From contig JAGNKX010000013.1 in NCBI GenBank assembly GCA_017999915.1, forward strand, positions 62,001-126,000: a stretch of DNA of 64,000 bases, given 5' to 3'. Positions 1-64,000 of this stretch are shown piece by piece (position 1 is the first letter of the stretch; each line of letters opens with the position of its first letter). The translations under genes and the position numbers were made by a program. The notes under the pieces were generated by a model, which saw only the letters and a list, made by a program, of their open reading frames with translations, was not told where the DNA came from and searched no databases. The DNA comes from Spirochaetota bacterium (lineage in GTDB: Bacteria > Spirochaetota > UBA4802 > UBA5550).

Positions 1-2126
1 CCTCCCGCACCCGTTGCTCCCGTGTCACCGGCGCCCGCGGCGCCGGTAAGGCCCGCGGTGCCCGCAGCGCCCCCCGCGCCGCCATTGCCGCAATTAAGCG
101 TGGAACCTGTCAGGGTAATCCCTGAAGTCCAGCCATGCTTGTATATCGCAAAAGAAGGGCCCCCGGCGCCGCCGCCCCCGGCGCTGCCGCCTCCGCCTGC
201 GCCGCCGCCGCCCCCGTCTCCTCCGGCGCCGACCTCATCGGTATTGTAATCAGGGCCGTCGCCGCCCCTGCCGCCGTTTCCGCCATAGCCGCCATCACCG
301 CCCTTGCCGCCGCTGCCTCCATAACCGCTTGTGATAGTGCAGTTCTTGATAATAACTATAGAATCTATCAAAAAAACGCCGAATGACCCGCCGCCGCCAT
401 GGCCGCCGTTTCCGCCTTTTCCTCCTTCTCCACCGGCACCGCCACCGCCACCGGCATTGCCGGTTCCATCGGCAAACATTAACTCAAGTACCATGTTTCC
501 CCGCGTTTGAGTGCCCCCGCCGCCCCCGCCGCCCCCGCCATAACCGGGGCTGCCTTCCAGCCCCGCCTGGCCCGAGGTTGAAACCCAGATATTGTTAGTG
601 ACAGCACCTGACGAACCGCCTTCGACATTGGCTCCGGTTTGGCCATTGGCGCCGGTGCTTCCTTTTTGACCATCCACCCCTTGACACCATGCCCAGGCAA
701 GCACATTAATACAATCGCTTCCTCCGGCTTCTCCTCCAGAACCTCCCGGGGTTACATCACTTTCGGCTATATGCCCGTATGTACCGTTCTGTCCATCCCA
801 TTTGCTATCCCAGAACTCACCGGTGCCGCCGTCGCCGCCGTTACCGCCATGGTTGTTGCTCGTAGCTGACCCGGATCCTCCGGGTCCTCCGGCGGCGGAC
901 GTAAGGTCATCCGCATACCCCCGTTGGCCGGCATTCCCGTCGGCACCGGCGGATCCGGTGGCGCCTGGCGTCCCATCCTCGCCAGCATATCCGTTTCCGG
1001 CGGAAATAAAACTATTCTTCAATTCGACTGTACTATTTTTCAAACGCAGACTGTATGAACTCTTCCCAAAATCAGCCGCGTTTTCACCGGAAATAGTGAA
1101 TCCATCAATATAAATATTGTTTATGTTTTTCCCGTCAATGGCGATATATTCGCTTTGCCCGGTATCACTATCAATGATCGTGCCGCCCTGGATGGCGGTC
1201 GTATAGGAGGGAGTAACTGAAGACTTAAAACTGTCCCGAACCCATATTGAAGGATCAAAACCGCCGAAGAGGCTCACACCGCTGGCCAGGGTCAGGCTTC
1301 CTTCATACACACCGGCGCTCACGTACACGTCGCTGCCGGCCGCGCCGGCCGCGATGATGGCCGCCGGAATGGTTCTCTTGGGGCGCGAACGGTCGATACC
1401 CTCGTTGGCGTCGTTTCCGCCGATCGCGACAAATATGCCGGCGCCCGCCTTTTTCATGACATAGATATACACCCGGCTTGACAGGCTGTTTCCTTCCCCG
1501 TCATTCACCCGCAGGTCAAAGGCGATGGTGCAGACATCAGATGGAGCTGTAAAGGTAGGATTGACGCCCGTGAGAGAACCGTTTCCAATTGTCGGTCCGA
1601 GAATCTGTGTCCAGGAATATACCAGGGTATCTCCATCGGGATCACTGCTCCCGCTCCCGTCCAATGTAACTGTTTCACCGATGGTCACATCCCGGTTTTC
1701 GCCCGCATCGGCCATGGGTCCGCGATTGTCGGCCACGTTGACCGTGACAAGGTCCGATGACGAACGTCTGCCGTTATTAATCGTTAATCTGATTTCATAG
1801 GTGCCCACGGCGTTAAAAAAGAAGCTTGGCGCAATTAATGTGTTATCGTTAAAAACGGCGGTGCTTCCATCCGGTTGGTAGACTATTTCCCAATAAAATG
1901 TCAGGACCTTTCCCTCGGAATCATAGCTCCCTGACCCGTCAAGATTAATGGTTCCACTATAACTGTAAGCATTCTGGTCGGCTCCAGCATTGGCAACCAG
2001 TTGATTTTGCGACAGCAGTGAAGGACCCAGCAGAAATCCCTGTTTATTATTTTCACTTTCGCATTCTGTAACAATGATGCATAATATGATCAATGGCAGC
2101 AGTGCGAGTTTTTTAGTGTAATTCAT
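1..2126 (-). CDS. PKD / Gly-rich surface lipoprotein, partial at left edge
   Basis: An open frame runs from an ATG at 2126 (preceded on the minus strand by AGGGGA) to position 1 with no stop, so the C-terminus lies outside the window. The start encodes a hydrophobic leader (LALLPLIILCIIVTEC) followed by polar residues, a relaxed spirochaetal lipobox. Next come two PKD-like segments (starting at NAGADQNAYSY and again near residue 130) and a beta-helix-like region. Long Gly-rich stretches follow, broken by strand-like segments such as SSYSLRLKNSTVELKNSFIS. It is the third and last gene of a tandem family and is clearly homologous to the next two genes. A secreted or surface-attached structural or adhesive role is inference; no catalytic motif is visible. 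Confidence 0.85.
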   Translation of the reverse strand, partial: MNYTKKLALLPLIILCIIVTECESENNKQGFLLGPSLLSQNQLVANAGADQNAYSYSGTINLDGSGSYDSEGKVLTFYWEIVYQPDGSTAVFNDNTLIAPSFFFNAVGTYEIRLTINNGRRSSSDLVTVNVADNRGPMADAGENRDVTIGETVTLDGSGSSDPDGDTLVYSWTQILGPTIGNGSLTGVNPTFTAPSDVCTIAFDLRVNDGEGNSLSSRVYIYVMKKAGAGIFVAIGGNDANEGIDRSRPKRTIPAAIIAAGAAGSDVYVSAGVYEGSLTLASGVSLFGGFDPSIWVRDSFKSSVTPSYTTAIQGGTIIDSDTGQSEYIAIDGKNINNIYIDGFTISGENAADFGKSSYSLRLKNSTVELKNSFISAGNGYAGEDGTPGATGSAGADGNAGQRGYADDLTSAAGGPGGSGSATSNNHGGNGGDGGTGEFWDSKWDGQNGTYGHIAESDVTPGGSGGEAGGSDCINVLAWAWCQGVDGQKGSTGANGQTGANVEGGSSGAVTNNIWVSTSGQAGLEGSPGYGGGGGGGGGTQTRGNMVLELMFADGTGNAGGGGGAGGEGGKGGNGGHGGGGSFGVFLIDSIVIIKNCTITSGYGGSGGKGGDGGYGGNGGRGGDGPDYNTDEVGAGGDGGGGGAGGGGSAGGGGAGGPSFAIYKHGWTSGITLTGSTLNCGNGGAGGAAGTAGLTGAAGAGDTGATGAG

Positions 2127-2147
2127 TCTGATTTCCCCTTATTCACC

Positions 2148-4181
2148 TTACTCGTCACGCTGTCCGGATTCACCCGCTGAACCGGCGCTGCCCGATGACG
2201 CGCCTCCTGAGCCCCCGGATCCGTAAATCAATGAAGTGTCATTAGTATAAATAATTGAAAACTGCCCGTATTTATATATCGAGTATGATGGTCCTCCGGC
2301 GCCGCCGCCGCCCCCGCCGCCGCTGCCGCCGCTGCCGCCGGAACCGCCGTTCCCGCCTTCGCCGATCTCATCATTGCCGTAGGTTGCGCCGGCGCCTCCG
2401 GCGCCGCCCGGTCCACTGGCCCCGCCTGATCCGCCGGAACCGCCGTTTCCGCCATTGCCGCTGCTTATCGTGCAATTCTCAATTGTTATGACCGATTCAA
2501 TTATGAAAAGTCCGAAGGAGCCCCCGCCGCCCGCGCCGCCGCTGCCGCCATGGCCTCCTTCACCGCCGCCGCCGCCGCCCCCGCCGCCGTTGCCGGTGCC
2601 AGGAACTGTGAACCAGGTGTATTGACCACCGCCGCCTCCTCCTCCGCCGCCGCCGTTGCCCGGGGTGCCATCCGTTCCGGCGATACCCGCATCTGAAACC
2701 CATAGGTTGTTATTGAGAGATCCGGAGGACCCCCCCGTGCCATGTACGCCGTTATTGCCCGAGGACCCACTGCTGCCGCCGGAACCATTCTCCCCCTCTG
2801 TGCCATAATCTCCGCCGCTGCCGCCGGTTCCCGCTGTTCCCCCGTATAGTCCGACATATCCGTTTTCGCCGCGGTCCCCTTCGCCATTGTCTGCGGGAGC
2901 GGGATCGATATTCTCATCGTAGTAGCCGCCATCTCCGCCTCTACCTCCGTTCCCCCCGCTATAACCGTTGCCGCCGCTTCCCCCATTGCCGTTTCGCGCA
3001 TTGTCTATTGCGCCGTCCTGGCCGGCGGCACCGGCACCGCCTGCCGACCCGTCGGCCCCGCTTGATCCGTTATTGCCCGGAGCGCCGTTCCCGGCTGTTA
3101 TATAACAATAACGAAGTGTGACGTTGCTGTAGATCAATCGTATCCCATATGATCCACTTCCCGCTGTGGTTGCATTTGCGCTGGTGATGGTAAGCCCCTC
3201 GATGACGGCATTGCTGATGCCGTTTCCATCTACGGCCAGCGTGTTCCCCTGTATGGCGCAGGTAAACAATGGCGTATATGAAGGTTCAAGATTGTCCCGC
3301 ACCCAGGTGGAAGGATCAAAGCCGCCGTAGATGCTGACGCCGTTTGACAGGGTGATGCTTTCATTGTATACTCCGGCGCTCACGTACACATCGCTCCCCG
3401 CAGCCGATGCCGCGTTTATTCCCGCCTGGATCGTTTTCTTGGGCCTGGCGCGGGTGCCTTCGTAACCGTCATCGCCCGTTGTCGCCACATAGATGCCTGA
3501 TCCGCCTTTTTTCATGACAAATATATAAACGCGGTCGGCAAAGCTGTTGCCGGCGCCGTCGTCGACCCGCAGGTCATAGGCGATGGTGCAGATTTCCGAT
3601 GGGGCGGTGAAGGTGGGATTGATGCCGGTGAGGGTGCCGCTCCCGATGGCGGGCCCGAGCACCTGGGTCCAGGTATATGCAAGGGGATTGCCGTCAGGAT
3701 CGGCGCTGCCGCTCCCGTCCAGGGTCACGGTTTCATTGACGGTCACTTCCTGGTCGGCTCCGGCATCGGCCGTTGGTCCATTGTTTCCGGCCACATCCAC
3801 GGTCACCAGGTCCGTTGATGAATAATATCCATTGCTCACCCTGAGGATGATTTCGTAGGTACCTGTCGTATCATAGGTAAAAGAGGTTTTTGCTTCTGTG
3901 GGATCTGAAAATGCGATGGCGCTTCCCGGGGGCTGATATCTTATCCCCCATGAATAGGTGAGGTTCTTCCCATCAGGGTCGTAGCTGCCCGATCCGTCAA
4001 GATCAATGCTTCCTTGTAATATGTTGACACTCTGATCGGCCCCGGCATTGGCCACCGGCGCGCGGCCCGCCACCACCTGGGTCAGGCTCAGCATCAGTGC
4101 CGTTTCCTTCCGGTCATGGCATGTCATGAAGGTTCCGCATGCAATGATTATCACGATAATGAAAAGTTTTTTATGATACAT
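2148..4181 (-). CDS. PKD / Gly-rich (PGRS-like) surface lipoprotein
   Basis: 677 aa. The N-terminal leader ends near Cys21 (GTFMTC, then HDRKE), consistent with a spirochaetal lipoprotein. Residues about 42-128 and 133-222 are two PKD-type domains (NAGADQSVNILQG; DAGADQEVTVNET; both with DGSGS and DPDG motifs). Residues about 225-330 resemble DUF1565 (GIYVATTGDDG, KKTIQAGI, SIYGGF). From about residue 345 on, beta-strand-like segments (RLIYSNVTLRYCYITAGNG; FIIESVITIENCTISSGNG) alternate with long GGX or GXY Gly-rich inserts containing runs such as GGGGGGGGG. Known families suggest a beta-helix scaffold exposed at the cell surface; the Gly-rich parts resemble mycobacterial PGRS composition, not necessarily ancestry. 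It lies 21 bp from its downstream paralogue and 20 bp from its upstream one, so one operon is likely. Confidence 0.88.
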   Translation of the reverse strand: MYHKKLFIIVIIIACGTFMTCHDRKETALMLSLTQVVAGRAPVANAGADQSVNILQGSIDLDGSGSYDPDGKNLTYSWGIRYQPPGSAIAFSDPTEAKTSFTYDTTGTYEIILRVSNGYYSSTDLVTVDVAGNNGPTADAGADQEVTVNETVTLDGSGSADPDGNPLAYTWTQVLGPAIGSGTLTGINPTFTAPSEICTIAYDLRVDDGAGNSFADRVYIFVMKKGGSGIYVATTGDDGYEGTRARPKKTIQAGINAASAAGSDVYVSAGVYNESITLSNGVSIYGGFDPSTWVRDNLEPSYTPLFTCAIQGNTLAVDGNGISNAVIEGLTITSANATTAGSGSYGIRLIYSNVTLRYCYITAGNGAPGNNGSSGADGSAGGAGAAGQDGAIDNARNGNGGSGGNGYSGGNGGRGGDGGYYDENIDPAPADNGEGDRGENGYVGLYGGTAGTGGSGGDYGTEGENGSGGSSGSSGNNGVHGTGGSSGSLNNNLWVSDAGIAGTDGTPGNGGGGGGGGGGQYTWFTVPGTGNGGGGGGGGGEGGHGGSGGAGGGGSFGLFIIESVITIENCTISSGNGGNGGSGGSGGASGPGGAGGAGATYGNDEIGEGGNGGSGGSGGSGGGGGGGAGGPSYSIYKYGQFSIIYTNDTSLIYGSGGSGGASSGSAGSAGESGQRDE

Positions 4182-4201
4182 TATAACAACATTCCACTCT
4201 A

Positions 4202-6190
4202 TTAATTACTGCTGTTGCAGTCTCCGTCAGAGCCGGGATTGCCCGAGGAAGCGCCCCCCGTGCCCCCTGAGCCCATTGCCACCCGTGACAAGGTTACGTT
4301 GGCCATTGACAAACCGCTTTTATATATTCCGAACGATGGGCCGCCTGCGCCGCCTCCGCCGTGACCGCCGTTCCCTCCATGGCCCCCGGCGCCGCCGCTG
4401 CCGCCCGCGCCGATCTCGTCTGTGGCATGACTTGCGCCGCTCCCGCCGGAGCCGCCGGCCGCGCCGGAACCGCCGGTGCCGCCCCTGCCTCCATTGCCGC
4501 CATTCCCGCTGGAGATATCGCAGTATGAAGCCGTTATGACCGAATTAATTAATAAAAATCCAAAGGAAGCCCCGCCGCCGTTGCCGCCGGTGCCGCCGGT
4601 GCCAAGGCCGCCGCCACCCCCACCGCCGCCGCCGCCGTTGCCGCCGCCGTTAACGACAAGGCCGCCGTATTGGCCGCCGCCGCCGCCGCCGCCCCCGCCG
4701 CCGCAGCCGCCTTCACCGTCTGTTCCGGCGGTGCCATTCGATGAAACCCAGAGATTGCTGACCAGTGAACCGGATATCCCCGCCGGGCCGTTTGTCCCGC
4801 TGTATCCGTTCAATCCCGCGGTACCGTAATCTCCTTGTGTGCCGGGACGTCCTCTGAGACCTCCGGAGCCTCCCTGTGTTATCGATATCCCGTTTTTCAG
4901 TCCGTATTGACCGTCCTCGCCGTTCTGGCCCCGGCTGTACGCATCGTATATGCCATTGCCGCCCCTGCCGCCGCTGTTCCCGTTATAGCCGGTACCTCCG
5001 CTGCCTCCGGCTCCGCCTTCACCGTCTTCATCCCCGTTTTGGCCGTTGCCTCCGGCTCCGCCGGTCTGGCCATTGGCGCCGTCCGTTCCAGCCAGTCCCG
5101 GTGCCCCGTTGCCCGCTGTGATTATGCAATCATTGAACACGACATTGCTGCTTATCAGGCGTACTGCATAGGAGCCTCCGCCCGCCGCTGTGGCATCGTC
5201 GCTGGTTATAGAGAGTCCGTCGATGACAAGATTGTTCACGCCGTTGCCATCTACGGCGACGGTACTTCCCTGTATGGATGTCTGGAACGTTGTTGTATTC
5301 CTTTCCCACGTGGTATGGAGAAAGCCGCCGTAAATGCTCACGCCATTCGCCAGGGCCAGGCTTTCCCCGTAGTCGCCGTTGCCCACATACACGTCGCATC
5401 CCGCCGCCAGTGCGGCGGCAATGCCCGCCTGGATCGTCTGTTTCGGGGCCGTCCGTGTCTTACCGTCGTTGGCGATGTCGTCGCCGGTGGTCGATACATA
5501 TATGCCGGCCCCGGCCTTTTTCATGACAAATATATACACCCGGTCGGCCAGGCTGTTGCCAGATCCGTCATTCACGGTAAGGTCATAGACGATGGTGCAG
5601 ACTTCCGAGGGGGCGGCAAAGGTTGGATTGGCGCCGCTGAGGGTCCCGGCGCCGACGGCGGGACCGCTGATCTGGGTCCAGGTGTAGGTGAGAGTATCGC
5701 CTTCGGGATCGGCGCTGCCGCTCCCGTCCAGCGTCACGATGTCGCCAAAACCTACTTCCTGATCCGGCCCGGCGTTGGCCGTGGCACCGGTATTATCCGC
5801 AACGTATACGGTCACCAGGTCAGACGCTGTGCGTGAACCGTCGCTCACGGTGACCATGATCTCGTAGGTCCCGGCGGTGTCAAAGGTCAATGTGGTTTTA
5901 ACCTTAGTGGAGTCGGAAAAAGAGGCTGCGCTTCCAGCCGGCCGGTGGACTATTTCCCATGAAAAGGTGAGGTTCTTCCCTTCGGGGTCGAAGCTTTTGG
6001 ATCCGTCCAGTTCGACGCTCCCGGTATAGAGATAAACGTTTTTATCTGCCCCGGCTTTTGCGACCGGCAGCTGGTTGATCGACATGACGGGCCCCTGCAG
6101 CAATCCCTGCTTCTTCTCCTCGCCGCATTGGACCAGGATCCCGCAGGCCACGACGGCCGCGATCACTATGAGCTTATTGCGGTATTTCAT
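4202..6190 (-). CDS. PKD / Gly-rich (PGRS-like) surface lipoprotein, first of three
   Basis: 662 aa from the ATG at 6190, which has an AGGA about nine bases upstream. An in-frame ATG at 6217 adds nine non-hydrophobic residues and is less likely. The leader (KLIVIAAVVACGILVQC, then GEEKK) gives a plausible lipobox LVQC. Two PKD domains (KAGADKNVYLYTG and NAGPDQEVGFGD) are followed by a DUF1565-like stretch (GIYVSTTGDDI, KQTIQAGI, SIYGGF). Gly-rich blocks are interleaved with strand segments VRLISSNVVFNDCIITAGN and FLLINSVITASYCDISSGN. The architecture is the same as the two downstream genes, but the Gly-rich inserts differ in length and sequence, as expected for rapidly evolving repeats. Function unknown; an extracellular matrix or adhesion role is inference. 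Confidence 0.88.
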   Translation of the reverse strand: MKYRNKLIVIAAVVACGILVQCGEEKKQGLLQGPVMSINQLPVAKAGADKNVYLYTGSVELDGSKSFDPEGKNLTFSWEIVHRPAGSAASFSDSTKVKTTLTFDTAGTYEIMVTVSDGSRTASDLVTVYVADNTGATANAGPDQEVGFGDIVTLDGSGSADPEGDTLTYTWTQISGPAVGAGTLSGANPTFAAPSEVCTIVYDLTVNDGSGNSLADRVYIFVMKKAGAGIYVSTTGDDIANDGKTRTAPKQTIQAGIAAALAAGCDVYVGNGDYGESLALANGVSIYGGFLHTTWERNTTTFQTSIQGSTVAVDGNGVNNLVIDGLSITSDDATAAGGGSYAVRLISSNVVFNDCIITAGNGAPGLAGTDGANGQTGGAGGNGQNGDEDGEGGAGGSGGTGYNGNSGGRGGNGIYDAYSRGQNGEDGQYGLKNGISITQGGSGGLRGRPGTQGDYGTAGLNGYSGTNGPAGISGSLVSNLWVSSNGTAGTDGEGGCGGGGGGGGGGQYGGLVVNGGGNGGGGGGGGGGLGTGGTGGNGGGASFGFLLINSVITASYCDISSGNGGNGGRGGTGGSGAAGGSGGSGASHATDEIGAGGSGGAGGHGGNGGHGGGGAGGPSFGIYKSGLSMANVTLSRVAMGSGGTGGASSGNPGSDGDCNSSN

Positions 6191-6271
6191 AGCGTTAATT
6201 CCTGAATGTTGCCCCATGTCCAGTTCCGCAGTGACCGATCAATGCCGCTGATCGGAAGTTCCTCAGTACCG

Positions 6272-7036
6272 TCACAGGTCATTATCCCTTTTCAGATTGT
6301 CCTTTTTTTGCACTTCCTCTTTAAGGATTTCCTTTTCCTTTATGACTTCCGGGCTTTGCAGTCTTATATTCGTACTCGGCTTTTGCGGTCTGTACATCAC
6401 TCCCACGGACAGATACCCCGCCAGAGAATTCATGTAATCCAGCCTGTGGCGCGGAACGGACCACTCGTAGAACAGCCCCCCTTCAAAAATGAAGGATAGT
6501 GTTTCCATTACATGGTAGTTCAATCCCAGGACGACTCCGGGGGAAAAGAGGCGCGGGATGACAATGTTGATATCCCTGCTCCACAGGTTGTTCGGATAAT
6601 AGACCGATGATAGGCTTACCCCCGCCCAGGCACGGACCGACCGGCTGCGGAAAAAGGCGAATCCCACGGTGTTTTTAAGGCTCAGGCGGAAGGCATGGCC
6701 ATGGGTCAATGGCGGCACATAATTGTATTCCGCAAAGATGATGCCGGGCGGCCGGGGATACCTGAACTCGTCAAACCCCACCTGGAGCCGGTAGTTGACC
6801 AGAGAATCGCCGCCGACACAGGTATCGAAGACCAGCCCGGCGCCGTAGATATAGTTCATCCCCTTGAAATAGAAATCCAGATACACGGGGGCGGAGGCGT
6901 ACAGGTAATATTTTTTTAGCCGCGATTCCCCTATTCCGCCGTTGAAATAGACACCGAGGCCGTAGGCATACAGGGACGGGGAAAAGCCTATTGTGAGTAA
7001 AATGAAGCATGATATGAATAATAACTTATTCTTCAA
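6272..7036 (-). CDS. Predicted outer-membrane beta-barrel protein
   Basis: 254 aa from a TTG at 7036 that follows a strong AGGAGAAGG site; a TTG at 7066 would add ten residues (MAFLLIRRRI) and has no site. The N-terminus KNKLLFISCFILLTIGF ending SLYA is a signal peptide. The mature part alternates aromatic and small residues in amphipathic strands (YGLGVYFNGGIGE, YIYGAGLVFDT, YRLQVGFDEF, AGYLSVGVMYRP), the pattern of an outer-membrane barrel. It ends in a charged tail rich in Lys and Glu. It lies 81 bp upstream of the Gly-rich lipoprotein genes on the same strand, so it could share their transcript and anchor or export them (inference). A shorter paralogue is at 17287-17847 (SLYAYGLG, FNYRLDL). 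Confidence 0.7.
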   Translation of the reverse strand: MKNKLLFISCFILLTIGFSPSLYAYGLGVYFNGGIGESRLKKYYLYASAPVYLDFYFKGMNYIYGAGLVFDTCVGGDSLVNYRLQVGFDEFRYPRPPGIIFAEYNYVPPLTHGHAFRLSLKNTVGFAFFRSRSVRAWAGVSLSSVYYPNNLWSRDINIVIPRLFSPGVVLGLNYHVMETLSFIFEGGLFYEWSVPRHRLDYMNSLAGYLSVGVMYRPQKPSTNIRLQSPEVIKEKEILKEEVQKKDNLKRDNDL

Positions 7037-7365
7037 TATCCTTCTCCTGATAAGTAAAAAAGCCAAGGCATAACTATTATAACCCTCCCGCAGGGGCTTT
7101 TTTTAAAAATTGATACAGGCATATATAACACTAAATTATTATTAATAAAGAAAAAATTCAAGGTCTGGAACGTTCCGCTCACATGAACGGCGCGTCTCGA
7201 AGCATGAACGGCGCGTCATTTTTAAATTTTTTTTCTCAGGGTTGCGAAAAAGCCCTTTCCACCGGAAATTCCGTGTTTCGATCGTTTCGGAGGCTAACCC
7301 GGTAGCTGGTCATAGCCGAACTCCTGGGCCTGTTATTGATGCCCCAATTCCATCATGGGAGGTCT
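7037..7365. other. Intergenic gap with a 15-bp direct repeat
   Basis: No gene seen. The 15-mer CATGAACGGCGCGTC occurs at 7182-7196 and again at 7203-7217, followed by T-rich sequence. Near 7085-7108 there is CCCTCCCGCAGGGGC followed by a T run on the plus strand, a weak hairpin that could act as a terminator although no plus-strand gene precedes it. Confidence 0.5.
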
Positions 7366-7692
7366 TTACCTTGTAATAAAGACAAGGGTGTCGATCACGG
7401 CGGCTATCCTGCCGCCGCCGTAGGCAACGTCAATCATCTGCCGGGCATTCATGGCCAGGTGCGCGAAGAAGATCGCCAGGAACAGGGCCATGACGCTGGC
7501 CACGGCCGCCATCAGCTGGTCTATGGTGGCGATCTTCAGCCATTCCGGCGTTTCCAGGGGACCGATGAAAAGCTCGTACAGGCCGACGCTGAAGATGAAC
7601 TGTAGGATCATTAAAAGATAGATGTCAATGATCTTTTCGCCGGTGATCATGGGACCGGATAGGGCTGAGTCCGTCTCCCGGGGCGATATCAT
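7366..7692 (-). CDS. UPF0114 (YqhA-like) membrane protein, short form
   Basis: 108 aa. The core (IIDIYLLMILQFIFSVGLYELFIG, split by a short loop from PEWLKIATIDQL) matches the GLYELFI and PEWLKI signatures I know from UPF0114/YqhA proteins, an integral-membrane family of unknown function. Usual members have about 160-190 residues with an N-terminal membrane segment before this core; here only about 17 residues precede it, so the protein looks N-terminally shortened. Two or three membrane helices remain. It starts 24 bp after the ferredoxin-like gene on the same strand with a GAAGGG site, so the two are probably co-transcribed. Confidence 0.6.
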   Translation of the reverse strand: MISPRETDSALSGPMITGEKIIDIYLLMILQFIFSVGLYELFIGPLETPEWLKIATIDQLMAAVASVMALFLAIFFAHLAMNARQMIDVAYGGGRIAAVIDTLVFITR

Positions 7693-7715
7693 TCATGATC
7701 ATACCCTTCGCAAAT

Positions 7716-8864
7716 TCATGCCTTCAAGCCGGCCATGTATTTGGCCGCCATTGTTAAAACTCTTCCCGTTCCGAAACGTTCCGTCATGATTTTCTGATAC
7801 AGGGCGTCATGGTTTTTGGGCGGCACCTGGGTGTTTTCTTTTTTCCTGAGCATATGGGCGTTGTTTTTGCAAGGGGCGGCGCACACGCCGCAGCCGATGC
7901 AGCGGTCCAGGTTGACCATGGCGGTTTTATCCTTCATTGAAATTGCGTCCATAGGGCATTTTTCCACGCATTTTTTGCACCCCTTGCACTGCGCAGCATC
8001 GATTACCATGTAATAATTCGATTTGATCATTTCGGCGGGTCTGGGATACATTTTCAATGCCCGCAGCACATGGCAGCAGTCTCCGTCGCAGCAGCAGAGG
8101 AATTGAGGCTCCTGCGAATTCTGGGGGTTGAAGATAAAACCGGCTTTCTCCGCCCTGTCCATGATGGCCAGGGCTTCTTCATTGGTTATTTTCCTGGCCA
8201 CTCCCAGGCCCAGTACATGCCGCGCGGAATCATGAAACTGAAGGCAGGTTTCCCTGATGTTCGAATGCTTGCACTTATGACCGGTCACGTCGTTGGACTG
8301 CCGACAGACACAATTGGTGACCGTTATGTCATCCTTGATGTTCTTGACATATTCCCGCATGTCCATGTACGGTTCAACCCGGCGTTCCGGCGTTATGGAT
8401 GTATTGACTGGCACGGTGCGCATCTGAACGGTTTTAACATTAACGACCTCGTCGCTAAAATTTTCTTTCATGTATCGCTCAAAATCCCGTGCAAATTCCT
8501 TTGTAAGGCGATCAATCTGGTTTTCGAACATCCCGATAGCCAGCGGCGCCAGGCTGTAGATTTTTCCTTTGCCTTTTGATTCATAGTATCTTCCCCCAAT
8601 GATGGAGCCCTTTTTAACAAGGGTATCGAGCTTCTCCTCCAGTTCCCCGGCCGAAATGTTAATGCCGTTTTTTTTCACCCGTTTATGTATCCTCTTTAGA
8701 TTTTCCGGCAGGATGTTTAAATTGACCGCTATCTCGGCCTCTGCCGGCTTGAATAGATGTTTTAAAAGCTTGATTTCAACCCCTGATTTCGTTTCCGGAT
8801 AGGGGATGGGCAGCTTGTCGATCTCCCTCCGTAATCTCTGATAAACGTTTTCCTGCTTATCCAT
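7716..8864 (-). CDS. Winged-helix plus 4Fe-4S ferredoxin-type protein
   Basis: 382 aa from the ATG at 8864, preceded by GAGGAGGGAATAT; an upstream in-frame start at 8927 lacks such a site. Residues about 1-120 resemble a winged-helix segment (PAEAEIAVNLNILPENLKRI, LVKKGSIIGGRYYE). The middle has a Cys cluster (NCVCRQ, then HKCKH and ETCLQF) and a FLCCCDGDCC motif. The C-terminal third holds two classical 4Fe-4S binding motifs (CKGCKKCVEKCP and CIGCGVCAAPC). It is therefore an iron-sulphur electron-transfer or redox-sensing protein in the cytoplasm. The substrate is unknown. Pairing with a UPF0114 membrane gene downstream suggests a two-gene unit. Confidence 0.75.
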   Translation of the reverse strand: MDKQENVYQRLRREIDKLPIPYPETKSGVEIKLLKHLFKPAEAEIAVNLNILPENLKRIHKRVKKNGINISAGELEEKLDTLVKKGSIIGGRYYESKGKGKIYSLAPLAIGMFENQIDRLTKEFARDFERYMKENFSDEVVNVKTVQMRTVPVNTSITPERRVEPYMDMREYVKNIKDDITVTNCVCRQSNDVTGHKCKHSNIRETCLQFHDSARHVLGLGVARKITNEEALAIMDRAEKAGFIFNPQNSQEPQFLCCCDGDCCHVLRALKMYPRPAEMIKSNYYMVIDAAQCKGCKKCVEKCPMDAISMKDKTAMVNLDRCIGCGVCAAPCKNNAHMLRKKENTQVPPKNHDALYQKIMTERFGTGRVLTMAAKYMAGLKA

Positions 8865-9119
8865 ATATTCCCTCCTCGTGATTAGAGTTATTGGACGCGG
8901 ATTAATGGCGAGAGAACAAAGGAACAATCCATGATCAGAGGGATGTATACGATGATACTACAAGTATAGGGGGTGAATAAGGAAATATCAAAAATATTAT
9001 CAGTGTTTTAATTGATTTAATCATAAAGTGGCGGTACACTTAAACCAAAGAATTTCATTTCCGGCTATAATATTATCTTGATAATTTATCAGTTCTTTTC
9101 CAAATTATTCAAAAATGCC

Positions 9120-11039
9120 ATGATCCATTCATCCACGTACAAGCTATCAGTCTTCGCTGTGGCGGTTTTTTCCATTGCCTTGACTGCCTTTCCGTCATGG
9201 GGAAAGGCCTCTCATTCCCGGAGCGAGGTGACATCCCTGAAAGAGCGGTTTTCCCTTGCCGGTGAATGGAAAATCACGCTCAGCGATGACAAAAAATACG
9301 CCGCGCCCGATTATGACGATTCATCCTGGGACGCCGTGGCCCTGCCCGGCGTCATGATGCCCTATATTCTTTCGAAGAAAGGCGGTATCAGCGGCACCCT
9401 GTGGCTCAGGAAAACGATCCATTTGCACAAGGACCTGCCCCGGGAAGACATAGGCCTCATCCTGGGAAGGATCGCCAACGCGGACGAAACGTTCTTCAAC
9501 GGCATCAGGGTGGGCCGCACGGGGGAGTTCCCGCCCCAGGCCCATTCCATGTGGTATCATCCCCGCTATTACCTGGTGAACGAATCCCTGGTGCGCGCAG
9601 GCGCCGGAAACGTCATCGCCGTCCGCGTATCCTACAACCAGTTCTGCGAGATCACCGGCGCCATGGCCGTCGCGAACATGCGGGAGTGGAGCGCCCACAG
9701 GATCCTGGACGGATTCATCTTCATCGATTTCAGCTTTATTATCATCGCCATCGGCCTCACCATCATGATCTTCACCATTTTCGTGAACATCTTCCGGCCC
9801 AAATCGCAGGAATACCTGTTTTTCTGGCTGCAGCTCCTGTGCGCTTTTTTCATGATGCTGGAAATGTGCACCTACTGGGACATATACGGGACCATGTTGA
9901 CCCGCTTCAAGGTCCTCGGCGTCGCCTGGGCCGGCGTGAACACCTTTCATCCGATTTTTCTCCACCGCATTTACAATCTGAGAAGGAAAAAAATCGAAAT
10001 TGCCCTCTGGTCTTATCTGGCCGTTGTTGTGTCTGTAGCGTTTCTGATTACCGACGAAAGTCAGCTGCGCGCCGGCGCCCTTGCTTTGATCCTGGTCACT
10101 CTCTTCATCGGCCTGTACCATATTTCCTGCCATGTGACGGCCCTGGCGAGAAAGCACTCCTTTGTGAAATTCTTCGGCTTTTTCGGCGTCATGCTGGTAT
10201 TGGGAGCGATCCATGACGGCCTTGCGTTTCTGATAAAGTTCCTGCCCTGTGAAACCGGCATCAACAGTCCGTTCATGCAGATCATGGTGCTTCCCCATGT
10301 GTCCGTGTTTCTCTATGTCGGCACAGCCGTGGTGCTGGGGGTCAGGTTCATCAGGGTGACCAACCAGCTGGAGGATCTTAACCTCACCCTGGAGCTGAAG
10401 GTCGACAAGCGTACGCGGCAGCTTAAAATCCTCACCGAGGAGCTTGAAGACAAGAACAGGATCCTGTCCGAGATGGCCCTGCGGGACAGCCTGACCGGCC
10501 TTTATAACCATGCCGCGTTCCACGGACGGCTCCTGGAGCTGATCAATGAATCGAAGCGTCACCGCTTCTCCATGTGCGTGGTGATGATCGATATCGACGA
10601 CTTCAAGGTGTTCAATGACAGCTATGGCTACCAGGTGGGGGACGAGATATTGCTCCGCATCTCGGACATATTCAAGTCCGGCCTGCGGGAGTATGACGCC
10701 AAGTCGAAATTCTTCGAGAAAAGCGAGGAAGAAACAGGGCAGATGATCAGAAAATACGACCTGGTGGGCCGGTACGGGGGAGACGAGTTCGTCCTGATCC
10801 TTCCCTATTGCGGGGAGGAAGAGGCGGTCATCGTGGCCGGGCGCATGTGCCGCAGCATAGAGGAAATCCGTATCAAGGACTATCCTGAGCTTAAAATAAC
10901 CGGGAGCTTCGGCATCGCCATGCTTGACGACCAGACCGAGTGCCGCGACAGCAAGGAGCTCATCGCCCTGGCGGACAAGGCCCTGTACCGGGCCAAGGCC
11001 GAGGGGAAGAACCGGATATGCTTCCTGAAATACCAATAG
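9120..11039 (+). CDS. Membrane diguanylate cyclase (7TM sensor, GGDEF)
   Basis: 639 aa from ATG 9120; an in-frame TTG at 9078 is possible, and neither has a clear ribosome site. A signal-type leader (VFAVAVFSIALTAF) is followed by a periplasmic beta-sandwich region (PDYDDSSWDAVALPG, LGRIANADETFFNG) like the carbohydrate-binding-type sensor domains often fused to 7TM-DISM regions. About seven membrane helices follow (residues about 200-415), then a short coiled coil and a C-terminal GGDEF domain. The active-site GGDEF is at about residues 553-557, and RKYD sits five residues before it, matching the RxxD inhibitory site for product feedback. The domain contains a small insertion (KSKFFEKSEEETG). 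The predicted role is c-di-GMP synthesis in response to an external ligand. Confidence 0.85.
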   Translation: MIHSSTYKLSVFAVAVFSIALTAFPSWGKASHSRSEVTSLKERFSLAGEWKITLSDDKKYAAPDYDDSSWDAVALPGVMMPYILSKKGGISGTLWLRKTIHLHKDLPREDIGLILGRIANADETFFNGIRVGRTGEFPPQAHSMWYHPRYYLVNESLVRAGAGNVIAVRVSYNQFCEITGAMAVANMREWSAHRILDGFIFIDFSFIIIAIGLTIMIFTIFVNIFRPKSQEYLFFWLQLLCAFFMMLEMCTYWDIYGTMLTRFKVLGVAWAGVNTFHPIFLHRIYNLRRKKIEIALWSYLAVVVSVAFLITDESQLRAGALALILVTLFIGLYHISCHVTALARKHSFVKFFGFFGVMLVLGAIHDGLAFLIKFLPCETGINSPFMQIMVLPHVSVFLYVGTAVVLGVRFIRVTNQLEDLNLTLELKVDKRTRQLKILTEELEDKNRILSEMALRDSLTGLYNHAAFHGRLLELINESKRHRFSMCVVMIDIDDFKVFNDSYGYQVGDEILLRISDIFKSGLREYDAKSKFFEKSEEETGQMIRKYDLVGRYGGDEFVLILPYCGEEEAVIVAGRMCRSIEEIRIKDYPELKITGSFGIAMLDDQTECRDSKELIALADKALYRAKAEGKNRICFLKYQ

Positions 11040-11094
11040 GCGCGGACGGGAGCGCCGCGGCACGGGCTCAATGATATCGAAATAGGAGGTGATT

Positions 11095-11469
11095 ATGGGA
11101 CGATTGAGATTCCTGCTTGTCTCCGCGGCATGGTGCGTTTCCGCCGGGTGCGCGTCGGCGCCGGCCGTTGTCAGGGAAGGGAGCGCCCTGTGGGGGCGCG
11201 AAGGCGCGAGGGTCGTCGTCGAAGGCGCCGTGGCCAGGGAGATCTGGCAGCACATGATGGCGCCGCCGCGCGGCTATGGCCACGAGACCTATTTTGACAT
11301 GGGTAAGCAGCAGATCGTGATATACTCGAAGGGCCCCATCGCCTGCGAGGGAAGGGTCCGCGCCTCCGGAACGGTGGTGAAGATAGAAGGGTCTTCCAAG
11401 GACCCGCGCCGCAAGGAGGCCTGCACCGAGTACCATGTCGCCGTTGACTCATGGGAATGCCTGAAGTGA
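11095..11469 (+). CDS. Small putative lipoprotein
   Basis: 124 aa. The ATG at 11095 is chosen because GGAGGTG lies directly upstream; an in-frame GTG at 11089 overlaps that site and is unlikely. The N-terminus (FLLVSAAWCVSAGC) gives a lipobox VSAGC, so the mature protein starts at Cys. The remainder is a compact, partly beta-rich domain (ARVVVEGAVAREIW, CEGRVRASGTVVKIEG) with no family I recognise. It lies 55 bp after the diguanylate cyclase gene on the same strand and may share its transcript. Confidence 0.7.
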   Translation: MGRLRFLLVSAAWCVSAGCASAPAVVREGSALWGREGARVVVEGAVAREIWQHMMAPPRGYGHETYFDMGKQQIVIYSKGPIACEGRVRASGTVVKIEGSSKDPRRKEACTEYHVAVDSWECLK

Positions 11470-11616
11470 TGGGGCGGTATGAGGAGCCCTTTACTGTCTG
11501 CGGATTTTATCAAGTTGTTTATCATCCGGTAAATTATTTGATCGCTGAGACATTCCCACCATTAAAAAAAACCCAAAAAACCGCTATGTCTCCGGGAAAA
11601 ATGTATAGATAAAGTA

Positions 11617-11644
11617 TTGACATTCATTTATACGTGAGTATTAG
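11617..11644 (+). promoter_or_regulatory. Candidate sigma-70 promoter upstream of the CoA-transferase gene
   Basis: TTGACA at 11617-11622 and TATTAG at 11639-11644 are 16 bp apart in an AT-rich stretch, about 110 bp before the CoA-transferase start. Confidence 0.5.
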
Positions 11645-11750
11645 TATTAATTATCTGCATCATACTGTTACTGTCTAACCTGATTTAGATTTCTCAAAGC
11701 ATCAAATCCCGTGCGTGCCACCGGGTTAATTATACCTTCAGGAGGAGTCG

Positions 11751-13082
11751 ATGGGTTGGGAAGATATCTATAAGCAAAAGCTCGTTTCGATCAAAGATGC
11801 CGTAAAAGTAGTTCGATCCGGCGATTTTGTATGCACCGCCGGCGGGCCCTGCGCCGCCTATGATCTCATGGTGGAGCTGGCGGCCCGGTATGAAGAGCTG
11901 GAGAATGTGGCCATGTCATCGGCTCTCATGATGCGGCCCCTGCCGCACCTGGAAGCGAAATACCAGGGACATATCGGGCACCTGGCCCTGTTCCTGGGAC
12001 CCCTGGAGCGCATCTTCATGCCCCAGGGCAATATCAAGGTCAATTCCTGCAGCTTCTCGAATTTTGACGATCTCATAACGGAGGAGCTGAAACCCGACGT
12101 GATCTTCATGGTCTGTTCCGAGCCGGACGAATGGGGCTATATGAGCTACGGACCTGGCGGCGCGTCGGTGAACCATTCCATCCTGAAGACGGCCCGCGAG
12201 GTCGTGGTCCAGGTCAACAAGAAGGTGCCCTTCGTCTTCGGCACCCACGCGCACATCCATGTGAGCCAGGCCACCTGCATCTGCGAGCAGGATTACGATA
12301 TCCCGGTCCTTCCGAACATTCCCATCACCGACGTGGAAAAGCAGATCGCGGCGCATATTGTCGAGCGCATTCCCGACGGCGCCACGGTGCAGCTCGGCTT
12401 CGGCGGTATCGCCAACGCCGTCGGCTTTTTTCTCGAGAACAAGAAGGACCTGGGCGTGCATACGGAGATGATGACGGACTCGATGATGGACCTGGCGAAG
12501 AAGGGCGTCATCAACGGGAAATACAAGGCCTATTATCCCGGCAAGATCACCTTCGGCTTCGGCGTCGGCTCCAAGGAGCTCTACGAGTTCATGCACCGCA
12601 ACCCGATGCTTGAATCGATGCCGATCCATTACATCAACGACATCAACAATATCGCCATGAACGATAATTTCATATCGATCAACAACGCACTGACCGTGGA
12701 CCTCACCGGCCAGGTCTGCTCGGAGTCGATCGGGTTCAACATGTTCAGCTCCACCGGGGGCCAGCTCGATTTCGTCCGCGGCGCGCGCCGCTCCAAGGGC
12801 GGCAAGTCCTTCATAGCGCTGAATTCCATGTCGGTCGGGAAGAGCGGTCCCATCAACCGCATCACGTCGACGCTCCAGCCGGGGACCGTGGTGACCACGC
12901 CCCGGTCGGATGTCCAGTACGTGGTCACGGAGTACGGCATCGCCGATCTCTGGCTCAAGGGCATCGAGGACCGCGCAAAGGCCATGATCGGGATCGCCCA
13001 TCCCGATTTCCGCGAAAGCCTGGAAAAGGAGGCCACTGAAGCGGGCCTTATATCGAAGAAGGTTGTGGTGGCGAAGCCGTAG
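11751..13082 (+). CDS. 4-hydroxybutyrate/butyrate-type CoA-transferase (acetyl-CoA hydrolase family)
   Basis: 443 aa, full length for the family. It transfers CoA between acyl-CoA and a free carboxylate, typically acetate, in the cytoplasm. The motif GVHTEMMTDS places the expected catalytic glutamate at residue 239, and the C-terminal half carries SESIGF, STGGQLDFVRGA and YVVTEYGIADL, all conserved in this family. The start has a good AGGAGG site. It is preceded by its own candidate promoter and is not tightly linked to other metabolic genes, so the acyl substrate cannot be read from context. An acetyl-CoA hydrolase is the main alternative. Confidence 0.88.
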   Translation: MGWEDIYKQKLVSIKDAVKVVRSGDFVCTAGGPCAAYDLMVELAARYEELENVAMSSALMMRPLPHLEAKYQGHIGHLALFLGPLERIFMPQGNIKVNSCSFSNFDDLITEELKPDVIFMVCSEPDEWGYMSYGPGGASVNHSILKTAREVVVQVNKKVPFVFGTHAHIHVSQATCICEQDYDIPVLPNIPITDVEKQIAAHIVERIPDGATVQLGFGGIANAVGFFLENKKDLGVHTEMMTDSMMDLAKKGVINGKYKAYYPGKITFGFGVGSKELYEFMHRNPMLESMPIHYINDINNIAMNDNFISINNALTVDLTGQVCSESIGFNMFSSTGGQLDFVRGARRSKGGKSFIALNSMSVGKSGPINRITSTLQPGTVVTTPRSDVQYVVTEYGIADLWLKGIEDRAKAMIGIAHPDFRESLEKEATEAGLISKKVVVAKP

Positions 13083-13094
13083 AGTAAAGATTCA

Positions 13095-13195
13095 CCTCCC
13101 CCTTGATGGGGGAGGCCTGGTGGGGGTGGAGATTCCCGATGTTTTCAAAGTGGTATATCACACCCTCCCCTAACCCCTCCCATCAAGGGAGGGGG
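13095..13195. repeat. Composite C/G-rich inverted-repeat element, copy A
   Basis: Two palindromic halves, CCTCCCCCTTGATGGGGGAGG and, further right, CCCCTCCCATCAAGGGAGGGG, are separated by about 35 bp. The same two halves occur in reverse order and orientation at 53246-53324. The element lies between the CoA-transferase and the next gene, and could fold into two hairpins in RNA. Confidence 0.75.
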
Positions 13196-13239
13196 ATTTG
13201 ATCTGGAATCCATGAAATATTGAAAAACAGGAGGCGCCT

Positions 13240-13866
13240 ATGCTAAACAATCCGGAAGCGACCGAACAGGCATTGAAGTTACTGCGAAGCGGCTCGCCGT
13301 TCCAGTGGTACGTGATCACGCTCTTCGCCCTGGTCATGTACGCGTATTTCAATGAAATAGCGAAGAAGAACTGGAAGGGAATCGCCGCAGGGCTCTCGCT
13401 CTACATGGTTCACTGGTTCATGGAGATCGTGAACGGCCTGATACAGCACTTCAGCGGCCACGCCCTCTGGACCGTGCCGACAGGGACGGCCTTCCTCATC
13501 CTCATCGGCGTGGGGGTCGAGCTGAGCCTCATGTTCTCCATCGCGGGCCTCATTTTCAGCAAGATCCTCCCGGAGGACCCGAAGGCGAAGATATTTGGAG
13601 TGAACAACCGCCTCCTTATAGCGATCTTCAACGCGGCCTTTTTTTCGGTTTTCGAGATATTTCTGGTGAAGACGCCCGCCTTTGTGTGGGTGTACCCATG
13701 GTGGGGCGCCCTGACCGTGTTTATCACGGTCTACATCCCCTTCTGGGTGGTGGCGATGTACTGCTATGACTGGAAGCCGAAGACGCAGAAGATAGTTATC
13801 GGCTCCATGTTCGCCTTGAACGCGGCCATGGTCATCGTCTTTGCCGGCATCCTGGGGTGGATTTAG
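13240..13866 (+). CDS. Unrecognised integral membrane protein
   Basis: 208 aa with a good ribosome site (AACAGGAGGCGCC). About six hydrophobic segments span the whole length (for example YVITLFALVMYAYF, AFLILIGVGVELSLMF, IVIGSMFALNAAMVIVFAG), separated by short charged loops such as LPEDPKAKIFG. I do not recognise the family. Conserved-looking His and Glu residues within membrane segments (VHWFMEIVNGLIQHFSGHALW) hint at a ligand or metal site, but this is speculative. It is convergent with the SMR gene, with two bases between stops. Confidence 0.7.
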   Translation: MLNNPEATEQALKLLRSGSPFQWYVITLFALVMYAYFNEIAKKNWKGIAAGLSLYMVHWFMEIVNGLIQHFSGHALWTVPTGTAFLILIGVGVELSLMFSIAGLIFSKILPEDPKAKIFGVNNRLLIAIFNAAFFSVFEIFLVKTPAFVWVYPWWGALTVFITVYIPFWVVAMYCYDWKPKTQKIVIGSMFALNAAMVIVFAGILGWI

Positions 13867-13868
13867 TC

Positions 13869-14189
13869 TTATCCGTGCGACAGTTTCAGGCCGATAAGGC
13901 CAATGACCACCAGCCCGGCCGACGCGATCCTGATCGTGGTGGCCGGGTCCTTGAAGAAAAGGATGCCCAGGGAGAAGGTGCCGACGGCGCCTATGCCGGT
14001 CCATACGGCGTAGGCGGTTCCGATCGGTATCGTCTTCTGGGCAAGGTACAGGAAGAGGCCGCTGGCGGCCATGCTCAGGACCGAAAAGGCTATCCAGGGC
14101 ATCTTGTAGTTTGATGTCTGCGCCAGCTTGAACCCCAGGGGCCAGCCTATTTCCATGAAACCGGCGAGAAGTAAATATATCCAGGACAT
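13869..14189 (-). CDS. SMR-family transporter, Gdx/SugE-like
   Basis: 106 aa with four membrane helices, the normal size for small multidrug-resistance proteins, which work as antiparallel dimers in the inner membrane. The first helix carries the essential glutamate (FMEIGWPLGFK) and the signature GTAYAVWTGIGAVGT is present. The WPLGFK segment is nearer to the SugE/Gdx subtype than to EmrE, so guanidinium or quaternary amine export is likely; the exact substrate is inference. The start has GAGGAAACA upstream. It follows a small lipoprotein gene by 14 bp on the same strand. I see no guanidine riboswitch in the short leader. Confidence 0.85.
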   Translation of the reverse strand: MSWIYLLLAGFMEIGWPLGFKLAQTSNYKMPWIAFSVLSMAASGLFLYLAQKTIPIGTAYAVWTGIGAVGTFSLGILFFKDPATTIRIASAGLVVIGLIGLKLSHG

Positions 14190-14203
14190 GTTGTTTCCTC
14201 TGT

Positions 14204-14632
14204 TTACTTTATCACGGCAAATGAAAAACTACTAGTTGTCGCGGCTCCAGTATTATTGTATGTTCGAAATTCGATGTAACTACCATCATCGGCTGGGAAA
14301 TATACTATCAAAGAAGGTGTGAACAGGCTTTGAATTTGTGCAATAACAACCGTCTCCCGGTTTAGAGTTCTCAAAGATCCGGTCCATCTTATTGTGTAGC
14401 TACCGGTTGCGGCATATGTACAGGTATAATTACCCGATCCGCCTCGAATAGTCCCGTCAAAACTGATATATCCCCACGCAACCGTTTCACCGGAAGTATG
14501 GGGAAGTAACGATACAAGCAACAGGTCATTCGTTTTTTTATCAACTTCTTCCTTCGTGTATGTGTCACAATTCGCATTGAAGAAAACGGCAAGTATTGTA
14601 ATGCTGAATAAAACAAGTATTCTTTTTTTCAT
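14204..14632 (-). CDS. Small putative lipoprotein of unknown function
   Basis: 142 aa. A Lys-rich start and hydrophobic leader (ILVLFSITILAVFF) end at NANC, a plausible spirochaetal lipobox. The mature part is beta-rich (SGNYTCTYAATGSYTIRW, LIVYFPADDGSYIEF) and resembles a compact extracellular beta-sandwich, but I cannot name the family. The codon use is markedly more AT-rich than in neighbouring genes, which may signal acquisition. The ribosome site is CAGGGG. It lies 14 bp upstream of the SMR gene. Confidence 0.65.
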   Translation of the reverse strand: MKKRILVLFSITILAVFFNANCDTYTKEEVDKKTNDLLLVSLLPHTSGETVAWGYISFDGTIRGGSGNYTCTYAATGSYTIRWTGSLRTLNRETVVIAQIQSLFTPSLIVYFPADDGSYIEFRTYNNTGAATTSSFSFAVIK

Positions 14633-14791
14633 AAAAATCCCCTGTGAGTATTATTTGTCTCTATCTCTATATTGATAAATTTTCAAGAGATATTGAATTG
14701 CGTTAATTGATATTTCATCGTTATATGCCCCTGCTTTTTTGCTTGTCACGGGGGCTCGGTTGTGCCATAATTATTTTAGATAATAGGCGGT

Positions 14792-14818
14792 TGTCCCATG
14801 TTCCCGTACTGAATGCAT
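14792..14818. repeat. 27-bp direct repeat, left copy
   Basis: Begins TGTCCCATGTTCC and ends GAATGCAT. It matches 17254-17280 at 25 of 27 positions in the same orientation; the two copies bracket the Crp, small membrane, SDR and HXXEE genes. Upstream sequences of the copies are also loosely similar. Confidence 0.7.
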
Positions 14819-14831
14819 ATCACTTTGTCGG

Positions 14832-15434
14832 ATGTTGACATATATGGCAATGGATTACCTTCATAAATTGGTCGAATCGATGAATTTCCCGGATAATATT
14901 CCCGCGGAGGAGATTGAAGCAGTCATTAAACGGAGAAGGACTGTACGACTGAACAAAAACGAGTTCTTTTTGAAAGCCGGGGAGGTTCCGCGGCATATCG
15001 GGTATGTGGTTGCCGGCCTCATGAGACTGTATTACATCAATACCGACGGCGTGGAAATCACCAAGCATTTTTGCATGGAGAACACGCTGGCGATTTCCTA
15101 CAGCGCCTTCCTGCTGAGGGAAGGATCGAGTTTCTATATCCAGGCGCTGGAAGATACCGAGCTGTATGTCTTCGACTACGATACGTACCGCGACCTGCTG
15201 GCCGGCCACGCATGCTGGCAGTCGGTGGCGAAAAAATTATCCGACTTGCTGTTTATCATCAAGGAGAAGAGGGAAGCGGAGCTTTTGCTGTGCAATGCGC
15301 AGGAGCGGTATGGACGATTCCTGAAAGACTACCCCAATCTTGAGAAAAGGCTGAACCAGTACCACATCGCATCGTACCTGGGCATTACCCCTGAATCGCT
15401 GAGCAGGATCCGGGCGAATTTCAGGGAATCTTAA
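14832..15434 (+). CDS. Crp/Fnr-family transcriptional regulator
   Basis: 200 aa. Residues about 25-125 form a cyclic-nucleotide-binding-type beta barrel (FFLKAGEVPRHIGYVVAGLM, FYIQALEDTELYVFD). The C-terminus holds a short winged helix with recognition helix HIASYLGITPESLSRIR. It has no Cys cluster like that of Fnr, and the phosphate-binding cassette of true Crp is not obvious, so the ligand is unknown. It heads a same-strand set (small membrane protein, SDR, HXXEE) and probably regulates it. Three nearby in-frame ATGs (14832, 14844, 14850) make the exact start uncertain. Confidence 0.82.
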   Translation: MLTYMAMDYLHKLVESMNFPDNIPAEEIEAVIKRRRTVRLNKNEFFLKAGEVPRHIGYVVAGLMRLYYINTDGVEITKHFCMENTLAISYSAFLLREGSSFYIQALEDTELYVFDYDTYRDLLAGHACWQSVAKKLSDLLFIIKEKREAELLLCNAQERYGRFLKDYPNLEKRLNQYHIASYLGITPESLSRIRANFRES

Positions 15435-15502
15435 CATACATCAATTACCGCATCGGAATCCTCCGGTATATTGAATTCATACAAAACTACCGGAGGAGAG
15501 TC

Positions 15503-15733
15503 ATGGAACACACATTTTTATCATCCGCAAAGATCGCCTGCATCGGCGGTATCGCAAGCTTCGCCGTGTCGGCGGCGCTTAACTATTTAATAATTCCCAT
15601 GCCCCTTTCGATTCTTGATAATTCCATAAATCACGGTATCGGAGGATTTTTCTGCGGCTTCATCTCGGCCCTCGTGGGCGTACTGATGTTCGCACGCCGG
15701 CACGGGCGAGGAACCATGATCGAACGATCATGA
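15503..15733 (+). CDS. Small hypothetical membrane protein
   Basis: 76 aa with a strong ribosome site (CCGGAGGAGAGTC). Two hydrophobic segments (IGGIASFAVSAALNYLI and GGFFCGFISALVGVLMF) suggest a hairpin in the inner membrane with a basic C-terminus. No family recognised. It lies between the Crp-type regulator and the SDR gene, both on the same strand, 29 bp before the latter, so co-transcription is likely. Confidence 0.6.
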   Translation: MEHTFLSSAKIACIGGIASFAVSAALNYLIIPMPLSILDNSINHGIGGFFCGFISALVGVLMFARRHGRGTMIERS

Positions 15734-15762
15734 TCATCACCGACGTATAGAGGAGTTTTGCC

Positions 15763-16503
15763 ATGGAGATATCGGGAAGTACGATCGTCATAACCGGAGC
15801 GTCGCGGGGGCTCGGAAGGGAGATGGCCCTGCGCCTGAGCAGGGCTGGTGCGCGGGTCATCCTTGTCGCGCGCTCGGAGGAATCGCTGCAATCGGCGCAG
15901 AGGACCGTTTCGGACATTGCCGGATACTCGCCCGATGCGTTCCCGTGCGATATCACCGACGAGTGGGCCGTCGCGGGCATCGCGCGGACAATCGGCGCAA
16001 CATATCGACGCGTCGATGCGCTTATCAACAACGCCGGCATAGGCATCCTTAAACCGGTTTCTGAAATGAGCGGCGATGAGATGCGAAGACACTTCGAGGT
16101 GAACCTCTTCGGCGCGTTTTACTGCACCAGGGCGATGCTGCCGCTCATGAAGGGCGGAAAAGAGGGATACGTCCTCAATATCGGGTCGCTTCTCGGCGAG
16201 ATGTCCTTTGCCGAAAGCGGCGTATACTCGGCCACGAAGTTCGCCCTGGCGGGTTTCACGGAAGGGCTCCGCCTCGAGCTGAAAAAGCACGGTATACAGG
16301 TGGGGCTTCTTCTTCCCGGCCCCATGAATACGTCGTTCCATGAAAACGTGGGAGGGCATGCGCCCGATGTTCCCCGTTTCATCACTCTCGATCCGGCCAG
16401 GGTTGCGGTTATCGCGGAGATGATGATCAGGAAAAGAGTATCCAGAGTGCATGCATACCGATGGATTCTTTACGCAATGAAGTTAAAGCGATTTTTGCGC
16501 TGA
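15763..16503 (+). CDS. Short-chain dehydrogenase/reductase (SDR)
   Basis: 246 aa, classical SDR length. The N-terminal NAD(P)-binding motif TGASRGLG, the NNAG motif, a Ser in the IGSLLG strand and the catalytic YSATK tetrad segment are all present, so the enzyme should be active. An Arg soon after the first strand (ARSEE) favours NADP(H). The substrate is not evident. It starts after GAGGAGTTTTGCC and lies in the block controlled by the adjacent Crp-type gene, with a HXXEE membrane gene 41 bp downstream. Confidence 0.88.
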   Translation: MEISGSTIVITGASRGLGREMALRLSRAGARVILVARSEESLQSAQRTVSDIAGYSPDAFPCDITDEWAVAGIARTIGATYRRVDALINNAGIGILKPVSEMSGDEMRRHFEVNLFGAFYCTRAMLPLMKGGKEGYVLNIGSLLGEMSFAESGVYSATKFALAGFTEGLRLELKKHGIQVGLLLPGPMNTSFHENVGGHAPDVPRFITLDPARVAVIAEMMIRKRVSRVHAYRWILYAMKLKRFLR

Positions 16504-16544
16504 GTGGCCCGTGAAGAAATTTATCTTTCAGAAGGAGGAATACC

Positions 16545-17114
16545 GTGAGCTATGTAATGACAATGATTGCATGCGTGAGCCTGAGTGAATCGTTATGGAT
16601 TTTTTACCTGTTTTTCGTTATCCATGAAATCGAGGAATGGAACATCGCACGCTTTGAAAAGAGGGTTTTTGCGGGACTGCCGGCGACGCACAACGATCGA
16701 AACGCCCGGGCCTGGATCGGTGTCGTCTGCATGATCGGTTTTGCCTGGTGCGCCGCGGCGACACTGCCGTCAAGTCCGCGCGTTGCGGCATACATCATCC
16801 TTCCCGCGATCGCGTTCTCCGCCGCGAACGCGCTGCAGCATGTATACTGGTCCCTGCGGTTCAGATCAGTCGCGCCCGGCCTGGTGAGCGCCGTTGTCCT
16901 CATGCTGCCATCAACAGCATACCTTACGTTTCTTATCATCGGCTACGGCCTTGTTTCGCCGTGGTACGCGGCCGGGTTGTCGGTACTTGCCCTCATGATG
17001 CTTGCCGGTACGGTGAAAAGCGGGGATTCGGCGCCTTCGATCATTCCCGCCATCTACGGGATCGGCGACCGGGCGTCAAAACTCGCGCATAGCATTAAAA
17101 TGTTAACAAGATGA
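16545..17114 (+). CDS. HXXEE-motif membrane protein
   Basis: 189 aa from a GTG with AAGGAGG upstream. The motif HEIEEW in the first hydrophobic region and the later NALQHVYWSLRF segment are the H-x-x-E-E and N-x-x-x-H signatures of the HXXEE family, polytopic membrane proteins of unknown function thought to have a metal or catalytic site in the membrane. About five or six hydrophobic segments are visible. It ends the Crp/SDR block and lies just before the right copy of the 27-bp repeat. Confidence 0.72.
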   Translation: MSYVMTMIACVSLSESLWIFYLFFVIHEIEEWNIARFEKRVFAGLPATHNDRNARAWIGVVCMIGFAWCAAATLPSSPRVAAYIILPAIAFSAANALQHVYWSLRFRSVAPGLVSAVVLMLPSTAYLTFLIIGYGLVSPWYAAGLSVLALMMLAGTVKSGDSAPSIIPAIYGIGDRASKLAHSIKMLTR

Positions 17115-17253
17115 ATGGATCTATTATACTACATAGAGGAGTATCAATGAATTCATGGGGAAGAGTTGAGTTTATCGACTAAAATTTCAAGGCCCCTGCC
17201 CAGAGCGTTTCCTGTTGACAGGGGACCGGAATTGCTTCAAGTTAAGGGCCGTA

Positions 17254-17280
17254 TGTCCCATGTTCCTGTACTGAATTCAT
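17254..17280. repeat. 27-bp direct repeat, right copy
   Basis: Begins TGTCCCATGTTCC and ends GAATTCAT; differs from 14792-14818 at two positions. It lies between the HXXEE gene and the stop of the minus-strand barrel gene. Confidence 0.7.
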
Positions 17281-17286
17281 CGCACG

Positions 17287-17847
17287 TTACTGGATGTCGG
17301 AACTATATGTATCACCTCCTACCCTGAACATACATCCAATGGTGGTCATTACATCTACTCCATACCCGCCGGCATTATTGGCGTATCCAAAGACAAAACG
17401 GGGAGCAAGGGTGATCGACAGAGTGAAAACATCTCCACAATGAATATTAAGGCCACAGGCAAAGCCAAGGGCTGCGTAAAGCCCCTCAACGCGCCATATC
17501 ATTCCCCCTATCGTGAGTTGAGGTCCCAGCCAGAAACGGACGACTTTATTTCGTACAACTCCGAATCCGAAATAATGGACCGAGTTCATTCTGAAGCAAG
17601 TACGCTTCTCATCATCCGTATAATGGACACTTAAATCCAGACGGTAGTTAAAAAGCCTGTCTGCGGCGAGATTTGTGTCCAGGGCAAAACCCCCGCCTAA
17701 TGCCATGTGGGCATAGGCCTTGCCTCCCCAGTTTACTTCTCCACCGTCAAAGGCCCCAAAGAAGCCGAGACCATAGGCGTAGAGCGAAGATGTGAAAAGC
17801 ATAATAAGCAAGGGTACTGCCAGGACAATGGCAAACTTATTTTTCAT
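17287..17847 (-). CDS. Predicted outer-membrane protein, paralogue of 6272-7036
   Basis: 186 aa with a GGAGGATGCCTG site before the ATG. The signal peptide (IVLAVPLLIMLF, ending SLYA) is followed by YGLGFFGAFDGGEV and then alternating amphipathic strands (HMALGGGFALDTNL, FNYRLDLSVHY, HYFGFGVVRNKVVRFWLG) that end in a C-terminal strand region (VDVMTTIGCMFRVGG). Shared landmarks with the protein at 6272-7036 are SLYAYGLG, the G-G-F/L-x-x-D-T strand and NYRL. It is 68 residues shorter and lacks the charged tail. Outer-membrane location is inferred from composition. Confidence 0.65.
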   Translation of the reverse strand: MKNKFAIVLAVPLLIMLFTSSLYAYGLGFFGAFDGGEVNWGGKAYAHMALGGGFALDTNLAADRLFNYRLDLSVHYTDDEKRTCFRMNSVHYFGFGVVRNKVVRFWLGPQLTIGGMIWRVEGLYAALGFACGLNIHCGDVFTLSITLAPRFVFGYANNAGGYGVDVMTTIGCMFRVGGDTYSSDIQ

Positions 17848-18245
17848 CAGGCATCCTCCAATTTATTTTATGAGTTGGTTGATAATATTTCTGCAAACTA
17901 TGATAAAAAACGGCATATACCTGTACCAGGGGCGCCGCGGAACTCTCCCTGGGAGTGTAGGGAGGGTTAGCCCGGTACCGGAGGCGCCGCCGAACCACGT
18001 GACATTGATATTATTCACGATGCTATATAAAAAAATATTTTTGTATATCTTTTACTCATTACTAATGAATAAATCAATATAACAACCGATAACAATCGGT
18101 CCCAGTGTTGCTCTGACCCCGATTTTAACCGATAACAATCGGTCCTATGGCAGCTTTTACCGATAACAATCGGTTTTACGGCTGCTCTGACCCCGGAAGT
18201 CACCGATAACTATCAGTCCCCAGGCTTGTTCGGACCTTCCACGCC
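17848..18245. other. Intergenic gap carrying a palindrome array
   Basis: No gene seen. A GC-rich, self-complementary stretch lies at about 17920-17995 (ACTCTCCCTGGGAGTGTAGG and flanks), then an AT-rich segment, then the four-copy palindrome array listed separately at 18085-18217. Confidence 0.5.
18085..18217. repeat. Array of four 16-bp palindromes
   Basis: ACCGATAACAATCGGT occurs exactly at 18085-18100, 18128-18143 and 18159-18174, and as ACCGATAACTATCAGT at 18202-18217. Start-to-start distances are 43, 31 and 43 bp. The two longer spacers both contain GCTCTGACCCCG, giving a two-unit higher-order repeat. Each palindrome can form a 6-bp stem with a 4-nt loop. Possible roles are operator sites, a REP-like element or an RNA stability element. 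Confidence 0.85.
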
Positions 18246-19145
18246 CTAATACACCACCAGCACGCCCCTTTCGGTCAGCTCCCTGATCGTGGCGGCATCC
18301 CTGACCGGGTTCCCCATAAGGTTGACGTAGAGGAGGCTGTCGCAACTCTTCAGAACTGATATGTCCTCGATTTCATTGAAGGAGATGTCCAGCTCTTTCA
18401 GGTTGACAAGGCCGGCAAGGGGGCTGATGTTCCGGATGCCGTTCCCTGAGAGGAAGAGCGACTCCAGCTGTGTCAGCCGCGACAGGGGGCCGATGCTCCG
18501 GATGTCGTTCCCTGACAGGTTCAGGCTGCTTATGTTCATGCAGTGCTCAACGCCCTTCAGGTCCACGATATCGTAATCTGAAAGGTCCAGTTCACCCTCG
18601 AGGCCCTGGACGTCCTCTATGGTGATGGCGAGATCCAGGTTTCCGAAGACCAGCCTGGTGAGGGCCTCGATGAAGCCCCGCTCGTGGTCTTCATAGGCTT
18701 CTTCGAATTCATCGATTTCTTCGCCTTCGGTGAAATCTTCCTCGTACACGGCCTTTTCATCATATCCGAAATCATCATCGCCGTAACCATAGGTCTCTTC
18801 CGCCCGGATCTCAGGCCGGTACGACAGGGGCCGGGGAGCTCCCTTGAAGATGAAGATGTCCCGCAGCCGGACCATCTCTTCCAGTTTATTGTTTTTGAAA
18901 TGATCTTCGATTTCGTTGATGATCTTTGTCAACTTGTCGGGGTGGTACTGCTGGATAATGCTGGCGAAAAGCCTGCTCATGGTGGCCGCGGCTGTGTCGA
19001 GACCCAGAAGCTCTCCATAGAAGGCAAGGCCATCCCTGTCATGGGCGCGGTACCTGGCTATGATATCCACGCTGATTTCCTTTAATCGATGGGGATTTAC
19101 CTGCTTCTTCAGTTCCCGGTAGATGCTGTCTATGGTGTCTGCCAT
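18246..19145 (-). CDS. Leucine-rich-repeat protein with a J-domain-like motif
   Basis: 299 aa. Residues about 50-100 include SIIQQYHPDKLTKIINEIED, which resembles the HPD loop of J-domains but sits in a segment that I cannot prove has the full J fold. An acidic linker (residues about 115-160, rich in Glu, Asp and Tyr) follows. Four to five LRR units of the SDS22/internalin type then run to the C-terminus (LNLSGNDIRSIGPLSRLTQL, LFLSGNGIRNISPLAGLVNL, ELDISFNEIEDISVLKSC). No signal peptide, so a cytoplasmic protein-interaction role is likely. Similar DnaJ-like plus LRR combinations are not something I recognise. Confidence 0.75.
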   Translation of the reverse strand: MADTIDSIYRELKKQVNPHRLKEISVDIIARYRAHDRDGLAFYGELLGLDTAAATMSRLFASIIQQYHPDKLTKIINEIEDHFKNNKLEEMVRLRDIFIFKGAPRPLSYRPEIRAEETYGYGDDDFGYDEKAVYEEDFTEGEEIDEFEEAYEDHERGFIEALTRLVFGNLDLAITIEDVQGLEGELDLSDYDIVDLKGVEHCMNISSLNLSGNDIRSIGPLSRLTQLESLFLSGNGIRNISPLAGLVNLKELDISFNEIEDISVLKSCDSLLYVNLMGNPVRDAATIRELTERGVLVVY

Positions 19146-19477
19146 GATATGGTACGCCGGTTTTCATATATACATCGGTATGCCGGTCTGGATTATTCAT
19201 GATGTATAGCCGCTGATTATGTCAAATCTAAATCATGGCTTGAAACGCAAACATCCGGATAACTCGTGATTGGATCCGGGAATATCCTCCCGCCCGGTTA
19301 CCGAGCGGGGACGTGGCAACCTTGTCAAACCGTCGAGACATGAACTAATTATCCAATGATTATTTAATAATTGACATATCTTCCGGTCTGGTTATAGTCC
19401 AAATACGCTGATTTGCCCTATGATTAACAGCTGCGGATCTCCGGGAGGAGACGGCTGTTGCCGCGTATTCATACTGC
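19146..19477. other. Divergent intergenic region
   Basis: No gene seen. It separates the minus-strand LRR gene from the plus-strand histidine kinase. A GC-rich hairpin (CCCGC, loop, GCGGG) lies at about 19291-19312, and the candidate promoter for the kinase gene is at 19371-19398. Confidence 0.5.
19371..19398 (+). promoter_or_regulatory. Candidate sigma-70 promoter for the hybrid kinase gene
   Basis: TTGACA at 19371-19376 and TATAGT at 19393-19398, 16 bp apart, about 80 bp upstream of the kinase start. Confidence 0.6.
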
Positions 19478-22195
19478 ATGGTATCGGAGGCGATGAATTT
19501 CGGATTTCCCTTGATCAGCGGCATCATGGTGGTGACCGCCTGTTGCGCCCTCATGCTGGCGGTCTATTCTCTGAGACGCCGCCATATTTCCAGTATCGGC
19601 GTTCCCCTGGGCCTGTATATGATCGCCATTTGCGAATGGGCCATGACCGCCGCCCTCGAACTGCTGACAGCCGACGCGGCCATGAAGGTCATGTTTGTCA
19701 AGCTTGCCTATATAGGGATCGCCAGTGTTCCAGTCCTCTGGCTCCTGGTGGCGCTTGAGTATAACCGCTCCGTTAAGTGGATAGCCGATCGGCGCATGCT
19801 TCTCCTCTGGGTGGTCCCTGTCGCAAGCGTGTCCATGGCGGCCACGAATGAGTGGCACTGGCTTTTCTGGAGCGTGATTACACCCGTCATGGCAACCGCG
19901 GGAATTTACAGCAATGGTCCGCTTCTCATCTATGGGCACGGGATCGCATTCTGGATATTTTTCGCCTACAGCTACGCCGTCCTTTTTGCCGCGACTTTCA
20001 TCCTCATCCGGAGCGCGTTCCGTTCTCCGGAACTGTACCGGTCTCAGTCGGTGCTCATGGTTATCGCCATGGCGCTGCTGTGGATCGGCAATTTATTTTA
20101 CGTGGCCGAGATTGTGCCGATTCCTGGCCTGGATACGACACCGATCGCCTTCACTCTTACCGGAGCGCTTTTGGCACTGGGCATCCTGAGGTACCGTCTC
20201 CTGGACATCGTGCCGGTGGCCTGTGACGTGCTGATACGGAACATGGGCGATGGCGTTATTGTCCTTGATGGGAATAATCACATCGCGGAAATGAACCCTG
20301 CCTCCTGCGGGCTTTTCGGCGTTGAACTGCGCTCGGTTGTCGGCCATGACCTCCAGGCGGTGGTTTCGTCGCGCATTGAGCCGGGCCTTCTTTTTCCCGG
20401 CGGGCAGATGAACGGCGGTCAGAAGGAAATCCATGTCACCGGTGATGCCACGGCCGTATACGATGTGCGGAGCTCGCCGCTTTGCGATGAGCGCGGACGT
20501 TCCATCGGAAGGCTCGTCGTGTTTCATGATATCACCGAGCTGAAGCGTAGGGAGGATGAAATACGGGGATTGAACCAGTCGCTGGAGGAGCGTGTGCGCA
20601 TGCGTACGCATCTCCTCGAGCGGGAGATGACCGAGCACAAGCAGGCCCAGGAGGCCCTCCGGAAGAGCGAGGAAAAATACCGCCTCCTCCTTGAGAACAT
20701 ATCGGACGTGGTGTTCAGCACCGATACGACCGGCCGCTTCACCTATATCAGCCCGGTCATCGAGCAGATCGCGGGATACAGGCCCGAAGAGGTGGTGGGC
20801 AAGCACTTCAGTTTTTTTGTCGACCAGAGCGACATACATATGATGATGACGGATGTTGCGAGGATCTTCTCCGGCGAGTCGATGGCGCCGCGGGAGTTCC
20901 GCGCCGTTGACAAGAACGGGGAAGTCCACTACGTGCGCACGTCGGGAAGGCTGGCCATAGAGGACGGCCAGATCGTCGGCATTACGGGCCTCATGATCGA
21001 CGTCACGGAGCGTCACCGCATCGAGGAAGAGCGCCGCCGCCTTGAGGCGCAGCTGCAGCACACCCAGAAGCTCGAAAGCCTCGGCGTTCTGGCCGGCGGC
21101 ATCGCCCATGACTTCAACAACATCCTCACGGGGATCCTCGGCAACGCCGACCTGGCGATCATGAAGATTGGGGAGGATTCGCCGGTCTGGGACAACCTGA
21201 AGGAGATACAGAAGGGTTCCTTCAGCGCCGCCGAGCTGTGCAGGCAGATGCTCGCCTATTCGGGTAAGGGGCGTTTCGAGCTTTCGTCGATCGATCTCCG
21301 CGAGATGGTGAAGGAGATCACCCAGCTCCTGGAGGTTTCCATATCCAAGAAGATAGCCGTCCGCTTCGAGTTCCCCGACATGATGCCCATGATCAACGGC
21401 GACGCGGCGCAGGTGCGGCAGATCATCATGAACCTTGTCATTAACGCGTCCGAGGCTATTGGCGATGAAACGGGCGCCATCATGATCACGATCGGCTCGG
21501 CGCACCTGAACAGGGTCGATTTAAAAGAGACCTACCTCGACGATAACCTTCCCGAGGGGGAGTACGCGTTTATAGACGTGATCGATACCGGCATCGGCAT
21601 GGACCGCGGGACCATAGCCAGGATATTCGAGCCATTTTTCACCACGAAGTTCACCGGCCGCGGTCTCGGCCTTGCCGCCGTTCTGGGGATCGTCCGGGGC
21701 CACCGCGGCGCGGTCAGGATCACCAGCGAGCCGGGCAAGGGAACTTCCTTCAGGGTGTTCTTTCCCGTATCGCGAGACGGCGACGGTCATGAGCTGATGC
21801 GGCGTTCAACGTCCGGCTCGTGGCGGGGGATCGGCACCATCCTCATGGTCGATGACGAGGAATCGGTTCTTTCCGTGGGCAAGCGCATGCTGGAGCTCCT
21901 CGGTTTCTCGGTGCTGACCGCCGTCAACGGCATCGAGGCGATCGCGGTGTTCAGGGAGAACATCGAATCCATCGTGTGCGTCATCCTCGACCTCACGATG
22001 CCGATGATGAACGGCGTAGAGACCTTCAAGGAGCTGAACCGTATCAAGCCCGGCGTCAGGGTTATCATTTCCAGCGGGTACAGCGAATACGAGATATCGG
22101 AGCGCTTTGCCGGTAACAACAGGGTATCCGGTTTCGTCCAGAAGCCGTACCACTTCGAGGATTTTGCCGCCAAGCTCCGGGACGTCATAGGGTAG
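19478..22195 (+). CDS. 7TM hybrid histidine kinase with PAS domains and receiver
   Basis: 905 aa. Residues about 1-235 form a seven-helix membrane sensor of the HisKA-7TM kind. PAS domain 1 (about 240-355), a coiled coil, and PAS domain 2 (about 400-515) follow. The dimerisation domain has the phospho-acceptor His544 in GGIAHDFNNIL, and the ATPase domain carries NLVINASEA (N box), DTGIGM and GRGLGLAAV. A C-terminal receiver (about 785-905) has the phospho-acceptor Asp838 in LDLTMP and the conserved Lys in VQKPYH. The HDFNN box is typical of kinases that pass phosphate to an internal receiver. No DNA-binding partner lies next door, so the output is unknown. Confidence 0.9.
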   Translation: MVSEAMNFGFPLISGIMVVTACCALMLAVYSLRRRHISSIGVPLGLYMIAICEWAMTAALELLTADAAMKVMFVKLAYIGIASVPVLWLLVALEYNRSVKWIADRRMLLLWVVPVASVSMAATNEWHWLFWSVITPVMATAGIYSNGPLLIYGHGIAFWIFFAYSYAVLFAATFILIRSAFRSPELYRSQSVLMVIAMALLWIGNLFYVAEIVPIPGLDTTPIAFTLTGALLALGILRYRLLDIVPVACDVLIRNMGDGVIVLDGNNHIAEMNPASCGLFGVELRSVVGHDLQAVVSSRIEPGLLFPGGQMNGGQKEIHVTGDATAVYDVRSSPLCDERGRSIGRLVVFHDITELKRREDEIRGLNQSLEERVRMRTHLLEREMTEHKQAQEALRKSEEKYRLLLENISDVVFSTDTTGRFTYISPVIEQIAGYRPEEVVGKHFSFFVDQSDIHMMMTDVARIFSGESMAPREFRAVDKNGEVHYVRTSGRLAIEDGQIVGITGLMIDVTERHRIEEERRRLEAQLQHTQKLESLGVLAGGIAHDFNNILTGILGNADLAIMKIGEDSPVWDNLKEIQKGSFSAAELCRQMLAYSGKGRFELSSIDLREMVKEITQLLEVSISKKIAVRFEFPDMMPMINGDAAQVRQIIMNLVINASEAIGDETGAIMITIGSAHLNRVDLKETYLDDNLPEGEYAFIDVIDTGIGMDRGTIARIFEPFFTTKFTGRGLGLAAVLGIVRGHRGAVRITSEPGKGTSFRVFFPVSRDGDGHELMRRSTSGSWRGIGTILMVDDEESVLSVGKRMLELLGFSVLTAVNGIEAIAVFRENIESIVCVILDLTMPMMNGVETFKELNRIKPGVRVIISSGYSEYEISERFAGNNRVSGFVQKPYHFEDFAAKLRDVIG

Positions 22196-22223
22196 GGGAC
22201 GTCCCTGCTTCAGCGCCGGTCTT

Positions 22224-22781
22224 TCAATCGGGGGTTCCCGGGGACACGTCGGGCGGATTCGCTTTATTCAAAACTTCCCATCCCAGGGCCATGATCGACG
22301 CCGCCCTGGCTGACCGCCACTTTTCGGATTTATCCGCGCAAACGAGCTTTAGCATCCCCGAGAGGACCATGATCTCCATGAGACGCAGCCTGCGGGAGGA
22401 GCCGCCGACGGTAAAGTCAAGCATGTCGCCATAGGCGCGCTTCATCGGGATGATGACGGACGTGCCCAGGTCCCAGTCAAGGTCGTAGACCTCGACGACA
22501 TTGCTGGTGGGCCTGCCGTTGATCTTCACCGATCCGCGGGAGAATATCAGCTTCCGGTTCCTGAGCCCCAGCTTCACCACCGCCCGGTAAATGAAATCGA
22601 TGAGGGCCACCGGGACGCCCTGCGTGAAATAACACTCCCCCTTGACCCTGATGAGGCGCTTCACCTTTTTCACGGCACGCTTCCGCTCCAGGCGCGGCAC
22701 AAGGATGTATTTTTCCGTGTCGCCGATCCGGTTGATGGGGACGACCTTGTCGGCCGTGCGTATTTTTTTCATCGCGTCCAT
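22224..22781 (-). CDS. Hypothetical cytoplasmic protein
   Basis: 185 aa, basic N-terminal half (RLERKRAVKKVKRLIRVKGE). The segment KLIFSRGSVKINGRPTSNVV faintly recalls the beta-turn of an S4 RNA-binding domain, but the helices before it do not fit well and I do not assign it. It begins 17 bp after the methyl-accepting protein gene stops, on the same strand, so the two may form a transcript. An ATG nine bases in (22772) is an alternative start. Confidence 0.5.
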   Translation of the reverse strand: MDAMKKIRTADKVVPINRIGDTEKYILVPRLERKRAVKKVKRLIRVKGECYFTQGVPVALIDFIYRAVVKLGLRNRKLIFSRGSVKINGRPTSNVVEVYDLDWDLGTSVIIPMKRAYGDMLDFTVGGSSRRLRLMEIMVLSGMLKLVCADKSEKWRSARAASIMALGWEVLNKANPPDVSPGTPD

Positions 22782-22797
22782 GGTCCTGCCGGAGGGC

Positions 22798-24366
22798 CTA
22801 TGCCGAAACAGGCTCCGTGATCCCGGTGCCGCTGATCAATTCGGCCAGCTCGTCCGCCATGAGGGCGAGGTTTTCCGACGTGGCGGAGAGCCCCCTGGCC
22901 GCGTCGATATTGGACTGGATCAGCGTATTGATGCTGGCAAGGTTTCCGGATATCTCGTTCATGTTCGTATCCTGGGCCCGTGTGGCGTTCTTGATGTCGA
23001 TCGATTTTTTCTGGACGATATCGACCTTCTCCTCGATATCGATCTTTATCTGCTCCTGCACGTTGATATGACTGAAGATTTCGCGCGATTTTTCCTGCAC
23101 CCTGCTGACGATGTCGACGATTTCCTTCAGCATCGTCACGGTGGAGGAGATGCTGCCCATGCTCTCCGTCGACATCAGGTTGTTGGACTGGATGAGGTCC
23201 GTGATCTCCTTGAGGCTTCCCACCGATTGATCCGAGAGCTTGTTGACCTCCAGGGCGACCACGGCGAAGCCCTTGCCGTGCTCGCCGGCGCGGGCCGCCT
23301 CGATGGAGGCGTTCAGGGCGAGGAGCTGTATCTTGTCGAATATCTCGCCCAGTATCTCCATGACGCTGGACAGCTTCCGGGAGCTGTCCAGGAGCTCGCC
23401 GGAGTTGCGGTTGATGAGTGTGATGGCCCCCTCGCTGTTCTTGACGATGGAGATGACCGAGCTGAAGAGGCTGGCGATCTCCTCGGAGCTGGCCTTGAGG
23501 GAATCGATCTCAACGGCCAGGTTCCTGATCGAGCCGATCAGCGTGACGAAGGATTCGTACTGGTCCGCCGTGTTGGAGCTCACCTGGGCGATGCCGTTGG
23601 ACATGTCGGTGGCGGTGGACGCGATGCCGCTTATTGTCGCAGCCTGGGCCTCAATATTGTCCGAGAAGGAGGCCGTCGTCTGGGACATGTCGGCCGCGAC
23701 CTTTTTCAGCTGGCTCGAGCTCCCCCTGACGATGGTGTGTATGTCCATGATCTTGCTGAACTGCTTTTCATTCTTTGATTTTTCGTCCTCTATGATGCGG
23801 ATGGAGTTTTCCAGGATGGTGATGGAGAGCATGGCGATGAGATAGGCGATGGTCAGCGCCGCCAGGCTGTCGATAAGGCCGGTCTTTATGAGAGGCAGCA
23901 TCGCCCCTTCGATGGTTTCACGGTTCATGATGAACATGGCGGCGTCGGAAACGGAAAAGGTGACGAATATGCCCGTCGTTACGGCGCGGGATGAGAATAT
24001 CGCGGCGAAGAGGATGCACACGAACATGAAATAGGTCATGCTTACATAGGCGACCTGGGGCGTTTTATTCAAAAACATTGTGAACACGAGGATGGAGCAG
24101 AGTATGACGAATACATTGGCCGCCGCCTGGAGCTTGCCGCGCCTTAAAAGGTAGAGCGTGAAAATGGAAAAGAGCGATGCCGGGCCCGCTGACCAGTAAA
24201 ACTCGATGGCGCGGTCCACGCTGATGGATAGCGACGCCGCAGCGCCTATATTGAGCAGAATGATCAGGAATATGGCGAAAAACATGATGAGGGAGGCCTT
24301 TTTCCTGGTTAGGTAATCGCTGTCATCAAAACGAAATAGAAAAAAATGGTTGAAACGTTTTAACAT
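22798..24366 (-). CDS. Methyl-accepting chemotaxis-type protein with a membrane-embedded sensor
   Basis: 522 aa. The N-terminal 195 residues hold about six hydrophobic segments with very short loops and no large periplasmic domain, so ligands would be sensed in or near the membrane. No HAMP is obvious. The rest is a long coiled-coil signalling domain with the conserved hairpin tip (QLLALNASIEAARAGEHGKG and FAVVALEVNKLSDQS) that binds CheA and CheW. The presence of cheR and cheD later in the window fits an active chemotaxis system. It is convergent with the histidine kinase region and followed by a small hypothetical gene. Confidence 0.88.
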   Translation of the reverse strand: MLKRFNHFFLFRFDDSDYLTRKKASLIMFFAIFLIILLNIGAAASLSISVDRAIEFYWSAGPASLFSIFTLYLLRRGKLQAAANVFVILCSILVFTMFLNKTPQVAYVSMTYFMFVCILFAAIFSSRAVTTGIFVTFSVSDAAMFIMNRETIEGAMLPLIKTGLIDSLAALTIAYLIAMLSITILENSIRIIEDEKSKNEKQFSKIMDIHTIVRGSSSQLKKVAADMSQTTASFSDNIEAQAATISGIASTATDMSNGIAQVSSNTADQYESFVTLIGSIRNLAVEIDSLKASSEEIASLFSSVISIVKNSEGAITLINRNSGELLDSSRKLSSVMEILGEIFDKIQLLALNASIEAARAGEHGKGFAVVALEVNKLSDQSVGSLKEITDLIQSNNLMSTESMGSISSTVTMLKEIVDIVSRVQEKSREIFSHINVQEQIKIDIEEKVDIVQKKSIDIKNATRAQDTNMNEISGNLASINTLIQSNIDAARGLSATSENLALMADELAELISGTGITEPVSA

Positions 24367-24517
24367 TGCCTGACGTCCTGGTGAGGAATTTGACGCGGAT
24401 ACTATATTTAATCAATAAGGTCGTCAAATGATTTCTTTAAGTTATCAATTGTTAACTTGAATAATTTTCATAAAAGCATGATCGATGCTGATTATAGTCC
24501 AATGGTATTGGATCGAT

Positions 24518-25141
24518 ATGGACCTGTTATATGCGAAATTTTTGGCTGGCGCAGCTCTCATTTCCCTTTCCGGCGTGATGGCGCCGGGGCCCCTGGCGGC
24601 TGTCACGGTGGGTAAGGGGAGCGAGTCGCCCCATGCGGGCATCTTCATCGCCCTGGGCCACGGCATGGTCGAATTACCCCTCATGGCCGCGGTGCTGTTC
24701 GGGTTCGGGTACGTCTTCACCCTTCCCGGTGTGAAGCCCGCAGTCGGATTCGCCGGCGGCATCGTGCTTCTTTTTATGGCCGCGGGAATGCTCCGGAGCC
24801 TCCGCGGCGGGGAGCTGACAGCGGCGCGGGACGGGCGGTCGCCCCTTGCCTCGGGTGTTATACTCACCGCGGCCAATCCCTATTTCCTCATCTGGTGGGC
24901 CACGGTGGGGGCGTCCATGGTCGTGGAATCGGCCGGTTTCGGCGCAGCCGGCGTTGCCGTCTTCATGGCTATGCATTGGCTCTGCGATTTCGGCTGGAGT
25001 TGGGCCCTTTCAGCACTGTCCTTCCGCGGCGGCGCGTTCTTCGGCGACAGGTTCCAGAAGGGCGTCTGCGCGGTAAGCGGCGTGGTTCTCGCCTTTTTCG
25101 GCCTTAAATTCATCTACGAAGCGATAACAATACTCCTCTGA
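24518..25141 (+). CDS. LysE-family amino-acid exporter-like protein
   Basis: 207 aa from ATG 24518; an ATG 33 bp upstream is also in frame and neither has a strong ribosome site. Six hydrophobic segments are visible and the first carries SGVMAPGPLAAVTVGKG, the LysE-type signature of a Pro-Gly-Pro motif after helix 1. GIFIALGHGMVELPLM and ILTAANPYFLIWWATVG match the usual later motifs. Proteins of this family export amino acids or related small molecules through the inner membrane. No biosynthetic or regulatory partner is adjacent to indicate the substrate. Confidence 0.8.
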   Translation: MDLLYAKFLAGAALISLSGVMAPGPLAAVTVGKGSESPHAGIFIALGHGMVELPLMAAVLFGFGYVFTLPGVKPAVGFAGGIVLLFMAAGMLRSLRGGELTAARDGRSPLASGVILTAANPYFLIWWATVGASMVVESAGFGAAGVAVFMAMHWLCDFGWSWALSALSFRGGAFFGDRFQKGVCAVSGVVLAFFGLKFIYEAITILL

Positions 25142-25287
25142 TGCTCCGCGAAACCATTTTTTCAAGGGTAATTCTTCATATTGCTAAAATGGACCGGAAA
25201 ACAGCTTATTTTTCTTGCATATTTTTGGCTATATCACGAAAATATCATAATTTTATTATTATATTATAAATCCACATCAAATAATAC

Positions 25288-26361
25288 ATGTTAGCCATAG
25301 ATTTAATCATTATTTTCGCCTGCGGACTTTCCCTGGTGATGGCCCTTGGTCTCATCGTCCGGCCCCTTGATTTCAGGAACATGGTCCTGGCCGCCATCCT
25401 GCCCCTCATGGGCTTTATTACCTTTTCCCTGTACCTGCTCCATTCGCAGAAGATCTACGATTATCCGATACTCTTTTTTTTCCAGGTGCCCGTGGTTCTC
25501 TGCATGGGGCCCCTTCTCTTCTTTTATCTGGAGAGTCTTACCGGCGACAAGGACAGGCTCCAGAGGAGGGATATCCTTCATTTTATACCCCTCCTGGTGG
25601 TGGGGCTCTATCTCATATCCTATTTCCTCTATTCTCCCAACATGCAGCGGGAGATCGTGTACGAGCTGCTCAACCAGGACAAGCATATCATGCTGAGGGT
25701 GATATTTACCGGAAGCGTCCTTTCCCCCATCATATATATAGCTGCGCCCATGATGCGTATTGTCCACCAGCTGAAAAAAGGGAATCCCGCGGAACAGAGG
25801 ACCGTGTTTCTCTTTTCGTTCCTTGTCATATGGGTCATAACCGGCATCATCGGCCTCGGGGGAACCATCGCCCTGTCGCTGCCGGCCTTGAAAATCATAA
25901 ACCTGCTGGTGAGTCTGGTCATTTTCTGCTTTTACCTGATGGGGCAGAGGTATCCCTACCTGCTCCAGTACGGCACGGTTCATGTCAGCAACGAATCGTA
26001 CTCGAAATCATACCTGAACGGCCTGGACCTGGACAGCCTCGGCAAGCAGCTCAACGCCATGATGATAAAGGAAAAGCTCTACTGCGACGAGGATCTCACG
26101 CTGCCAAGGCTCAGCCAGGCCCTGGGAGTCACCCAGCACCAGCTTTCGCAGTTTTTGAACCAGCATTATAATAAGAATTTCAACAGCTATATCAATGGTT
26201 TCCGCATTGAGGATGCGAAAAAGCTCCTTGTCGATGAGGCAGACCGGAATACTCTTTCCATAGCTCTGGCGGTGGGATTTAATTCATATTCCGCCTTTCA
26301 CTCGGCTTTCCGCAAGACCACGGGCATATCTCCAGCTGAATATAGAAAGAAAAATGTGTAA
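25288..26361 (+). CDS. Membrane-anchored AraC-family regulator
   Basis: 357 aa. Residues about 1-225 contain roughly seven membrane segments (for example LIIIFACGLSLVMALGLIV, FLVIWVITGIIGLGGTIAL), and residues about 255-355 form an AraC-type double helix-turn-helix domain (LPRLSQALGVTQHQLSQFLN and TLSIALAVGFNSYSAFHSAF, then RKTTGISPAEYRK). A membrane-integrated sensor with a DNA-binding domain should act as a one-component regulator. It precedes the large non-coding repeat region and has no tight neighbour, so its targets are unknown. Confidence 0.85.
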   Translation: MLAIDLIIIFACGLSLVMALGLIVRPLDFRNMVLAAILPLMGFITFSLYLLHSQKIYDYPILFFFQVPVVLCMGPLLFFYLESLTGDKDRLQRRDILHFIPLLVVGLYLISYFLYSPNMQREIVYELLNQDKHIMLRVIFTGSVLSPIIYIAAPMMRIVHQLKKGNPAEQRTVFLFSFLVIWVITGIIGLGGTIALSLPALKIINLLVSLVIFCFYLMGQRYPYLLQYGTVHVSNESYSKSYLNGLDLDSLGKQLNAMMIKEKLYCDEDLTLPRLSQALGVTQHQLSQFLNQHYNKNFNSYINGFRIEDAKKLLVDEADRNTLSIALAVGFNSYSAFHSAFRKTTGISPAEYRKKNV

Positions 26362-26460
26362 TAATAGCGGTAAATATCATTTAAACATGCCTTCTTCAGT
26401 CCCTGGGTTTGTAATTCGAGATATTTATTTGTCATAAACTTGTTTCTGTATAGATATTAA

Positions 26461-26830
26461 GGGTCAGAGCCCCTTAAAAGGTCCCCGCAAAGGTCGGAAC
26501 TCGCGACGATTATCGTCGAAAACAGTGACAGCTTCAGGATGAAGGGTCAGAGCCCCTTAGGAGCCCCCCGCAAAGGTCGGAACTCGCGATGATTATCGTC
26601 GAAAACAGTGACAGCTTCAGGATGAAGGGTCAGAGCCCTTTAGGAGCCCCCCGCAAAGGTCGGAACTCGCGATGATTATCGTCGAAAACAGTGACAGCTT
26701 CAGGATGAAGGGTCAGAGCCCTTTAGGAGCCCCCCCGCAAAAGATCGAAAATCGCGAAGATTGTCGCCGAAATCAGTATCAGCCTCGGGGTTAAGGGGCG
26801 AAGCCCCTTAGGAGTCCCCCCGCAGGGGTT
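26461..26830. repeat. Tandem array of 83-bp units
   Basis: Units start with GGGTCAGAGCCCCTT or a close variant at 26461, 26544, 26627 and 26710 (period 83), with a diverged fifth unit beginning near 26796. The first three units are nearly identical. Each contains GCGACGATTATCGTCGAA or a one-base variant; in unit 1 CGACGATTATCGTCG is a perfect palindrome (26504-26518). The last unit has an AAGGGGCGAAGCCCCTT hairpin. Confidence 0.88.
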
Positions 26831-26939
26831 AGTTCTTGTTACTGTTTTATAAATCTGAAACAAATATTTGTTCCAAATTTATAACTAAACGAGACTTCTA
26901 AAATTTAATATGCTACGTTACCATCAGAATTAGCCTTTA

Positions 26940-27075
26940 GCTGTGTATATTTTAGGCAAATCCTCCTAAAATATGTTTAATCACTTTATTCAGCTTAGGT
27001 GCTGAGGATTTTTCCTTAGCAAATTTTAAGGTAATACTTCTTGTTGGGCTGGTGCAACACTAGCCCTCTTTTTTT
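26940..27075 (+). ncRNA. Candidate structured small RNA
   Basis: Three consecutive stem-loops on the plus strand: ATATTTTAGG/CCTAAAATAT at 26947-26974, GCTGAGGA/TCCTTAGC at about 27001-27020, and a terminator at 27046-27075. No reading frame with a ribosome site spans it and no protein gene precedes it closely, so the terminator must serve a non-coding transcript or the distant AraC gene. The 5' end is not defined. Confidence 0.35.
27046..27075 (+). terminator. Intrinsic terminator
   Basis: Nine-pair stem GGGCTGGTG/CACTAGCCC (one G-U pair) with loop CAA, followed by TCTTTTTTT. Confidence 0.75.
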
Positions 27076-27337
27076 CCCTCATGATTATTTTTGCCCGAAT
27101 AAATTGAATAATTTAATAAAAAATGTCATATTCTAATTTCAGGTGTCAGAGTAAATTCAAGAAATCATGAATTAAGGGCCGGATCGTCTCAATGATTAAA
27201 AATTATTGTTTTTTATAAATAAAATTCGATTGATTAATCAATATTCTGCTATTTTATTATTGGAGCGCATAACATTGACCGGACAAAGGTGCTTCTTCAA
27301 GATGCTATCCGATTGATACCAGTGAGCAGGAACAGGA

Positions 27338-30109
27338 TTGAAACTAAAATTCAAATTAATCCTCACCTTCATTTCTATCATTATTGCCGCGACCCTTCCC
27401 CTTTCCCTGTTCATCCTGAACCAGCAGGAAAAACAAAAGCTCGCCCTCATAACCCACCAGGGAGAGATCAACAGCCGCATGCTGTCCCGCACCACCCTCA
27501 ATATCCTGATGATGAACGGCGGTGATATCCAGAGCTCCATGGTGGATTCCCGGGACATGATCTCCATGCTGAAGCCGCTGGCCGATGACGGCCTGGTCTA
27601 TGCCGACGCCATACTGATCTCCTCGGAAGAGAAAAACAACGGCCTTATCCTTTCCCGGTACATTGACCGGAATTTCATCAAGGGCAGCGGACCGGGGCCC
27701 AAAGTCCAGGCGCCTGACGTGGAGGCCCTGAAAAAGCATCCCGGCCATGGGGAGGTATCTTTTCCCGGTGTCGACGGCAAGTGCTATGAGTTCGTCTCCC
27801 TCGGGGCCCTCCCGGGGAAGCCGGCTGTCTGCATCGCGAGGCTCGTGTACGCGAAGTCGGTGGTGCTGGGCCCCATCAGAAGGCTCCGCCTGATGATTTA
27901 CGCGGCCATCATCGTCGCGGTCGCCCTGGCGAGCCTTCTCGGCCTGGTCCTGAGCATGTTCATTTCGCGGCCCATCGGCCACCTCATTGAGGGCGTGGAA
28001 AAGATCGGCGGCGGGGACCTGCAATACCGGATCCCGGTGACGGCGCGGGACGAACTGGGGATCCTCGGTAACACCTTCAATCACCTGGCGCAGATCGTGC
28101 AGCTGGAAATAGACCAGCTCCGCGCCGCCAACGAGGAGCTGAAGCGCCTCGACGTCCTCAAGGACGAGTTTCTCGCCAACATGTCCCACGAGCTGCGCAC
28201 GCCCCTTTACGGGATCATCGGCATCGCCGAGTCCCTCATCGGCGGCGCCGCCGGCCCCCCCACTGAGGAATCCGTCCATGACCTTTCCCTGATCGTCTCC
28301 AGCGGGAGGCGCCTGGCCGGGATGGTAAACGATATCCTCGATTTTTCCAAGCTGAAGCACCATGACATCGTCCTCAGCCGGAAGCCGGTGAATCTCTATT
28401 CCCTGGCGCAGATGGTGAAGGCCATCCTGCAGCCCATGGCGGCGAGAAAATCCCTGGATATCCGGGTCGATATCGATCCCGAGACGGCCATAGCCGACGC
28501 AGATGAGAACCGCCTCCAGCAGATCCTGCTGAACCTGATCGGCAATGCCGTGAAGTTCACCGAGGCCGGCGGCGTAACCATAACCGCGGCGCACGATTCC
28601 CCGGACAGCGGCTTTTACACCGTTACCGTCGCCGACACCGGTATCGGCATTCCCCCGGACAAGACCGGGCGGATTTTCGAGACCTTCGAGCAGGCCGACG
28701 GCTCCATCGCCCGCATATACGGCGGGACCGGCCTGGGCCTGTCCATCGCGAAAAAGCTGGTGGAGCTCCACGGCGGCAGGATATGGGTGGAATCGGAGGA
28801 GGGGACCGGCTCCCGCTTTTCCTTCACGGTCCCGGCCGCGCCGGAGGAGGCGGGGCGGGAAAGCCAGGGCCAGGGCGCGACGGGGCTCTTCGCCGATATG
28901 CCGGCGCTCTTCCAGGGGATCACCCTTGACGATATTCGCACCACCGGCACGGGAGCCAATAAGACCGGCCGGGCCCGCGGGAAGGTGCTGGTGGTGGACG
29001 ACGAGCCGGTGGTTCTCCAGGTGATGATCAATTATCTCACCCTGGAGGGCTACGAGGTCGTGACCGCCGCGAGCGGCCCCCAGGCCCTGGAGCGTCTCGA
29101 TCAGTCGTCTTTCGACCTGGTGCTTCTCGACATCATGCTTCCCCGCATCTCCGGGTACGAGGTGTGCCGCCTCATCAGGGAGAAGCTTTCCCCCTACGAG
29201 CTGCCGGTGCTCATGCTCACGGCCCGCAACAAGCCCGATGATGTCGTCGCCGGTCTCGAGGCGGGCGCCAACGACTATCTCACCAAGCCGGTCAACCGCC
29301 AGGAGCTCCTGGCCCGGGTGAGCAGCCTCATATCCCTGCAGAATTCCGTGAAGCTGAACAACGAGCTGTCCATCATAAAGCGCGACATACAGATCGCCCA
29401 TGAGATCCAGAAATCGATACTCTCCCAGGACTTCCCGGTCATCGACGGCGTGGACATAGCCCTCAAGTACGAGCCGATGACCAAGCTGGGCGGGGACTTT
29501 TACGATATCCAGATGGTGGGGCCGGGACTCCTCGGGATCCTCCTGGCCGACGTGTCGGGCCACGGCATACCGGCGGCCTTCATATGCTCGATGCTCAAGG
29601 TGGCCTACTCGTTCCACCGGCAGGACGCCGGCAACCCGTCGGTCCTCATGAGCCACATCAGCGCCACCATGCTCAATTACACCGGGGGCCAGTTCATCAC
29701 GGCGTGCTACGCCTGCATCGACCTGGCGGAGAGGAAGTTGCGCCAGTCCAACGCCGGCCACTGGCCGCTTCTCATCTGGAGGAAAAAGGAGCAGCGTCTC
29801 CTGGTGGATTTGGAAAACAGCATGCCCATCGGCTGGTACGCCGAGAAGGAGTATCCGATCATGGAGGCGGATATTCTTCCCGGCGACAGGGTTATACTGT
29901 ACACCGACGGCATCCTGGAGGCGCGCCATGCCGGGGGCAAGCTTTACGGCGAGGCGCGCTTCCATGAGTTCATCAGGACTCACCAGGACAGCAGCGCGTC
30001 GGAATTCGTCGACGCCATCTTCAAGGAGATTCTCGATTGGATCGGCGGCGACTCTGATGCGACACTGGGCGATGACATTACCGTAATCGCGGTGGATTTT
30101 CTTTCATAA
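27338..30109 (+). CDS. Hybrid histidine kinase, receiver and PP2C phosphatase
   Basis: 923 aa from a TTG preceded by GAGCAGGAACAGGA. Order: an extracytoplasmic sensor between two membrane helices (about 7-25 and 185-210), HAMP, HisKA with His284 in [10 protein letters not shown], ATPase ([23 protein letters not shown]), receiver with Asp598 in LLDIMLP, and from about residue 690 a SpoIIE/RsbU-type PP2C phosphatase ([42 protein letters not shown]). The metal-binding Asp residues are present. The likely role is to dephosphorylate STAS proteins in partner switching, with phosphatase activity set by the phospho-relay (inference). Two STAS genes follow immediately, but no RsbW-like kinase gene is nearby. 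Confidence 0.9.
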
Positions 30110-30125
30110 CGGGAGCGGGGTACCG

Positions 30126-30500
30126 ATGATTTCCAATATAATCCATATCGTCAACCAGCAGGCCGGCGACGTTCATTATGATAATTTCATCGTGCGTGTC
30201 ATGGCGGCCGACATGCTCGACATGGACAATGCCGGCGACATGCGGGTCTTTCTCCTCACCCTGGTCAAGGGGGGCGTGAAAAAGATCGTCATCGACATGA
30301 CGGGCCTCGATTTCATCGACAGCTCCGGCATAGGCGTTCTCATAGACGCCGCCAAGCACCTGCGCCAGCGCGGCGGCGATATCGTCATACTTTCCATGCC
30401 GGAGCGGGTGCATATCATCGTGCAGCCGGTGAGGCTGAACAGGTTCATCAAGTTTTTTGAAAGAGAGGACGAGGTCATATATTTTTTCAGGCATGTGTGA
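30126..30500 (+). CDS. STAS-domain anti-anti-sigma-type protein
   Basis: 124 aa, single STAS domain. LDFIDSSGIGVLIDAAKHL carries the Ser66-Ser67 site at which anti-anti-sigma proteins are phosphorylated. It begins 17 bp after the PP2C gene with a GGAGCGGGG site, so the phosphatase is the natural partner that would return it to the active form. It has no membrane segments. The sigma or other target it frees is not in this window unless it is sigma-28 (speculative). Confidence 0.85.
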   Translation: MISNIIHIVNQQAGDVHYDNFIVRVMAADMLDMDNAGDMRVFLLTLVKGGVKKIVIDMTGLDFIDSSGIGVLIDAAKHLRQRGGDIVILSMPERVHIIVQPVRLNRFIKFFEREDEVIYFFRHV

Positions 30501-30587
30501 TGGCCGTTCCTTCACGCGTACCGGGGGCCGCCCGCGAGGGTGTCTCCGCGCGGCGGGAATGGAGCTCATTATGAATGGGGGCGGACG

Positions 30588-30971
30588 ATGAACATACAAT
30601 TTGACATCATTAAAATTTCCCCGGTGACGCTGGACAAGATCGATTACACGACCACGGTATTCAAGCTGACCCTTCCCCAGAAGGTCGATATCGACAATTC
30701 GAACGATCTCTGGATATACCTGAAGACCCTTGTCGCGGGCGGGGCGCAGAAGATATACATCGACCTGAGAAATGTCGGCTATATCGACAGCTCGGGAATC
30801 GGCGTCTTTATCAATACCGCCAAGCTGATCCGGAAGCATAAGGGCGACATCGTGATGTCCAATGTCTCTGATGAAATCAAGAGCATATTCAAGGTGATCA
30901 AGCTTGAGGATTTTATCAGGGTATGCAATACCGATGTTGATGCGATGAAATCGTTCCGGTTTGTCCAGTGA
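30588..30971 (+). CDS. STAS-domain anti-anti-sigma-type protein
   Basis: 127 aa from the ATG at 30588, preceded by GGGGGCGG; an earlier in-frame ATG at 30540 encodes an unlikely basic extension. VGYIDSSGIGVFINTAKLI places the phosphorylatable Ser at about 68-69, and the alpha-beta pattern covers the entire STAS fold. It is paralogous to the preceding gene but clearly distinct, which implies two branches or a hetero-pair acting under one phosphatase. The longer spacer (87 bp) between the two genes shows no terminator. Confidence 0.85.
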   Translation: MNIQFDIIKISPVTLDKIDYTTTVFKLTLPQKVDIDNSNDLWIYLKTLVAGGAQKIYIDLRNVGYIDSSGIGVFINTAKLIRKHKGDIVMSNVSDEIKSIFKVIKLEDFIRVCNTDVDAMKSFRFVQ

Positions 30972-31021
30972 AGGAGGGGGATGGGCGAAGGCGACATCAT
31001 GCGGAATGAAAAGGAGTGACT

Positions 31022-32632
31022 GTGAGCGATAGGGACAAGACAAAAGAAGAGCTGATCGAGGACCTGCAGCGGCTCAGGGCCATGATCGCCGGAAGCCGGA
31101 AGCCGGGGCCGCACCCGGAAGGGATCGGCATGATCGGTTACGGCGACGAGGAGGAATGGCAGGTCATGATGGATATGCTCGGCGATTTTCTTTTTGTCGT
31201 CGACATCAGGGGAAGCATCATCAAAACCAACCCCGTGACGATACGGAGGCTCGGCTACTCCATGGAGGAGCTCCTGTCGATGAATGTCTTTGACCTGTAT
31301 CCCCCGGACCGGAAAGCCGAGGCCGAGGAAAGCTACTCCCAGATAATCATGGGTGAACGATACCTCTGCGACATCCCCTTCCGCTCAAAGGCAGGGGCGA
31401 ACATTTCCGTTGAAACGAAGGTAATGCCGGGGAAGCTGTGCGGCACCGACGTGATATTCAGCGTGTCCCGCGACGTGTCCGCCGGGAAAGCGGTGGAGTA
31501 CGAGCTCCGGTCGGCCTTCGAAAAAATGAAGTCGATACTCAGCTCCGTCGGGGCCTATATCTGGAGCGGCATCATCGACGGCGGCGGCAATTTCTCATAC
31601 ATTTACCAGTCCCCGGTGCTGGCCGATATCACCGGCAAGCCCGTGGCGTATTTTCAGCAGGGTTTTGACGCGTGGTTCGATATAATCTGCGATAACGAAC
31701 GGGAGCGGGTGAGCTCACAGTACCGGGAGCTCGTGGCCGGCCGGGTTGACCGGGGCGACGATACCTACAAGATATACCACGCGGACGGCACTATCCGGTG
31801 GGTCCGCGACATCGTGCTGGCGCGGCCCTTCGGGGACAGGCAGATTCGGCTGGACGGCGTCATCACGGACGTGACGGAGCGCCGACTGGCGATCGATGCC
31901 CTGGTGAAGTCCGAGGGGAGGCTGATGGGGATCCTCTCATCCATGACGGAGCTGGTATTCGCCTTCGACGCGGACATGCGGTTCATTTTTTACCATACCC
32001 CCGATGTGAAAAAGCTCTACCGCCAGCCCGTGGAGTTCATCGGAAAGCGTCCTGCCGACGTGATGCCGCCGGAGCAGGACGCGCAGTTCCGCGCGGCCTT
32101 TGAGACGGCCAGGACGAACGGCGAGGCGGAATTTGAATACTGGCTCGCCATGGATGGCGAGGATCGCTGCTTTTCCGCGAAGCTTTCCCCCATCGTCAAG
32201 GACGGCCAGTTCGACGGCGTTGTGGCGGTGGTGCGGGACATCACGGACGACAAGAAGCTCCAGGACGCCCTGTTCCGGTCGGAGCGGCGGTACCGGGAGC
32301 TCTTCAACAATATCCATGACGGCTCCACCTGGGTCGACATGGAGGGAAGGCTCATCGATTTCAACCAGCCCTTCGAGGATCTTCTGGGATATGAACGGGA
32401 AGAGCTCTACCTGCTGACGGTGTGGGATATCACCCCTCCAAAATGGCACGATCTTGAGAAGGGCGCCATTGACACACAATTGAGGGAACGCAGCTATTCC
32501 GACCCGTACCGCAAGGAATATATCAGAAAGGACGGAGCGATAGTTCCCGTGCTGGTCCGGAAGTATCTTTTACGGGACGAAGATGGGAACCCCGAGGGAA
32601 TGTGGGTGATTGTCCACCGGGTCGTTGAATGA
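31022..32632 (+). CDS. Protein with four PAS domains and no output domain
   Basis: 536 aa from a GTG preceded by AAGGAG; a GTG six bases upstream overlaps that site and is rejected. A coiled coil (DRDKTKEELIEDLQRLRAMI) begins the protein. Four PAS units follow at about 50-165, 170-290, 295-410 and 415-535, with PAC-like ends (IRLDGVITDVTERR, GVVAVVRDITDDKK). The frame stops directly after the fourth PAS, with no kinase, GGDEF or HTH domain. It is cytoplasmic and lies 50 bp after the second STAS gene, so it probably works in that module by protein contact. Confidence 0.8.
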   Translation: MSDRDKTKEELIEDLQRLRAMIAGSRKPGPHPEGIGMIGYGDEEEWQVMMDMLGDFLFVVDIRGSIIKTNPVTIRRLGYSMEELLSMNVFDLYPPDRKAEAEESYSQIIMGERYLCDIPFRSKAGANISVETKVMPGKLCGTDVIFSVSRDVSAGKAVEYELRSAFEKMKSILSSVGAYIWSGIIDGGGNFSYIYQSPVLADITGKPVAYFQQGFDAWFDIICDNERERVSSQYRELVAGRVDRGDDTYKIYHADGTIRWVRDIVLARPFGDRQIRLDGVITDVTERRLAIDALVKSEGRLMGILSSMTELVFAFDADMRFIFYHTPDVKKLYRQPVEFIGKRPADVMPPEQDAQFRAAFETARTNGEAEFEYWLAMDGEDRCFSAKLSPIVKDGQFDGVVAVVRDITDDKKLQDALFRSERRYRELFNNIHDGSTWVDMEGRLIDFNQPFEDLLGYEREELYLLTVWDITPPKWHDLEKGAIDTQLRERSYSDPYRKEYIRKDGAIVPVLVRKYLLRDEDGNPEGMWVIVHRVVE

Positions 32633-32677
32633 GTGGGATCCCATGGATTCGTCAGGACGCGGGATAGCAGTCGTAAA

Positions 32678-32791
32678 TTGGGGGGCATGGAGCCATCCCG
32701 CTCGTCCGCCTCGTATAACATCCATGTTGACTCGGCGGAATCGGCGACGTCCATGTCGCCTACTCGCTGGGATGGCTCCATGCCCCCCCCC
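32678..32791. repeat. Long inverted repeat
   Basis: The left arm at 32681-32699 (GGGGGCATGGAGCCATCCC) is matched by GGGATGGCTCCATGCCCCC at 32769-32787, separated by about 70 bp that contain smaller GTC and GGC repeats. It lies downstream of the PAS gene and may terminate that transcript or be a short palindromic element. Confidence 0.75.
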
Positions 32792-32843
32792 CCTAAAATT
32801 ATACTGCTTCCGGACACGAGCGATGAATTTTACATTTTTCTGG

Positions 32844-32871
32844 TTGACAATACCGCTCTGTTTAATATGTA
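32844..32871 (+). promoter_or_regulatory. Candidate promoter of the tRNA-Leu gene
   Basis: TTGACA at 32844-32849 and TATGTA at 32866-32871, 16 bp apart; a start near 32878 would lie about 17 bases before the tRNA. Confidence 0.65.
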
Positions 32872-32894
32872 GGTCATCTGTACACCAGCAGCAA

Positions 32895-32979
32895 GCCCAG
32901 GTGGTGGAATTTGGTAGACACGCATGGTTGAGGGCCATGTGGGAGTGATCCTGTGCGGGTTCAAGTCCCGCCCTGGGCA
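32895..32979 (+). tRNA. tRNA-Leu (anticodon GAG)
   Basis: Acceptor arms GCCCAGG and CCTGGGC pair fully, the anticodon stem CATGG/CCATG encloses TTGAGGG (anticodon GAG), a long variable arm follows (TGGGAGTGATCCTGT), and the T arm has GGTTCAAGTCC. Class II tRNA with discriminator A; no CCA is encoded. Confidence 0.95.
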
Positions 32980-32986
32980 AAACATA

Positions 32987-33010
32987 AGAGCCCCGTATAG
33001 GGGCTCTTTA
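32987..33010 (+). terminator. Hairpin downstream of tRNA-Leu
   Basis: AGAGCCCC and GGGGCTCT form an 8-bp stem with loop GTATA, followed by TTAGATTT. It probably ends the tRNA transcript. Confidence 0.7.
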
Positions 33011-33087
33011 GATTTATAGTTGCTGACGGAAATCTTCCAGCGGCGCTCAAGCGCCGCGCCATCAATACTATCGCAAGGGGAACTGCC

Positions 33088-33594
33088 GTGGCTACCGAAC
33101 AAACTTTAGTCCTTATCAAGCCTGACGGGCTGATCAAATCGCTCACCGGAAATATCCTTTCCAGGCTTTCCGAAACAAAGCTTATCATCATTGGCTCCAA
33201 GGTCGTGCAGGTGACGGAGGCGCTGGCGAAGGAGCACTACAAGCACCTGAGCGACAAGCCTTTTTTCCATGAGCTGGTGGAATACATCATGGGGGACGTC
33301 CACAACACCCATCGGGTCATGGCGCTGGTCTACCAGGGCGACGGCGCCATATCCAAGGTCCGCGAGATCGTCGGGGACACCAACCCTGAAAAGGCGAATC
33401 CGGTTTCCATACGCGGGGCCTACGGGCGGATTACCACGACGGGCGTTTTCGAGAACGTGGTTCACGCCTCGTCGAGCACCGAGGACGCGGAGCACGAGAT
33501 CAAGCTCTGGTTCAAGCCGTCGGAGATCGTCGGGTCCATCTATCCGGTCAAGGACGTGGTGCTGGAAAAGGTCGCCGATAAAGTCTGGGCCTGA
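33088..33594 (+). CDS. ndk: Nucleoside diphosphate kinase
   Basis: 168 aa from a GTG with AAGGGGA upstream. The enzyme moves the gamma phosphate among nucleoside triphosphates through a phospho-histidine. The N-terminal TLVLIKPDG is typical, and the catalytic His is about residue 126 in NVVHASSSTEDA, where most members have NxxHGSDS; the variant keeps His and the second and third Ser. It is longer than the usual 140-150 residues, with an extra C-terminal helix (PVKDVVLEKVADKVW). It is 30 bp from adk, so both nucleotide-balancing genes are likely co-transcribed. Confidence 0.93.
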   Translation: MATEQTLVLIKPDGLIKSLTGNILSRLSETKLIIIGSKVVQVTEALAKEHYKHLSDKPFFHELVEYIMGDVHNTHRVMALVYQGDGAISKVREIVGDTNPEKANPVSIRGAYGRITTTGVFENVVHASSSTEDAEHEIKLWFKPSEIVGSIYPVKDVVLEKVADKVWA

Positions 33595-33624
33595 GCGGCC
33601 CTCAAAAAGCCAGGAGAGAACATC

Positions 33625-34272
33625 ATGAGAATCATACTGCTGGGCGCCCCGGGCGCCGGCAAGGGCACCATATCGGAACTGCTGACGGCGCGTTACGGAA
33701 TCAGGCAGATATCGACCGGCGACATGCTCCGCAGCGCCGTGAAAGCCGGCTCGGAGCTGGGAACAACCGCCGAGGGTTACATGAAGCGCGGCGAGCTCGT
33801 GCCGGATTCCCTCATCCTGGACATCATGGAAAAGAGGCTCCAGGAGGATGACTGCCGGGCGGGGTTTATCCTCGACGGGTTTCCCCGCACCATCGGGCAG
33901 GCCGATTCCCTGAAGAAGATGCTCGAGCGCCTCGGCATGAAGATGGACGCCATCGTCAATCTCGAGGTGCCGGAGGATGTTATAGTCCGGAGGCTCACCT
34001 CGCGCCGGACCTGCTCAAACCGCGACTGCCAGGCTATATACAACATCCACACCAAGCCTTCAAAGAAGGAAGGGATCTGCGACAAGTGCGGCAGTCCCAC
34101 GGTACAGCGGGACGACGAGACCGAGGAGGCGATCAAGCAGCGCCTCGCGACGTACGGGGAAAAGACCGCTCCCCTCATCGAGTATTACCGCCATGATCCT
34201 GCCTTCATTTCGGCCCCGTCGATCACGCCGGAGCCGGCGATGGAGGCCATCAGGGCGCGCCTGGGCCGTTGA
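33625..34272 (+). CDS. adk: Adenylate kinase
   Basis: 215 aa, the long form. The P-loop GAPGAGKGT is at residues 7-15 and the AMP-binding segment (ISTGDMLR), DGFPRT and the LID domain are complete. The LID carries four Cys (CSNRDC and CDKC) that would bind zinc. A good AGGAGA site precedes the ATG. It follows ndk and precedes two tRNA-Ser genes on the same strand. Confidence 0.97.
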   Translation: MRIILLGAPGAGKGTISELLTARYGIRQISTGDMLRSAVKAGSELGTTAEGYMKRGELVPDSLILDIMEKRLQEDDCRAGFILDGFPRTIGQADSLKKMLERLGMKMDAIVNLEVPEDVIVRRLTSRRTCSNRDCQAIYNIHTKPSKKEGICDKCGSPTVQRDDETEEAIKQRLATYGEKTAPLIEYYRHDPAFISAPSITPEPAMEAIRARLGR

Positions 34273-34393
34273 AAGGTCCGGTGGGGAGCCGCGAAAAAAT
34301 ACTTTACAAATAGGCACCCCTGTTAAGCATACTACGTTATTGATGGGGCCGTCGAACGCGAGAAGCGGGACCGGCCATGTTCAATTAAAAACT

Positions 34394-34480
34394 GGAGAGA
34401 TGCCCGAGCTGGCCGAAGGGGACGGTCTCGAAAATCGTTGTGGGCTTTGCTCACCGAGGGTTCGAATCCCTCTCTCTCCG
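34394..34480 (+). tRNA. tRNA-Ser (anticodon CGA)
   Basis: Acceptor GGAGAGA pairs with TCTCTCC. The stem ACGGT/ATCGT (one mismatch pair G-T) encloses CTCGAAA with anticodon CGA. A long variable arm follows and the T arm has GGTTCGAATCC. Discriminator G; no CCA encoded. Confidence 0.93.
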
Positions 34481-34522
34481 CTGTTATAAGTCGAAAGCGC
34501 GCAGTCCCTTGCGCGCCAACCT

Positions 34523-34607
34523 GGAGAGGTGTCCGAGAGGCCGAAGGAGCACGGTTGGAAACCGTGTGTGGCGTAAGCCACCGGGGGTTCGAATCCCCCC
34601 TTCTCCG
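34523..34607 (+). tRNA. tRNA-Ser (anticodon GGA)
   Basis: Acceptor GGAGAGG pairs with CTTCTCC allowing one mismatch. The stem CACGG/CCGTG encloses TTGGAAA with anticodon GGA. The variable arm is TGTGGCGTAAGCCACC and the T arm has GGTTCGAATCC. No CCA encoded. Confidence 0.94.
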
Positions 34608-34694
34608 AAGAATCTAATCCTTGAGTTTGACCTCATCCCCGGCAGGGGACCGGGGGCATAGTATCTATTAAGGATAAAGGATCGCCAAAAACCC

Positions 34695-36461
34695 ATGTCC
34701 TACCAGGTAACCGCCAGAAAGTGGCGGCCTCAGAGCTTCGACGAGGTCGTCTTCCAGGACCATGTTTCCAAGACACTGAAAAACAGCATCGAGAAGGGGC
34801 GCGTCTCCCACGCGTACCTGTTTTCCGGTCCCCGCGGCGTGGGCAAGACCACCATGGCGAGGATCCTGGCCAAGGCCCTCAACTGCGAGACAGGGCCTAC
34901 GCCGAACCCCTGCGACAAGTGCGACAACTGCCGCGAGATACGGAAGAGCACGTCCTTTGACGTCATCGAGATCGACGGCGCCTCAAACAACAGCGTCGAC
35001 GACATCCGGGAGCTCCGCGAAAACGTGAACTTCGCACCGGTGAAATCCACGTACAAGGTCTACATCATCGACGAGGTGCACATGCTGAGCACCGCGGCGT
35101 TCAACGCCCTCCTGAAGACCCTCGAGGAGCCGCCGCCCCACGTCGTCTTCGTTTTCGCCACCACGGAGATACACAAGATACCGGACACCATCCTGTCCCG
35201 GTGCCAGAAATACTTTTTCAAGAAGATACCGGTGGATCCCATCGTCGCGCACCTCAGCACCATCGTGCAGCGCGAGGGATACCGCATATCCGAAACGGCC
35301 CTCTACCCGATCGCGCGGGCGGCGGAGGGCTCGATGCGAGACGCCCAGTCGCTCCTGGACCAGGTCATATCCTTCTCCGACCTGCGCAGGGGCGGCGACG
35401 CCGAGATCGGCGAGGAGGACGCCCTCTCCATACTGGGCATCGTCCCGATGGAGAGCTACGCCGCGCTCCTCGGGGCCGTGGGCGATACCGACGCCGCCGC
35501 GGTCATGGCAGAGGTGCACCGCGTCGCGCTCCTGGGCGTGGATATTCCGCGCTACGTGGGGGGCCTCGTGGACATGCTCCGCACCATTCGGCTCATGAGG
35601 AACGGCGTGTCCCTCCACGAACTCCTCGGCCTCTCCGAGGAGGAGATCGCCATGGCCCGGGCCCTGTCGGCGCGCTTTTACGACGAGGAGCTCTCGATGA
35701 TGTTCCGCATCGCCGCCGATCTGCAGGGCGAGCTCAAGTTTTCGAACAACGAGCGCATCAACCTGGAGATGTCCCTCCTTGACATGGTGGCGGTGAAAAA
35801 GGCGCCGTCCCTCTCTTCGATCATAAGCAAGCTCGAGGGGACCGCACAGCAGGCGGCCGCGCAGCCTGCGCGGGTCGAGCCGGCCCCGGCTCAGAAGAAG
35901 GCGCGCGCGGCGGAAACGCCCCAGGCCCAGCGAAAGAGCGGCGACGCGCCGACACCGGCGCCGGCGGCGCAGCCGGGCCCCGCGCCGTCACCCGGTTCCG
36001 TATTCAGGCACTGGGAAAGCTTCCTCGACGGGATCAAGGACAGCAAGCAGTACCTTCACTGCGTCCTGGCGCCGTCCTCGGTGTCGGTGGAGGGAGATAC
36101 CCTGTACATATCCTTTCCGGGCGGGGCGGACAATACCTATTATTCGCGCATCCTTGAGCAGAAGAACCTTGATTTGATAAAAAAAGAAATGTCCGGCCTC
36201 TACGGCAGGCCCCTCAAGGTCGTGGTGGGGTCCGGCAGCGGCGCCGGGCGGGGCGAGGCAACGGCCCCGAAAAAGAGCGGGTCGCCCCAATCCGGCGCCA
36301 GGAGAGGAGGCGCCGTCGCGGAAGAATCCGCGCCGATCCCGCCGCCGGAAGCGGAGATGGTGAAGAATCCCGGCGCGCAGGAGTTCGTTCCGGAAGACAA
36401 GACCGTCGAGAAGATAAAAAACGCCTTTCACGGGCAGATAATAGATAAAGGAGACAAGTGA
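34695..36461 (+). CDS. dnaX: DNA polymerase III subunit gamma/tau
   Basis: 588 aa. The clamp-loader ATPase has the P-loop GPRGVGKTTMA (about residue 45), the zinc-binding Cys group (CETGP, CDKCDNC), the Walker B DEVHML and the sensor LSRCQ. Domain III is followed by a Pro- and Ala-rich tether from about residue 395 and a C-terminal tau-like domain to the end, so no programmed frameshift is needed to give a long form. The typical neighbours ybaB and recR follow, with the dnaX stop and ybaB start sharing TGATG. Confidence 0.97.
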   Translation: MSYQVTARKWRPQSFDEVVFQDHVSKTLKNSIEKGRVSHAYLFSGPRGVGKTTMARILAKALNCETGPTPNPCDKCDNCREIRKSTSFDVIEIDGASNNSVDDIRELRENVNFAPVKSTYKVYIIDEVHMLSTAAFNALLKTLEEPPPHVVFVFATTEIHKIPDTILSRCQKYFFKKIPVDPIVAHLSTIVQREGYRISETALYPIARAAEGSMRDAQSLLDQVISFSDLRRGGDAEIGEEDALSILGIVPMESYAALLGAVGDTDAAAVMAEVHRVALLGVDIPRYVGGLVDMLRTIRLMRNGVSLHELLGLSEEEIAMARALSARFYDEELSMMFRIAADLQGELKFSNNERINLEMSLLDMVAVKKAPSLSSIISKLEGTAQQAAAQPARVEPAPAQKKARAAETPQAQRKSGDAPTPAPAAQPGPAPSPGSVFRHWESFLDGIKDSKQYLHCVLAPSSVSVEGDTLYISFPGGADNTYYSRILEQKNLDLIKKEMSGLYGRPLKVVVGSGSGAGRGEATAPKKSGSPQSGARRGGAVAEESAPIPPPEAEMVKNPGAQEFVPEDKTVEKIKNAFHGQIIDKGDK

Positions 36462-36793
36462 TGCTGAAAGGACTTGGCGATATCGGAAACCTGATGAAGC
36501 TCCAGAAGGAGTTCAAGACCATACAGAAAAAGATCATGGGCGCCACCCGGGAGGGCCAGGGCGCCAACGGCAAGGTGAAGGCCGTGGTGAACGGCGAGTA
36601 CAAGCTTCTCACCCTTTCCATCGATCCGGAGTATATGAAAAGCGCGTCGCCGCGGGAGCTGGAGAAAGCGCTCCTCGCCGCGGTCAACGACGCGGTGGAC
36701 GAAGTCAAGGGCTATTCCGCGGCTGAAATGGAGAAGCTCACCGGCGGGCTCAATATTCCCGGGCTCGGGGGGCTGGGGAGCCTGTTCAAGTAA
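36461..36793 (+). CDS. ybaB: YbaB/EbfC nucleoid-associated protein
   Basis: 110 aa. The start ATG overlaps the dnaX stop by one base, with AGGAGACA upstream. The N-terminal helix (LMKLQKEFKTIQKKIMG), the strand pair (KVKAVVNGEYKLLTLSIDPE) and the Gly-rich C-terminus (GGLNIPGLGGLGSLFK) fit the family, small dimeric DNA-binding proteins that coat the nucleoid. The dnaX-ybaB-recR order is conserved in many bacteria. Confidence 0.95.
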   Translation: MLKGLGDIGNLMKLQKEFKTIQKKIMGATREGQGANGKVKAVVNGEYKLLTLSIDPEYMKSASPRELEKALLAAVNDAVDEVKGYSAAEMEKLTGGLNIPGLGGLGSLFK

Positions 36794-36837
36794 AAATGAC
36801 CTCACCCCCCGCCCGGGAGGGGATGCGCTAAATTTAA

Positions 36838-36974
36838 CCCCTCACCCCCTCGATCCCCCTCTCCCATTGAGAATTGAAAAAAGGAGAGGGGGGAGTTTTC
36901 ACTTAGTGTTTCGGAAACCCTCTCCTTTTTTCCGAGTTATATGGGAGAGGGTGCCCCGGAGGGGCGGGTGAGGG
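36838..36974. repeat. Long hairpin element between ybaB and recR
   Basis: The arms pair in pieces: CCCCTCACCCCCT with GGGGCGGGTGAGGG, CCCTCTCCCAT with ATGGGAGAGGG, and AAAAAAGGAGAGGG with CCCTCTCCTTTTTT around a short centre. The whole element could fold as one long interrupted stem in the operon transcript. Confidence 0.75.
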
Positions 36975-37000
36975 CGTGAATTATTAAATCAGGCATAACC

Positions 37001-37597
37001 ATGAAATCATCCGCCTATCTCGAAGCGCTGATAAAAAAATTGTCCAAGCTACCCGGCATCGGGCCGAAGAGCGCGTCCCGCATAGCGTTCCATATGCTGG
37101 GCATGCACCGGGACGATGTGGAGGGGCTGGCGCGGGCGATGGTGGAGCTGAAGCGGAACACCTTCACCTGTTCCCTGTGCGGCGGAATCTCCGACGGCGA
37201 GATCTGCGCCATCTGCCTGGACCCGGGGCGCGACACGGGGCTTCTCTGCGTGGTGGAGGACGCGAAGGACGTTCTCACCATTGATGGGACCGGCGAGTAC
37301 CGGGGCCTCTTCCATGTCCTCCACGGCCTCATATCTCCCCTGGATGGCATCGGGCCGGACGAGCTGAACATCCGCGCCCTTGTTGAAAAATGCCGCGGCG
37401 GGACCCTGCGCGAGGTGATACTGGCTCTGAACCCGTCGGTGGAGGGAGACGCCACGTCGCTCTATATCGCGCGCCTCATCAACCCCCTGGGCGTGTCCGT
37501 AACGAGAATCGCCCACGGATTACCCGTGGGCGCAGACCTGGAATTTGCCGATACCGCGACTATTATCAAGTCGCTTGAGGGAAGGGTTAAGATGTAG
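37001..37597 (+). CDS. recR: Recombination protein RecR
   Basis: 198 aa. It has the N-terminal helix-hairpin-helix (LSKLPGIGPKSASRIAFHML), a four-Cys zinc finger (CSLCGG and CAICLD) and a Toprim domain (CVVEDAKDVLTI to VEGDATSLYIARL). RecR works with RecF and RecO to load RecA at gaps. It belongs to the dnaX-ybaB-recR group, although a 207-bp gap holding a long hairpin separates it from ybaB. Confidence 0.97.
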   Translation: MKSSAYLEALIKKLSKLPGIGPKSASRIAFHMLGMHRDDVEGLARAMVELKRNTFTCSLCGGISDGEICAICLDPGRDTGLLCVVEDAKDVLTIDGTGEYRGLFHVLHGLISPLDGIGPDELNIRALVEKCRGGTLREVILALNPSVEGDATSLYIARLINPLGVSVTRIAHGLPVGADLEFADTATIIKSLEGRVKM

Positions 37598-37605
37598 CCC
37601 GGACC

Positions 37606-37956
37606 CTAGTCGACGAGCTTTTTCTCAACGTACTGCGAGATGATGGAGTTTCTCTGCTCGTCGGAGCTCACAAACTGGCAGCCGTACCGCCACTTTGACA
37701 TGAGCTTTCGCGAAAACATCACCTGGAGCTTGTCTTTTCTCATCTGCGGCCCGATTTTGTACAGGATGTTGATGACCGCCTCGTTCAGGTTGTCCCGTTC
37801 GCTTTCGAAAGCCAGCCCGCCGACGGAAATGTTGTTGAACCAGCATTCGTTTGCCGCGGGATTATCGTCATTTTCCACTATGAAGTATGACGGCTGGTAA
37901 AAATCAGCCCTTGGAAATATCCTGCTGTTTTTTTGTTTTTTGCTGAATATCATCAT
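37606..37956 (-). CDS. PilZ-domain protein
   Basis: 116 aa, a stand-alone PilZ domain. The c-di-GMP-binding residues are present: RxxxR as RIFPR near residue 12 and (D/N)xSxxG as NISVGG near residue 43. The sequence SDEQRNSIISQYVEKK ends the barrel as an amphipathic helix. It is therefore a likely receptor for the second messenger made by the GGDEF protein at 9120-11039. It is convergent with recR, with eight bases between genes, and has a candidate promoter upstream. Confidence 0.85.
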   Translation of the reverse strand: MMIFSKKQKNSRIFPRADFYQPSYFIVENDDNPAANECWFNNISVGGLAFESERDNLNEAVINILYKIGPQMRKDKLQVMFSRKLMSKWRYGCQFVSSDEQRNSIISQYVEKKLVD

Positions 37957-38338
37957 GTTCCCCCGTTGAATGATATAGATTATTTCGAGACCGCCACTAC
38001 ACCCTGGACCCGATAGTTCGACACTGCGTTATGGAAAAAGTTTTGTTTTTATCCGTTTTCGCTGCTTTTTAAATCCTGATATTTTGTATAACATATGAGT
38101 TTATCACATTGACTTATTTTTGTCAATTTAAGTTTACATTATATACCTGATTTGACCGGATAAAGTGCAATTTTCATTATTTTTTAATCTAAATGACAAA
38201 CGGATGTTGGGTGATTTCGTCCTCCGGGATTGCTTCGTTATCCCGATGGAATCGTGACTCTCCGCAATGACAGGCTTGATGATTATCGGCAATTCAAGAT
38301 ATCTTCCAGTATGCCGGAAAAGGTTTTCCGGGGAATGA
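37957..38338. other. Intergenic gap with promoter and degenerate repeat
   Basis: No gene seen. It contains the candidate promoter for the PilZ gene. At about 38220-38270, read on the minus strand, CTGTCATTGCGGAGAGTCAC and GAAGCAATCCCGGAGG resemble a dispersed repeat (TCATTGCGA with GAAGCAATC) I have seen in many bacterial genomes. Confidence 0.45.
38098..38126 (-). promoter_or_regulatory. Candidate promoter for the PilZ gene
   Basis: On the minus strand, TTGACA (38126-38121) and TAAACT (38103-38098) are 17 bp apart, about 140 bp before the PilZ start. Confidence 0.5.
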
Positions 38339-39658
38339 TTATTTCTTCTTTTTCTTTTTTCCCTCGATCTGGATTTCGATGGGTATCCCTTCGAGGCCCA
38401 GCTCTTTCTGCATCGATTTTTCAAAGTAGCGGACGATATCCTTCCTGAATTGCTCAGGGTTGTTGACGAAAAGCTTGAAGCGGGGCGGCATCGATTCAGT
38501 CTGGGTGGCATAGTATATGCGAATGGTGCTCTGGAGCTGGGGGATGCGTCGCGACGATTGTATCTGCGCCAGGACGCGGTTCAGCCGCGGGGTGTCGATT
38601 TTCCGGGAGGCCCTGTCCCGGAGGTCAAGGGCCGTTTCGATGATCCGGTGGAGCCTCTGCTTGTTCTTCGCCGATATGGAAATGATGGGAAAATCGCTTG
38701 CCTTGTAGAACTGGAACTTCAGCCGGTCGATGAAAGCGTCGAAGGTCTTATGGTCCTTTTCGATCATGTCCCACTTGTTCACGGCGATGATCACGGGCTT
38801 GCGGACCTTCATGATCTCGTCGGATATTTTCTTGTCGGTCTCGGTGAGTCCCGCCACGGCGTCGATGAGGTGGACGACGACATCGCTCCGATCGATCGAT
38901 TCGATGGTGCGGGTGAGGGAGTAGAAATCGACGGCGTCGGTGATGCGGCTCTTCTTCCTGATGCCGGCGGTGTCTATGACGGTGATCCTCTTCTTGTGGT
39001 AGATGAAGTCCTCGTCGATGGAATCCCGGGTGGTGCCGGGTATGTCCGATACCACCGCGCGTGTGTAGCCAATGAGGGAATTCAGGAGCGTGGATTTTCC
39101 CGAGTTGGGCCTCCCGACGATGGCGAGCTTCAGGTCCGCTTCGGGGCGCGCAGTCCTTTTCACCGGCAGCAGCCCGAGGACCTTGTCCATGAGCAGGGCC
39201 ATGTTGAACTGCGTCTTCGCCGAGATCGGCACGATGTCCTGGAACCCCATCTCGTAAAAATTCGTCATGTTCTGTAACAGCTCTGCGCCGTCCATCTTGT
39301 TGACCGCGATGATGGCCGGTATCGCCAGCTTGCGGATGATCTCGGCCAGGTCCATGTCAAAGGCCTCCGGCGCCGGGTTTTCCATCAGGAGGATGATGAT
39401 GGAGGCCTTTTTCAGGTATTCGCGGGCGTTGGACAGGATCGGCTCCGAAAGCTCCGATGAATCCGGCAGGTCGAGGCCGGGCGTATCGGCGAGGGTGAAC
39501 ATGATCGATTGGTAATCGACGGTGTATGACAGAACGTCCCTGGTCAGGCCCGGCACTGCGTCTACGATGGCTTTCTTCTGCCTGATGATGGCGTTGAACA
39601 GGGTGGACTTGCCGACGTTCCGCCTGCCGACGATGGCAACGATGGGTATATTACTCAT
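38339..39658 (-). CDS. der: Ribosome-assembly GTPase Der (EngA)
   Basis: 439 aa, full length. Two GTPase domains in tandem each carry a P-loop (GRRNVGKSTL and GRPNSGKSTL), a DTPGLDLPD or DTAGIRKKS switch II, and NKxD base recognition (NKMD and NKWD). A C-terminal KH-like domain is followed by a poly-Lys tail. Der acts in 50S subunit assembly. The gene stands alone between the PilZ gene and the plus-strand Lys-rich gene. Confidence 0.97.
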   Translation of the reverse strand: MSNIPIVAIVGRRNVGKSTLFNAIIRQKKAIVDAVPGLTRDVLSYTVDYQSIMFTLADTPGLDLPDSSELSEPILSNAREYLKKASIIILLMENPAPEAFDMDLAEIIRKLAIPAIIAVNKMDGAELLQNMTNFYEMGFQDIVPISAKTQFNMALLMDKVLGLLPVKRTARPEADLKLAIVGRPNSGKSTLLNSLIGYTRAVVSDIPGTTRDSIDEDFIYHKKRITVIDTAGIRKKSRITDAVDFYSLTRTIESIDRSDVVVHLIDAVAGLTETDKKISDEIMKVRKPVIIAVNKWDMIEKDHKTFDAFIDRLKFQFYKASDFPIISISAKNKQRLHRIIETALDLRDRASRKIDTPRLNRVLAQIQSSRRIPQLQSTIRIYYATQTESMPPRFKLFVNNPEQFRKDIVRYFEKSMQKELGLEGIPIEIQIEGKKKKKK

Positions 39659-39748
39659 GGCTTCCTGCTTTGGTGTCGCTGGGCAGTATCGTTTCGCCGC
39701 CTTTCAAATTCAAGCATTTAACAAATGATATGGGACATAATATTTTGC

Positions 39749-39777
39749 TTGAATTTTTTACCGCCATGGTGTATGGT
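39749..39777 (+). promoter_or_regulatory. Candidate promoter for the Lys-rich small protein gene
   Basis: TTGAAT at 39749-39754 and TATGGT at 39772-39777, 17 bp apart. A start near 39784 would give a leader containing the small frame at 39816. Confidence 0.5.
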
Positions 39778-39815
39778 CATTGCCGGAGTGTATCAGGCGG
39801 CGGCAGGAGGTGTAT

Positions 39816-39860
39816 ATGTGGATTGAAGGAAAGGGGGACATCATGATGCCGCTGCCGTGA
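39816..39860 (+). CDS. Candidate 14-codon leader peptide
   Basis: The frame MWIEGKGDIMMPLP ends with TGA and is preceded by the ideal site AGGAGGTGTAT. It lies between a candidate promoter and the Lys-rich gene, 45 bp before that gene. Such a short frame can occur by chance; the strength of the ribosome site is the reason for listing it. It might be a translated leader. Confidence 0.35.
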   Translation: MWIEGKGDIMMPLP

Positions 39861-39905
39861 TACCGTAAGCCGGGATCCTTTAAATAAATATGTATGAGGT
39901 GGGGA

Positions 39906-40088
39906 ATGGCAGCAAAATCTGTAAGTCTCATCAACTATCTGATCAAGGGCAAAGAGTCGAGAAAAAAGACGCTCCTCAAGGAGCTGAACGCGGTGAACGG
40001 GCAGATCGCGAAACTCAAGTATGAAATGAAAATCGCGGCGAAGCGTGAGGCCGCAGCCAAGAAATCGAAGGCGAAAAAAAAGAAATAA
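39906..40088 (+). CDS. Small Lys-rich protein of unknown function
   Basis: 60 aa from the ATG at 39906, with GAGGTGGGGA just upstream; an ATG 12 bp earlier has no site. The protein is strongly basic, with a central helix (LLKELNAVNGQIAKLKYEMK) and a Lys- and Ala-rich tail ending in four Lys. It may bind RNA or DNA, or associate with the ribosome, but I recognise no family. A clear terminator follows 43 bp after the stop, so the gene is a separate unit. Confidence 0.65.
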   Translation: MAAKSVSLINYLIKGKESRKKTLLKELNAVNGQIAKLKYEMKIAAKREAAAKKSKAKKKK

Positions 40089-40130
40089 TCAGCCATGCTT
40101 TTTCCGTGAAAAAGCCATACTATTGATATT

Positions 40131-40156
40131 AAGGAGGGAATGCCCTCCTTTTTTTA
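40131..40156 (+). terminator. Intrinsic terminator after the Lys-rich gene
   Basis: AAGGAGGG and CCCTCCTT form an 8-bp stem with loop AATG, followed by TTTTTAT. Confidence 0.85.
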
Positions 40157-40256
40157 TCGGGCAATAAAATAATTGATTAAAATCAGGTATTATTCGATAA
40201 TATGAACAGCAGCGCCAGTGTCAGCGCATGCACCAATTATTGGCAGGGGATCGGTC

Positions 40257-41462
40257 GTGATCCAGATAAACCAGAGAAAAAACAGGGATTTCCAGGAATT
40301 CGAAGATGTCGAGGAAGTCGCCAGCATCCTTAAATCCCAGTTCACCAACCGCAGGCTCTATATCAAATACGCGGTGGATAAAACCGAGATAACCATCAAT
40401 GAATACAATTCCGATGGCACCATGATGGTGGTTACCGATCCAAACTACAAGAACGAAGGCAACACCATCATAATATACGGCCTGTCCGACAAGTATGTCG
40501 AGGTGGATCTCGAGATAATCGAAGAGCGCGGTCCCGGCTATTATCACTGCAAGGTCAAGACCGCGCGACGCGCCCTGCGGGGACGCCGCGACCTGCGATT
40601 CAAGGTCGCGCCGGACGACGTGGTGGCCACCAATTTCAGGATTTCGCGACACACCATAGACGTCTCGAGCTTCAATATCCCGACCAGCATCAAGGTCGTC
40701 CTCGAGCAGTTCCAGTCCCAGAACTCGAAGATGAGCGATGTGCTCCGCGTGGACGTGTTCAAGCCCGACGACAGGGACCGTCTCCTCGTCCAGATGAAAA
40801 AGAGCGGCAAGACCCTCTGGATCGCGAACACCGCCGAGGCCGATTCATACAATGCGATGAATGACGATTTTATAGACATGCATGACCTGTACGGGGACGA
40901 CCTCCCCGCGGTCATGAAACGCTATATCGAGAGGGGCTACAAGTCGATCCTGGCGGTTCCCATCATCTACATCACCGAGTCGTCGTCATCGGTGCCCTTC
41001 GCCTACATCCAGCTCATATCGAAGAGCAAGAATTTCTCCATCGATGACGTTCTCTCGGTGAAAGATCATTCGTTCAAGCTGATCGACAGGATCAGGGACG
41101 CCAATACGCACCTCATCCCGATGCACCAGCGGGTGGTGGACATCAGCCGCGGCGGAGCGAAGCTCAGGATCACGGACAAAAATCTGCAGAAATACATCAT
41201 GCGATCCAAGGGATTCATATTCGACCTGGTGTTCAAGCTCCAGGCCCCCATCACGATATTCGGCGAGGTCAAGGTTTCCTACACGGACGACGATGATAAC
41301 CTGATGGTCGGTGTCGACTTCGAGGGGAACTCGTCCCGCAAGGACGAGATGAAGCGGTACTACTCGATCCTCAAGCCGATGGAGACCGATTACAAGGCGA
41401 AGCTCCTGAAGTCGATGAAAAACCGTAAAAAGGAGACGCCCTCTCCGCCGCCCGAACAGTAG
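40257..41462 (+). CDS. DUF1577/PilZ-like protein
   Basis: 401 aa from a GTG at 40257 preceded by AGGGGA at a six-base distance; a GTG at 40218 would add 13 residues without a site. I recognise overall similarity to the DUF1577 proteins described from Leptospira. Near residue 110 is a basic RxxxR-rich region (RRALRGRRDLRF), and near residue 305 VVDISRGGAKLRI matches the DxSxxG motif of PilZ, so two PilZ-type half-sites may be present. A role as a c-di-GMP effector is inference. It ends eight bases from the tsaB stop on the other strand. Confidence 0.7.
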   Translation: MIQINQRKNRDFQEFEDVEEVASILKSQFTNRRLYIKYAVDKTEITINEYNSDGTMMVVTDPNYKNEGNTIIIYGLSDKYVEVDLEIIEERGPGYYHCKVKTARRALRGRRDLRFKVAPDDVVATNFRISRHTIDVSSFNIPTSIKVVLEQFQSQNSKMSDVLRVDVFKPDDRDRLLVQMKKSGKTLWIANTAEADSYNAMNDDFIDMHDLYGDDLPAVMKRYIERGYKSILAVPIIYITESSSSVPFAYIQLISKSKNFSIDDVLSVKDHSFKLIDRIRDANTHLIPMHQRVVDISRGGAKLRITDKNLQKYIMRSKGFIFDLVFKLQAPITIFGEVKVSYTDDDDNLMVGVDFEGNSSRKDEMKRYYSILKPMETDYKAKLLKSMKNRKKETPSPPPEQ

Positions 41463-41469
41463 GGCGCCT

Positions 41470-42171
41470 TCATTTGTTTTCCCTTAATTCCTTCGCGATT
41501 TCCGCATCTGATTTTCTCGCATAATAGGGCACGACCCTGTTGTAATCGCCGTAGCCGGCGGGACTCTTCAGGTATGTTTCACGGACCAGGCCGCAGATGA
41601 CGGTCCCGGACGGCTTGAAATTATCCAGGAATACTCCATGCTCCAGGGTGGCGGCGGCCTGCCTGTATTTTTCAACGCCGTTGCCGATGAGATAGGTCTT
41701 CCGCGACCGGTCCGCGCCGTCCAGCAGTCGTTCCATCGGGTAATCCCCTGGCGCTATGACCTCCCGCGGCGACAGGGCGGATTCGCCCGCGCGGTAGAGG
41801 GCCCCGAAGACCCGCCCCTTTTTCGCGTCAAAGACAACCAGGATGTTCTCGCCGGGATCGGCCTTGACCGATACGGCATAAAGGAGATGCGTGTGGATTC
41901 CCACCAGGGGTTTGCCGAGAACCTGCGCGAGCATGCGCGCCGCAGATACGGCGATCCTGATGCCGGTGAATGACCCGGGTCCCACGCCAACGCCCAGGCA
42001 GTCGAGGTCGCCGGCGGCGAGGCCGAGGCGTTCCAGACAGACGCCGATGGTATCCATGATCGTCACCGAGTGCGACGTGCTGACCACGATCGACGCTTCC
42101 GATGCTTCATCGCCCCTGGCCGCGGCAATGATCTCCAGGGACGAGGCGGTATCAATCACCAGGATATTCAA
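41470..42171 (-). CDS. tsaB: tRNA threonylcarbamoyladenosine protein TsaB
   Basis: 233 aa from a TTG at 42171 with CAGGAG upstream; the family usually begins close to NILVIDTASS, which supports this start over an upstream ATG. It has the ASKHA fold signatures (LVIDTAS, GVGPGSFTGIRI, IHTHLL). TsaB acts with TsaD and TsaE to make t6A at position 37 of tRNAs reading ANN codons. It overlaps the tsaE end by 20 bp, so the pair is translationally coupled. Confidence 0.93.
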   Translation of the reverse strand: MNILVIDTASSLEIIAAARGDEASEASIVVSTSHSVTIMDTIGVCLERLGLAAGDLDCLGVGVGPGSFTGIRIAVSAARMLAQVLGKPLVGIHTHLLYAVSVKADPGENILVVFDAKKGRVFGALYRAGESALSPREVIAPGDYPMERLLDGADRSRKTYLIGNGVEKYRQAAATLEHGVFLDNFKPSGTVICGLVRETYLKSPAGYGDYNRVVPYYARKSDAEIAKELRENK

Positions 42172-42577
42172 TGATAATGCTCCTGCTCGTTTCATCAAGG
42201 TACTCGATGCGCAGCGTGATGCGGGCCTCCGGGAGCCTTCCCGGAGCCCTATCCGCCCATTCTATGACGGATATGCCGTCGTCCTCCCAGTATTCTTCGA
42301 AGAAGAGCTGGTCAAGCTCTTCTTCCCTGCTGATCCGGTAGAGATCAAAGTGGTAGAGGGGGAGGGGGCCCTCGTACGCTTCCATAAGGGTGAAGGTGGG
42401 GCTGGTTATCTCATCGGTAATTCCAATGCCCCTGGCGATTCCCTTGGCGATTATTGTTTTTCCGGCGCCGAGATCGCCCACAAGGGCGAAGACAGCGCCG
42501 CGGGCCGCCTCTTTCCCGAGCTGTTCAGCCAGGGCGAGGGTTTCTTCCATTGAATGTGATATCACGGTGCGCTTCAT
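42152..42577 (-). CDS. tsaE: tRNA threonylcarbamoyladenosine ATPase TsaE
   Basis: 141 aa from the ATG at 42577 (MKRTVISHS); a longer frame upstream reads an unlikely Cys-rich stretch. The P-loop LVGDLGAGKT is at about residue 38, and SPTFTLMEAY and HFDLYRI are family landmarks. TsaE is the ATPase that cycles the TsaB-TsaD complex. It is head of a two-gene unit with tsaB and is divergent from the TetR gene. Confidence 0.93.
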   Translation of the reverse strand: MKRTVISHSMEETLALAEQLGKEAARGAVFALVGDLGAGKTIIAKGIARGIGITDEITSPTFTLMEAYEGPLPLYHFDLYRISREEELDQLFFEEYWEDDGISVIEWADRAPGRLPEARITLRIEYLDETSRSIIIEYPGD

Positions 42578-42747
42578 GGATAACAATCTTTGCCGAGTGC
42601 TCCGGCAATGGCAAGAAAAAATCCCGACCATTTTCACATAACATGCAAATAAAACTATTAAAAGCATATTTTTGTTGTATTTTTTTCTTGATTAATTATA
42701 GTACGTTTAACAAATATGCCTCTCAGAATAAATCGGGGGGAGATGTC

Positions 42748-43356
42748 ATGGCCACCATCCCAAAAGAAGAAAAGGCAAAAAAGAAAAGAAAGATAATAAT
42801 TGAAGCCCTGAAAAGGCTACTCGATAAAGACGTGTATTCCCGCATAACGGTACAGGAAATCGCCGATGAGGCCGGTTTCTCCAAGGGAGGCGTTCTCCAT
42901 TATTTCCCCACGAAAGAAGATATTTACCTGGAGCTGATCGAGGAGATCTTCACCGAGTTTGTCCAGGCCCACAGCTCGATCCTGGAATGGGAGCTCGGCA
43001 CCGACAAGGTGGCGCCCATTTCCGCGCTGGTCGGCGCTGAAAATTTCATCATCGATAAAAGAAATATCAAGATCATCATGAATATCGTCCTCTACGCCTT
43101 TGAGGAAGAGAAGATCATGAAGATCGTTAGCAAATACATCCGGTTGCATCGCAACTTCTACGATAGCATCATATCAGATCTGACGAAGGACGCGAAGGGC
43201 CGCGCAAAGACGGACGTTCCGTCGAAGTATCTCTCGCGAATCACCCAGACGATCGTTCTGTTCATCGGCCTTCTCGAATCGATCGATCCCTCGGATCCGA
43301 CGGAAATGGATTATCTCGAAATAGTCAAGTTTGTCACCTCCCTCCTCAGGGGATAA
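42748..43356 (+). CDS. TetR-family transcriptional regulator
   Basis: 202 aa from the ATG at 42748, with GGGGGGAGATGTC upstream. The basic N-terminus (KEEKAKKKRKIIIEALKRLL) leads to the helix-turn-helix RITVQEIADEAGFSKGGVLH and YFPTKEDIYLELIEE. The C-terminal ligand domain is all-helical. It is divergent from tsaE and 20 bp before the DUF115 gene on the same strand, so it might regulate that gene or itself; no operator palindrome stands out. Confidence 0.88.
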   Translation: MATIPKEEKAKKKRKIIIEALKRLLDKDVYSRITVQEIADEAGFSKGGVLHYFPTKEDIYLELIEEIFTEFVQAHSSILEWELGTDKVAPISALVGAENFIIDKRNIKIIMNIVLYAFEEEKIMKIVSKYIRLHRNFYDSIISDLTKDAKGRAKTDVPSKYLSRITQTIVLFIGLLESIDPSDPTEMDYLEIVKFVTSLLRG

Positions 43357-43376
43357 ACAGAACGCGGGGCTTGCCG

Positions 43377-44339
43377 ATGGCGCGCCGCGGGACGGCCGAG
43401 CGCCGGGACGGCGCTGTCAGGAATACGGCCATGGTGGACAGGGAAGAACTCTACAGCAGCCTCAATGAAGGGATCCTGGCGGAGCGGCTGGTGTCCTTTG
43501 AGCGCAATCTCCGGAAAAATATCGATCTGATCCGCCGCCACGGCGGCCTGCGGAGGATTGTTCCCGCCCTTGACGGGAAAATGGCCGTGGTCATCGCCGC
43601 CGGGCCCTCCCTGGATGATAATACCGATCTCCTCAGGCAATACCAGCACCGCCAGGAGCTGGTCTACATCGCCGCCGACATGGCCCTCCGGCCCCTGGCG
43701 CAACGGGGGATCGTCCCCCGCTTTGTCGTGTCCTGTGAAACGAGCCCCGTGGATTTTTTCGGCGGCATCGACACCTCGAAGATGCACCTCCTCGCCTTCA
43801 GCTGCATGAGCCACGCCAATCTCCTGAGGTGGCGCGGCGGCGTGAGCTTCTATAACTGGATGATGCGGCGTCCCGAATACGAAAGCCTGTGGGAGCGTGC
43901 CGGGCAGGACCTCGGCTTCGTGGCGACGGGCGGCCTGGTCACCACTCAGGCCGTGGCCTTCGCCATGGGGTGCGGGATCAGCGGCCTTGTCCTTGCGGGC
44001 AATGACCTCGGCTTTACTGAACGGTACCACGCGCGCGAATCGGTGCCGTGCCGTGCCTCGGTGGACGGAGGTGAGCGCCTGGCGCCGCCGGAGTCGCGCG
44101 AGATGGCCCGGCGCCGCCGCGCCATGGAATACCGGATAGAGCGGGGGGCGAGGAGCTTCTATACCACGGGGCAGTTCCTCGCGGCGAAGATGTGGCTTGA
44201 AGACCTCTTCAAGGGGAATCGGATCCCCGTATATGACTGCAGCGATCCGGGCTGCTCGGAAAAATATGTTGCAAAAATGGATTTGAAGGACGTACTGTAT
44301 TCCCTGCCGGGAAGGAATAAAAGGAAAAGGAGAAAGTAA
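43377..44339 (+). CDS. DUF115 / MptE-like motility-associated protein
   Basis: 320 aa from the ATG at 43377; the ATG at 43431 (VDREELYSSLNEG) is a good alternative because the first 18 residues are basic and low-complexity. The core KMAVVIAAGPSLDDNTDLL, VYIAADMALRPLAQRGIVP and VSCETS match the DUF115/MptE fold. In bacteria such genes, called motility accessory factors, are tied to flagellin glycosylation; its place immediately before flbD supports a flagellar role (inference). Its stop overlaps the flbD start. Confidence 0.72.
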   Translation: MARRGTAERRDGAVRNTAMVDREELYSSLNEGILAERLVSFERNLRKNIDLIRRHGGLRRIVPALDGKMAVVIAAGPSLDDNTDLLRQYQHRQELVYIAADMALRPLAQRGIVPRFVVSCETSPVDFFGGIDTSKMHLLAFSCMSHANLLRWRGGVSFYNWMMRRPEYESLWERAGQDLGFVATGGLVTTQAVAFAMGCGISGLVLAGNDLGFTERYHARESVPCRASVDGGERLAPPESREMARRRRAMEYRIERGARSFYTTGQFLAAKMWLEDLFKGNRIPVYDCSDPGCSEKYVAKMDLKDVLYSLPGRNKRKRRK

Positions 44340-44539
44340 TGATAACGCTGCATAAGCTCAATGGCACTGAATTCATCCTCAACGACCATCATATAGAAAC
44401 AATTGAAGCGACGCCTGACAGCGTGGTGACCCTGGTGAACGATAAAAAATACATTGTGAAAGAATCAACGGGGGAAATAATAAGCAAGATCAAGGACTAT
44501 CAGGCGGAAATACTGAAACGATTGCAGTCCATCCAATGA
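44339..44539 (+). CDS. flbD: Flagellar protein FlbD
   Basis: 66 aa. The start ATG shares its first base with the TAA of the gene before it. LHKLNGTEFILNDHHIETIE followed by DSVVTLVNDKKYIVKEST is the FlbD/SwrD family pattern. FlbD is a small cytoplasmic protein in flagellar operons of spirochaetes and Firmicutes, linked to motor output. The usual neighbours motA and motB are absent here. Confidence 0.88.
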   Translation: MITLHKLNGTEFILNDHHIETIEATPDSVVTLVNDKKYIVKESTGEIISKIKDYQAEILKRLQSIQ

Positions 44540-44559
44540 GGCCTCCGCCGATTTACGTC

Positions 44560-44587
44560 TTGACATGCAGGGGGAGTGCGTTACCAT
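44560..44587 (+). promoter_or_regulatory. Candidate promoter upstream of the STAS gene
   Basis: TTGACA at 44560-44565 and TACCAT at 44582-44587, 16 bp apart, 20 bp before the start codon. Confidence 0.5.
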
Positions 44588-44607
44588 AGCAGCAGAGGGA
44601 GTTGTGT

Positions 44608-44952
44608 ATGGTTTTGATTACAACCGAGGACCACGGCAAGGTCATCATCATGAATATCCAGGGAGAGTTCTATATAGACAGCCTTGAAAGCGCGGAAGAG
44701 GCGTGGAACCTGGTGCTGGCGAAAAAACCGAAGGTGGTCGCTCTCAACTGTAAAAGCATTAAGTACATAGATTCATCGGCGATCGGGATCCTGGTTAAAT
44801 TCCTGAACAGCGCCCTTAAGCAGAAAACCGAAATGATTTTTTATGATCTGAACGATTCCATATTGACGGTTTTCAAAACGGCCAAGCTTAACAATTTTTT
44901 TAAAATAATGTCCAAGATGCAGTTCGAAATGGAATATCTGGAAAACCAATAA
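44608..44952 (+). CDS. STAS-domain protein
   Basis: 114 aa from the ATG at 44608, preceded by GAGGGAG. A single STAS domain: strand VVALNCKSIKYIDSSAIGIL, where the Ser pair would be phosphorylated in an anti-anti-sigma cycle, though Ala replaces the more common Gly after it. It is the third STAS protein in the window. It lies between flbD and fliL, so it may link partner switching to flagellar expression or motor control (inference). Confidence 0.82.
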   Translation: MVLITTEDHGKVIIMNIQGEFYIDSLESAEEAWNLVLAKKPKVVALNCKSIKYIDSSAIGILVKFLNSALKQKTEMIFYDLNDSILTVFKTAKLNNFFKIMSKMQFEMEYLENQ

Positions 44953-45484
44953 TTTCCCTCCGGGGCCGGGCCCCTTGACCTCGTTAATATGCTTCTCTTT
45001 CGAAATGAACTGCCAATCATAAAAAACCGGATCATATTTCTTCTGATACAGCAATGGTTTTATATTGTGGGGCGATCCCTTCGCCCTTTATCTGCTGTTA
45101 TTCGGCTTGATTTCTCTGAATAAAATAGTTTCTTCATTCATTTTTAATGCCGACAATACAGTGAGGGTGCTTGGTGTAACAAGAGTATATTGGAAAAATC
45201 ATTATTAATAAGGAAAAATCACGAAAAATAGAGGATAAAAAAATATATATAACACTTTTCCAAAAATGAATAAATTAATTGACATAAATAGTCATATATG
45301 ATAATTATGTCACATATTTCTACATTAATTTAATTACATTATAGTTTTTCTGGTGTTTATAATTGAGCTAAAAAATAATCGTTCTGAGGCAGTGATCTGT
45401 TGGATATACGACGTGAAATAATATATTATTAAGTTGTCACAGTGCCTTCTATTAATAATCTACAGATTATGAAAAGGAACTAAT
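44953..45484. other. AT-rich gap before the flagellar operon
   Basis: No gene seen. A G/C-rich GGGGCCGGGCCCC at about 44961-44973 may form a short hairpin after the STAS gene. The rest is strongly AT-rich and carries the candidate operon promoter at 45279-45307. Confidence 0.55.
45279..45307 (+). promoter_or_regulatory. Candidate sigma-70 promoter of the flagellar operon
   Basis: TTGACA at 45279-45284 and TAATTA at 45302-45307, 17 bp apart, within AT-rich sequence and with the palindrome TCATATATGA between. The start codon of fliL is about 175 bp downstream. Confidence 0.55.
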
Positions 45485-46018
45485 ATGGGCGAAGATGAAA
45501 AAGAAGAGATAATAGAGGAAGAAGAGGAAGCGCCAAAGGAACCGGAGGCGGGTCGACGCTTCGAGGCGTCGAAATTAGTCAAGATATTGCTCTACGTGGC
45601 GGGCGGCATTCTTCTTATCGTGCTGGTGACCGGTATTTCGTACTTGGTGGCAAAATACGTACAGGAAAGCAGTTACCAGAAGAGGCAGGATATCGTGGCG
45701 GCCCCGCCGCCTCCGCCCCTGGCCAGTTACGAGCTGCCGGATTTTTCGAAGACCACGGCCGACGCCGAGCCGCATTTTGTGAAAATGAAGATTTCGCTGG
45801 CCTACGAGACGAATGTGGAGCTTAACAACGAGCTGGTGCAGCGCCGCGATCAGATACAGCATATCGTCAATATCATTCTCCAGGGAAAGAAGTTCGAGGA
45901 TCTTGACACGGTAAGCGACTCCGTCGCCCTTGCCGAGGAGATCAAGGCGCATATAAACGTGATCCTCATATCCGGCAAGATCAAGGAAGTGTATTTCAAG
46001 GAGCTGGTGGTTAACTAG
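45485..46018 (+). CDS. fliL: Flagellar basal-body protein FliL
   Basis: 177 aa. A short, very acidic cytoplasmic N-terminus (EDEKEEIIEEEEEAP) precedes one membrane helix (LVKILLYVAGGILLIVLVTG, about residues 30-50). A periplasmic domain with the FliL pattern follows (HFVKMKISLAYETN, NELVQRRDQIQHIVNIIL, NVILISGKIKEVYFKELVV). FliL contacts the stator ring. It opens the operon and is 31 bp before the switch gene. Confidence 0.93.
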   Translation: MGEDEKEEIIEEEEEAPKEPEAGRRFEASKLVKILLYVAGGILLIVLVTGISYLVAKYVQESSYQKRQDIVAAPPPPPLASYELPDFSKTTADAEPHFVKMKISLAYETNVELNNELVQRRDQIQHIVNIILQGKKFEDLDTVSDSVALAEEIKAHINVILISGKIKEVYFKELVVN

Positions 46019-46048
46019 GCGGGATTTTTTTAATCGTGGGAGGAGCAT

Positions 46049-47101
46049 ATGGGTGATGGATCATTATCACAAGACGAAATAGATGCGTTATTACAGGGCG
46101 CAGATGACATGTTGTCACCGGCTAGCGGGCCGGCCGCCGCGGATGCGGGCCGGGGCCGGGGCATGTTTCCGCCGAACGAGTTAAACGCGATACGGGATGC
46201 TCTAAACTCCGCCGTCGGATCGGTCGCGCCGTCACTTTCCGGTTACCTGGGGGGGAGGAACCTCCGTATTTCCAGGCCGTTCATAGAAGTGAAGCACCAG
46301 GAAGCGGTGCGCGCCGATTTCCCCGCCCGCTACGTCCAGGTGTCCATGGATTACAGCGGCGCAATGAACGGCAGGAACCTCATCATTTTCAATTACCAGG
46401 ACGCCGGCTCCATATCGTCCCTCATGATGGGCGATGACCGGGGCGCTCCCCCCGCGGAGATGTCCGAGGCGCACCAGAGCACGATACAGGAATTCACGAA
46501 CCAGCTCCTCTCTTCCATGGCGACGCAGTTCAGCGGGGCCCTGGGGGGCGGCATAAACACAACGCCGGCGACGCTGTCCCTGGCGAACGGCGGCAACGAT
46601 CTCCAGCTCCCGCCGGGGGCCGACCTTATCAAGGTCACCTATGATTTCGCCATTGACGGCATTCTCAATTCCAAGCTGTACCATGTCATGGACATTTCCC
46701 TGGGGCAGGGGCTGTCGAGCGGCTCGGGCGTCATGGCCCAGCCGGTAAGCCAGCCCCAGCAGTTTCCGGCCCATGCGGCCCAGGTGGGCATAAGCCCGGT
46801 CAAGTTCCCGCCGCTGGACGAGGGCATCCCTCCCAGCGTCGGCGGCAATATATCGCTCATCCTTGACGTGCCGATGACCCTGACGGTGGAGCTGGGGCGC
46901 ACCACGCAGCTCGTCCAGGACATCCTGGGACTGGGTGAAGGATCGATCATCGAGCTTGACAAGCTGGCGGGCGAACCGGTGGACCTCCTCGTCAACGGCA
47001 AACTCATAGCCAAGGGCGAGGTTGTGGTCATCGACGAAAATTTCGGGGTCCGGGTGACGGATATCGTGAGCCCGGCAGAAAGGCTTTCGGGAATACAATA
47101 A
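46049..47101 (+). CDS. fliY: Flagellar switch protein, FliY/FliN type
   Basis: 350 aa with GGGAGGAG before the ATG. The N-terminus GSLSQDEIDALLQG is the CheY-P-binding motif shared by FliM and FliY. A middle domain contains QSTIQEFTNQLLSSM, whose ExxN pattern is that of CheC/FliY phosphatases. The C-terminal 80 residues are a FliN (SpoA) domain (LDVPMTLTVELGRTTQLVQD, IIELDKLAGEPVDLLVNG). The single SpoA domain with a CheC-like middle favours FliY. There is no fliM gene in the window, so the switch's other component is elsewhere. Confidence 0.85.
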   Translation: MGDGSLSQDEIDALLQGADDMLSPASGPAAADAGRGRGMFPPNELNAIRDALNSAVGSVAPSLSGYLGGRNLRISRPFIEVKHQEAVRADFPARYVQVSMDYSGAMNGRNLIIFNYQDAGSISSLMMGDDRGAPPAEMSEAHQSTIQEFTNQLLSSMATQFSGALGGGINTTPATLSLANGGNDLQLPPGADLIKVTYDFAIDGILNSKLYHVMDISLGQGLSSGSGVMAQPVSQPQQFPAHAAQVGISPVKFPPLDEGIPPSVGGNISLILDVPMTLTVELGRTTQLVQDILGLGEGSIIELDKLAGEPVDLLVNGKLIAKGEVVVIDENFGVRVTDIVSPAERLSGIQ

Positions 47102-47167
47102 TATGGCGGTGGCGTACATCGCCATATTTTTTAACCTTTTTTAATGAGACATAAGACAGGATAATAG

Positions 47168-47962
47168 ATGAAAAGAAACGTCGTACATGCATTTTCACTG
47201 GCTGCCATTATTATTTTTACCTGCGCGGCGGTATTATGTCCCATTGGTCTTGAGGCGAAGCAGAAAAAGCGCCAGCCGAAGCAGGAACAGGCGCGGCAGG
47301 AGCAAAAGGCCGCGGCAGAGGAAAAGCAGGAGAGCGCCGGGGAGTCCAGGGCGGCCCAGGATGGCAATGAAGCCGGCGAGGTTGCGCAGGACAAGGAAGC
47401 CGCGAAGGAAAGCACCGAAGGGGTGCCGACCAAAGATTTCAAGGAAGATGATTTCAAGCCCCAGGTGGACGAGCCGTCGGCCGTCTGGATGTTCATAAAG
47501 ATGATCTTCGTCCTCGGTATTTTCGGGGGCGGTTTTTTTTATTTCTGGCGGTTTATCACCAAGAAGTCGGGCATCGGACTCTTCGGCGGTGAAGCCATCA
47601 AGGTGCTGTCGGTGGCCCCCCTGGGTCAGAACAAGTATCTCCAGGTGGTCGACCTTGCCGGCAAGGTGCTGGTCATCGGCGTTTCGGACAACGCCATCAG
47701 CCTGATATCGGAAATAACGGAAAAGGACCAGATCGACAGGATCAGGATCCTTTCGAACCGTGCCCCGTCGGCGGACCGGAAGGTCAGCGGGTTCCAGGAA
47801 TATGTGATGAACGATATCGGCAAGCTCATAGACAAGGTCCGGGAGCTCAGGCACCGGGACCGGGGCGCCAGGACGACGGTCATCGACAACCCGGAAGACA
47901 TCAAATACCTCCGGCAGCAGAGAGACAGATTGAAGGATTTAAACGGTTCAGACCATGAATAA
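47168..47962 (+). CDS. fliO: Flagellar biosynthesis protein FliO
   Basis: 264 aa. A signal-like N-terminal helix, a Lys-, Gln- and Glu-rich linker (residues about 30-110, KKRQPKQEQARQEQKAAA) and one central membrane helix (MIFVLGIFGGGFFYFWRF) precede the conserved FliO tail (IKVLSVAPLGQNKYLQVVD, KVLVIGVSDNAISLI). The long linker is unlike short enterobacterial FliO and typical of spirochaetal forms. It helps assemble FliP rings. Its stop overlaps the fliP start by eight bases. Confidence 0.88.
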   Translation: MKRNVVHAFSLAAIIIFTCAAVLCPIGLEAKQKKRQPKQEQARQEQKAAAEEKQESAGESRAAQDGNEAGEVAQDKEAAKESTEGVPTKDFKEDDFKPQVDEPSAVWMFIKMIFVLGIFGGGFFYFWRFITKKSGIGLFGGEAIKVLSVAPLGQNKYLQVVDLAGKVLVIGVSDNAISLISEITEKDQIDRIRILSNRAPSADRKVSGFQEYVMNDIGKLIDKVRELRHRDRGARTTVIDNPEDIKYLRQQRDRLKDLNGSDHE

Positions 47963-48722
47963 GAAGATGCTGTTCATCGCGGCGGTCCTGGTGCTCTTCG
48001 GCGCCGGGATCTGCTATGCCCAGGACGTCGGCGGCGGGGTGCGCATGCCCATACCGAAGATCACCTTCGACATCAAGGAAGCGGCGGGGCCGCGCGACGT
48101 CGCCCTGTCCCTGCAGATCCTGTTCCTGCTGACCATCCTCACCCTGGCGCCGGCCATCATCATGATGATGACCGCCTTCACCCGTGTCGTCATCGTGATG
48201 GACTTCATCAAGCGCGCCCTTTCATTGCAGCAGATGCCGCCGAACCAGATCATCATCGGCTTCTCCCTGTTCCTGACCTTCTTCATCATGGCCCCGACCT
48301 TCACGAAGATCAACGACGAGGCGCTCCAGCCGTACATGAAGGGGAAGATTGACAACGAGGCCTTCTTCAACAAGGGGATGGAGCCGTTGCGCGTTTTCAT
48401 GTTCAAGCAGACCCGGGAGAAGGACATCGCCCTCTTCATCAAGCTCGCCAAGCTTCCGAAGCCGAAAAACCAGAAGGACGTGCCGACCTACTGCCTCGTG
48501 CCGGCCTTCATGATCAGCGAGCTGAAGCGCGCCTTCGAGATCGGGGTGCTCATTTTTATTCCATTTATTGTCATCGATATGATCGTGGCAAGCGCCCTCA
48601 TGGCCATGGGGATGATCATGCTCCCGCCGGTCATGATCTCGCTGCCGTTCAAGATAATTCTGTTCATACTGGTCGACGGCTGGAACCTGCTCACCTATGA
48701 GCTGGTGCGGTCGTTCAAATAA
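47955..48722 (+). CDS. fliP: Flagellar export gate protein FliP
   Basis: 255 aa. A signal peptide (AAVLVLFGAGICYA) is followed by membrane helices with the conserved FliP motifs: LAPAIIMMMTAFTRVVIV, KRALSLQQMPPNQIIIGFSL, LVPAFMISELKRAFEIGV and DMIVASALMAMGMIMLPP. FliP is one of three proteins making the export pore in the basal body. It is coupled to fliO by overlap and is 12 bp from fliQ. Confidence 0.97.
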   Translation: MNKKMLFIAAVLVLFGAGICYAQDVGGGVRMPIPKITFDIKEAAGPRDVALSLQILFLLTILTLAPAIIMMMTAFTRVVIVMDFIKRALSLQQMPPNQIIIGFSLFLTFFIMAPTFTKINDEALQPYMKGKIDNEAFFNKGMEPLRVFMFKQTREKDIALFIKLAKLPKPKNQKDVPTYCLVPAFMISELKRAFEIGVLIFIPFIVIDMIVASALMAMGMIMLPPVMISLPFKIILFILVDGWNLLTYELVRSFK

Positions 48723-48734
48723 CGGGGTGGCGCG

Positions 48735-48998
48735 ATGACCGATGTTACCGTAATATCCATAATGCGCGAATCGCTGATGACGGTCCTGATCGTCTCGGCC
48801 CCGATGCTCGGGGTGGGGATGCTGGTGGGCCTGATCATCTCGATTTTCCAGACCACCACCTCTATCCAGGAACAGACCCTGACCTTCGTGCCGAAGATCG
48901 TGGCCATATTCCTGACAATGATCATTTTCGGGGCGTGGATGATCCGGACGCTCCTGAATTATACGAACCATATTTTTATGATGATTGAGAAGTTGTGA
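48735..48998 (+). CDS. fliQ: Flagellar export gate protein FliQ
   Basis: 87 aa with two membrane helices: SLMTVLIVSAPMLGVGMLVG and KIVAIFLTMIIFGAWMI, joined by the family loop FQTTTSIQEQTLTFVPK. It packs with FliP and FliR in the export pore. Just after its stop is a strong perfect hairpin, before fliR. Confidence 0.96.
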   Translation: MTDVTVISIMRESLMTVLIVSAPMLGVGMLVGLIISIFQTTTSIQEQTLTFVPKIVAIFLTMIIFGAWMIRTLLNYTNHIFMMIEKL

Positions 48999-49003
48999 CC
49001 GGG

Positions 49004-49055
49004 GTTTATCCCCATGAAGGCGGGGTCGCGTGACCCCGCCTTCATGGGGATAAAC
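49004..49055. repeat. Perfect 24-bp hairpin in the fliQ-fliR gap
   Basis: The arms GTTTATCCCCATGAAGGCGG (first 20 of 24 bases) and their exact complement flank a 4-nt loop GCGT. The hairpin fills most of the 77-bp gap. No T-run follows, so it is not a standard terminator. Confidence 0.9.
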
Positions 49056-49075
49056 GATGAATTAAACGGGGGCCG

Positions 49076-49855
49076 ATGTATTATTTCGTGTACCATTTCC
49101 AGGTGTTCCTGCTGATCATGATGCGGCTGAACGCAATGATCATGATAGCCCCCTTTTTCTCGAGCGATGTGATCCCGTTCCGGATCAAGGCGCTCGTTTC
49201 GTTCCTGGTGACCCTTGTCATATTCCCGATGGTCGCGGCCAAGGGATACAAGATTCCGGGAGACATGGGGGGATATTTCCTCCTGGTGCTCCAGGAGGTC
49301 GCCATCGGGCTGTTCCTCGGGTTCCTGATCTCGGTCATATTCGCCGCGTTCCAGCTGGCCGGGGAGTTTTTCTCGGTACAGATCGGGTTCGGCATCAACG
49401 AGGTCCTCGATCCCATCGGCCAGGTCAGCGTGCCCCTGGTGGGGCAGTTCAAGAACCTGATCGGGCTCCTTGTGCTGCTGGCCATGAACGGCCATCACCT
49501 GATGCTCCAGGGGATCTACCGGTCCTATGAGCTGGCCCCGGTGATGGGCGTCAGCAAGGCCTTCATGGGAGGGCTTTTGAAGTATATGCTGTACACCTTT
49601 TCAGGGATGTTCGTGGTGGCCCTGAAGATCGCGCTGCCCATCGTGGGCATCATATTTTTGATGGAAGTTAGTCTCGGGGTGCTGTCAAAGGTGGCGCCCC
49701 AGATGAATATCATGATGCTGGGATTTCCCTTCAAGATCATCATATCCTTCGGTGTGATGATCCTGGTGACGCCCCTCATCGTGAGGATAATGTGGGTTTC
49801 CCTGGAGCGGGCCTTTGCCTTCATGTTCAAGATGCTGGCCCACTGGCCGGGGTGA
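49076..49855 (+). CDS. fliR: Flagellar export gate protein FliR
   Basis: 259 aa with six membrane helices. FLLIMMRLNAMIMIAPFFSS, ALVSFLVTLVIFPMVAAKG, FFSVQIGFGINEVLDPIGQV and GVLSKVAPQMNIMMLGFP match the family. FliR completes the FliPQR pore. A GGGGG stretch precedes the ATG. A 46-bp perfect palindrome starts six bases after the gene end. Confidence 0.95.
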   Translation: MYYFVYHFQVFLLIMMRLNAMIMIAPFFSSDVIPFRIKALVSFLVTLVIFPMVAAKGYKIPGDMGGYFLLVLQEVAIGLFLGFLISVIFAAFQLAGEFFSVQIGFGINEVLDPIGQVSVPLVGQFKNLIGLLVLLAMNGHHLMLQGIYRSYELAPVMGVSKAFMGGLLKYMLYTFSGMFVVALKIALPIVGIIFLMEVSLGVLSKVAPQMNIMMLGFPFKIIISFGVMILVTPLIVRIMWVSLERAFAFMFKMLAHWPG

Positions 49856-49861
49856 AAACAA

Positions 49862-49907
49862 ATGCGGCCTGTAGGGGCACGGCATGCCGTGCCCCTACAG
49901 GCCGCAT
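49862..49907. repeat. 46-bp perfect palindrome in the fliR-flhB gap
   Basis: The sequence centred on GGCATGCC extends outward without a mismatch for 23 bases each way, with the core GTAGGGGCACGGCATGCC. It ends 10 bp before the flhB start codon. Repeats of the GTAGGGGC type are common intergenic palindromes in many bacteria. Confidence 0.92.
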
Positions 49908-49917
49908 AAAAAATATT

Positions 49918-51099
49918 ATGGCAACATACATTTCAACATTCACCAAGTACGACCGGTTCGCGGACCAGCTCTTCTTTGACCGCTACTGGGACCTCCAGCT
50001 CTTCTCGGCCGAGGACGAGGGACGGACCGAGGAACCGACCGAGAAAAAGCTCCGCGAAGCCAGGGAAAAAGGGCAGGTTGCCAAGACCGTCGAGCTGCCC
50101 CAGGCCATAACCGTCATTTTCTGCTTCATGGTGATCCTGATATTCGGTTCATGGATCTATGACATCCTGGCCCGCGTCATGAAATACTATCTTTCCTCCT
50201 TTTCGCGCCTCAGCATCACCGAGCGCGGCCTCTACCGCCAGTTCATCGGCATCACCTATGAGTCAGGGAAAATCCTTCTCCCGATTTTCGTCGCGGCCAT
50301 GGTCGCCTCCATCCTGGGGAACATCGTGCAGGTGGGGTTCCAGTTCTCTGCGCATCCCCTCAAGTTCGACTGGAGCAAGATCAAGTTCGATCCCGCCACC
50401 ATCATGAAGCGTATTTTCTTTTCGAAGCAGGTGGCGATGAACCTGTTTAAATCGATATTCAAGGTCGTGGCCATCGGGTTCGTGGCCTACCTGATCATCA
50501 TGGCCGACATTGACGATATCCTGAAAACGCCGGACGTTTCCGTGGCCATGGCTCTCAAGATCATCATGATGACCGCTTTCAAGATCATCATCTGGTCGGC
50601 GGTCCTGCTTCTGGTCCTCTCGATCCCGGACTACTTCTTCCAGAAGAGGGAGTTCATCGAATCGTTGAAGATGACCAAGGAAGAGATGAAGGAGGAATTG
50701 AAGGAGACCGTCGGCGATCCCCATATCAGGGCGCGCCTGCGCGAGATGCAGCGGCAGAACCTGATGCGCGCCATGATGAGCAGGGAGGTGCCGAAGGCGG
50801 ACGTGGTGGTCACCAATCCCACGCACTTCGCCGTGGCGCTCCAGTACGACCGTTACACGATGCCGGCGCCCACGGTGGTCGCCAAGGGGGAGGACAGCAT
50901 CGCCCTGAAGATCAGGGAAGTGGCCATGGAGCACGGCATTCCCCTGATCGAGAACCGGCCCCTTGCCCAGGAGATGCACAGGCGCCTGGAGGTCGGCGAT
51001 ATCATCCCGGAAGACCTTTTTTACGCCGTTTCACTGGTGTACGGCGAGATCATACGCAAGTACCCCGAGCGGTACAGGAAGCTGCAGGAGGCTATATAG
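49918..51099 (+). CDS. flhB: Flagellar export switch protein FlhB
   Basis: 393 aa from the ATG at 49918; longer upstream frames read through the palindrome and are unlikely. An N-terminal extension of about 32 residues (ATYISTFTKYDRFADQLFF) precedes the usual start motif DEGRTEEPTEKKLREAREKG. Four membrane helices follow. The cytoplasmic part has the autocleavage motif NPTH (VVTNPTHFAVALQYD) used for export substrate switching. The coupling to fliR is unusual because a palindrome takes up the gap. Confidence 0.95.
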   Translation: MATYISTFTKYDRFADQLFFDRYWDLQLFSAEDEGRTEEPTEKKLREAREKGQVAKTVELPQAITVIFCFMVILIFGSWIYDILARVMKYYLSSFSRLSITERGLYRQFIGITYESGKILLPIFVAAMVASILGNIVQVGFQFSAHPLKFDWSKIKFDPATIMKRIFFSKQVAMNLFKSIFKVVAIGFVAYLIIMADIDDILKTPDVSVAMALKIIMMTAFKIIIWSAVLLLVLSIPDYFFQKREFIESLKMTKEEMKEELKETVGDPHIRARLREMQRQNLMRAMMSREVPKADVVVTNPTHFAVALQYDRYTMPAPTVVAKGEDSIALKIREVAMEHGIPLIENRPLAQEMHRRLEVGDIIPEDLFYAVSLVYGEIIRKYPERYRKLQEAI

Positions 51100-51114
51100 C
51101 AATGAGGTGTCACA

Positions 51115-53223
51115 ATGGCTGAAGCACGGGGCGGCGGATTCGCGGCATTGCTTGACAACACCCAGTGGATGCAGAAGAGCGACATCCTGATGGGCATCGG
51201 TATCATCGCCGTCGTGACGATGCTGATCATTCCTCTGCCCACGTTCCTGCTCGACTTTTTCCTGGTCATCAGCATCATGTCGGGCCTGCTGATCCTCATG
51301 ATCGTCATGTTCATCGGGAGGACCTTCGATTTTTCCATATTCCCATCCCTGCTCCTGATCACCACCGTGTTCCGCCTGGCGCTGAACGTGTCATCGACGC
51401 GGCTCATCCTGCTCCAGGGGGCCGCCTTCGACGGCAAGATCATCCGGGCCTTCGGCGAATTCGTCGTGGGGGGGAATTACGTCGTCGGCTTCATCATATT
51501 CATCATCCTGGTGGCGGTGCAGTTCATCGTCATCACCAAGGGCGCCACGCGGACGGCCGAGGTCGCGGCGCGGTTCACCCTGGACGCCATGCCGGGCAAG
51601 CAGATGAGCATCGACTCAGACCTCTCCAACGGCCTCATCACCGAGGACGAGGCGCGGAAGCGCCGCGAGGAGATCCGGAAAGAGGCCGATTTCTACGGGG
51701 CCATGGACGGTGCCTCCAAGTTCGTGCAGGGCGACGTCAAGGTCGCCATCGTCATCACGTTCATCAATATCATCGGCGGGTTCATCATCGGCATGGTCAT
51801 GCGGGGCGAATCCTTCGACGTCGCCATCAAGACCTACACGCTGCTGACCATCGGCGAAGGCCTGGTGGCGCAGATACCGTCGCTTCTCATCACCACGGCC
51901 ACCGGTATCATCGTGACCCGCGCCGTGTCCAACGAGAACATGGGGCAGGACCTCGCGGACCAGCTCGGCTCCCAGCCGCGGGCGCTCCTCATCACCGCCG
52001 CCACTCTCGGCGTCGCCATCATCATACCGGGGTTCCCGAAACTGGCCCTTCTCATCATCGCCGTCGGCCTCGGCGCCCTCGGCTACGTGCTCATGCAGTC
52101 CCAGAGCGAGGAGAAGGAGAAGGTCGAGCGCAAGGAGAAGGAGGCCGCCCTGAAGGATCACCGTCCGGAGGAAGTGACCCAGCTCGTGCAGGTCGATCCC
52201 CTCGAGGTGGAGATCGGCTATAACCTGATCCCGCTGGTCGACCCGGAGCAGGGAGGGACCCTCCTCGAGCGGATCACGAACATCAGGCGGCGGAGCGCCC
52301 TGGACATGGGCCTCATCGTGCCGCCCATCCGCATCCGCGACAACATGGAGCTCGAGCCCGAGGTCTACTCGATCCTGATCAAGGGCGTCGAAGTCGGACG
52401 CGGGATCCTGCAGGTGGACAAGCTGATGGCCATGGACTCGGGCGAGGTGGCGGAGAAGATCGAGGGACAGGAGTTCACCGAGCCGGTCTTCGGCCTCAAG
52501 GCCATATGGATCAAGACGGACATCCGCGACATCGCCGAGAGCAGGGGCTACACGGTGGTGGACTGCCCCACCATCATAGCCACGCATCTCACGGAGATAA
52601 TCAAGCGCCACACGGACGAGATCCTGGGACGCCAGGAGGTGCAGAAGCTCATCGACACCGTGAAGGAGGACTACCCGGCGGTTGTGCGGGAGCTCGTGGA
52701 GGACCACAAGATGTCCCTGGGCGAGATACAGAAGGTGCTCCAGGCGCTGCTGCGTGAGCGCGTCTCGATACGGAACATAGTCACCATCCTGGAAACGCTC
52801 TCGAGCTACGTGAGCTATTCCAAGGACCCGAGCTTTCTCACCGAGTACGTGCGGATAGGCCTTGCCCGGCAGATAACCAGGGACTACGTGGACAAGACCG
52901 GCACGCTGTCGGTCATCACGGTTGATCCTGAAATAGAGACGATCATACGGAATTCGATACACGAGGATCCGATCGAGGGGCCGGTGCTGGCCATGGACCC
53001 GACCACGCACCAGACCGTCGTTTCGGCCCTGATGGACGCGTACAAGAGGTCCAAGAACATGGGACACGTGCCGGTGTACCTGGTGTCGCCGCAGATTCGG
53101 CGGGTGACCTTCACCCTCCTCGAGCGGGAGATGCCGCTGCCGGTGGTGCTGTCATACAGCGAGATTACGAACGCTGTTAAAGTGGAAGTTGTGGTGTCCG
53201 CGCTGCTCAGCAGCGCGGCGTAA
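51115..53223 (+). CDS. flhA: Flagellar export gate protein FlhA
   Basis: 702 aa, full length. Eight membrane helices make the N-terminal 330 residues; the FHIPEP segment is RFTLDAMPGKQMSIDSDLS. The large cytoplasmic domain (DPLEVEIGYNLIPLVDPEQG, DCPTIIATHLTEIIKRHTDE) forms the nonameric ring that receives chaperones. It starts 16 bp after flhB with GAGGTG. A hairpin-forming repeat follows before flhF. Confidence 0.97.
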   Translation: MAEARGGGFAALLDNTQWMQKSDILMGIGIIAVVTMLIIPLPTFLLDFFLVISIMSGLLILMIVMFIGRTFDFSIFPSLLLITTVFRLALNVSSTRLILLQGAAFDGKIIRAFGEFVVGGNYVVGFIIFIILVAVQFIVITKGATRTAEVAARFTLDAMPGKQMSIDSDLSNGLITEDEARKRREEIRKEADFYGAMDGASKFVQGDVKVAIVITFINIIGGFIIGMVMRGESFDVAIKTYTLLTIGEGLVAQIPSLLITTATGIIVTRAVSNENMGQDLADQLGSQPRALLITAATLGVAIIIPGFPKLALLIIAVGLGALGYVLMQSQSEEKEKVERKEKEAALKDHRPEEVTQLVQVDPLEVEIGYNLIPLVDPEQGGTLLERITNIRRRSALDMGLIVPPIRIRDNMELEPEVYSILIKGVEVGRGILQVDKLMAMDSGEVAEKIEGQEFTEPVFGLKAIWIKTDIRDIAESRGYTVVDCPTIIATHLTEIIKRHTDEILGRQEVQKLIDTVKEDYPAVVRELVEDHKMSLGEIQKVLQALLRERVSIRNIVTILETLSSYVSYSKDPSFLTEYVRIGLARQITRDYVDKTGTLSVITVDPEIETIIRNSIHEDPIEGPVLAMDPTTHQTVVSALMDAYKRSKNMGHVPVYLVSPQIRRVTFTLLEREMPLPVVLSYSEITNAVKVEVVVSALLSSAA

Positions 53224-53245
53224 CATATACAGACGCAGATAATAT

Positions 53246-53324
53246 CCCCCTCCCTTGAAGGGAGGGGTTAGGGGAGGGTGATGGGGTTCACCCCCTCCCG
53301 GCCTCCCCCATCAAGGGGGAGGGG
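53246..53324. repeat. Composite C/G-rich inverted-repeat element, copy B
   Basis: Two palindromic halves (CCCCTCCCTTGAAGGGAGGGG and, to the right, CCTCCCCCATCAAGGGGGAGG) match the element at 13095-13195 in the opposite orientation. It fills most of the 139-bp gap between flhA and flhF. Confidence 0.85.
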
Positions 53325-53362
53325 AAATATGTAAATAGAATGCTTAAACAGGAGAACGTATC

Positions 53363-54745
53363 ATGAGGTACATTAAAATCCGGGGCAACAATTACAACGA
53401 GGTCATGATGAAGCTCAAGATGGAGCATGGCGACGACGCCATTCCGATCAGCCATAAATTCGTGAAAGAAGGGGGGCTCTTCAACTCCAAGTTCTTCGCC
53501 AAGGAGGTCGTGGAGCTCACGGCCGCAGTGCAGGAGCGCAAGATGAAGCCGGGCATCCTCGGTGAAAAGAAGAAGAACATCGACTTCACCGTTGACGACG
53601 GCGACCGCGGCATAACCGACCTGGGCAAATCAAGGGTGAGCGACATCATCGACCGCCCGCCCGCGGCGGAGGCGCTCCGGAAGGACACTTTCGAGAAGCG
53701 GCAGACCGGCTTCACCTTCAACGAGAAGCTGAACGAGGTGTACACCGGCATCGCCGAGCACAAGAAGGCGGCCCCGGCCCCGGAACCGGTGAGGACGCCT
53801 CCCCCGGTGGAGCAGGCGGAGCCGGTGATGAAAGCTGAGCCGGAAACGGCACCGGCCGGTGACGTGCGCTTCGAAAAGGAGCTCGATGAGATCAAGCAGG
53901 CCATATTCAAGATGACCGCGGGACGGGCTGCCGCCGGCGAAGCCCATGTCGCGGACGAGGCAACGATCCGCCCCTTCCGGCAGGTGCTGAAGAACAACGA
54001 CTATGACGACGAGCAGTGCTCCGCCATTCTCGCCGAAATGAGGAATTCCATAAGCCGCGAAGACCTGAAGGACAAATACAAGATAGAGAAGAGCCTGAAG
54101 GACCTTCTGAAGAGCAAGATCATCACCACCGGCCCGATCAAGTCGGGGAACCGGAAGAAGATCGTCATGTTCGTCGGCCCCACGGGGGTCGGCAAGACGA
54201 CAACCATGGCCAAGCTCGGGGCCATCAATTCCCTCAGGGAGGGCCATTCCGTGGCCTTTGTCACCATCGATAACTACCGGATAGCGGCCACGGAACAGCT
54301 GAAAAAGTACGCGGAGATCATGAATATCCCGATCTACGCGGTCAACAACCAGAAGGAGTTCAAGGACATCGTGGCTTCCGATAAATCCGACATAATCATG
54401 GTGGACACCTCGGGCCGGAGCCACAGGAACGATCTCAAGATATCAGAGATCAAGAGCTTCGCCGAATCCGTGGAATATGACTGCGAAAAGATACTCTGCG
54501 TGAGCGCCAATACCAAAAAAGGGGACCTGAACGACGTTTTCAGGGCTTTTGACGCCATCCATTTCGACAGCATAATTATTACTAAGGTGGATGAAACTTC
54601 TTATATCGGCAATGTGATCGATATTGCCGATAAATATAATAAGCCGATAGCATATTATACAAACGGGCAGGAGGTCCCGAACGATATAGTGATCGCCGAC
54701 CCCGATAAGATTGTTGACATGATGATCGGCAATATTTATAATTAA
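53363..54745 (+). CDS. flhF: Flagellar SRP-type GTPase FlhF
   Basis: 460 aa. The N-terminal basic domain (RYIKIRGNNYNEVMMKLKME) is followed by a Pro-rich linker (residues about 130-165) and the N and G domains of the SRP GTPase family: GPTGVGKTTTMAKLG, VDTSGRSHRND and TKVDETSYIGN. FlhF places flagella at the cell pole, and in spirochaetes controls number and position of periplasmic flagella. FlhG, its regulator, follows 30 bp later. Confidence 0.96.
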   Translation: MRYIKIRGNNYNEVMMKLKMEHGDDAIPISHKFVKEGGLFNSKFFAKEVVELTAAVQERKMKPGILGEKKKNIDFTVDDGDRGITDLGKSRVSDIIDRPPAAEALRKDTFEKRQTGFTFNEKLNEVYTGIAEHKKAAPAPEPVRTPPPVEQAEPVMKAEPETAPAGDVRFEKELDEIKQAIFKMTAGRAAAGEAHVADEATIRPFRQVLKNNDYDDEQCSAILAEMRNSISREDLKDKYKIEKSLKDLLKSKIITTGPIKSGNRKKIVMFVGPTGVGKTTTMAKLGAINSLREGHSVAFVTIDNYRIAATEQLKKYAEIMNIPIYAVNNQKEFKDIVASDKSDIIMVDTSGRSHRNDLKISEIKSFAESVEYDCEKILCVSANTKKGDLNDVFRAFDAIHFDSIIITKVDETSYIGNVIDIADKYNKPIAYYTNGQEVPNDIVIADPDKIVDMMIGNIYN

Positions 54746-54775
54746 TCCAGGCAGAAGAGTATAAGGAGGTCCCCC

Positions 54776-55654
54776 GTGGATCAGGCGGCAAATTTAAGAA
54801 GACTGGTGCTCGAGAGCGACGCCAAGAAGCAGAAAAAGACAAGGACAATAGCCATCACCAGCGGCAAGGGCGGCGTCGGCAAAACGAGCGTGGCTGTGAG
54901 CCTTTCCATAGCGCTCGCCCGGGGCGGCTCGTCGGTGACGCTTCTGGACGCCGACCTCGGCCTCGCCAACATCAATGTCATCCTGGGCATTATCCCGAAA
55001 TACAACCTCTACCATGTCATCAAGGGCCAGAAGAAATTGAAGGACATCGTGATCGAGGTCCCGGAGGGGATCAAGATCATCGCCGGCGCTTCCGGCTTCC
55101 ACCAGCTGGCCAACCTTGACCCGAAGCAGCGCAACGAGTTCATCGGGGCGGTTTCAGAGCTTGACTCGGACGATTACATGGTCGTCGACACGGGCGCCGG
55201 CGTTTCCCAGAACGTGCTTTCCTTCGTCATGGCAGCAGATGAGATCGTTGTCGTCACCACGCCGGAGCCGACGGCCATCACCGACGCCTACGGCATCATC
55301 AAGTCGATCGCCGCCCAGTCGCCGGACAAGGTGATCAAGATCATCGTGAACCGCGTGCAGTCCGTCGCGGAGGGGAACCGCGTGGCGCAGCGCGTCATCA
55401 ATATCGCGGGCCAGTTCCTGAACATCAAGGTGGAAAATCTCGGTTTCATCTTTGACGATATATACGTGCCCAAGTCGGTGCGGAACCAGAAGCCGTTTAT
55501 CGTGAGCTATCCCAAGTCGAAGGCGTCGGGCTGCATCGCCATCATCGCCGACCGCATCGGCAACAGGACCACCGGCCCCGTGAAGGGCTCGGGCCTCGCG
55601 TCCTTCTTCAAGAACCTTTTCGTATCCAATGACGACGAGGAGGACGAACAATAG
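54776..55654 (+). CDS. flhG: Flagellar number regulator FlhG (MinD-like)
   Basis: 292 aa from a GTG preceded by AAGGAGGTC. It has the deviant Walker A motif SGKGGVGKTSVAVSLS, DADLGLANINVILG and MVVDTGAGVSQNVLSF, as in FlhG/YlxH. The N-terminal DQAANLRRLV is the short helix that, in known cases, activates FlhF. A basic-aromatic C-terminal end (SFFKNLFVSN) could be the membrane-targeting helix. Confidence 0.94.
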   Translation: MDQAANLRRLVLESDAKKQKKTRTIAITSGKGGVGKTSVAVSLSIALARGGSSVTLLDADLGLANINVILGIIPKYNLYHVIKGQKKLKDIVIEVPEGIKIIAGASGFHQLANLDPKQRNEFIGAVSELDSDDYMVVDTGAGVSQNVLSFVMAADEIVVVTTPEPTAITDAYGIIKSIAAQSPDKVIKIIVNRVQSVAEGNRVAQRVINIAGQFLNIKVENLGFIFDDIYVPKSVRNQKPFIVSYPKSKASGCIAIIADRIGNRTTGPVKGSGLASFFKNLFVSNDDEEDEQ

Positions 55655-55724
55655 AAAAAGGCTTGATCGGTACGAGTCGATGTGAAACTATAACCCAACC
55701 CGGAAGGGGGCACCCGATTACGGT

Positions 55725-56276
55725 ATGGTCAGTTTGGATAAAATAAACCTCGAGTATAAATCTACCGCGCTCTTCGGATTTACCGCCCTTCTGCTGTCTT
55801 TCGTCATCGGGCTTCTCGCCGGAGTCCGGTGGAACGTCGTTTTTCTGCGGGCCCTGATCCTTATGGTCGTGTTCGGTGTCATTGGCTTCGGCATCTGCTT
55901 TATCCTCAGAAAATACGTTCCCGAAGTGTACGAGCTTGTTTCCTCTCTGGCGATGCTGCGGTCCGCGCCTCAGGATGCGGCCGCTTCAGGAGCCGAAGAA
56001 CATGGGGAAGCGCCGCCGGATGGGACGGGAGAGGCCGAGGCGCATGATATCGCCGAGGCGGGAACGGAGGCCGGGACGCCGGAAGCATCCGAATTCAGGG
56101 AATTTGACAAGGAAGGGCTGGCGCATTTTTCGACCGGGCCAGGCGGGTCCGGCTCGATAAATACCAAGTCGGGCAAGCTGGGCAAGCATATACTGGAATC
56201 CGAGAAGATGGCTAAGTATGAGCCGAAGATAATGGCACAGGCGGTGCGGACCATGATGAGCAAGGACAAAGAATAA
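55725..56276 (+). CDS. Flagellar-operon membrane protein of unknown function
   Basis: 183 aa. Two membrane helices ([19 protein letters not shown] and [20 protein letters not shown]) occupy the first 65 residues. The rest is acidic, low-complexity (residues about 85-130) and ends with a basic segment ([20 protein letters not shown]). A gene at this place between flhG and the sigma-28 gene also occurs in other spirochaetes, as far as I recall, but I know no function for it. A scaffold for FlhF/FlhG or a motor accessory role is speculation. Confidence 0.75.
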
Positions 56277-56293
56277 CACCCGGGATTACAGGT

Positions 56294-57094
56294 ATGAATA
56301 ATAAAAAATTTAACGAGCTGGACGCCGTCGGTGAAGAAAAGCTGTGGGAGAAGTTCATAAAGAACAGCGACCAGGATATACGAGATTATTTCGTCATCAA
56401 GTACGCTCCCCTGGTTAAGTACGTTGCCGGCAAGATCTCCATGGGGATGCCGTCGAACATCGAGTTCGACGACCTGGTCTCATACGGCATCTTCGGCCTT
56501 CTCGACGCAATCACCAAGTTCGATCCAGCCCGGGGTATAAAATTCAAGACCTACGCCATGACCAGGATCCGCGGGGCCATCTTCGACGAGCTCCGCTCGA
56601 TAGACTGGATACCCCGCTCCATCCGTCAGAAGGCGAAGCAGGTCGAGCTGGTCATTACCGAGCTCGAGAACAAGCTGGGCCGCACCGTCGAGGACGAGGA
56701 GATCGCCCGGGAGCTCGGTGTATCCACCGACGAGTTCCAGTCCATATTGTCGAAACTGTCCGGCACGTCGATGCTTTCGCTGAACGATATATGGTATCTC
56801 GGCGACGACAGCGACGAGCTCTCCATCCTGGAGACCCTGGAAGCGCCGGAGAACATGAATCCCGATATTTTAATTGAAAAGCAGGAAATCCGAGATTATA
56901 TTATAGATGCGATCAAGAAGCTCCCGGACAAGGAGAAGAAGGTCATCGTTCTCTACTACTACGAGGATCTCACTCTGAAAGAGATCGGCGATGTGCTGGA
57001 AGTCACGGAGAGCAGGGTTTCCCAGCTCCATACCAAAGCTATCATGAGGCTGAGGGGCCGGCTCGGGCGAATCAAACAGAACATCGTGGGGTAA
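56294..57094 (+). CDS. fliA: RNA polymerase sigma-28 factor (FliA/WhiG)
   Basis: 266 aa. It has sigma regions 2 ([60 protein letters not shown]), 3 ([20 protein letters not shown]) and 4 ([40 protein letters not shown]). The region order and the lack of region 1.1 fit the FliA/WhiG group that reads late flagellar and chemotaxis promoters. It sits after the export genes, 18 bp from the preceding stop. Confidence 0.95.
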
Positions 57095-57165
57095 AGCGGT
57101 GATGCCATTCACCGTTGACGCATAATACCGGTTCGTTCCGGGGCAGGGCTGATACCGAGGTTTCG

Positions 57166-59133
57166 ATGGCGAACATCAAAGATCTATTCAATCGCCTGGA
57201 CGTATCCGACCACGTTGATGAAAACGCGGTGGAGGTCTATGCCGATTCGGTGGCGCAGGCGCTGGAGCTGGCGTCCAAGGACCTGGGTATAGACGTGACC
57301 CTCCTCGATTACCAGATCCTTGAAAAGGGAACAAGGGGCCTGCTGGGCATCGGCCGGCTCCCCTACCGGGTGCTGGTGGTTCCCCTGGTGGGGAGAGAGG
57401 AACACGCCGAGCTGACCGCACTGGAACAGAAGCTCACCCGGGAAAACGTCATTCGCGGCGCCTCGATGAAGGCGAATACCGACGGTTCCTTCAAGGTCCG
57501 CGTCACGAAATCCGGCATCTGGCTCACCGTGAACCCGCCCAAGGGAAACGGCCACAAGGTCACCCTCGATGAAGTGAATAACAAGCTCTATGCGATGAAG
57601 ATCGGCACCGAGGACCCGAAGATCGCCAGGGAAGTCGACAAGGCGGCGGGCAAGCCGGTGAAGATCGGATCGTGGTCGGCCAACCCGCAGTTTGACGGCA
57701 CTATGAACGTTGAAATGGCCGAGGACGAAATGAGGGTCTTCATACATTTCTCCCCGCCCCGCTATTCCGGCAGGCACATCGAGTATGACGAGGTCATCGA
57801 CGCGATGAAGAAGGCCGGCGTGAAGATCGGCATTCGTGAAAAGGAGATAGAGAATTACCTGGAGGAGATGGATTATTCCAGGCCGCTCCTCGCGGCCGAG
57901 GGCACCAGGATGGTCAACGGCAGGGACGCCTATGTCGAATACAAGGTGCGGGTCGATAGCAAGAACATATCCTTTGAAGAGGACGAGCAGGGCAAGGTCG
58001 ATTTCCGCAACCTCGAGCTCCTGGAGAACGTCGTGGTGGGACAGCTCCTGGCGGTGAAGGTCCCGGCCGAGCCGGGCGTCCAGGGCCGCACGGTCACCAA
58101 CCGCCTCATGCCGCCCAAGCCCGGCAAGGACGTGAAGATCCAGCACGGCAAGGGCACCATCCTTTCCGAGGACGGGACGGAGCTCACCGCGGAGATCAAC
58201 GGCCAGGTGACGTTCAAGGCCGGGCGCATCAGCGTCGAGCCGATATACGTGGTCAACGGCGACGTGTCCCTTGAAACCGGCAATATCGTGTTCCTCGGTT
58301 CGGTCATCATCGCCGGCAGCGTGCAGGACAATTTTGAAGTGAAGGCGGCGGGCAATATCGAGGTGCGGGGAACGGTGCAGAAGGCCTTTCTCGAGGCCGA
58401 GGGCGATATCATCGTGTTCCAGGGCATCACCGGCCGCGACGAGGCGAAGATCGAATCGACGGGAGGCACCGTCTTCGCCAAGTTCATCCAGAATTCCACC
58501 GTGTTCGCCGAGAACGACGTTATCGTCCCCGAAGGCATCATGCACTCGAACGTGGACGCCGGCGGCAGGATCATCTCCATCGGGAAGCGCGCGCGGATCA
58601 TCGGAGGCGTCATCCGGGCCGGCAACGAGGTGAACGCCCGGTTCCTCGGCACGGACGTTTCCACCAGGACCGAGATCCGCGTGGGGATACATCCGAAGGT
58701 GCTGCAGCAGCTTTCCGATCTCTCGTCGATGAAAACCAAGATAGAGGAAGAACAGACCCAGCTCAAGCTCAATATCAGGACCCTGGACACACAGAAGAGG
58801 AACGCCGGCAGCAAGTTCCCCAAGGACAAGGAAAAGCTTTTAAAGGATCTCAACGCGCGGGACGCCAAGCTGACCGAGCGGATGGAAGAGATCAAGGGCG
58901 AGCTGGAAGAGGTGAATTCGTACATCGGCATGATCGAACACAAGGGCAAGGTATGCGCCGAGCGGACGGCCCATGGCGGTGTCGAGATCTATATCAAGGA
59001 CACGAGCTTTATCATGAAGGATCCCTACAATCACGTGAAATTTTCCCTTGAGGGCGACCAGATCCGCATCGGCGAGTATGAGGCGCCCGAGGGTGTAGAG
59101 GGCAGGATGATCATTTCGAGAAGGAGAAGATGA
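57166..59133 (+). CDS. fapA: FapA-family (DUF342) protein with Jag-N domain
   Basis: 655 aa from the ATG at 57166. Residues about 20-60 (AVEVYADSVAQALELASKDL, ILEKGTRGLLGIG) form a Jag-N-type domain like that in KhpB. A FapA N-terminal domain (VRVTKSGIWLTVNPPKG) and a long right-handed beta-helix follow (SVIIAGSVQDNFEVKAAGNI, VIVPEGIMHSNVDAGGRIIS). A coiled coil (residues about 525-605) and a C-terminal beta domain complete it. Proteins of this type are linked to polar flagella and polymeric scaffolds, but the molecular function is not known. It is the eighth gene after fliR in this operon. Confidence 0.85.
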   Translation: MANIKDLFNRLDVSDHVDENAVEVYADSVAQALELASKDLGIDVTLLDYQILEKGTRGLLGIGRLPYRVLVVPLVGREEHAELTALEQKLTRENVIRGASMKANTDGSFKVRVTKSGIWLTVNPPKGNGHKVTLDEVNNKLYAMKIGTEDPKIAREVDKAAGKPVKIGSWSANPQFDGTMNVEMAEDEMRVFIHFSPPRYSGRHIEYDEVIDAMKKAGVKIGIREKEIENYLEEMDYSRPLLAAEGTRMVNGRDAYVEYKVRVDSKNISFEEDEQGKVDFRNLELLENVVVGQLLAVKVPAEPGVQGRTVTNRLMPPKPGKDVKIQHGKGTILSEDGTELTAEINGQVTFKAGRISVEPIYVVNGDVSLETGNIVFLGSVIIAGSVQDNFEVKAAGNIEVRGTVQKAFLEAEGDIIVFQGITGRDEAKIESTGGTVFAKFIQNSTVFAENDVIVPEGIMHSNVDAGGRIISIGKRARIIGGVIRAGNEVNARFLGTDVSTRTEIRVGIHPKVLQQLSDLSSMKTKIEEEQTQLKLNIRTLDTQKRNAGSKFPKDKEKLLKDLNARDAKLTERMEEIKGELEEVNSYIGMIEHKGKVCAERTAHGGVEIYIKDTSFIMKDPYNHVKFSLEGDQIRIGEYEAPEGVEGRMIISRRRR

Positions 59134-59143
59134 GGTCGGTGTC

Positions 59144-59464
59144 ATGGCAATCAGGCCCATAGATATGCAGACCAACATGTCGCAGGTCACCGAGGTCGGA
59201 AAGGACGCCCAGGCCCGCATGGACGCCGTCGTGGGCCAGCAGCACGGCCTCGAAAAGGAGTCCGGCGAAAAGGCGCGCCTGGTGAACACGAAGCTCGACG
59301 AGGCGAAGAAAGGGGAGAGCGCCACCATCCGCGACCAGCAGAAAAAGGGGGAGCGGAGGAACGAGGGCAACCCCGGGGGGGAGGCCGGCGAGGAGAAAAA
59401 AAAGGCGCGCACCGGCAGAAGCAAAGACTCGCGGATGGGGAATATCATAGACATTTTGAAATAA
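59144..59464 (+). CDS. Small hydrophilic flagellar-operon protein
   Basis: 106 aa, very charged and probably largely helical or disordered. MAIRPIDMQTNMSQVTEVGK leads into a long helix (QQHGLEKESGEKARLVNTKL), then a Lys-, Glu- and Arg-rich tail and a final NIIDILK. It begins 10 bp after the DUF342 gene with GAGGTCGG upstream, so it is co-translated. I recognise a similar short gene next to fapA in other spirochaetes but no assigned function. Confidence 0.7.
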   Translation: MAIRPIDMQTNMSQVTEVGKDAQARMDAVVGQQHGLEKESGEKARLVNTKLDEAKKGESATIRDQQKKGERRNEGNPGGEAGEEKKKARTGRSKDSRMGNIIDILK

Positions 59465-59513
59465 ATTTTTTTATTTTTTTATGAGACATAATCATTACGC
59501 CGGTCACAACAAG

Positions 59514-59541
59514 GAAGGCGCGGTTACGCAACCGCGCCTTC
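59514..59541. repeat. 12-bp perfect hairpin
   Basis: GAAGGCGCGGTT and AACCGCGCCTTC flank a 4-base loop ACGC. It lies between the small flagellar-operon gene and the next one. Only a few non-T bases follow, so termination is doubtful. Confidence 0.8.
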
Positions 59542-59568
59542 GCCAGACATTACCGTAAGGACATCGTT

Positions 59569-60375
59569 ATGCAATTCGTCTTCTTGCTTTTATTTAACGT
59601 CTTTCTCGGCGCGGTCCTGTACCTCGTCATAAGCCTGAAGCTGGAGCGCTCCGCCACCGAATTCAGGGAGCGGCGGTTCCGCAAGGAAATGGATGAGATC
59701 ATCAAGGAATTCAACGTCACCGCGGAACGGAATATCTCGCTGCTGGAAAACAGGATCAGGGCGCTCAGGCTCTTGCTTGAAAAATCAGGAGATATCAGGT
59801 CCCTCGACGTAACCCTCGATGAGGCGGGAATTGACGGGGATGGCGCCGGATCCCCGGGAGCCGTCCCCGCGGGGCACGTCCTGGAAAATTCCCCCGACGC
59901 CCCTGATCGGCCGCACCGGGCCATGCCCCGTGGCGAAGGCGGCGGAGGCGAGCTGATAAAAAAAGGCTTGCTATTAATGTTCGATAAAATTATTAATAGA
60001 TTGCCGGTAAAAAAGAACGCCCTCTACGAAATGGATGACGCTGGAGCCGACATGGAAATGCCCGGTGACTTTGAAAGGGCTGAAACGGCGCCGGTTTCGA
60101 GTTTCGCGCCGGAGAGGAACGGCGCCATCATCGAAAAGGACTTGACCCGTGCGATGGAGGCGGTAAGAACGCCGGCCAGGGAAAGGCGCCCGTCCCTCAC
60201 GGAAGAGGAGATCGTTGAAATCGTGGCTTCATCCGATGACCGGTACAAGCTGGTTTCGCTCCTTTTTGAGGGCGGATGCGCGGTAGAGGATATATCCCGG
60301 TATTCCGGCATCCCGGCGGGGGAAGTCAGGCTGGTCCTTAACTTGAATAGCAGCAGGGAGTCGACCGGCATGTAG
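59569..60375 (+). CDS. Membrane-anchored protein with coiled coil and HTH-like tail
   Basis: 268 aa. One N-terminal membrane helix (VFLLLFNVFLGAVLYLVISL) precedes a coiled coil (SATEFRERRFRKEMDEIIKE, about residues 30-70). A long low-complexity linker runs to residue 200, and the C-terminus (LTEEEIVEIVASSDDRYKLV, AVEDISRYSGIPAGEVRLVL) resembles a helix-turn-helix, as in the DUF6115 family and similar spirochaetal flagellar-operon proteins. Its position after the DUF342 gene fits a motility-associated scaffold role (inference). Confidence 0.7.
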   Translation: MQFVFLLLFNVFLGAVLYLVISLKLERSATEFRERRFRKEMDEIIKEFNVTAERNISLLENRIRALRLLLEKSGDIRSLDVTLDEAGIDGDGAGSPGAVPAGHVLENSPDAPDRPHRAMPRGEGGGGELIKKGLLLMFDKIINRLPVKKNALYEMDDAGADMEMPGDFERAETAPVSSFAPERNGAIIEKDLTRAMEAVRTPARERRPSLTEEEIVEIVASSDDRYKLVSLLFEGGCAVEDISRYSGIPAGEVRLVLNLNSSRESTGM

Positions 60376-60445
60376 GGGCATACACCCTGTTCGGGACCCG
60401 GTGCCGGGGAGCGTCGAACGATATTACAGCATACAGTTCTTGCAT

Positions 60446-61339
60446 ATGGCCAATGATAACAGCAACATATTTCGCAGCGAATTCGGGATCGAACCCGCCA
60501 TCAAGCGGCTCTCCGAAGAGGAATTCAACAGGTTCGCCCAGCTCATCTACAATGAAAGCGGGATTTTCCTGAAAGACACCAAGATCACCCTGCTGTCGAA
60601 CAGGCTGCGGAAACGTCTCCAGGCCCTCAATATCGCCGAGTTTTCCGAGTATTACAACTATCTCCAGTCGCTGAACCCGAAGGAAAAATCGATCGAATAC
60701 GAGAAGATGCTGGACGTCGTTTCCACCAATGAAACGTACTTTTTCAGGAACGAGCGGCATTTCGAGGCGCTGACCCATGAATGCCTGCCGATAATAGCCA
60801 GGACCAAGCATAACAAAAAACTCAGGATATGGAGCTCCGCCTGTTCAACCGGCGAGGAGCCCTATACGATCGCCATATGCGTCAAGGAGAACATGCACCT
60901 CTTTCCCGGATGGGACATAGAGATCCTCGCCACCGACATCGCCCCCTCGGTCCTTGAATTCGCCAATGTCGCCGAGTATTCCGGCAGAAGAATAGAGAAG
61001 GTGCCCCCCGAATTCCTGAAAAAGTATTTTACGCCGAAGAAGGACGACAAGCAGACCTATATCGTCAATGACGACGTGAAAAAGCTGGTGAAGTTTTACT
61101 ATCACAACTTTTTTAAGAGCGCGTTTCCAAAAGATATTGACATTATTTTTTGCAGAAACGTAATGATCTACTTTGACAAAAAGCACCAGACGGAGCTGGT
61201 CGCCAAGTTTTACCAGTCCATACTGGATCACGGGTATCTGTTCATCGGCCATTCGGAAACGCTGCATTCGATCTCGGAAGATTTCAGCTATAAAAAAATA
61301 ATGGAAGCGCCTGTGTACGTGCCGAATCCCAGGAGTTAA
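60446..61339 (+). CDS. cheR: Chemotaxis methyltransferase CheR
   Basis: 297 aa from the ATG at 60446, the first ATG that fits the family; no strong ribosome site is seen. It has the CheR N-terminal helical domain (EEEFNRFAQLIYNESGIFLK) and the SAM-binding Rossmann domain (NETYFFRNERHFEAL, WSSACSTGEEPYTIAICV, ATDIAPSVLEFA, IIFCRNVMIYF). It methylates glutamates of receptors like the one at 22798-24366. It is immediately followed by cheD, four bases apart. Confidence 0.96.
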   Translation: MANDNSNIFRSEFGIEPAIKRLSEEEFNRFAQLIYNESGIFLKDTKITLLSNRLRKRLQALNIAEFSEYYNYLQSLNPKEKSIEYEKMLDVVSTNETYFFRNERHFEALTHECLPIIARTKHNKKLRIWSSACSTGEEPYTIAICVKENMHLFPGWDIEILATDIAPSVLEFANVAEYSGRRIEKVPPEFLKKYFTPKKDDKQTYIVNDDVKKLVKFYYHNFFKSAFPKDIDIIFCRNVMIYFDKKHQTELVAKFYQSILDHGYLFIGHSETLHSISEDFSYKKIMEAPVYVPNPRS

Positions 61340-61342
61340 TCA

Positions 61343-61822
61343 ATGGATTTTCATCTGATCAATGTCGGCATCGCCGATTATTCCGTTTCAGCATCCCCCG
61401 ACATACTCAGGACGATCCTGGGTTCCTGCGTGGGGATCTGTCTCTATGATTCGACGGTGAAAATCGGCGGCATGTGCCATATCATGCTGCCATCGATGAA
61501 GGAGCAGAACAGCTCGGCGAAAAAATACGCCGATACGGCCATACCCATGATGGTCGACGAAATGAAGGACAGGGGCGCCGAAACCGGCAGGATCATGGCC
61601 AAGATAGTTGGCGGGGCGCGGATGTTCAATGTCTCCGAGAACAGCATGATGGGCGAGATCGGCAATAACAATATAGCAAAGGTGAAGGAAGTTCTGGGCG
61701 GGCTGGCCATCAGCATCGTCTCCGAGGATACCGGCGGGAATTACGGGCGCACCATCGATTTTTATCTCGAATCCGGCATGGTCAAGATCAGGTCCATGGG
61801 CAAGGAAGAGAAGATTATATAG
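61343..61822 (+). CDS. cheD: Chemotaxis receptor deamidase CheD
   Basis: 159 aa with CAGGAG upstream. The catalytic Cys29 (LGSCVGICLYD) and His46 (GGMCHIMLP) are present, as is the later GNYGRTIDF loop. CheD deamidates receptor glutamines and, in many bacteria, binds CheC/FliY-type phosphatases. The FliY-type switch protein in this window is one candidate partner. It is coupled to cheR. Confidence 0.96.
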   Translation: MDFHLINVGIADYSVSASPDILRTILGSCVGICLYDSTVKIGGMCHIMLPSMKEQNSSAKKYADTAIPMMVDEMKDRGAETGRIMAKIVGGARMFNVSENSMMGEIGNNNIAKVKEVLGGLAISIVSEDTGGNYGRTIDFYLESGMVKIRSMGKEEKII

Positions 61823-61892
61823 GGATCGGCGGGGTTGCCCGGCTTGCCTCCTATTACCAGTGATAATCAGCTACACCGGCAGGTAATGATTC

Positions 61893-62759
61893 ATGGAAAG
61901 TATGACAGGCTACGCGTTTCTTGAAAAAAGCACCGAGCAGTTTTCGTACTCGGTCGAGCTGAAGTCGCTCAATTCGCGGTACCTTGAGATTTACGTCAAT
62001 GTCCCGAAGATCATAAAGAACGAGGAGAACGAGCTCCATAACCTCCTGAAGCGGCGCTTCGGCAGGGGAAAGCTCGAGCTGAATATCGATATCTTCGACT
62101 GGGTCGTCACCAAGCCCATAACCATCAATGCGGCGATGATCAAGAAATATTACCGGGAACTGCGCCACGTTCAGAAGGAGCTGGGAATAACCGACCAGCT
62201 TAACTTTGAATCGGTGCTGTCCCTCGACGGGATCAGCCAGCGCGACCGTTCGGCCATATCGCGGACCTCGCGCGGCGATATTTACGGCACCATCAACCGC
62301 GTCATCGACAAGGCCCTCGAGATGAGGGGCAAGGAGGGCGCGGCCATAAAAAAGGACCTGGTGAAGCTTGTCTCGGAGATAGGCGGCCGCGTCAGCGCGA
62401 TAAAAGCCGCGGCGAAGAACTCGGTGAAGGACAAGAAGGAGGCGCTCTCGAAAAGGATCGAAAACGCCGCCGGCTCGAAGGTCGAGGACATACGCCTTTA
62501 CACTGAGATCGCCATTCTGGCCGACAAGCTCGACATCAACGAGGAGATCATCCGCTTCAAGGACCATATCAATAAATTCAACGCCCTCATGAAGGGGGGC
62601 GACCAGATCGGCAAGAAGCTCGATTTTCTCGCCCAGGAGATGTTCCGCGAGGTAAACACCATCGGCTCGAAATCTAACAACTCCGAGATAGCCCACATGG
62701 TCGTGGATATCAAGAATCATATTGAAATGATCCGGGAGCACTGCAGGAACGTGGTATGA
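61893..62759 (+). CDS. yicC: YicC-family endoribonuclease-like protein
   Basis: 288 aa. [20 protein letters not shown] and [19 protein letters not shown] are the N-terminal signature; the C-terminal DUF1732 part ends [20 protein letters not shown]. Members act on RNA and affect small-RNA turnover. It overlaps the next gene (remA) by four bases, beginning a compact operon. Confidence 0.95.
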
Positions 62760-63007
62760 AAACAACACTCATCAATATCGGTTTCGGCAACGCCGTGGTC
62801 GCCGAGCGCGTCATCGTCGTCATAACGCCGGCATCGGCGTCGGGAAAGCGGCTCCGCGAGGAAGCGAAGGAAAACAATCTCCTTATCGACGCCACCCACG
62901 GCAGGAAAACGAGGGCGATCATCATCATGGACAGCAACCATGTCATTCTCTCCGCGATGCAGCCGGAAACCATCGCAAACAGGCTGATGAACCTTGAAAG
63001 CGAATAA
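62756..63007 (+). CDS. remA: RemA/DUF370 regulatory protein
   Basis: 83 aa. [20 protein letters not shown] and [20 protein letters not shown] then [20 protein letters not shown] match DUF370 (RemA/ExtA), small proteins that assemble on DNA to regulate matrix or other genes in Bacillus. The start overlaps the yicC stop (ATGA). The usual position beside yicC and gmk is kept. Confidence 0.93.
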
Positions 63008-63623
63008 TCCGTCGATCGTCATAAGCGCTCCCTCGGGGGCGGGAAAAACCACACTGATCAACAGGCTCCTGTCGTCCGATGACCGGCTCACGTTCTCGGT
63101 TTCCACCACGACACGGCCGCGGCGCAGCAATGAAACGGACGGGAAAAGCTACTATTTTATAGCGGAAGACGCGTTCAGGGGGATGGTCGATCGTGACGAA
63201 TTCATTGAATGGGCCCGTGTGCACGGTAATTGCTATGGAACTTCAAAAAAAGAGATTGACAGAATTTGTTGTATTGGAAAAATCCCGATATTCGACGTGG
63301 ATGTCCAGGGTGCCAAGACCCTGAAAGGCAGGCTGGACAGCGCGGTTTACATTTTTATAGTGCCTCCCTCCCGGGAGGTGCTTGAATCGAGGCTGCGAAA
63401 CCGGAAGACAGATTCAGAAGAGCAGATACAGATACGGCTGCGCAACGCTATCAGGGAAATGGAGGAATACGCGCAGTACGATTACATAGTAATCAATGAC
63501 GATCTCGACGTCGCTCTGAATGAACTCCGTTCTATTGTAACCGCTGAATTATGCAAAGCAGAATATGTGAATCATATAATTATTGAAATGCTGGAGGAGT
63601 GCAGTGATAATTCCGATCGATAA
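62994..63623 (+). CDS. gmk: Guanylate kinase
   Basis: 209 aa from a TTG at 62994 that overlaps remA by 14 bases; no ATG or GTG is suitable ahead of the P-loop. The P-loop [11 protein letters not shown], the GMP site ([19 protein letters not shown]) and the lid ([18 protein letters not shown]) are complete. It converts GMP to GDP. A position-specific oddity is a C-terminal extension whose reading frame overlaps the rpoZ start by 20 bases. Confidence 0.96.
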
Positions 63624-63813
63624 ATTGCTGACGTATAACAAGAACAAATATATATTTTCGCGGGCCATAATGGAGGCCGTGGAAAAAATCGGCAACATGA
63701 AGGCCTTTCCCGAGGACGAAACCAAGTGGAAGGTCGTTCCCAACATCCTGAAATTGATGCTGAATAACGACATCAAGTTCATCCATAACGAGGAAGCTGA
63801 AAAGGAACAGTAG
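63604..63813 (+). CDS. rpoZ: RNA polymerase omega subunit-like protein
   Basis: 69 aa from a GTG with TGGAGGAG upstream; the frame continues upstream but without a better start. [20 protein letters not shown] is in line with the N-terminal core of omega (KY, then a helix with basic and aliphatic positions), and the gmk-rpoZ neighbourhood is standard. The match is not strong in the remainder, so a different small protein is possible. Confidence 0.62.
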
Positions 63814-63815
63814 CT

Positions 63816-64000
63816 ATTACCGTCGCTCAGGAACATATCCGGTATGCGGTCCTGGTGGGGCCTACGGCGGTCGGCAAGACCGGGGTATCCCTGGCGGTGG
63901 CCGGAGATGAATTCGAGATAATATCTGCGGATTCGGTTCAGGTGTACCGGTATCTCGATATCGGAAGCGGCAAGCCGGACCGCGCCGACCGCGAGCGGGT
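63816..64000 (+). CDS. miaA: tRNA dimethylallyltransferase MiaA, partial at right edge
   Basis: The frame reads [20 protein letters not shown], then [20 protein letters not shown], the P-loop and the DSxQxYxxxDIGT-like motif of MiaA, and continues off the window. No ATG, GTG or TTG lies in frame between the last in-frame stop (TGA, 63798-63800) and this P-loop. An ATT at 63816, with AAGGA upstream, is the best candidate start; rare ATT starts are known. MiaA isopentenylates A37 of tRNAs that read U-initial codons. Confidence 0.85.

Follow-up and report, generated by a model that had tools for sequence, protein, structure and literature searches.

Glycine-rich inserts of conserved length and glycine pattern at one beta-helix corner of spirochaete lipoproteins: a candidate cellular polyglycine-II module

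The closest described design is that of gp38, the tail-fibre adhesin of Salmonella phage S16 (PDB 6F45), a beta-helix in which two turns grow out into a three-layer polyglycine-II sandwich, with glycine-rich motifs lying between hypervariable segments (PMC6851490). Phage Pam3 gp24 follows a similar plan on a TNF-like fold (PMC9608196), and in this protein, as in the receptors ALK and LTK, glycine-rich loops of a beta scaffold form a stacked lattice that serves recognition (PMC9608196, PMC13243192). For the glycine-rich triplets of mycobacterial PE_PGRS proteins, models give polyglycine-II sandwiches that are hydrophobic along one edge (PMC9436101). Here we describe three tandem lipoprotein genes whose sequences match the gp38-like plan, a beta-helix whose turns run out into Gly-rich motifs that carry variable segments.

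The genes lie on the minus strand of the window, by which we mean the whole stretch of 64,000 nucleotides analysed, and the list of its open reading frames separates them by gaps of about 20 bp (Table 1). The initial annotation, made from the letters alone, had placed the DNA in a spirochaete-like genome, which proved right, and had given each gene a lipoprotein leader, two PKD domains, a DUF1565-like beta-helix and long Gly-rich runs, an anatomy that all three genes share. The K319L-like PKD model of Pfam (PF22352) matches two stretches in each of the three proteins at 75.5-93.3 bits against a cut-off of 27, and the leader has an invariant cysteine (C21) after a hydrophobic stretch, a site judged by eye, an earlier cysteine in most members being an alternative. 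The DUF1565 (PF07602) match is marginal: gene 2 just exceeds the Pfam gathering cut-off (20.9 against 20.3 bits, positions 2-146 of 257), genes 1 and 3 score under it, and plain hmmscan did not list the domain. The pattern GIYVsttGdD...SIYGGF is common to relatives within the order, although the DUF1565-like relatives in that same order (e.g., L010 and L014) are without Gly-rich inserts. Gene 3 is counted from MKYRNK, with an alternative start possible at 6217, and is 73% identical to its orthologue in a congener (G003); the full length of gene 1, which the window edge cuts, was read from the genome contig.

Table 1. Positions in the window of the three lipoprotein genes, their parts and the upstream neighbour
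Feature	Position	Strand	Basis
Gene 3 (first in reading order), PKD-PKD-beta-helix/Gly-rich lipoprotein, 662 aa	4202..6190	-	ORF, Pfam
Gene 3: two PKD domains	5516..6082	-	Pfam K319L-like_PKD 9.6e-27
Gene 3: DUF1565-like beta-helix start and coil 1, ending in ITAGNG	5105..5515	-	alignment
Gene 3: Gly-rich insert 1	4568..5104	-	length class 180-211 aa (16 proteins)
Gene 3: coil 2 (SFGFLLINSVITASYCDISSGNG)	4499..4567	-	alignment; three strands in AF2 model
Gene 3: Gly-rich insert 2 (out-arm, polar turn ASHATDEI, back-arm)	4340..4498	-	length class, arm/turn map
Gene 3: coil 3	4274..4339	-	alignment, AF2 model
Gene 3: Gly-rich tail (GSGGTGGASSGNPGSDG)	4205..4273	-	SSGNxG end common to Turneriella parva
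Gene 2, paralogue, 677 aa	2148..4181	-	ORF, Pfam; 59-60% identity to gene 3
Gene 2: Gly-rich insert 1	2520..3083	-	alignment, length class
Gene 2: coil 2	2451..2519	-	alignment
Gene 2: Gly-rich insert 2	2289..2450	-	length class, arm/turn map
Gene 1, paralogue	3..2126	-	708 of 727 aa inside window; gene runs past base 1
Gene 1: Gly-rich insert 1	387..989	-	alignment, length class
Gene 1: coil 2	318..386	-	alignment
Gene 1: Gly-rich insert 2	156..317	-	length class, arm/turn map
Upstream gene, outer-membrane-barrel-like protein, 264 aa	6272..7066	-	barrel nature judged by eye

In the three window proteins the Gly-rich runs start after ITAGNG or ISSGNG and end before SFG or SYG, borders that had been proposed at the outset and that the alignment of paralogues bears out. 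The runs emerge at a single corner of the beta-helix, lying between coils that correspond to one another, and the C-terminal module reads coil 1, insert 1, coil 2, insert 2, coil 3, tail. Insert 1 is 180-211 residues long in all 16 proteins and insert 2 is 52-57 in 15 of the 16; across the 11 aligned proteins there are 55 invariant glycine columns, while the non-glycine positions and short spacers vary, and the arm/turn map shows Gly segments of nearly constant length alternating with variable spacers. Glycine recurs with a strong period of three (lag-3 z 5.4-8.2 in insert 1 of six proteins from two genomes). Gapped columns inside the Gly segments number 7 of 205, a figure that follows partly from how the segments were constructed and that we do not count as an argument. 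The initial annotation saw conserved strands and varying, fast-evolving Gly-rich filling, and here we differ from it. The strands are not clearly better kept (pairwise identity is 48-74% in coil 2 and 32-57% in coil 3, against 43-57% in insert 1 and 57-90% in insert 2), the actual variation being in the non-glycine residues and spacer lengths within the inserts, and the insert lengths and glycine skeleton persist across three spirochaete families. At dN/dS 0.03-0.09 the glycine columns are under strong purifying selection.

The same coil and insert module recurs behind unrelated N-termini in three spirochaete families, among them that of the cultivated Turneriella parva, where it makes up about the last 500 residues of a 1522-residue frame on the minus strand of the chromosome (4143551-4148116). 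Its partner is a pair of PKD domains in its own genus, a short linker in a second family (f34), and in the third (f22, which includes T. parva) a region of about 900 residues with sub-threshold Ig-like matches only. One match to the f34 query (L042 of G217) is a different Gly-rich protein, without coils, and was set aside. One pair of orthologues is similar over the N-terminal halves and much diverged over the Gly-rich halves, which suggests, from sequence, that the Gly-rich halves have been exchanged. Searched against plasmids, neither the cassette nor the T. parva C-terminus matches anything, and the full protein matches over its PKD part only; no relative was found on viral contigs. Similar proteins are to be expected in myxobacteria, which we offer as a lead only. 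The 264-residue gene upstream, which has no Pfam match, adjoins the lipoprotein gene in G000, G003 (84% identity) and G015 (51%), and a barrel-like gene adjoins the module gene in all three groups, although these neighbours are not one family.

AlphaFold2 was run on the mature protein of gene 3 with an alignment of six sequences. The PKD domains are predicted with pLDDT mostly 70-94, and a Foldseek search of the model against the PDB returned Ig/PKD-type matches only (2yrl PKD, TMt 0.77). For the module the prediction that the initial annotation had called for is divided: three identical three-strand coils appear at the insert borders, at residues 320-337, 521-539 and 598-617, with low confidence (pLDDT 50-60 in coils 2 and 3), and the inserts stand at about 30. 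No solved homologue of the module was found, the PDB profile matches being composition-driven and collagen-like; the best of these, the "spindlefibril" 8zxl, proved on residue-by-residue reading to be a match of repeat composition. The very low pLDDT of the inserts, together with a low hydrophobic content (about 6-14%), would suit inserts that are flexible, unstructured loops or spacers, so that only the coils and PKD domains fold. We think this improbable, since disordered linkers do not as a rule keep their length (180-211 and 52-57 residues) and 55 invariant glycines across families, and residue order matters beyond triplet composition: between-family alignments of insert 1 score z 4.1-8.6 against triplet-preserving shuffles, which never equal the real match, and those of insert 2 score z 2.1-6.6.

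Our preferred reading, to which we give a probability of about 0.62, is by analogy: the turns of the beta-helix would be drawn out into a polyglycine-II sandwich whose tips vary, carried on a lipoprotein and probably used for binding. The polyglycine-II idea of the initial annotation thus stands as the best reading, drawn from the likeness to S16 gp38 rather than from structure. The products would be outer-envelope lipoproteins anchored through the leader cysteine, with the two PKD (Ig-like) domains as spacers before a short parallel beta-helix of DUF1565 type. One corner of successive coils would run out into Gly-rich arms, of about 180-210 residues from coil 1 and about 55 from coil 2, and a short Gly-rich tail would follow coil 3. 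Most likely the arms are left-handed polyglycine-II helices packed against one another in a rigid sandwich, leaving the spacers exposed as a variable tip that may bind a ligand or surface; surface exposure and binding, like this fold, are inferred. Because the same blueprint occurs in very distant spirochaetes, we suspect that the inserts are folded, and probably ligand-gripping, rather than random filler.

The likeness to gp38 that we see is one of layout, not of sequence. The phage adhesin has turns of 18 and 77 residues and 10 motifs, whereas these are cellular lipoproteins with inserts of about 200, 55 and 20 residues in which polyglycine-II is proposed; their Gly segments run to 19-24 residues and exceed those of gp38 in length, so that tight internal turns or longer helices must be assumed. 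Pam3 gp24 and ALK/LTK differ in their TNF-like scaffold and in being a phage fibre or eukaryotic receptors. The PGRS likeness drawn by the initial annotation reduces to analogy: GGX triplets and predicted polyglycine-II sandwiches are common to both (PMC9436101), but the proteins here stand on a beta-helix base, are lipid-anchored and have insert lengths that are conserved rather than polymorphic. The inserts could be PGRS-type sails, lying in the outer membrane by a hydrophobic edge such as that modelled for PE_PGRS (PMC9436101), mobile in the lipid and binding no ligand at a tip. A hydrophobic segment (NLWVS, FYVPVS or FLVAYQ) does recur in insert 1, but each protein has a single conserved segment of this kind instead of a series and is already anchored by lipid, the N-terminus is a leader with PKD domains and no Pfam match to PE, and the GRPLI linker motif is absent (0 of 16 proteins); we regard such sails as quite unlikely.

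A trimer held by a collagen triple helix of G-X-Y inserts is less likely still. Insert 1 of gene 3 begins with up to 33 residues of G-X-Y that contain no GG, and collagens appear in the PDB searches; however, these proteins have no Pfam Collagen match, proline is only 1.7-4.4% (six proteins, two genomes), the module is mostly GGX with long glycine runs, spacers break up the arms, and relatives outside the genus have pure G-X-Y stretches of 9-18 residues. Slippage-driven, low-complexity expansion in GC-rich codons, under no selection for structure, is scarcely credible despite the GCC-type and 9-27-bp arrays that Tandem Repeats Finder detects in the inserts, since glycine is kept even though their synonymous sites have diverged (dS about 1 or more), and the conservation of lengths and glycine columns across families speaks strongly against it. 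Nor do the proteins look like ordinary autotransporter repeats, the case that would have told against the initial annotation: they hold 0-1 RTX motif each rather than GGxGxDxUx arrays, and Pfam gives no RTX or autotransporter-barrel match.

Beyond the polyglycine-II sandwich itself, we speculate, with considerable doubt, that this is a new surface-recognition module in which a beta-helix and sandwich with variable tips is mobile between lipoprotein N-termini, and that alleles or tandem paralogues swap these tips. For the Gly-rich module neither Pfam nor NCBIfam yields a model, even at loose thresholds, and our literature search found no paper naming DUF1565 and glycine-rich together. If this is true, the module would be a cellular counterpart of the phage polyglycine adhesins. 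Glycine-rich proteins of bacteria are commonly written off as disordered or PGRS-like filler; here the glycine skeleton is a conserved template across spirochaete families, and since that template is present in the cultivated T. parva, the polyglycine-sandwich idea is directly testable. A polyglycine sandwich that serves as a cell's own surface module, and not a phage's, would enlarge what is a very short list of solved folds.

The window spans bases 62001-126000 of contig 13 in a genome of 5.46 Mb and 29 contigs. Three tandem minus-strand genes, separated by gaps of 20-21 bp, occupy its bases 1-6190 and are read in the order gene 3, gene 2, gene 1. Each product starts with a hydrophobic leader and a cysteine that is invariant in six of six proteins from two species, the exact lipobox being ambiguous because most members also carry an earlier cysteine. 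Two PKD domains follow, well over the Pfam cut-off and mostly at AlphaFold2 pLDDT 70-94; the DUF1565 match beyond them is weak (20.9 bits in gene 2, against a cut-off of 20.3). Glycine makes up 37-41% of the 267-348 residues C-terminal to ITAGNG. The proteins end in a module of three coils separated by two inserts and closed by a tail. Downstream of gene 1 lies a probable lipoprotein of 410 aa (L004:10438-11670), with a putatively DUF1566-like end (GYIDWHLPSKDELNKLY). Elsewhere in the window, at 26459-26824, is an 83-bp tandem array of 4.4 copies, about 90% alike, whose units hold CGCGATGATTATCGTCG and an inverted stretch, AGGGTCAGAGCCCCTT; no long ORF was called across it.

Genes of the cluster (window bases) and strand trios predicted by AlphaFold2 (residues of the mature third protein)
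Feature	Position	Strand or reference	Remarks
Gene 3 (W3)	4202-6190	minus	662 aa; ORF start possibly 6217; equals L004:16202-18190
Gene 2 (W2)	2148-4181	minus	677 aa
Gene 1 (W1)	3-2126 within window	minus	full length 727 aa
Barrel-like gene	6272-7066	minus	264 aa; without Pfam match
Strand trio, first block	320-325/328-332/335-337	mature third protein	AlphaFold2
Strand trio, second block	521-527/530-534/537-539	mature third protein	AlphaFold2
Strand trio, third block	598-604/608-612/615-617	mature third protein	AlphaFold2

Neither Pfam nor NCBIfam has a model for the Gly-rich module, and HMMER's composition correction disfavours such sequences. A profile search found it in only 13 of 393 spirochaete genomes (the window's genus accounts for two, family f34 for four and family f22 for seven); it was not found in four further searched genomes of the window's genus. 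The congener (G003; CALMRZ010000044.1, uncultured Spirochaetes bacterium) carries this gene triplet at the equivalent position, again behind the barrel-like gene. The four f34 carriers are species of a single genus, and each has just one such gene, which lacks PKD domains; in f22, whose carriers include the Turneriella parva type strain (PMC3746428), the module ends a lipoprotein of 1300-1575 aa whose first ~900 residues give Pfam Ig-like matches below threshold only. A Gly-rich protein of another kind, with GGxGG arms but without coils, occurs in f34 (L042, genome G217).

The initial annotation had regarded the Gly-rich loops as fast-evolving filler, a view contradicted by their conserved lengths, their Gly skeleton and the constraint on it; on these comparisons the inserts are a conserved template. 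Among 16 proteins from the three groups, insert 1 measures 180-211 aa. Insert 2 spans 52-57 aa with one exception, the gene 3 orthologue of the congener (R3, L023:8007-9896), where loss of 32 residues (out-arm and turn) leaves 25. The landmarks of insert 1 keep a fixed order. It opens with G-x-x-G and passes through several Gly segments, set apart by variable spacers, to a hydrophobic piece (NLWVS, FYVPVS or FLVAYQ); next come G-x-x-G-x-x-G and a long Gly run, then a variable loop, another Gly run and finally GGxGGxGGG-S. Insert 2 consists of a GGX-triplet out-arm, a polar turn of 7-8 residues (ASHATDEI, SDNCGGYG, ANGPDDG) and a back-arm, and the tail motif SSGNxG is common to the window's genus and T. 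parva. Set against 300 shuffles that kept triplets intact, between-group pairs score 4.1-8.6 standard deviations higher for insert 1 (equalled in 0 of 300) and 2.1-6.6 for insert 2 (equalled in at most 9 of 300). Eleven aligned proteins share 55 invariant Gly columns. In orthologue pairs the Gly columns have dN/dS of 0.03-0.09, their synonymous sites being diverged; the non-Gly columns are far more changeable, with dN of 0.7-1.1. The Gly scaffold is thus under strong selection, and variation gathers at the X positions and spacers.

Between gene 3 and R3, identity is 81-88% across the PKD and DUF1565 regions but falls to 45-54% across insert 1 and coils 2 and 3, and synonymous divergence jumps sharply where insert 1 starts: fourfold sites differ at 51 of 175 before this border and 69 of 120 after (p = 1.3e-6), those of Gly codons at 10 of 41 and 52 of 90. 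Error in aligning repetitive sequence may add noise to this signal, but the coils, which align beyond doubt, show the same jump, pointing to an exchange of the Gly-rich half. In the DUF1565 part, the congener's gene 2 counterpart (R2) lacks the same six residues as W3 and R3 and clusters with these two (99% support), whereas in its Gly-rich part it clusters with W2 (74%). Swapping of Gly-rich halves among alleles or tandem copies is the simplest reading.

Along each sequence, short strand blocks take turns with the Gly-rich runs and align with one another as S-Y/F-x-x-x-L-x-x-S-x-V-x-x-x-x-C-x-I-S/T-S/A-G-N-G. In the mature third protein, the sole model made from an alignment, AlphaFold2 gives the three blocks the same strand trio, which is a beta-helix coil pattern, though at a pLDDT of only ~50-60; the inserts reach ~30. 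The fixed insertion points proposed earlier are therefore real at the level of sequence, and the prediction lends the insert fold no support. Successive coils of a parallel beta-helix rise by ~4.8 Å, which is also roughly the distance between neighbouring polyglycine-II helices, so arms that leave successive coils at one corner could stack without strain. Fixed-length GGX arms and variable spacers hung on beta-helix turns recall the solved structure of Salmonella phage S16 gp38, a likeness read here from sequence. There, ten polyglycine-II helices from two turns, of 18 and 77 residues, stack in a three-layer sandwich whose hypervariable tip segments are thought to bind the receptor (PMC6851490); comparable Gly-rich arrangements occur on a TNF-like scaffold in Pam3 gp24 (PMC9608196) and ALK (PMC13243192).

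Barrel-like genes adjoin all three versions of the module, although they are not a single family. The 264-aa protein has orthologues beside the lipoprotein in the congener (84% identity) and in a third genus of the window's family (G015, 51%), where the start of a PKD lipoprotein follows before the contig ends, and each genome holds several more distant paralogues. These neighbours agree with an outer-membrane setting. By analogy with gp38, we infer that the lipid anchor and PKD spacers would form a rod that may present, at the cell surface, a rigid Gly sandwich carrying a variable tip.

Follow-up and report, generated by a model that had tools for sequence, protein, structure and literature searches.

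A 64,000-nt stretch of a Spirochaetota genome (here called the window) contains two 27-bp direct repeats with four genes between them. An earlier note on this DNA proposed that the four-gene block is a movable or recently inserted unit, or that the repeats are paired regulatory sites. We asked what the repeats are and whether they have anything to do with the genes that they bracket.

The repeat pair and the unit that contains it

The repeats are as the earlier note described them: the copies agree at 25 of 27 positions, share their orientation, and enclose exactly four genes on one strand, all of them plus-strand ORFs (Table 1). Local alignment of their surroundings scored 53, compared to a maximum of 31 in 500 dinucleotide-preserving shuffle pairs. 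A search of the 5.46-Mb genome for the 23-nt core, allowing up to 3 mismatches, found the two window sites and no others; a reversed control pattern gave 0 matches. Searches with the surroundings of each copy gave further significant matches that ended just to the left of the 27-mer. The 27-mer is not a stand-alone repeat; at both places it forms the right half of a discrete unit of ~115 to 125 nt, and this accounts for the loosely similar sequence that had been noticed upstream of both repeats.

Table 1. Features at the bracketed genes, in window positions
Feature	Position	Strand	Basis and remarks
Copy 1 of the unit, probable IS91-like right end, long-middle subtype	14711..14833	+	R1 match 14711-14805, E 2e-12; R2 match 14723-14832, E 1.6e-14; alignment
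Promoter-like site in copy 1, outward toward crp	14743..14771	+	TTGTCA-N17-CATAAT, TG before second hexamer; consensus scan, 10/12
27-bp repeat core, copy 1	14792..14818	+	Right half of unit; 25/27 with copy 2
Crp/Fnr-type regulator (crp)	14847..15434	+	ORF opens at 14832; start at 14847 fits the L033 homologue; PF00027 (cNMP_binding), E 1.7e-9; PF13545, E 4.5e-5, below cut-off
Likely operator of the Crp-type protein, TTAACATACATCAA, overlapping the crp stop codon	15431..15444	+	Also found 3′ of crp in L146 and L147
76-aa membrane-like protein, no Pfam family	15503..15733	+	Homologues between crp and SDR in L033, L146, L147
Short-chain dehydrogenase/reductase (SDR)	15763..16503	+	PF00106 (adh_short), E 5e-54
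HXXEE protein	16545..17114	+	PF13787, E 2e-11
Copy 2 of the unit, probable IS91-like right end, short-middle subtype	17180..17295	+	R2 match 17182-17295, E 6.7e-16; alignment
27-bp repeat core, copy 2	17254..17280	+	Right half of unit; 25/27 with copy 1
Convergent ORF, no Pfam family, last codons inside copy 2	17287..17847	-	ORF list, Pfam search

We built two sequence models of the unit, R1 from nine copies and R2, covering the full unit, from 30. R1 matched all six genomes of the genus at an E value of ≤5, with a weak result in G002 (best match, 0.0099). With R2 (E ≤ 0.01, up to 150 candidates scored per genome), the genome of the window had 30 matches and the five congeners, G001 to G005, had 27, 5, 32, 78, and 18. 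Beyond the genus, the same search found 4 matches in G010, 7 in G011, 11 in G012, and 1 in G017, and none in the remaining 10 of 20 family genomes. Hence, looking for more copies, as the earlier note had suggested, yields none for the core at up to 3 mismatches and many for the unit.

The left edge of the unit is sharp, with 0.05 bits per site outside and 1.07 inside (57 copies). At the right edge, conservation fades after TTTCCTTGAT (43 copies). No conserved fold was detected, with 0 consensus base pairs in 30 copies when pairing was considered within units only. A structured RNA and an integron attC site were both rejected on this count, the folded structure with paired end boxes that characterizes attC being absent.

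The right halves of the two window copies are 78% identical, ranking 7th of 253 same-genome pairs. Their left halves, which are of different subtypes, are 44% identical, compared to a mean of 63% for far same-genome pairs. This difference between the halves probably explains why the left half escaped notice at first. It also rules out a simple duplication of one window copy into the other. Copy 1 ends ~13 nt upstream of the likely crp start, and copy 2 overlaps the final codons of the convergent ORF. DNA within that ORF (17500-17590) has matches of 75 to 80% identity elsewhere in this genome (contig C4) and in G004 and G005.

The bracketed operon and its candidate regulatory sites

The DNA of the block had no match in any of the five congeners, two of which encode Crp-type proteins 45 to 46% identical to that of the window. 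A survey of 392 genomes from the phylum gave its best relatives of Crp in G177 (58% identical) and G099 (54%), which belong to the same order as the window's genome. Both carry all four block genes in the same order, with an HXXEE protein only 25 to 26% identical, and in both the unit was absent from the 10 kb read around the block. A Syntrophobacterales metagenome-assembled genome has the genes for Crp, the 76-aa protein, and SDR together (66, 51, and 55% identical, respectively); no match to HXXEE was found at that locus. Because the same-order block lacks the unit in G177 and G099, the block is independent of the repeats. Thus, the four genes occur without repeats in related genomes, and the unit, with its 30 matches in this genome, is widespread elsewhere. 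These two findings, the outcomes that the earlier note had named as refuting its reading, indicate that the repeats do not define the block. We conclude that the block is an ordinary operon, conserved and present in other genomes without repeats.

We scanned positions 14600 to 17400 for promoter-like sites and found 9, compared to 3.1 (standard deviation, 1.7) in shuffled sequence. The site in copy 1 was tied with one at 17103-17130 as the best of the nine, and the scan found none in copy 2. Since copy 1 lies directly before crp, its outward-facing promoter-like site may drive crp; that is, copy 1 may supply the crp promoter. Copy 2, which faces the convergent gene, is probably inert. Working outward promoters on the oriIS side of ISCR1 have been demonstrated by reporter assays (PMC6218425, in excerpt). 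As excerpted there, ISCR1 resembles the present case in having its ori side 3′ of the transposase and, as for copy 1, a promoter directed outward to the next gene; in contrast, the promoter here is a consensus match only, and the two systems are likened by description.

A different sequence is the better candidate for a regulatory site. The corresponding site in L033 is TTATCATACATCAA, and a perfect TTAACATAGGTTAA is found near the related crp genes of L148 and L149. Sites of the TTAACATACATCAA type are likely the operator of this Crp subfamily, and they are likelier than the repeats to be the regulatory site of the operon.

It is nevertheless conceivable that the Crp-type protein, or some other regulator, acts on the repeats as a pair of regulatory sites and so controls a promoter regulon, an explanation with which the promoter-like hexamers inside copy 1 are consistent. 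A downstream gene was called for 24 of 28 own-genome units, using a heuristic by which at least one gene, the GNAT ORF in L117/L150, was overlooked. Sixteen of these 24 genes are codirected with the unit, as expected of a promoter regulon; the other eight, including the gene facing copy 2, are in the opposite direction, although one of the eight is a miscall. The unit is missing from the related crp operons in L146, L147, and L033, which keep their own TTAACATA-like site after crp, and for this reason the repeat was also rejected as an autoregulatory site of crp. A regulatory role would, moreover, leave the linkage to transposases described below unexplained. We therefore consider it very unlikely that the repeats are regulatory sites, the second proposal of the earlier note.

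Linkage of the unit to IS91-family transposases

Elements of the IS91 family move by rolling-circle transposition. They have no proper terminal inverted repeats; their left (ter) end carries a G-C-rich stem-loop, and their ori end lies 3′ of the transposase. At a contig end in G004, the unit comes after an ORF matching PF04986. A search for PF04986 across the genus gave seven matches. Four have a unit just 3′, two are at contig ends, and one belongs to another IS91 branch and has no unit. At one of the four linked loci, L140, the unit is weak and partial, and the PF04986 match is below the cut-off, with a stop inside. The transposase of L136 (sequence partly masked) is complete at 410 aa and matches NF033538 (148.7 bits; cut-off, 125), PF04986, and PF14319. 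As judged from these profiles, it is an IS91-family transposase of the Zn-binding, Y2 HUH type, so that such an enzyme is present in congeners. Its lineage is diverged, with 25 to 29% identity in the ten plasmid matches listed and <60% in all 2,741 records.

We compared the L136 transposase with all loci examined and found 14 distinct transposase 3′ ends of its lineage, 12 of them readable. Eleven of the 12 have a same-strand unit ~125 to 160 nt beyond the transposase (L136, L137, L114, the weak and partial L140, L121, L181, L176, L099, L171, L157, and L052); these 11 come from congeners, one other genus, and the genome of the window itself. L175 is the sole readable end without a unit. The 12 exclude L138 and L141 (contig ends), fragments that stop short of the C terminus, such as L156, and L139, which is of the other IS91 branch and has no unit. 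The proportion of 11 of 12 overstates the unbiased linkage rate, because several loci were fetched from the unit side; the set chosen independently of the unit consists of the seven PF04986 matches, four of them linked, and L052, also linked. L052 is from the other genus and was found via the Crp search. Its transposase is 52% identical, and the unit that follows it resembles, by eye, that genus's own subtype.

Further observations bear on the boundary between transposase and unit. In L114, L176, and L171, the region 3′ of the transposase is conserved right up to the unit. In the window's own genome, a C-terminal transposase remnant precedes a unit by ~125 to 130 nt (L157) and a 5′ remnant abuts a unit (L119/L162), whereas a fragment just after a unit (L156, residues 350 to 390) does not fit the pattern. 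At the other end, a stretch of the transposase start region is conserved in five loci, with a possible hairpin seen by eye only. Upstream of the L136 transposase in G001 (L136:1963-2144) is a pair of 24-bp inverted repeats ~135 nt apart, perhaps a separate miniature element.

Given this linkage pattern, the unit is best read as the 3′-terminal, ori-side right end of an IS91-family rolling-circle transposon, and the window repeats are probably its leftover pieces. The unit lies where the family has its ori end and may be the ori itself. Several points count against this reading. The fixed left edge requires a preferred stop site; copy 1 is without the usual left motif, AAGGCCCCTGTCC, in the alignment; the window's genome has 0 matches to PF04986; and no clean empty site was found, the corresponding interval in the sister genome G005 being filled with other genes. 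Insertion beside tetranucleotides of the CTTG/GTTC type is typical of the IS91 family. No such tetranucleotide stands out clearly near the right edge of the unit, where CTTG occurs in 9 of 43 copies and GTTC in 0 of 43. Tetranucleotide sets related to CTTG/GTTC are given for IS801 in the accessible part of PMC3189936.

Alternatively, the unit could be an independent miniature element or a favored landing site, with the IS91-like element tending to sit just upstream without owning it. The sharp left edge in 57 copies suggests that the unit acts as a separate module, and in L119 it abuts the 5′ remnant with the usual 3′ region absent between them. An independent unit is hard to reconcile with the orientation and nearly uniform distance seen at 11 of the 12 readable ends, with a 3′ region conserved up to the unit in three loci, and with a diverged transposase in another genus that is followed by what appears to be that genus's own subtype. 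We regard an independent unit as unlikely.

If the unit is an IS91-type right end, a transposase acting in trans would nick it, replication would run a short distance and halt at the AAATTT edge, and the short product would be inserted by one-ended transposition, as shown experimentally for IS801. The outcome would be transposase-free units left in gaps between genes, and repeated events near old copies would give head-to-tail units with genes in between. In the window, copy 1 would have landed directly before crp and copy 2 behind the HXXEE gene, facing the convergent gene. One-ended transposition of IS801 yielded right-end fragments of 229, 360, and 679 nt with fixed left ends (PMC3189936, in the text available). 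From that text, the units resemble the IS801 miniatures in being short and transposase-free, in representing the right end of an IS91-family element, and in having an internal left end that is fixed. Unlike those described there, they are ~115 to 125 nt long and number 30 matches in one genome (up to 150 candidates scored); they also differ in their diverged transposase, their head-to-tail order around genes, and the lack of any remaining PF04986 match in the window's genome.

Head-to-tail units and the history of the block

Among the 150 R2 matches listed, 53 pairs of neighboring units lie within 6 kb of each other, compared to ~8 expected at random places. Fifty of these 53 pairs are on the same strand and 3 on opposite strands (binomial P = 3e-12); for neighbors more than 6 kb apart on the same contig, again among the matches listed, 11 of 21 are on the same strand and 10 on opposite strands. 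Replichore strand bias was rejected as the cause on the basis of these distant pairs. Head-to-tail neighbors are a genus-wide pattern. Units within 6 kb of each other are also more alike than other same-genome pairs (67% versus 59% identity; permutation P = 0.0005; 64 copies from 41 loci). Nine genes that adjoin units or lie between them represent different families, including GNAT, two hydrolases, a methyltransferase, ankyrin, and DUF proteins. Among the units of L120 (positions 4221 to 5600; G001, contig C80), ORFs resemble, by eye, two toxin-antitoxin pairs.

The same-strand rule hints at serial one-ended transposition beside older copies, around genes. We raise, as a speculative and rather improbable extension, that an IS91-like transposase has made its own right end a serial gene-collecting system, in which units with outward promoters are inserted repeatedly downstream of older ones and form head-to-tail gene arrays resembling integrase-free cassettes equipped with promoters. 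Units in head-to-tail order around a single gene or a few genes would also be expected if the unit were an attC-like recombination site of an integron and the block a gene cassette. With no conserved fold in 30 copies, no inverted end motifs by eye, and an IS91-family transposase adjoining the unit, this is extremely improbable.

The first proposal of the earlier note, a movable or recently inserted block, stands in part: the repeats are most likely ends of a mobile, IS91-like element, but the block exists without them in G177 and G099. In the sister genome G005, a CoA transferase, a 208-aa protein, and SMR lie on one side and LRR and a kinase on the other. Insertion of the block is unreadable from this comparison, because the SMR-LRR interval of G005 holds other genes and SMR is cut short. 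Near the block, a 16-bp palindrome, ACCGATAACAATCGGT, occurs four times at 18085-18217 of the window, in one case with 2 mismatches; similar copies occur at the SMR gene break in G005 (L079, 4012-4160). Farther along, at 26459-26824, an 83-bp unit is repeated in tandem (4.4 copies, 90% matches).

The four genes and copy 2 could still form a movable unit, if rolling-circle transposition from the right end in copy 2 brought the block beside copy 1 or can circularise it between the copies. The direct orientation of the bracketing repeats is consistent with this, as are the same-strand rule for near but not distant neighbors among the matches listed, the lack of a match to the block DNA in the congeners, and the different content of the SMR-LRR interval in G005. 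In addition, an oriIS of ~100 bp is said to suffice for the movement of adjacent DNA (PMC13023784, in the part available). Against it are the same block without units in G177 and G099, the left halves of the copies, which are less alike than those of far same-genome pairs and argue against simple duplication, and the lack of a PF04986 match in the genome; furthermore, most natural IS801 fragments are judged to be rearrangements in the available text of PMC3189936. Movement of the block is possible, but we consider it doubtful. A precedent for the arrangement is that of the hly genes, which are bracketed by partial IS91 copies and at which deletions between repeats have been observed (PMC3214074, in part). 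As far as that text goes, the window is similar in having directly repeated partial IS91-family sequences around an operon, and differs in that its repeats are short and diverged.

We found no description of short IS91-type ends in head-to-tail arrays in the literature searched, in which few subscription journals were covered. The units described here represent a new lineage and, relative to known IS91-type right-end fragments, a variant with more copies and a head-to-tail order. For the window, the puzzling bracket is reduced to an ordinary operon and two relics that have an explanation. IS91-type rolling-circle elements, best known from plasmids and pathogens, are believed to spread genes by one-ended transposition. 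In this genus, which lies outside that setting, a genome can carry up to tens of short right-end units, and neighboring units follow a strong same-strand rule. If that rule reflects serial insertion, the genus would provide a natural data set on how rolling-circle ends collect and express genes.
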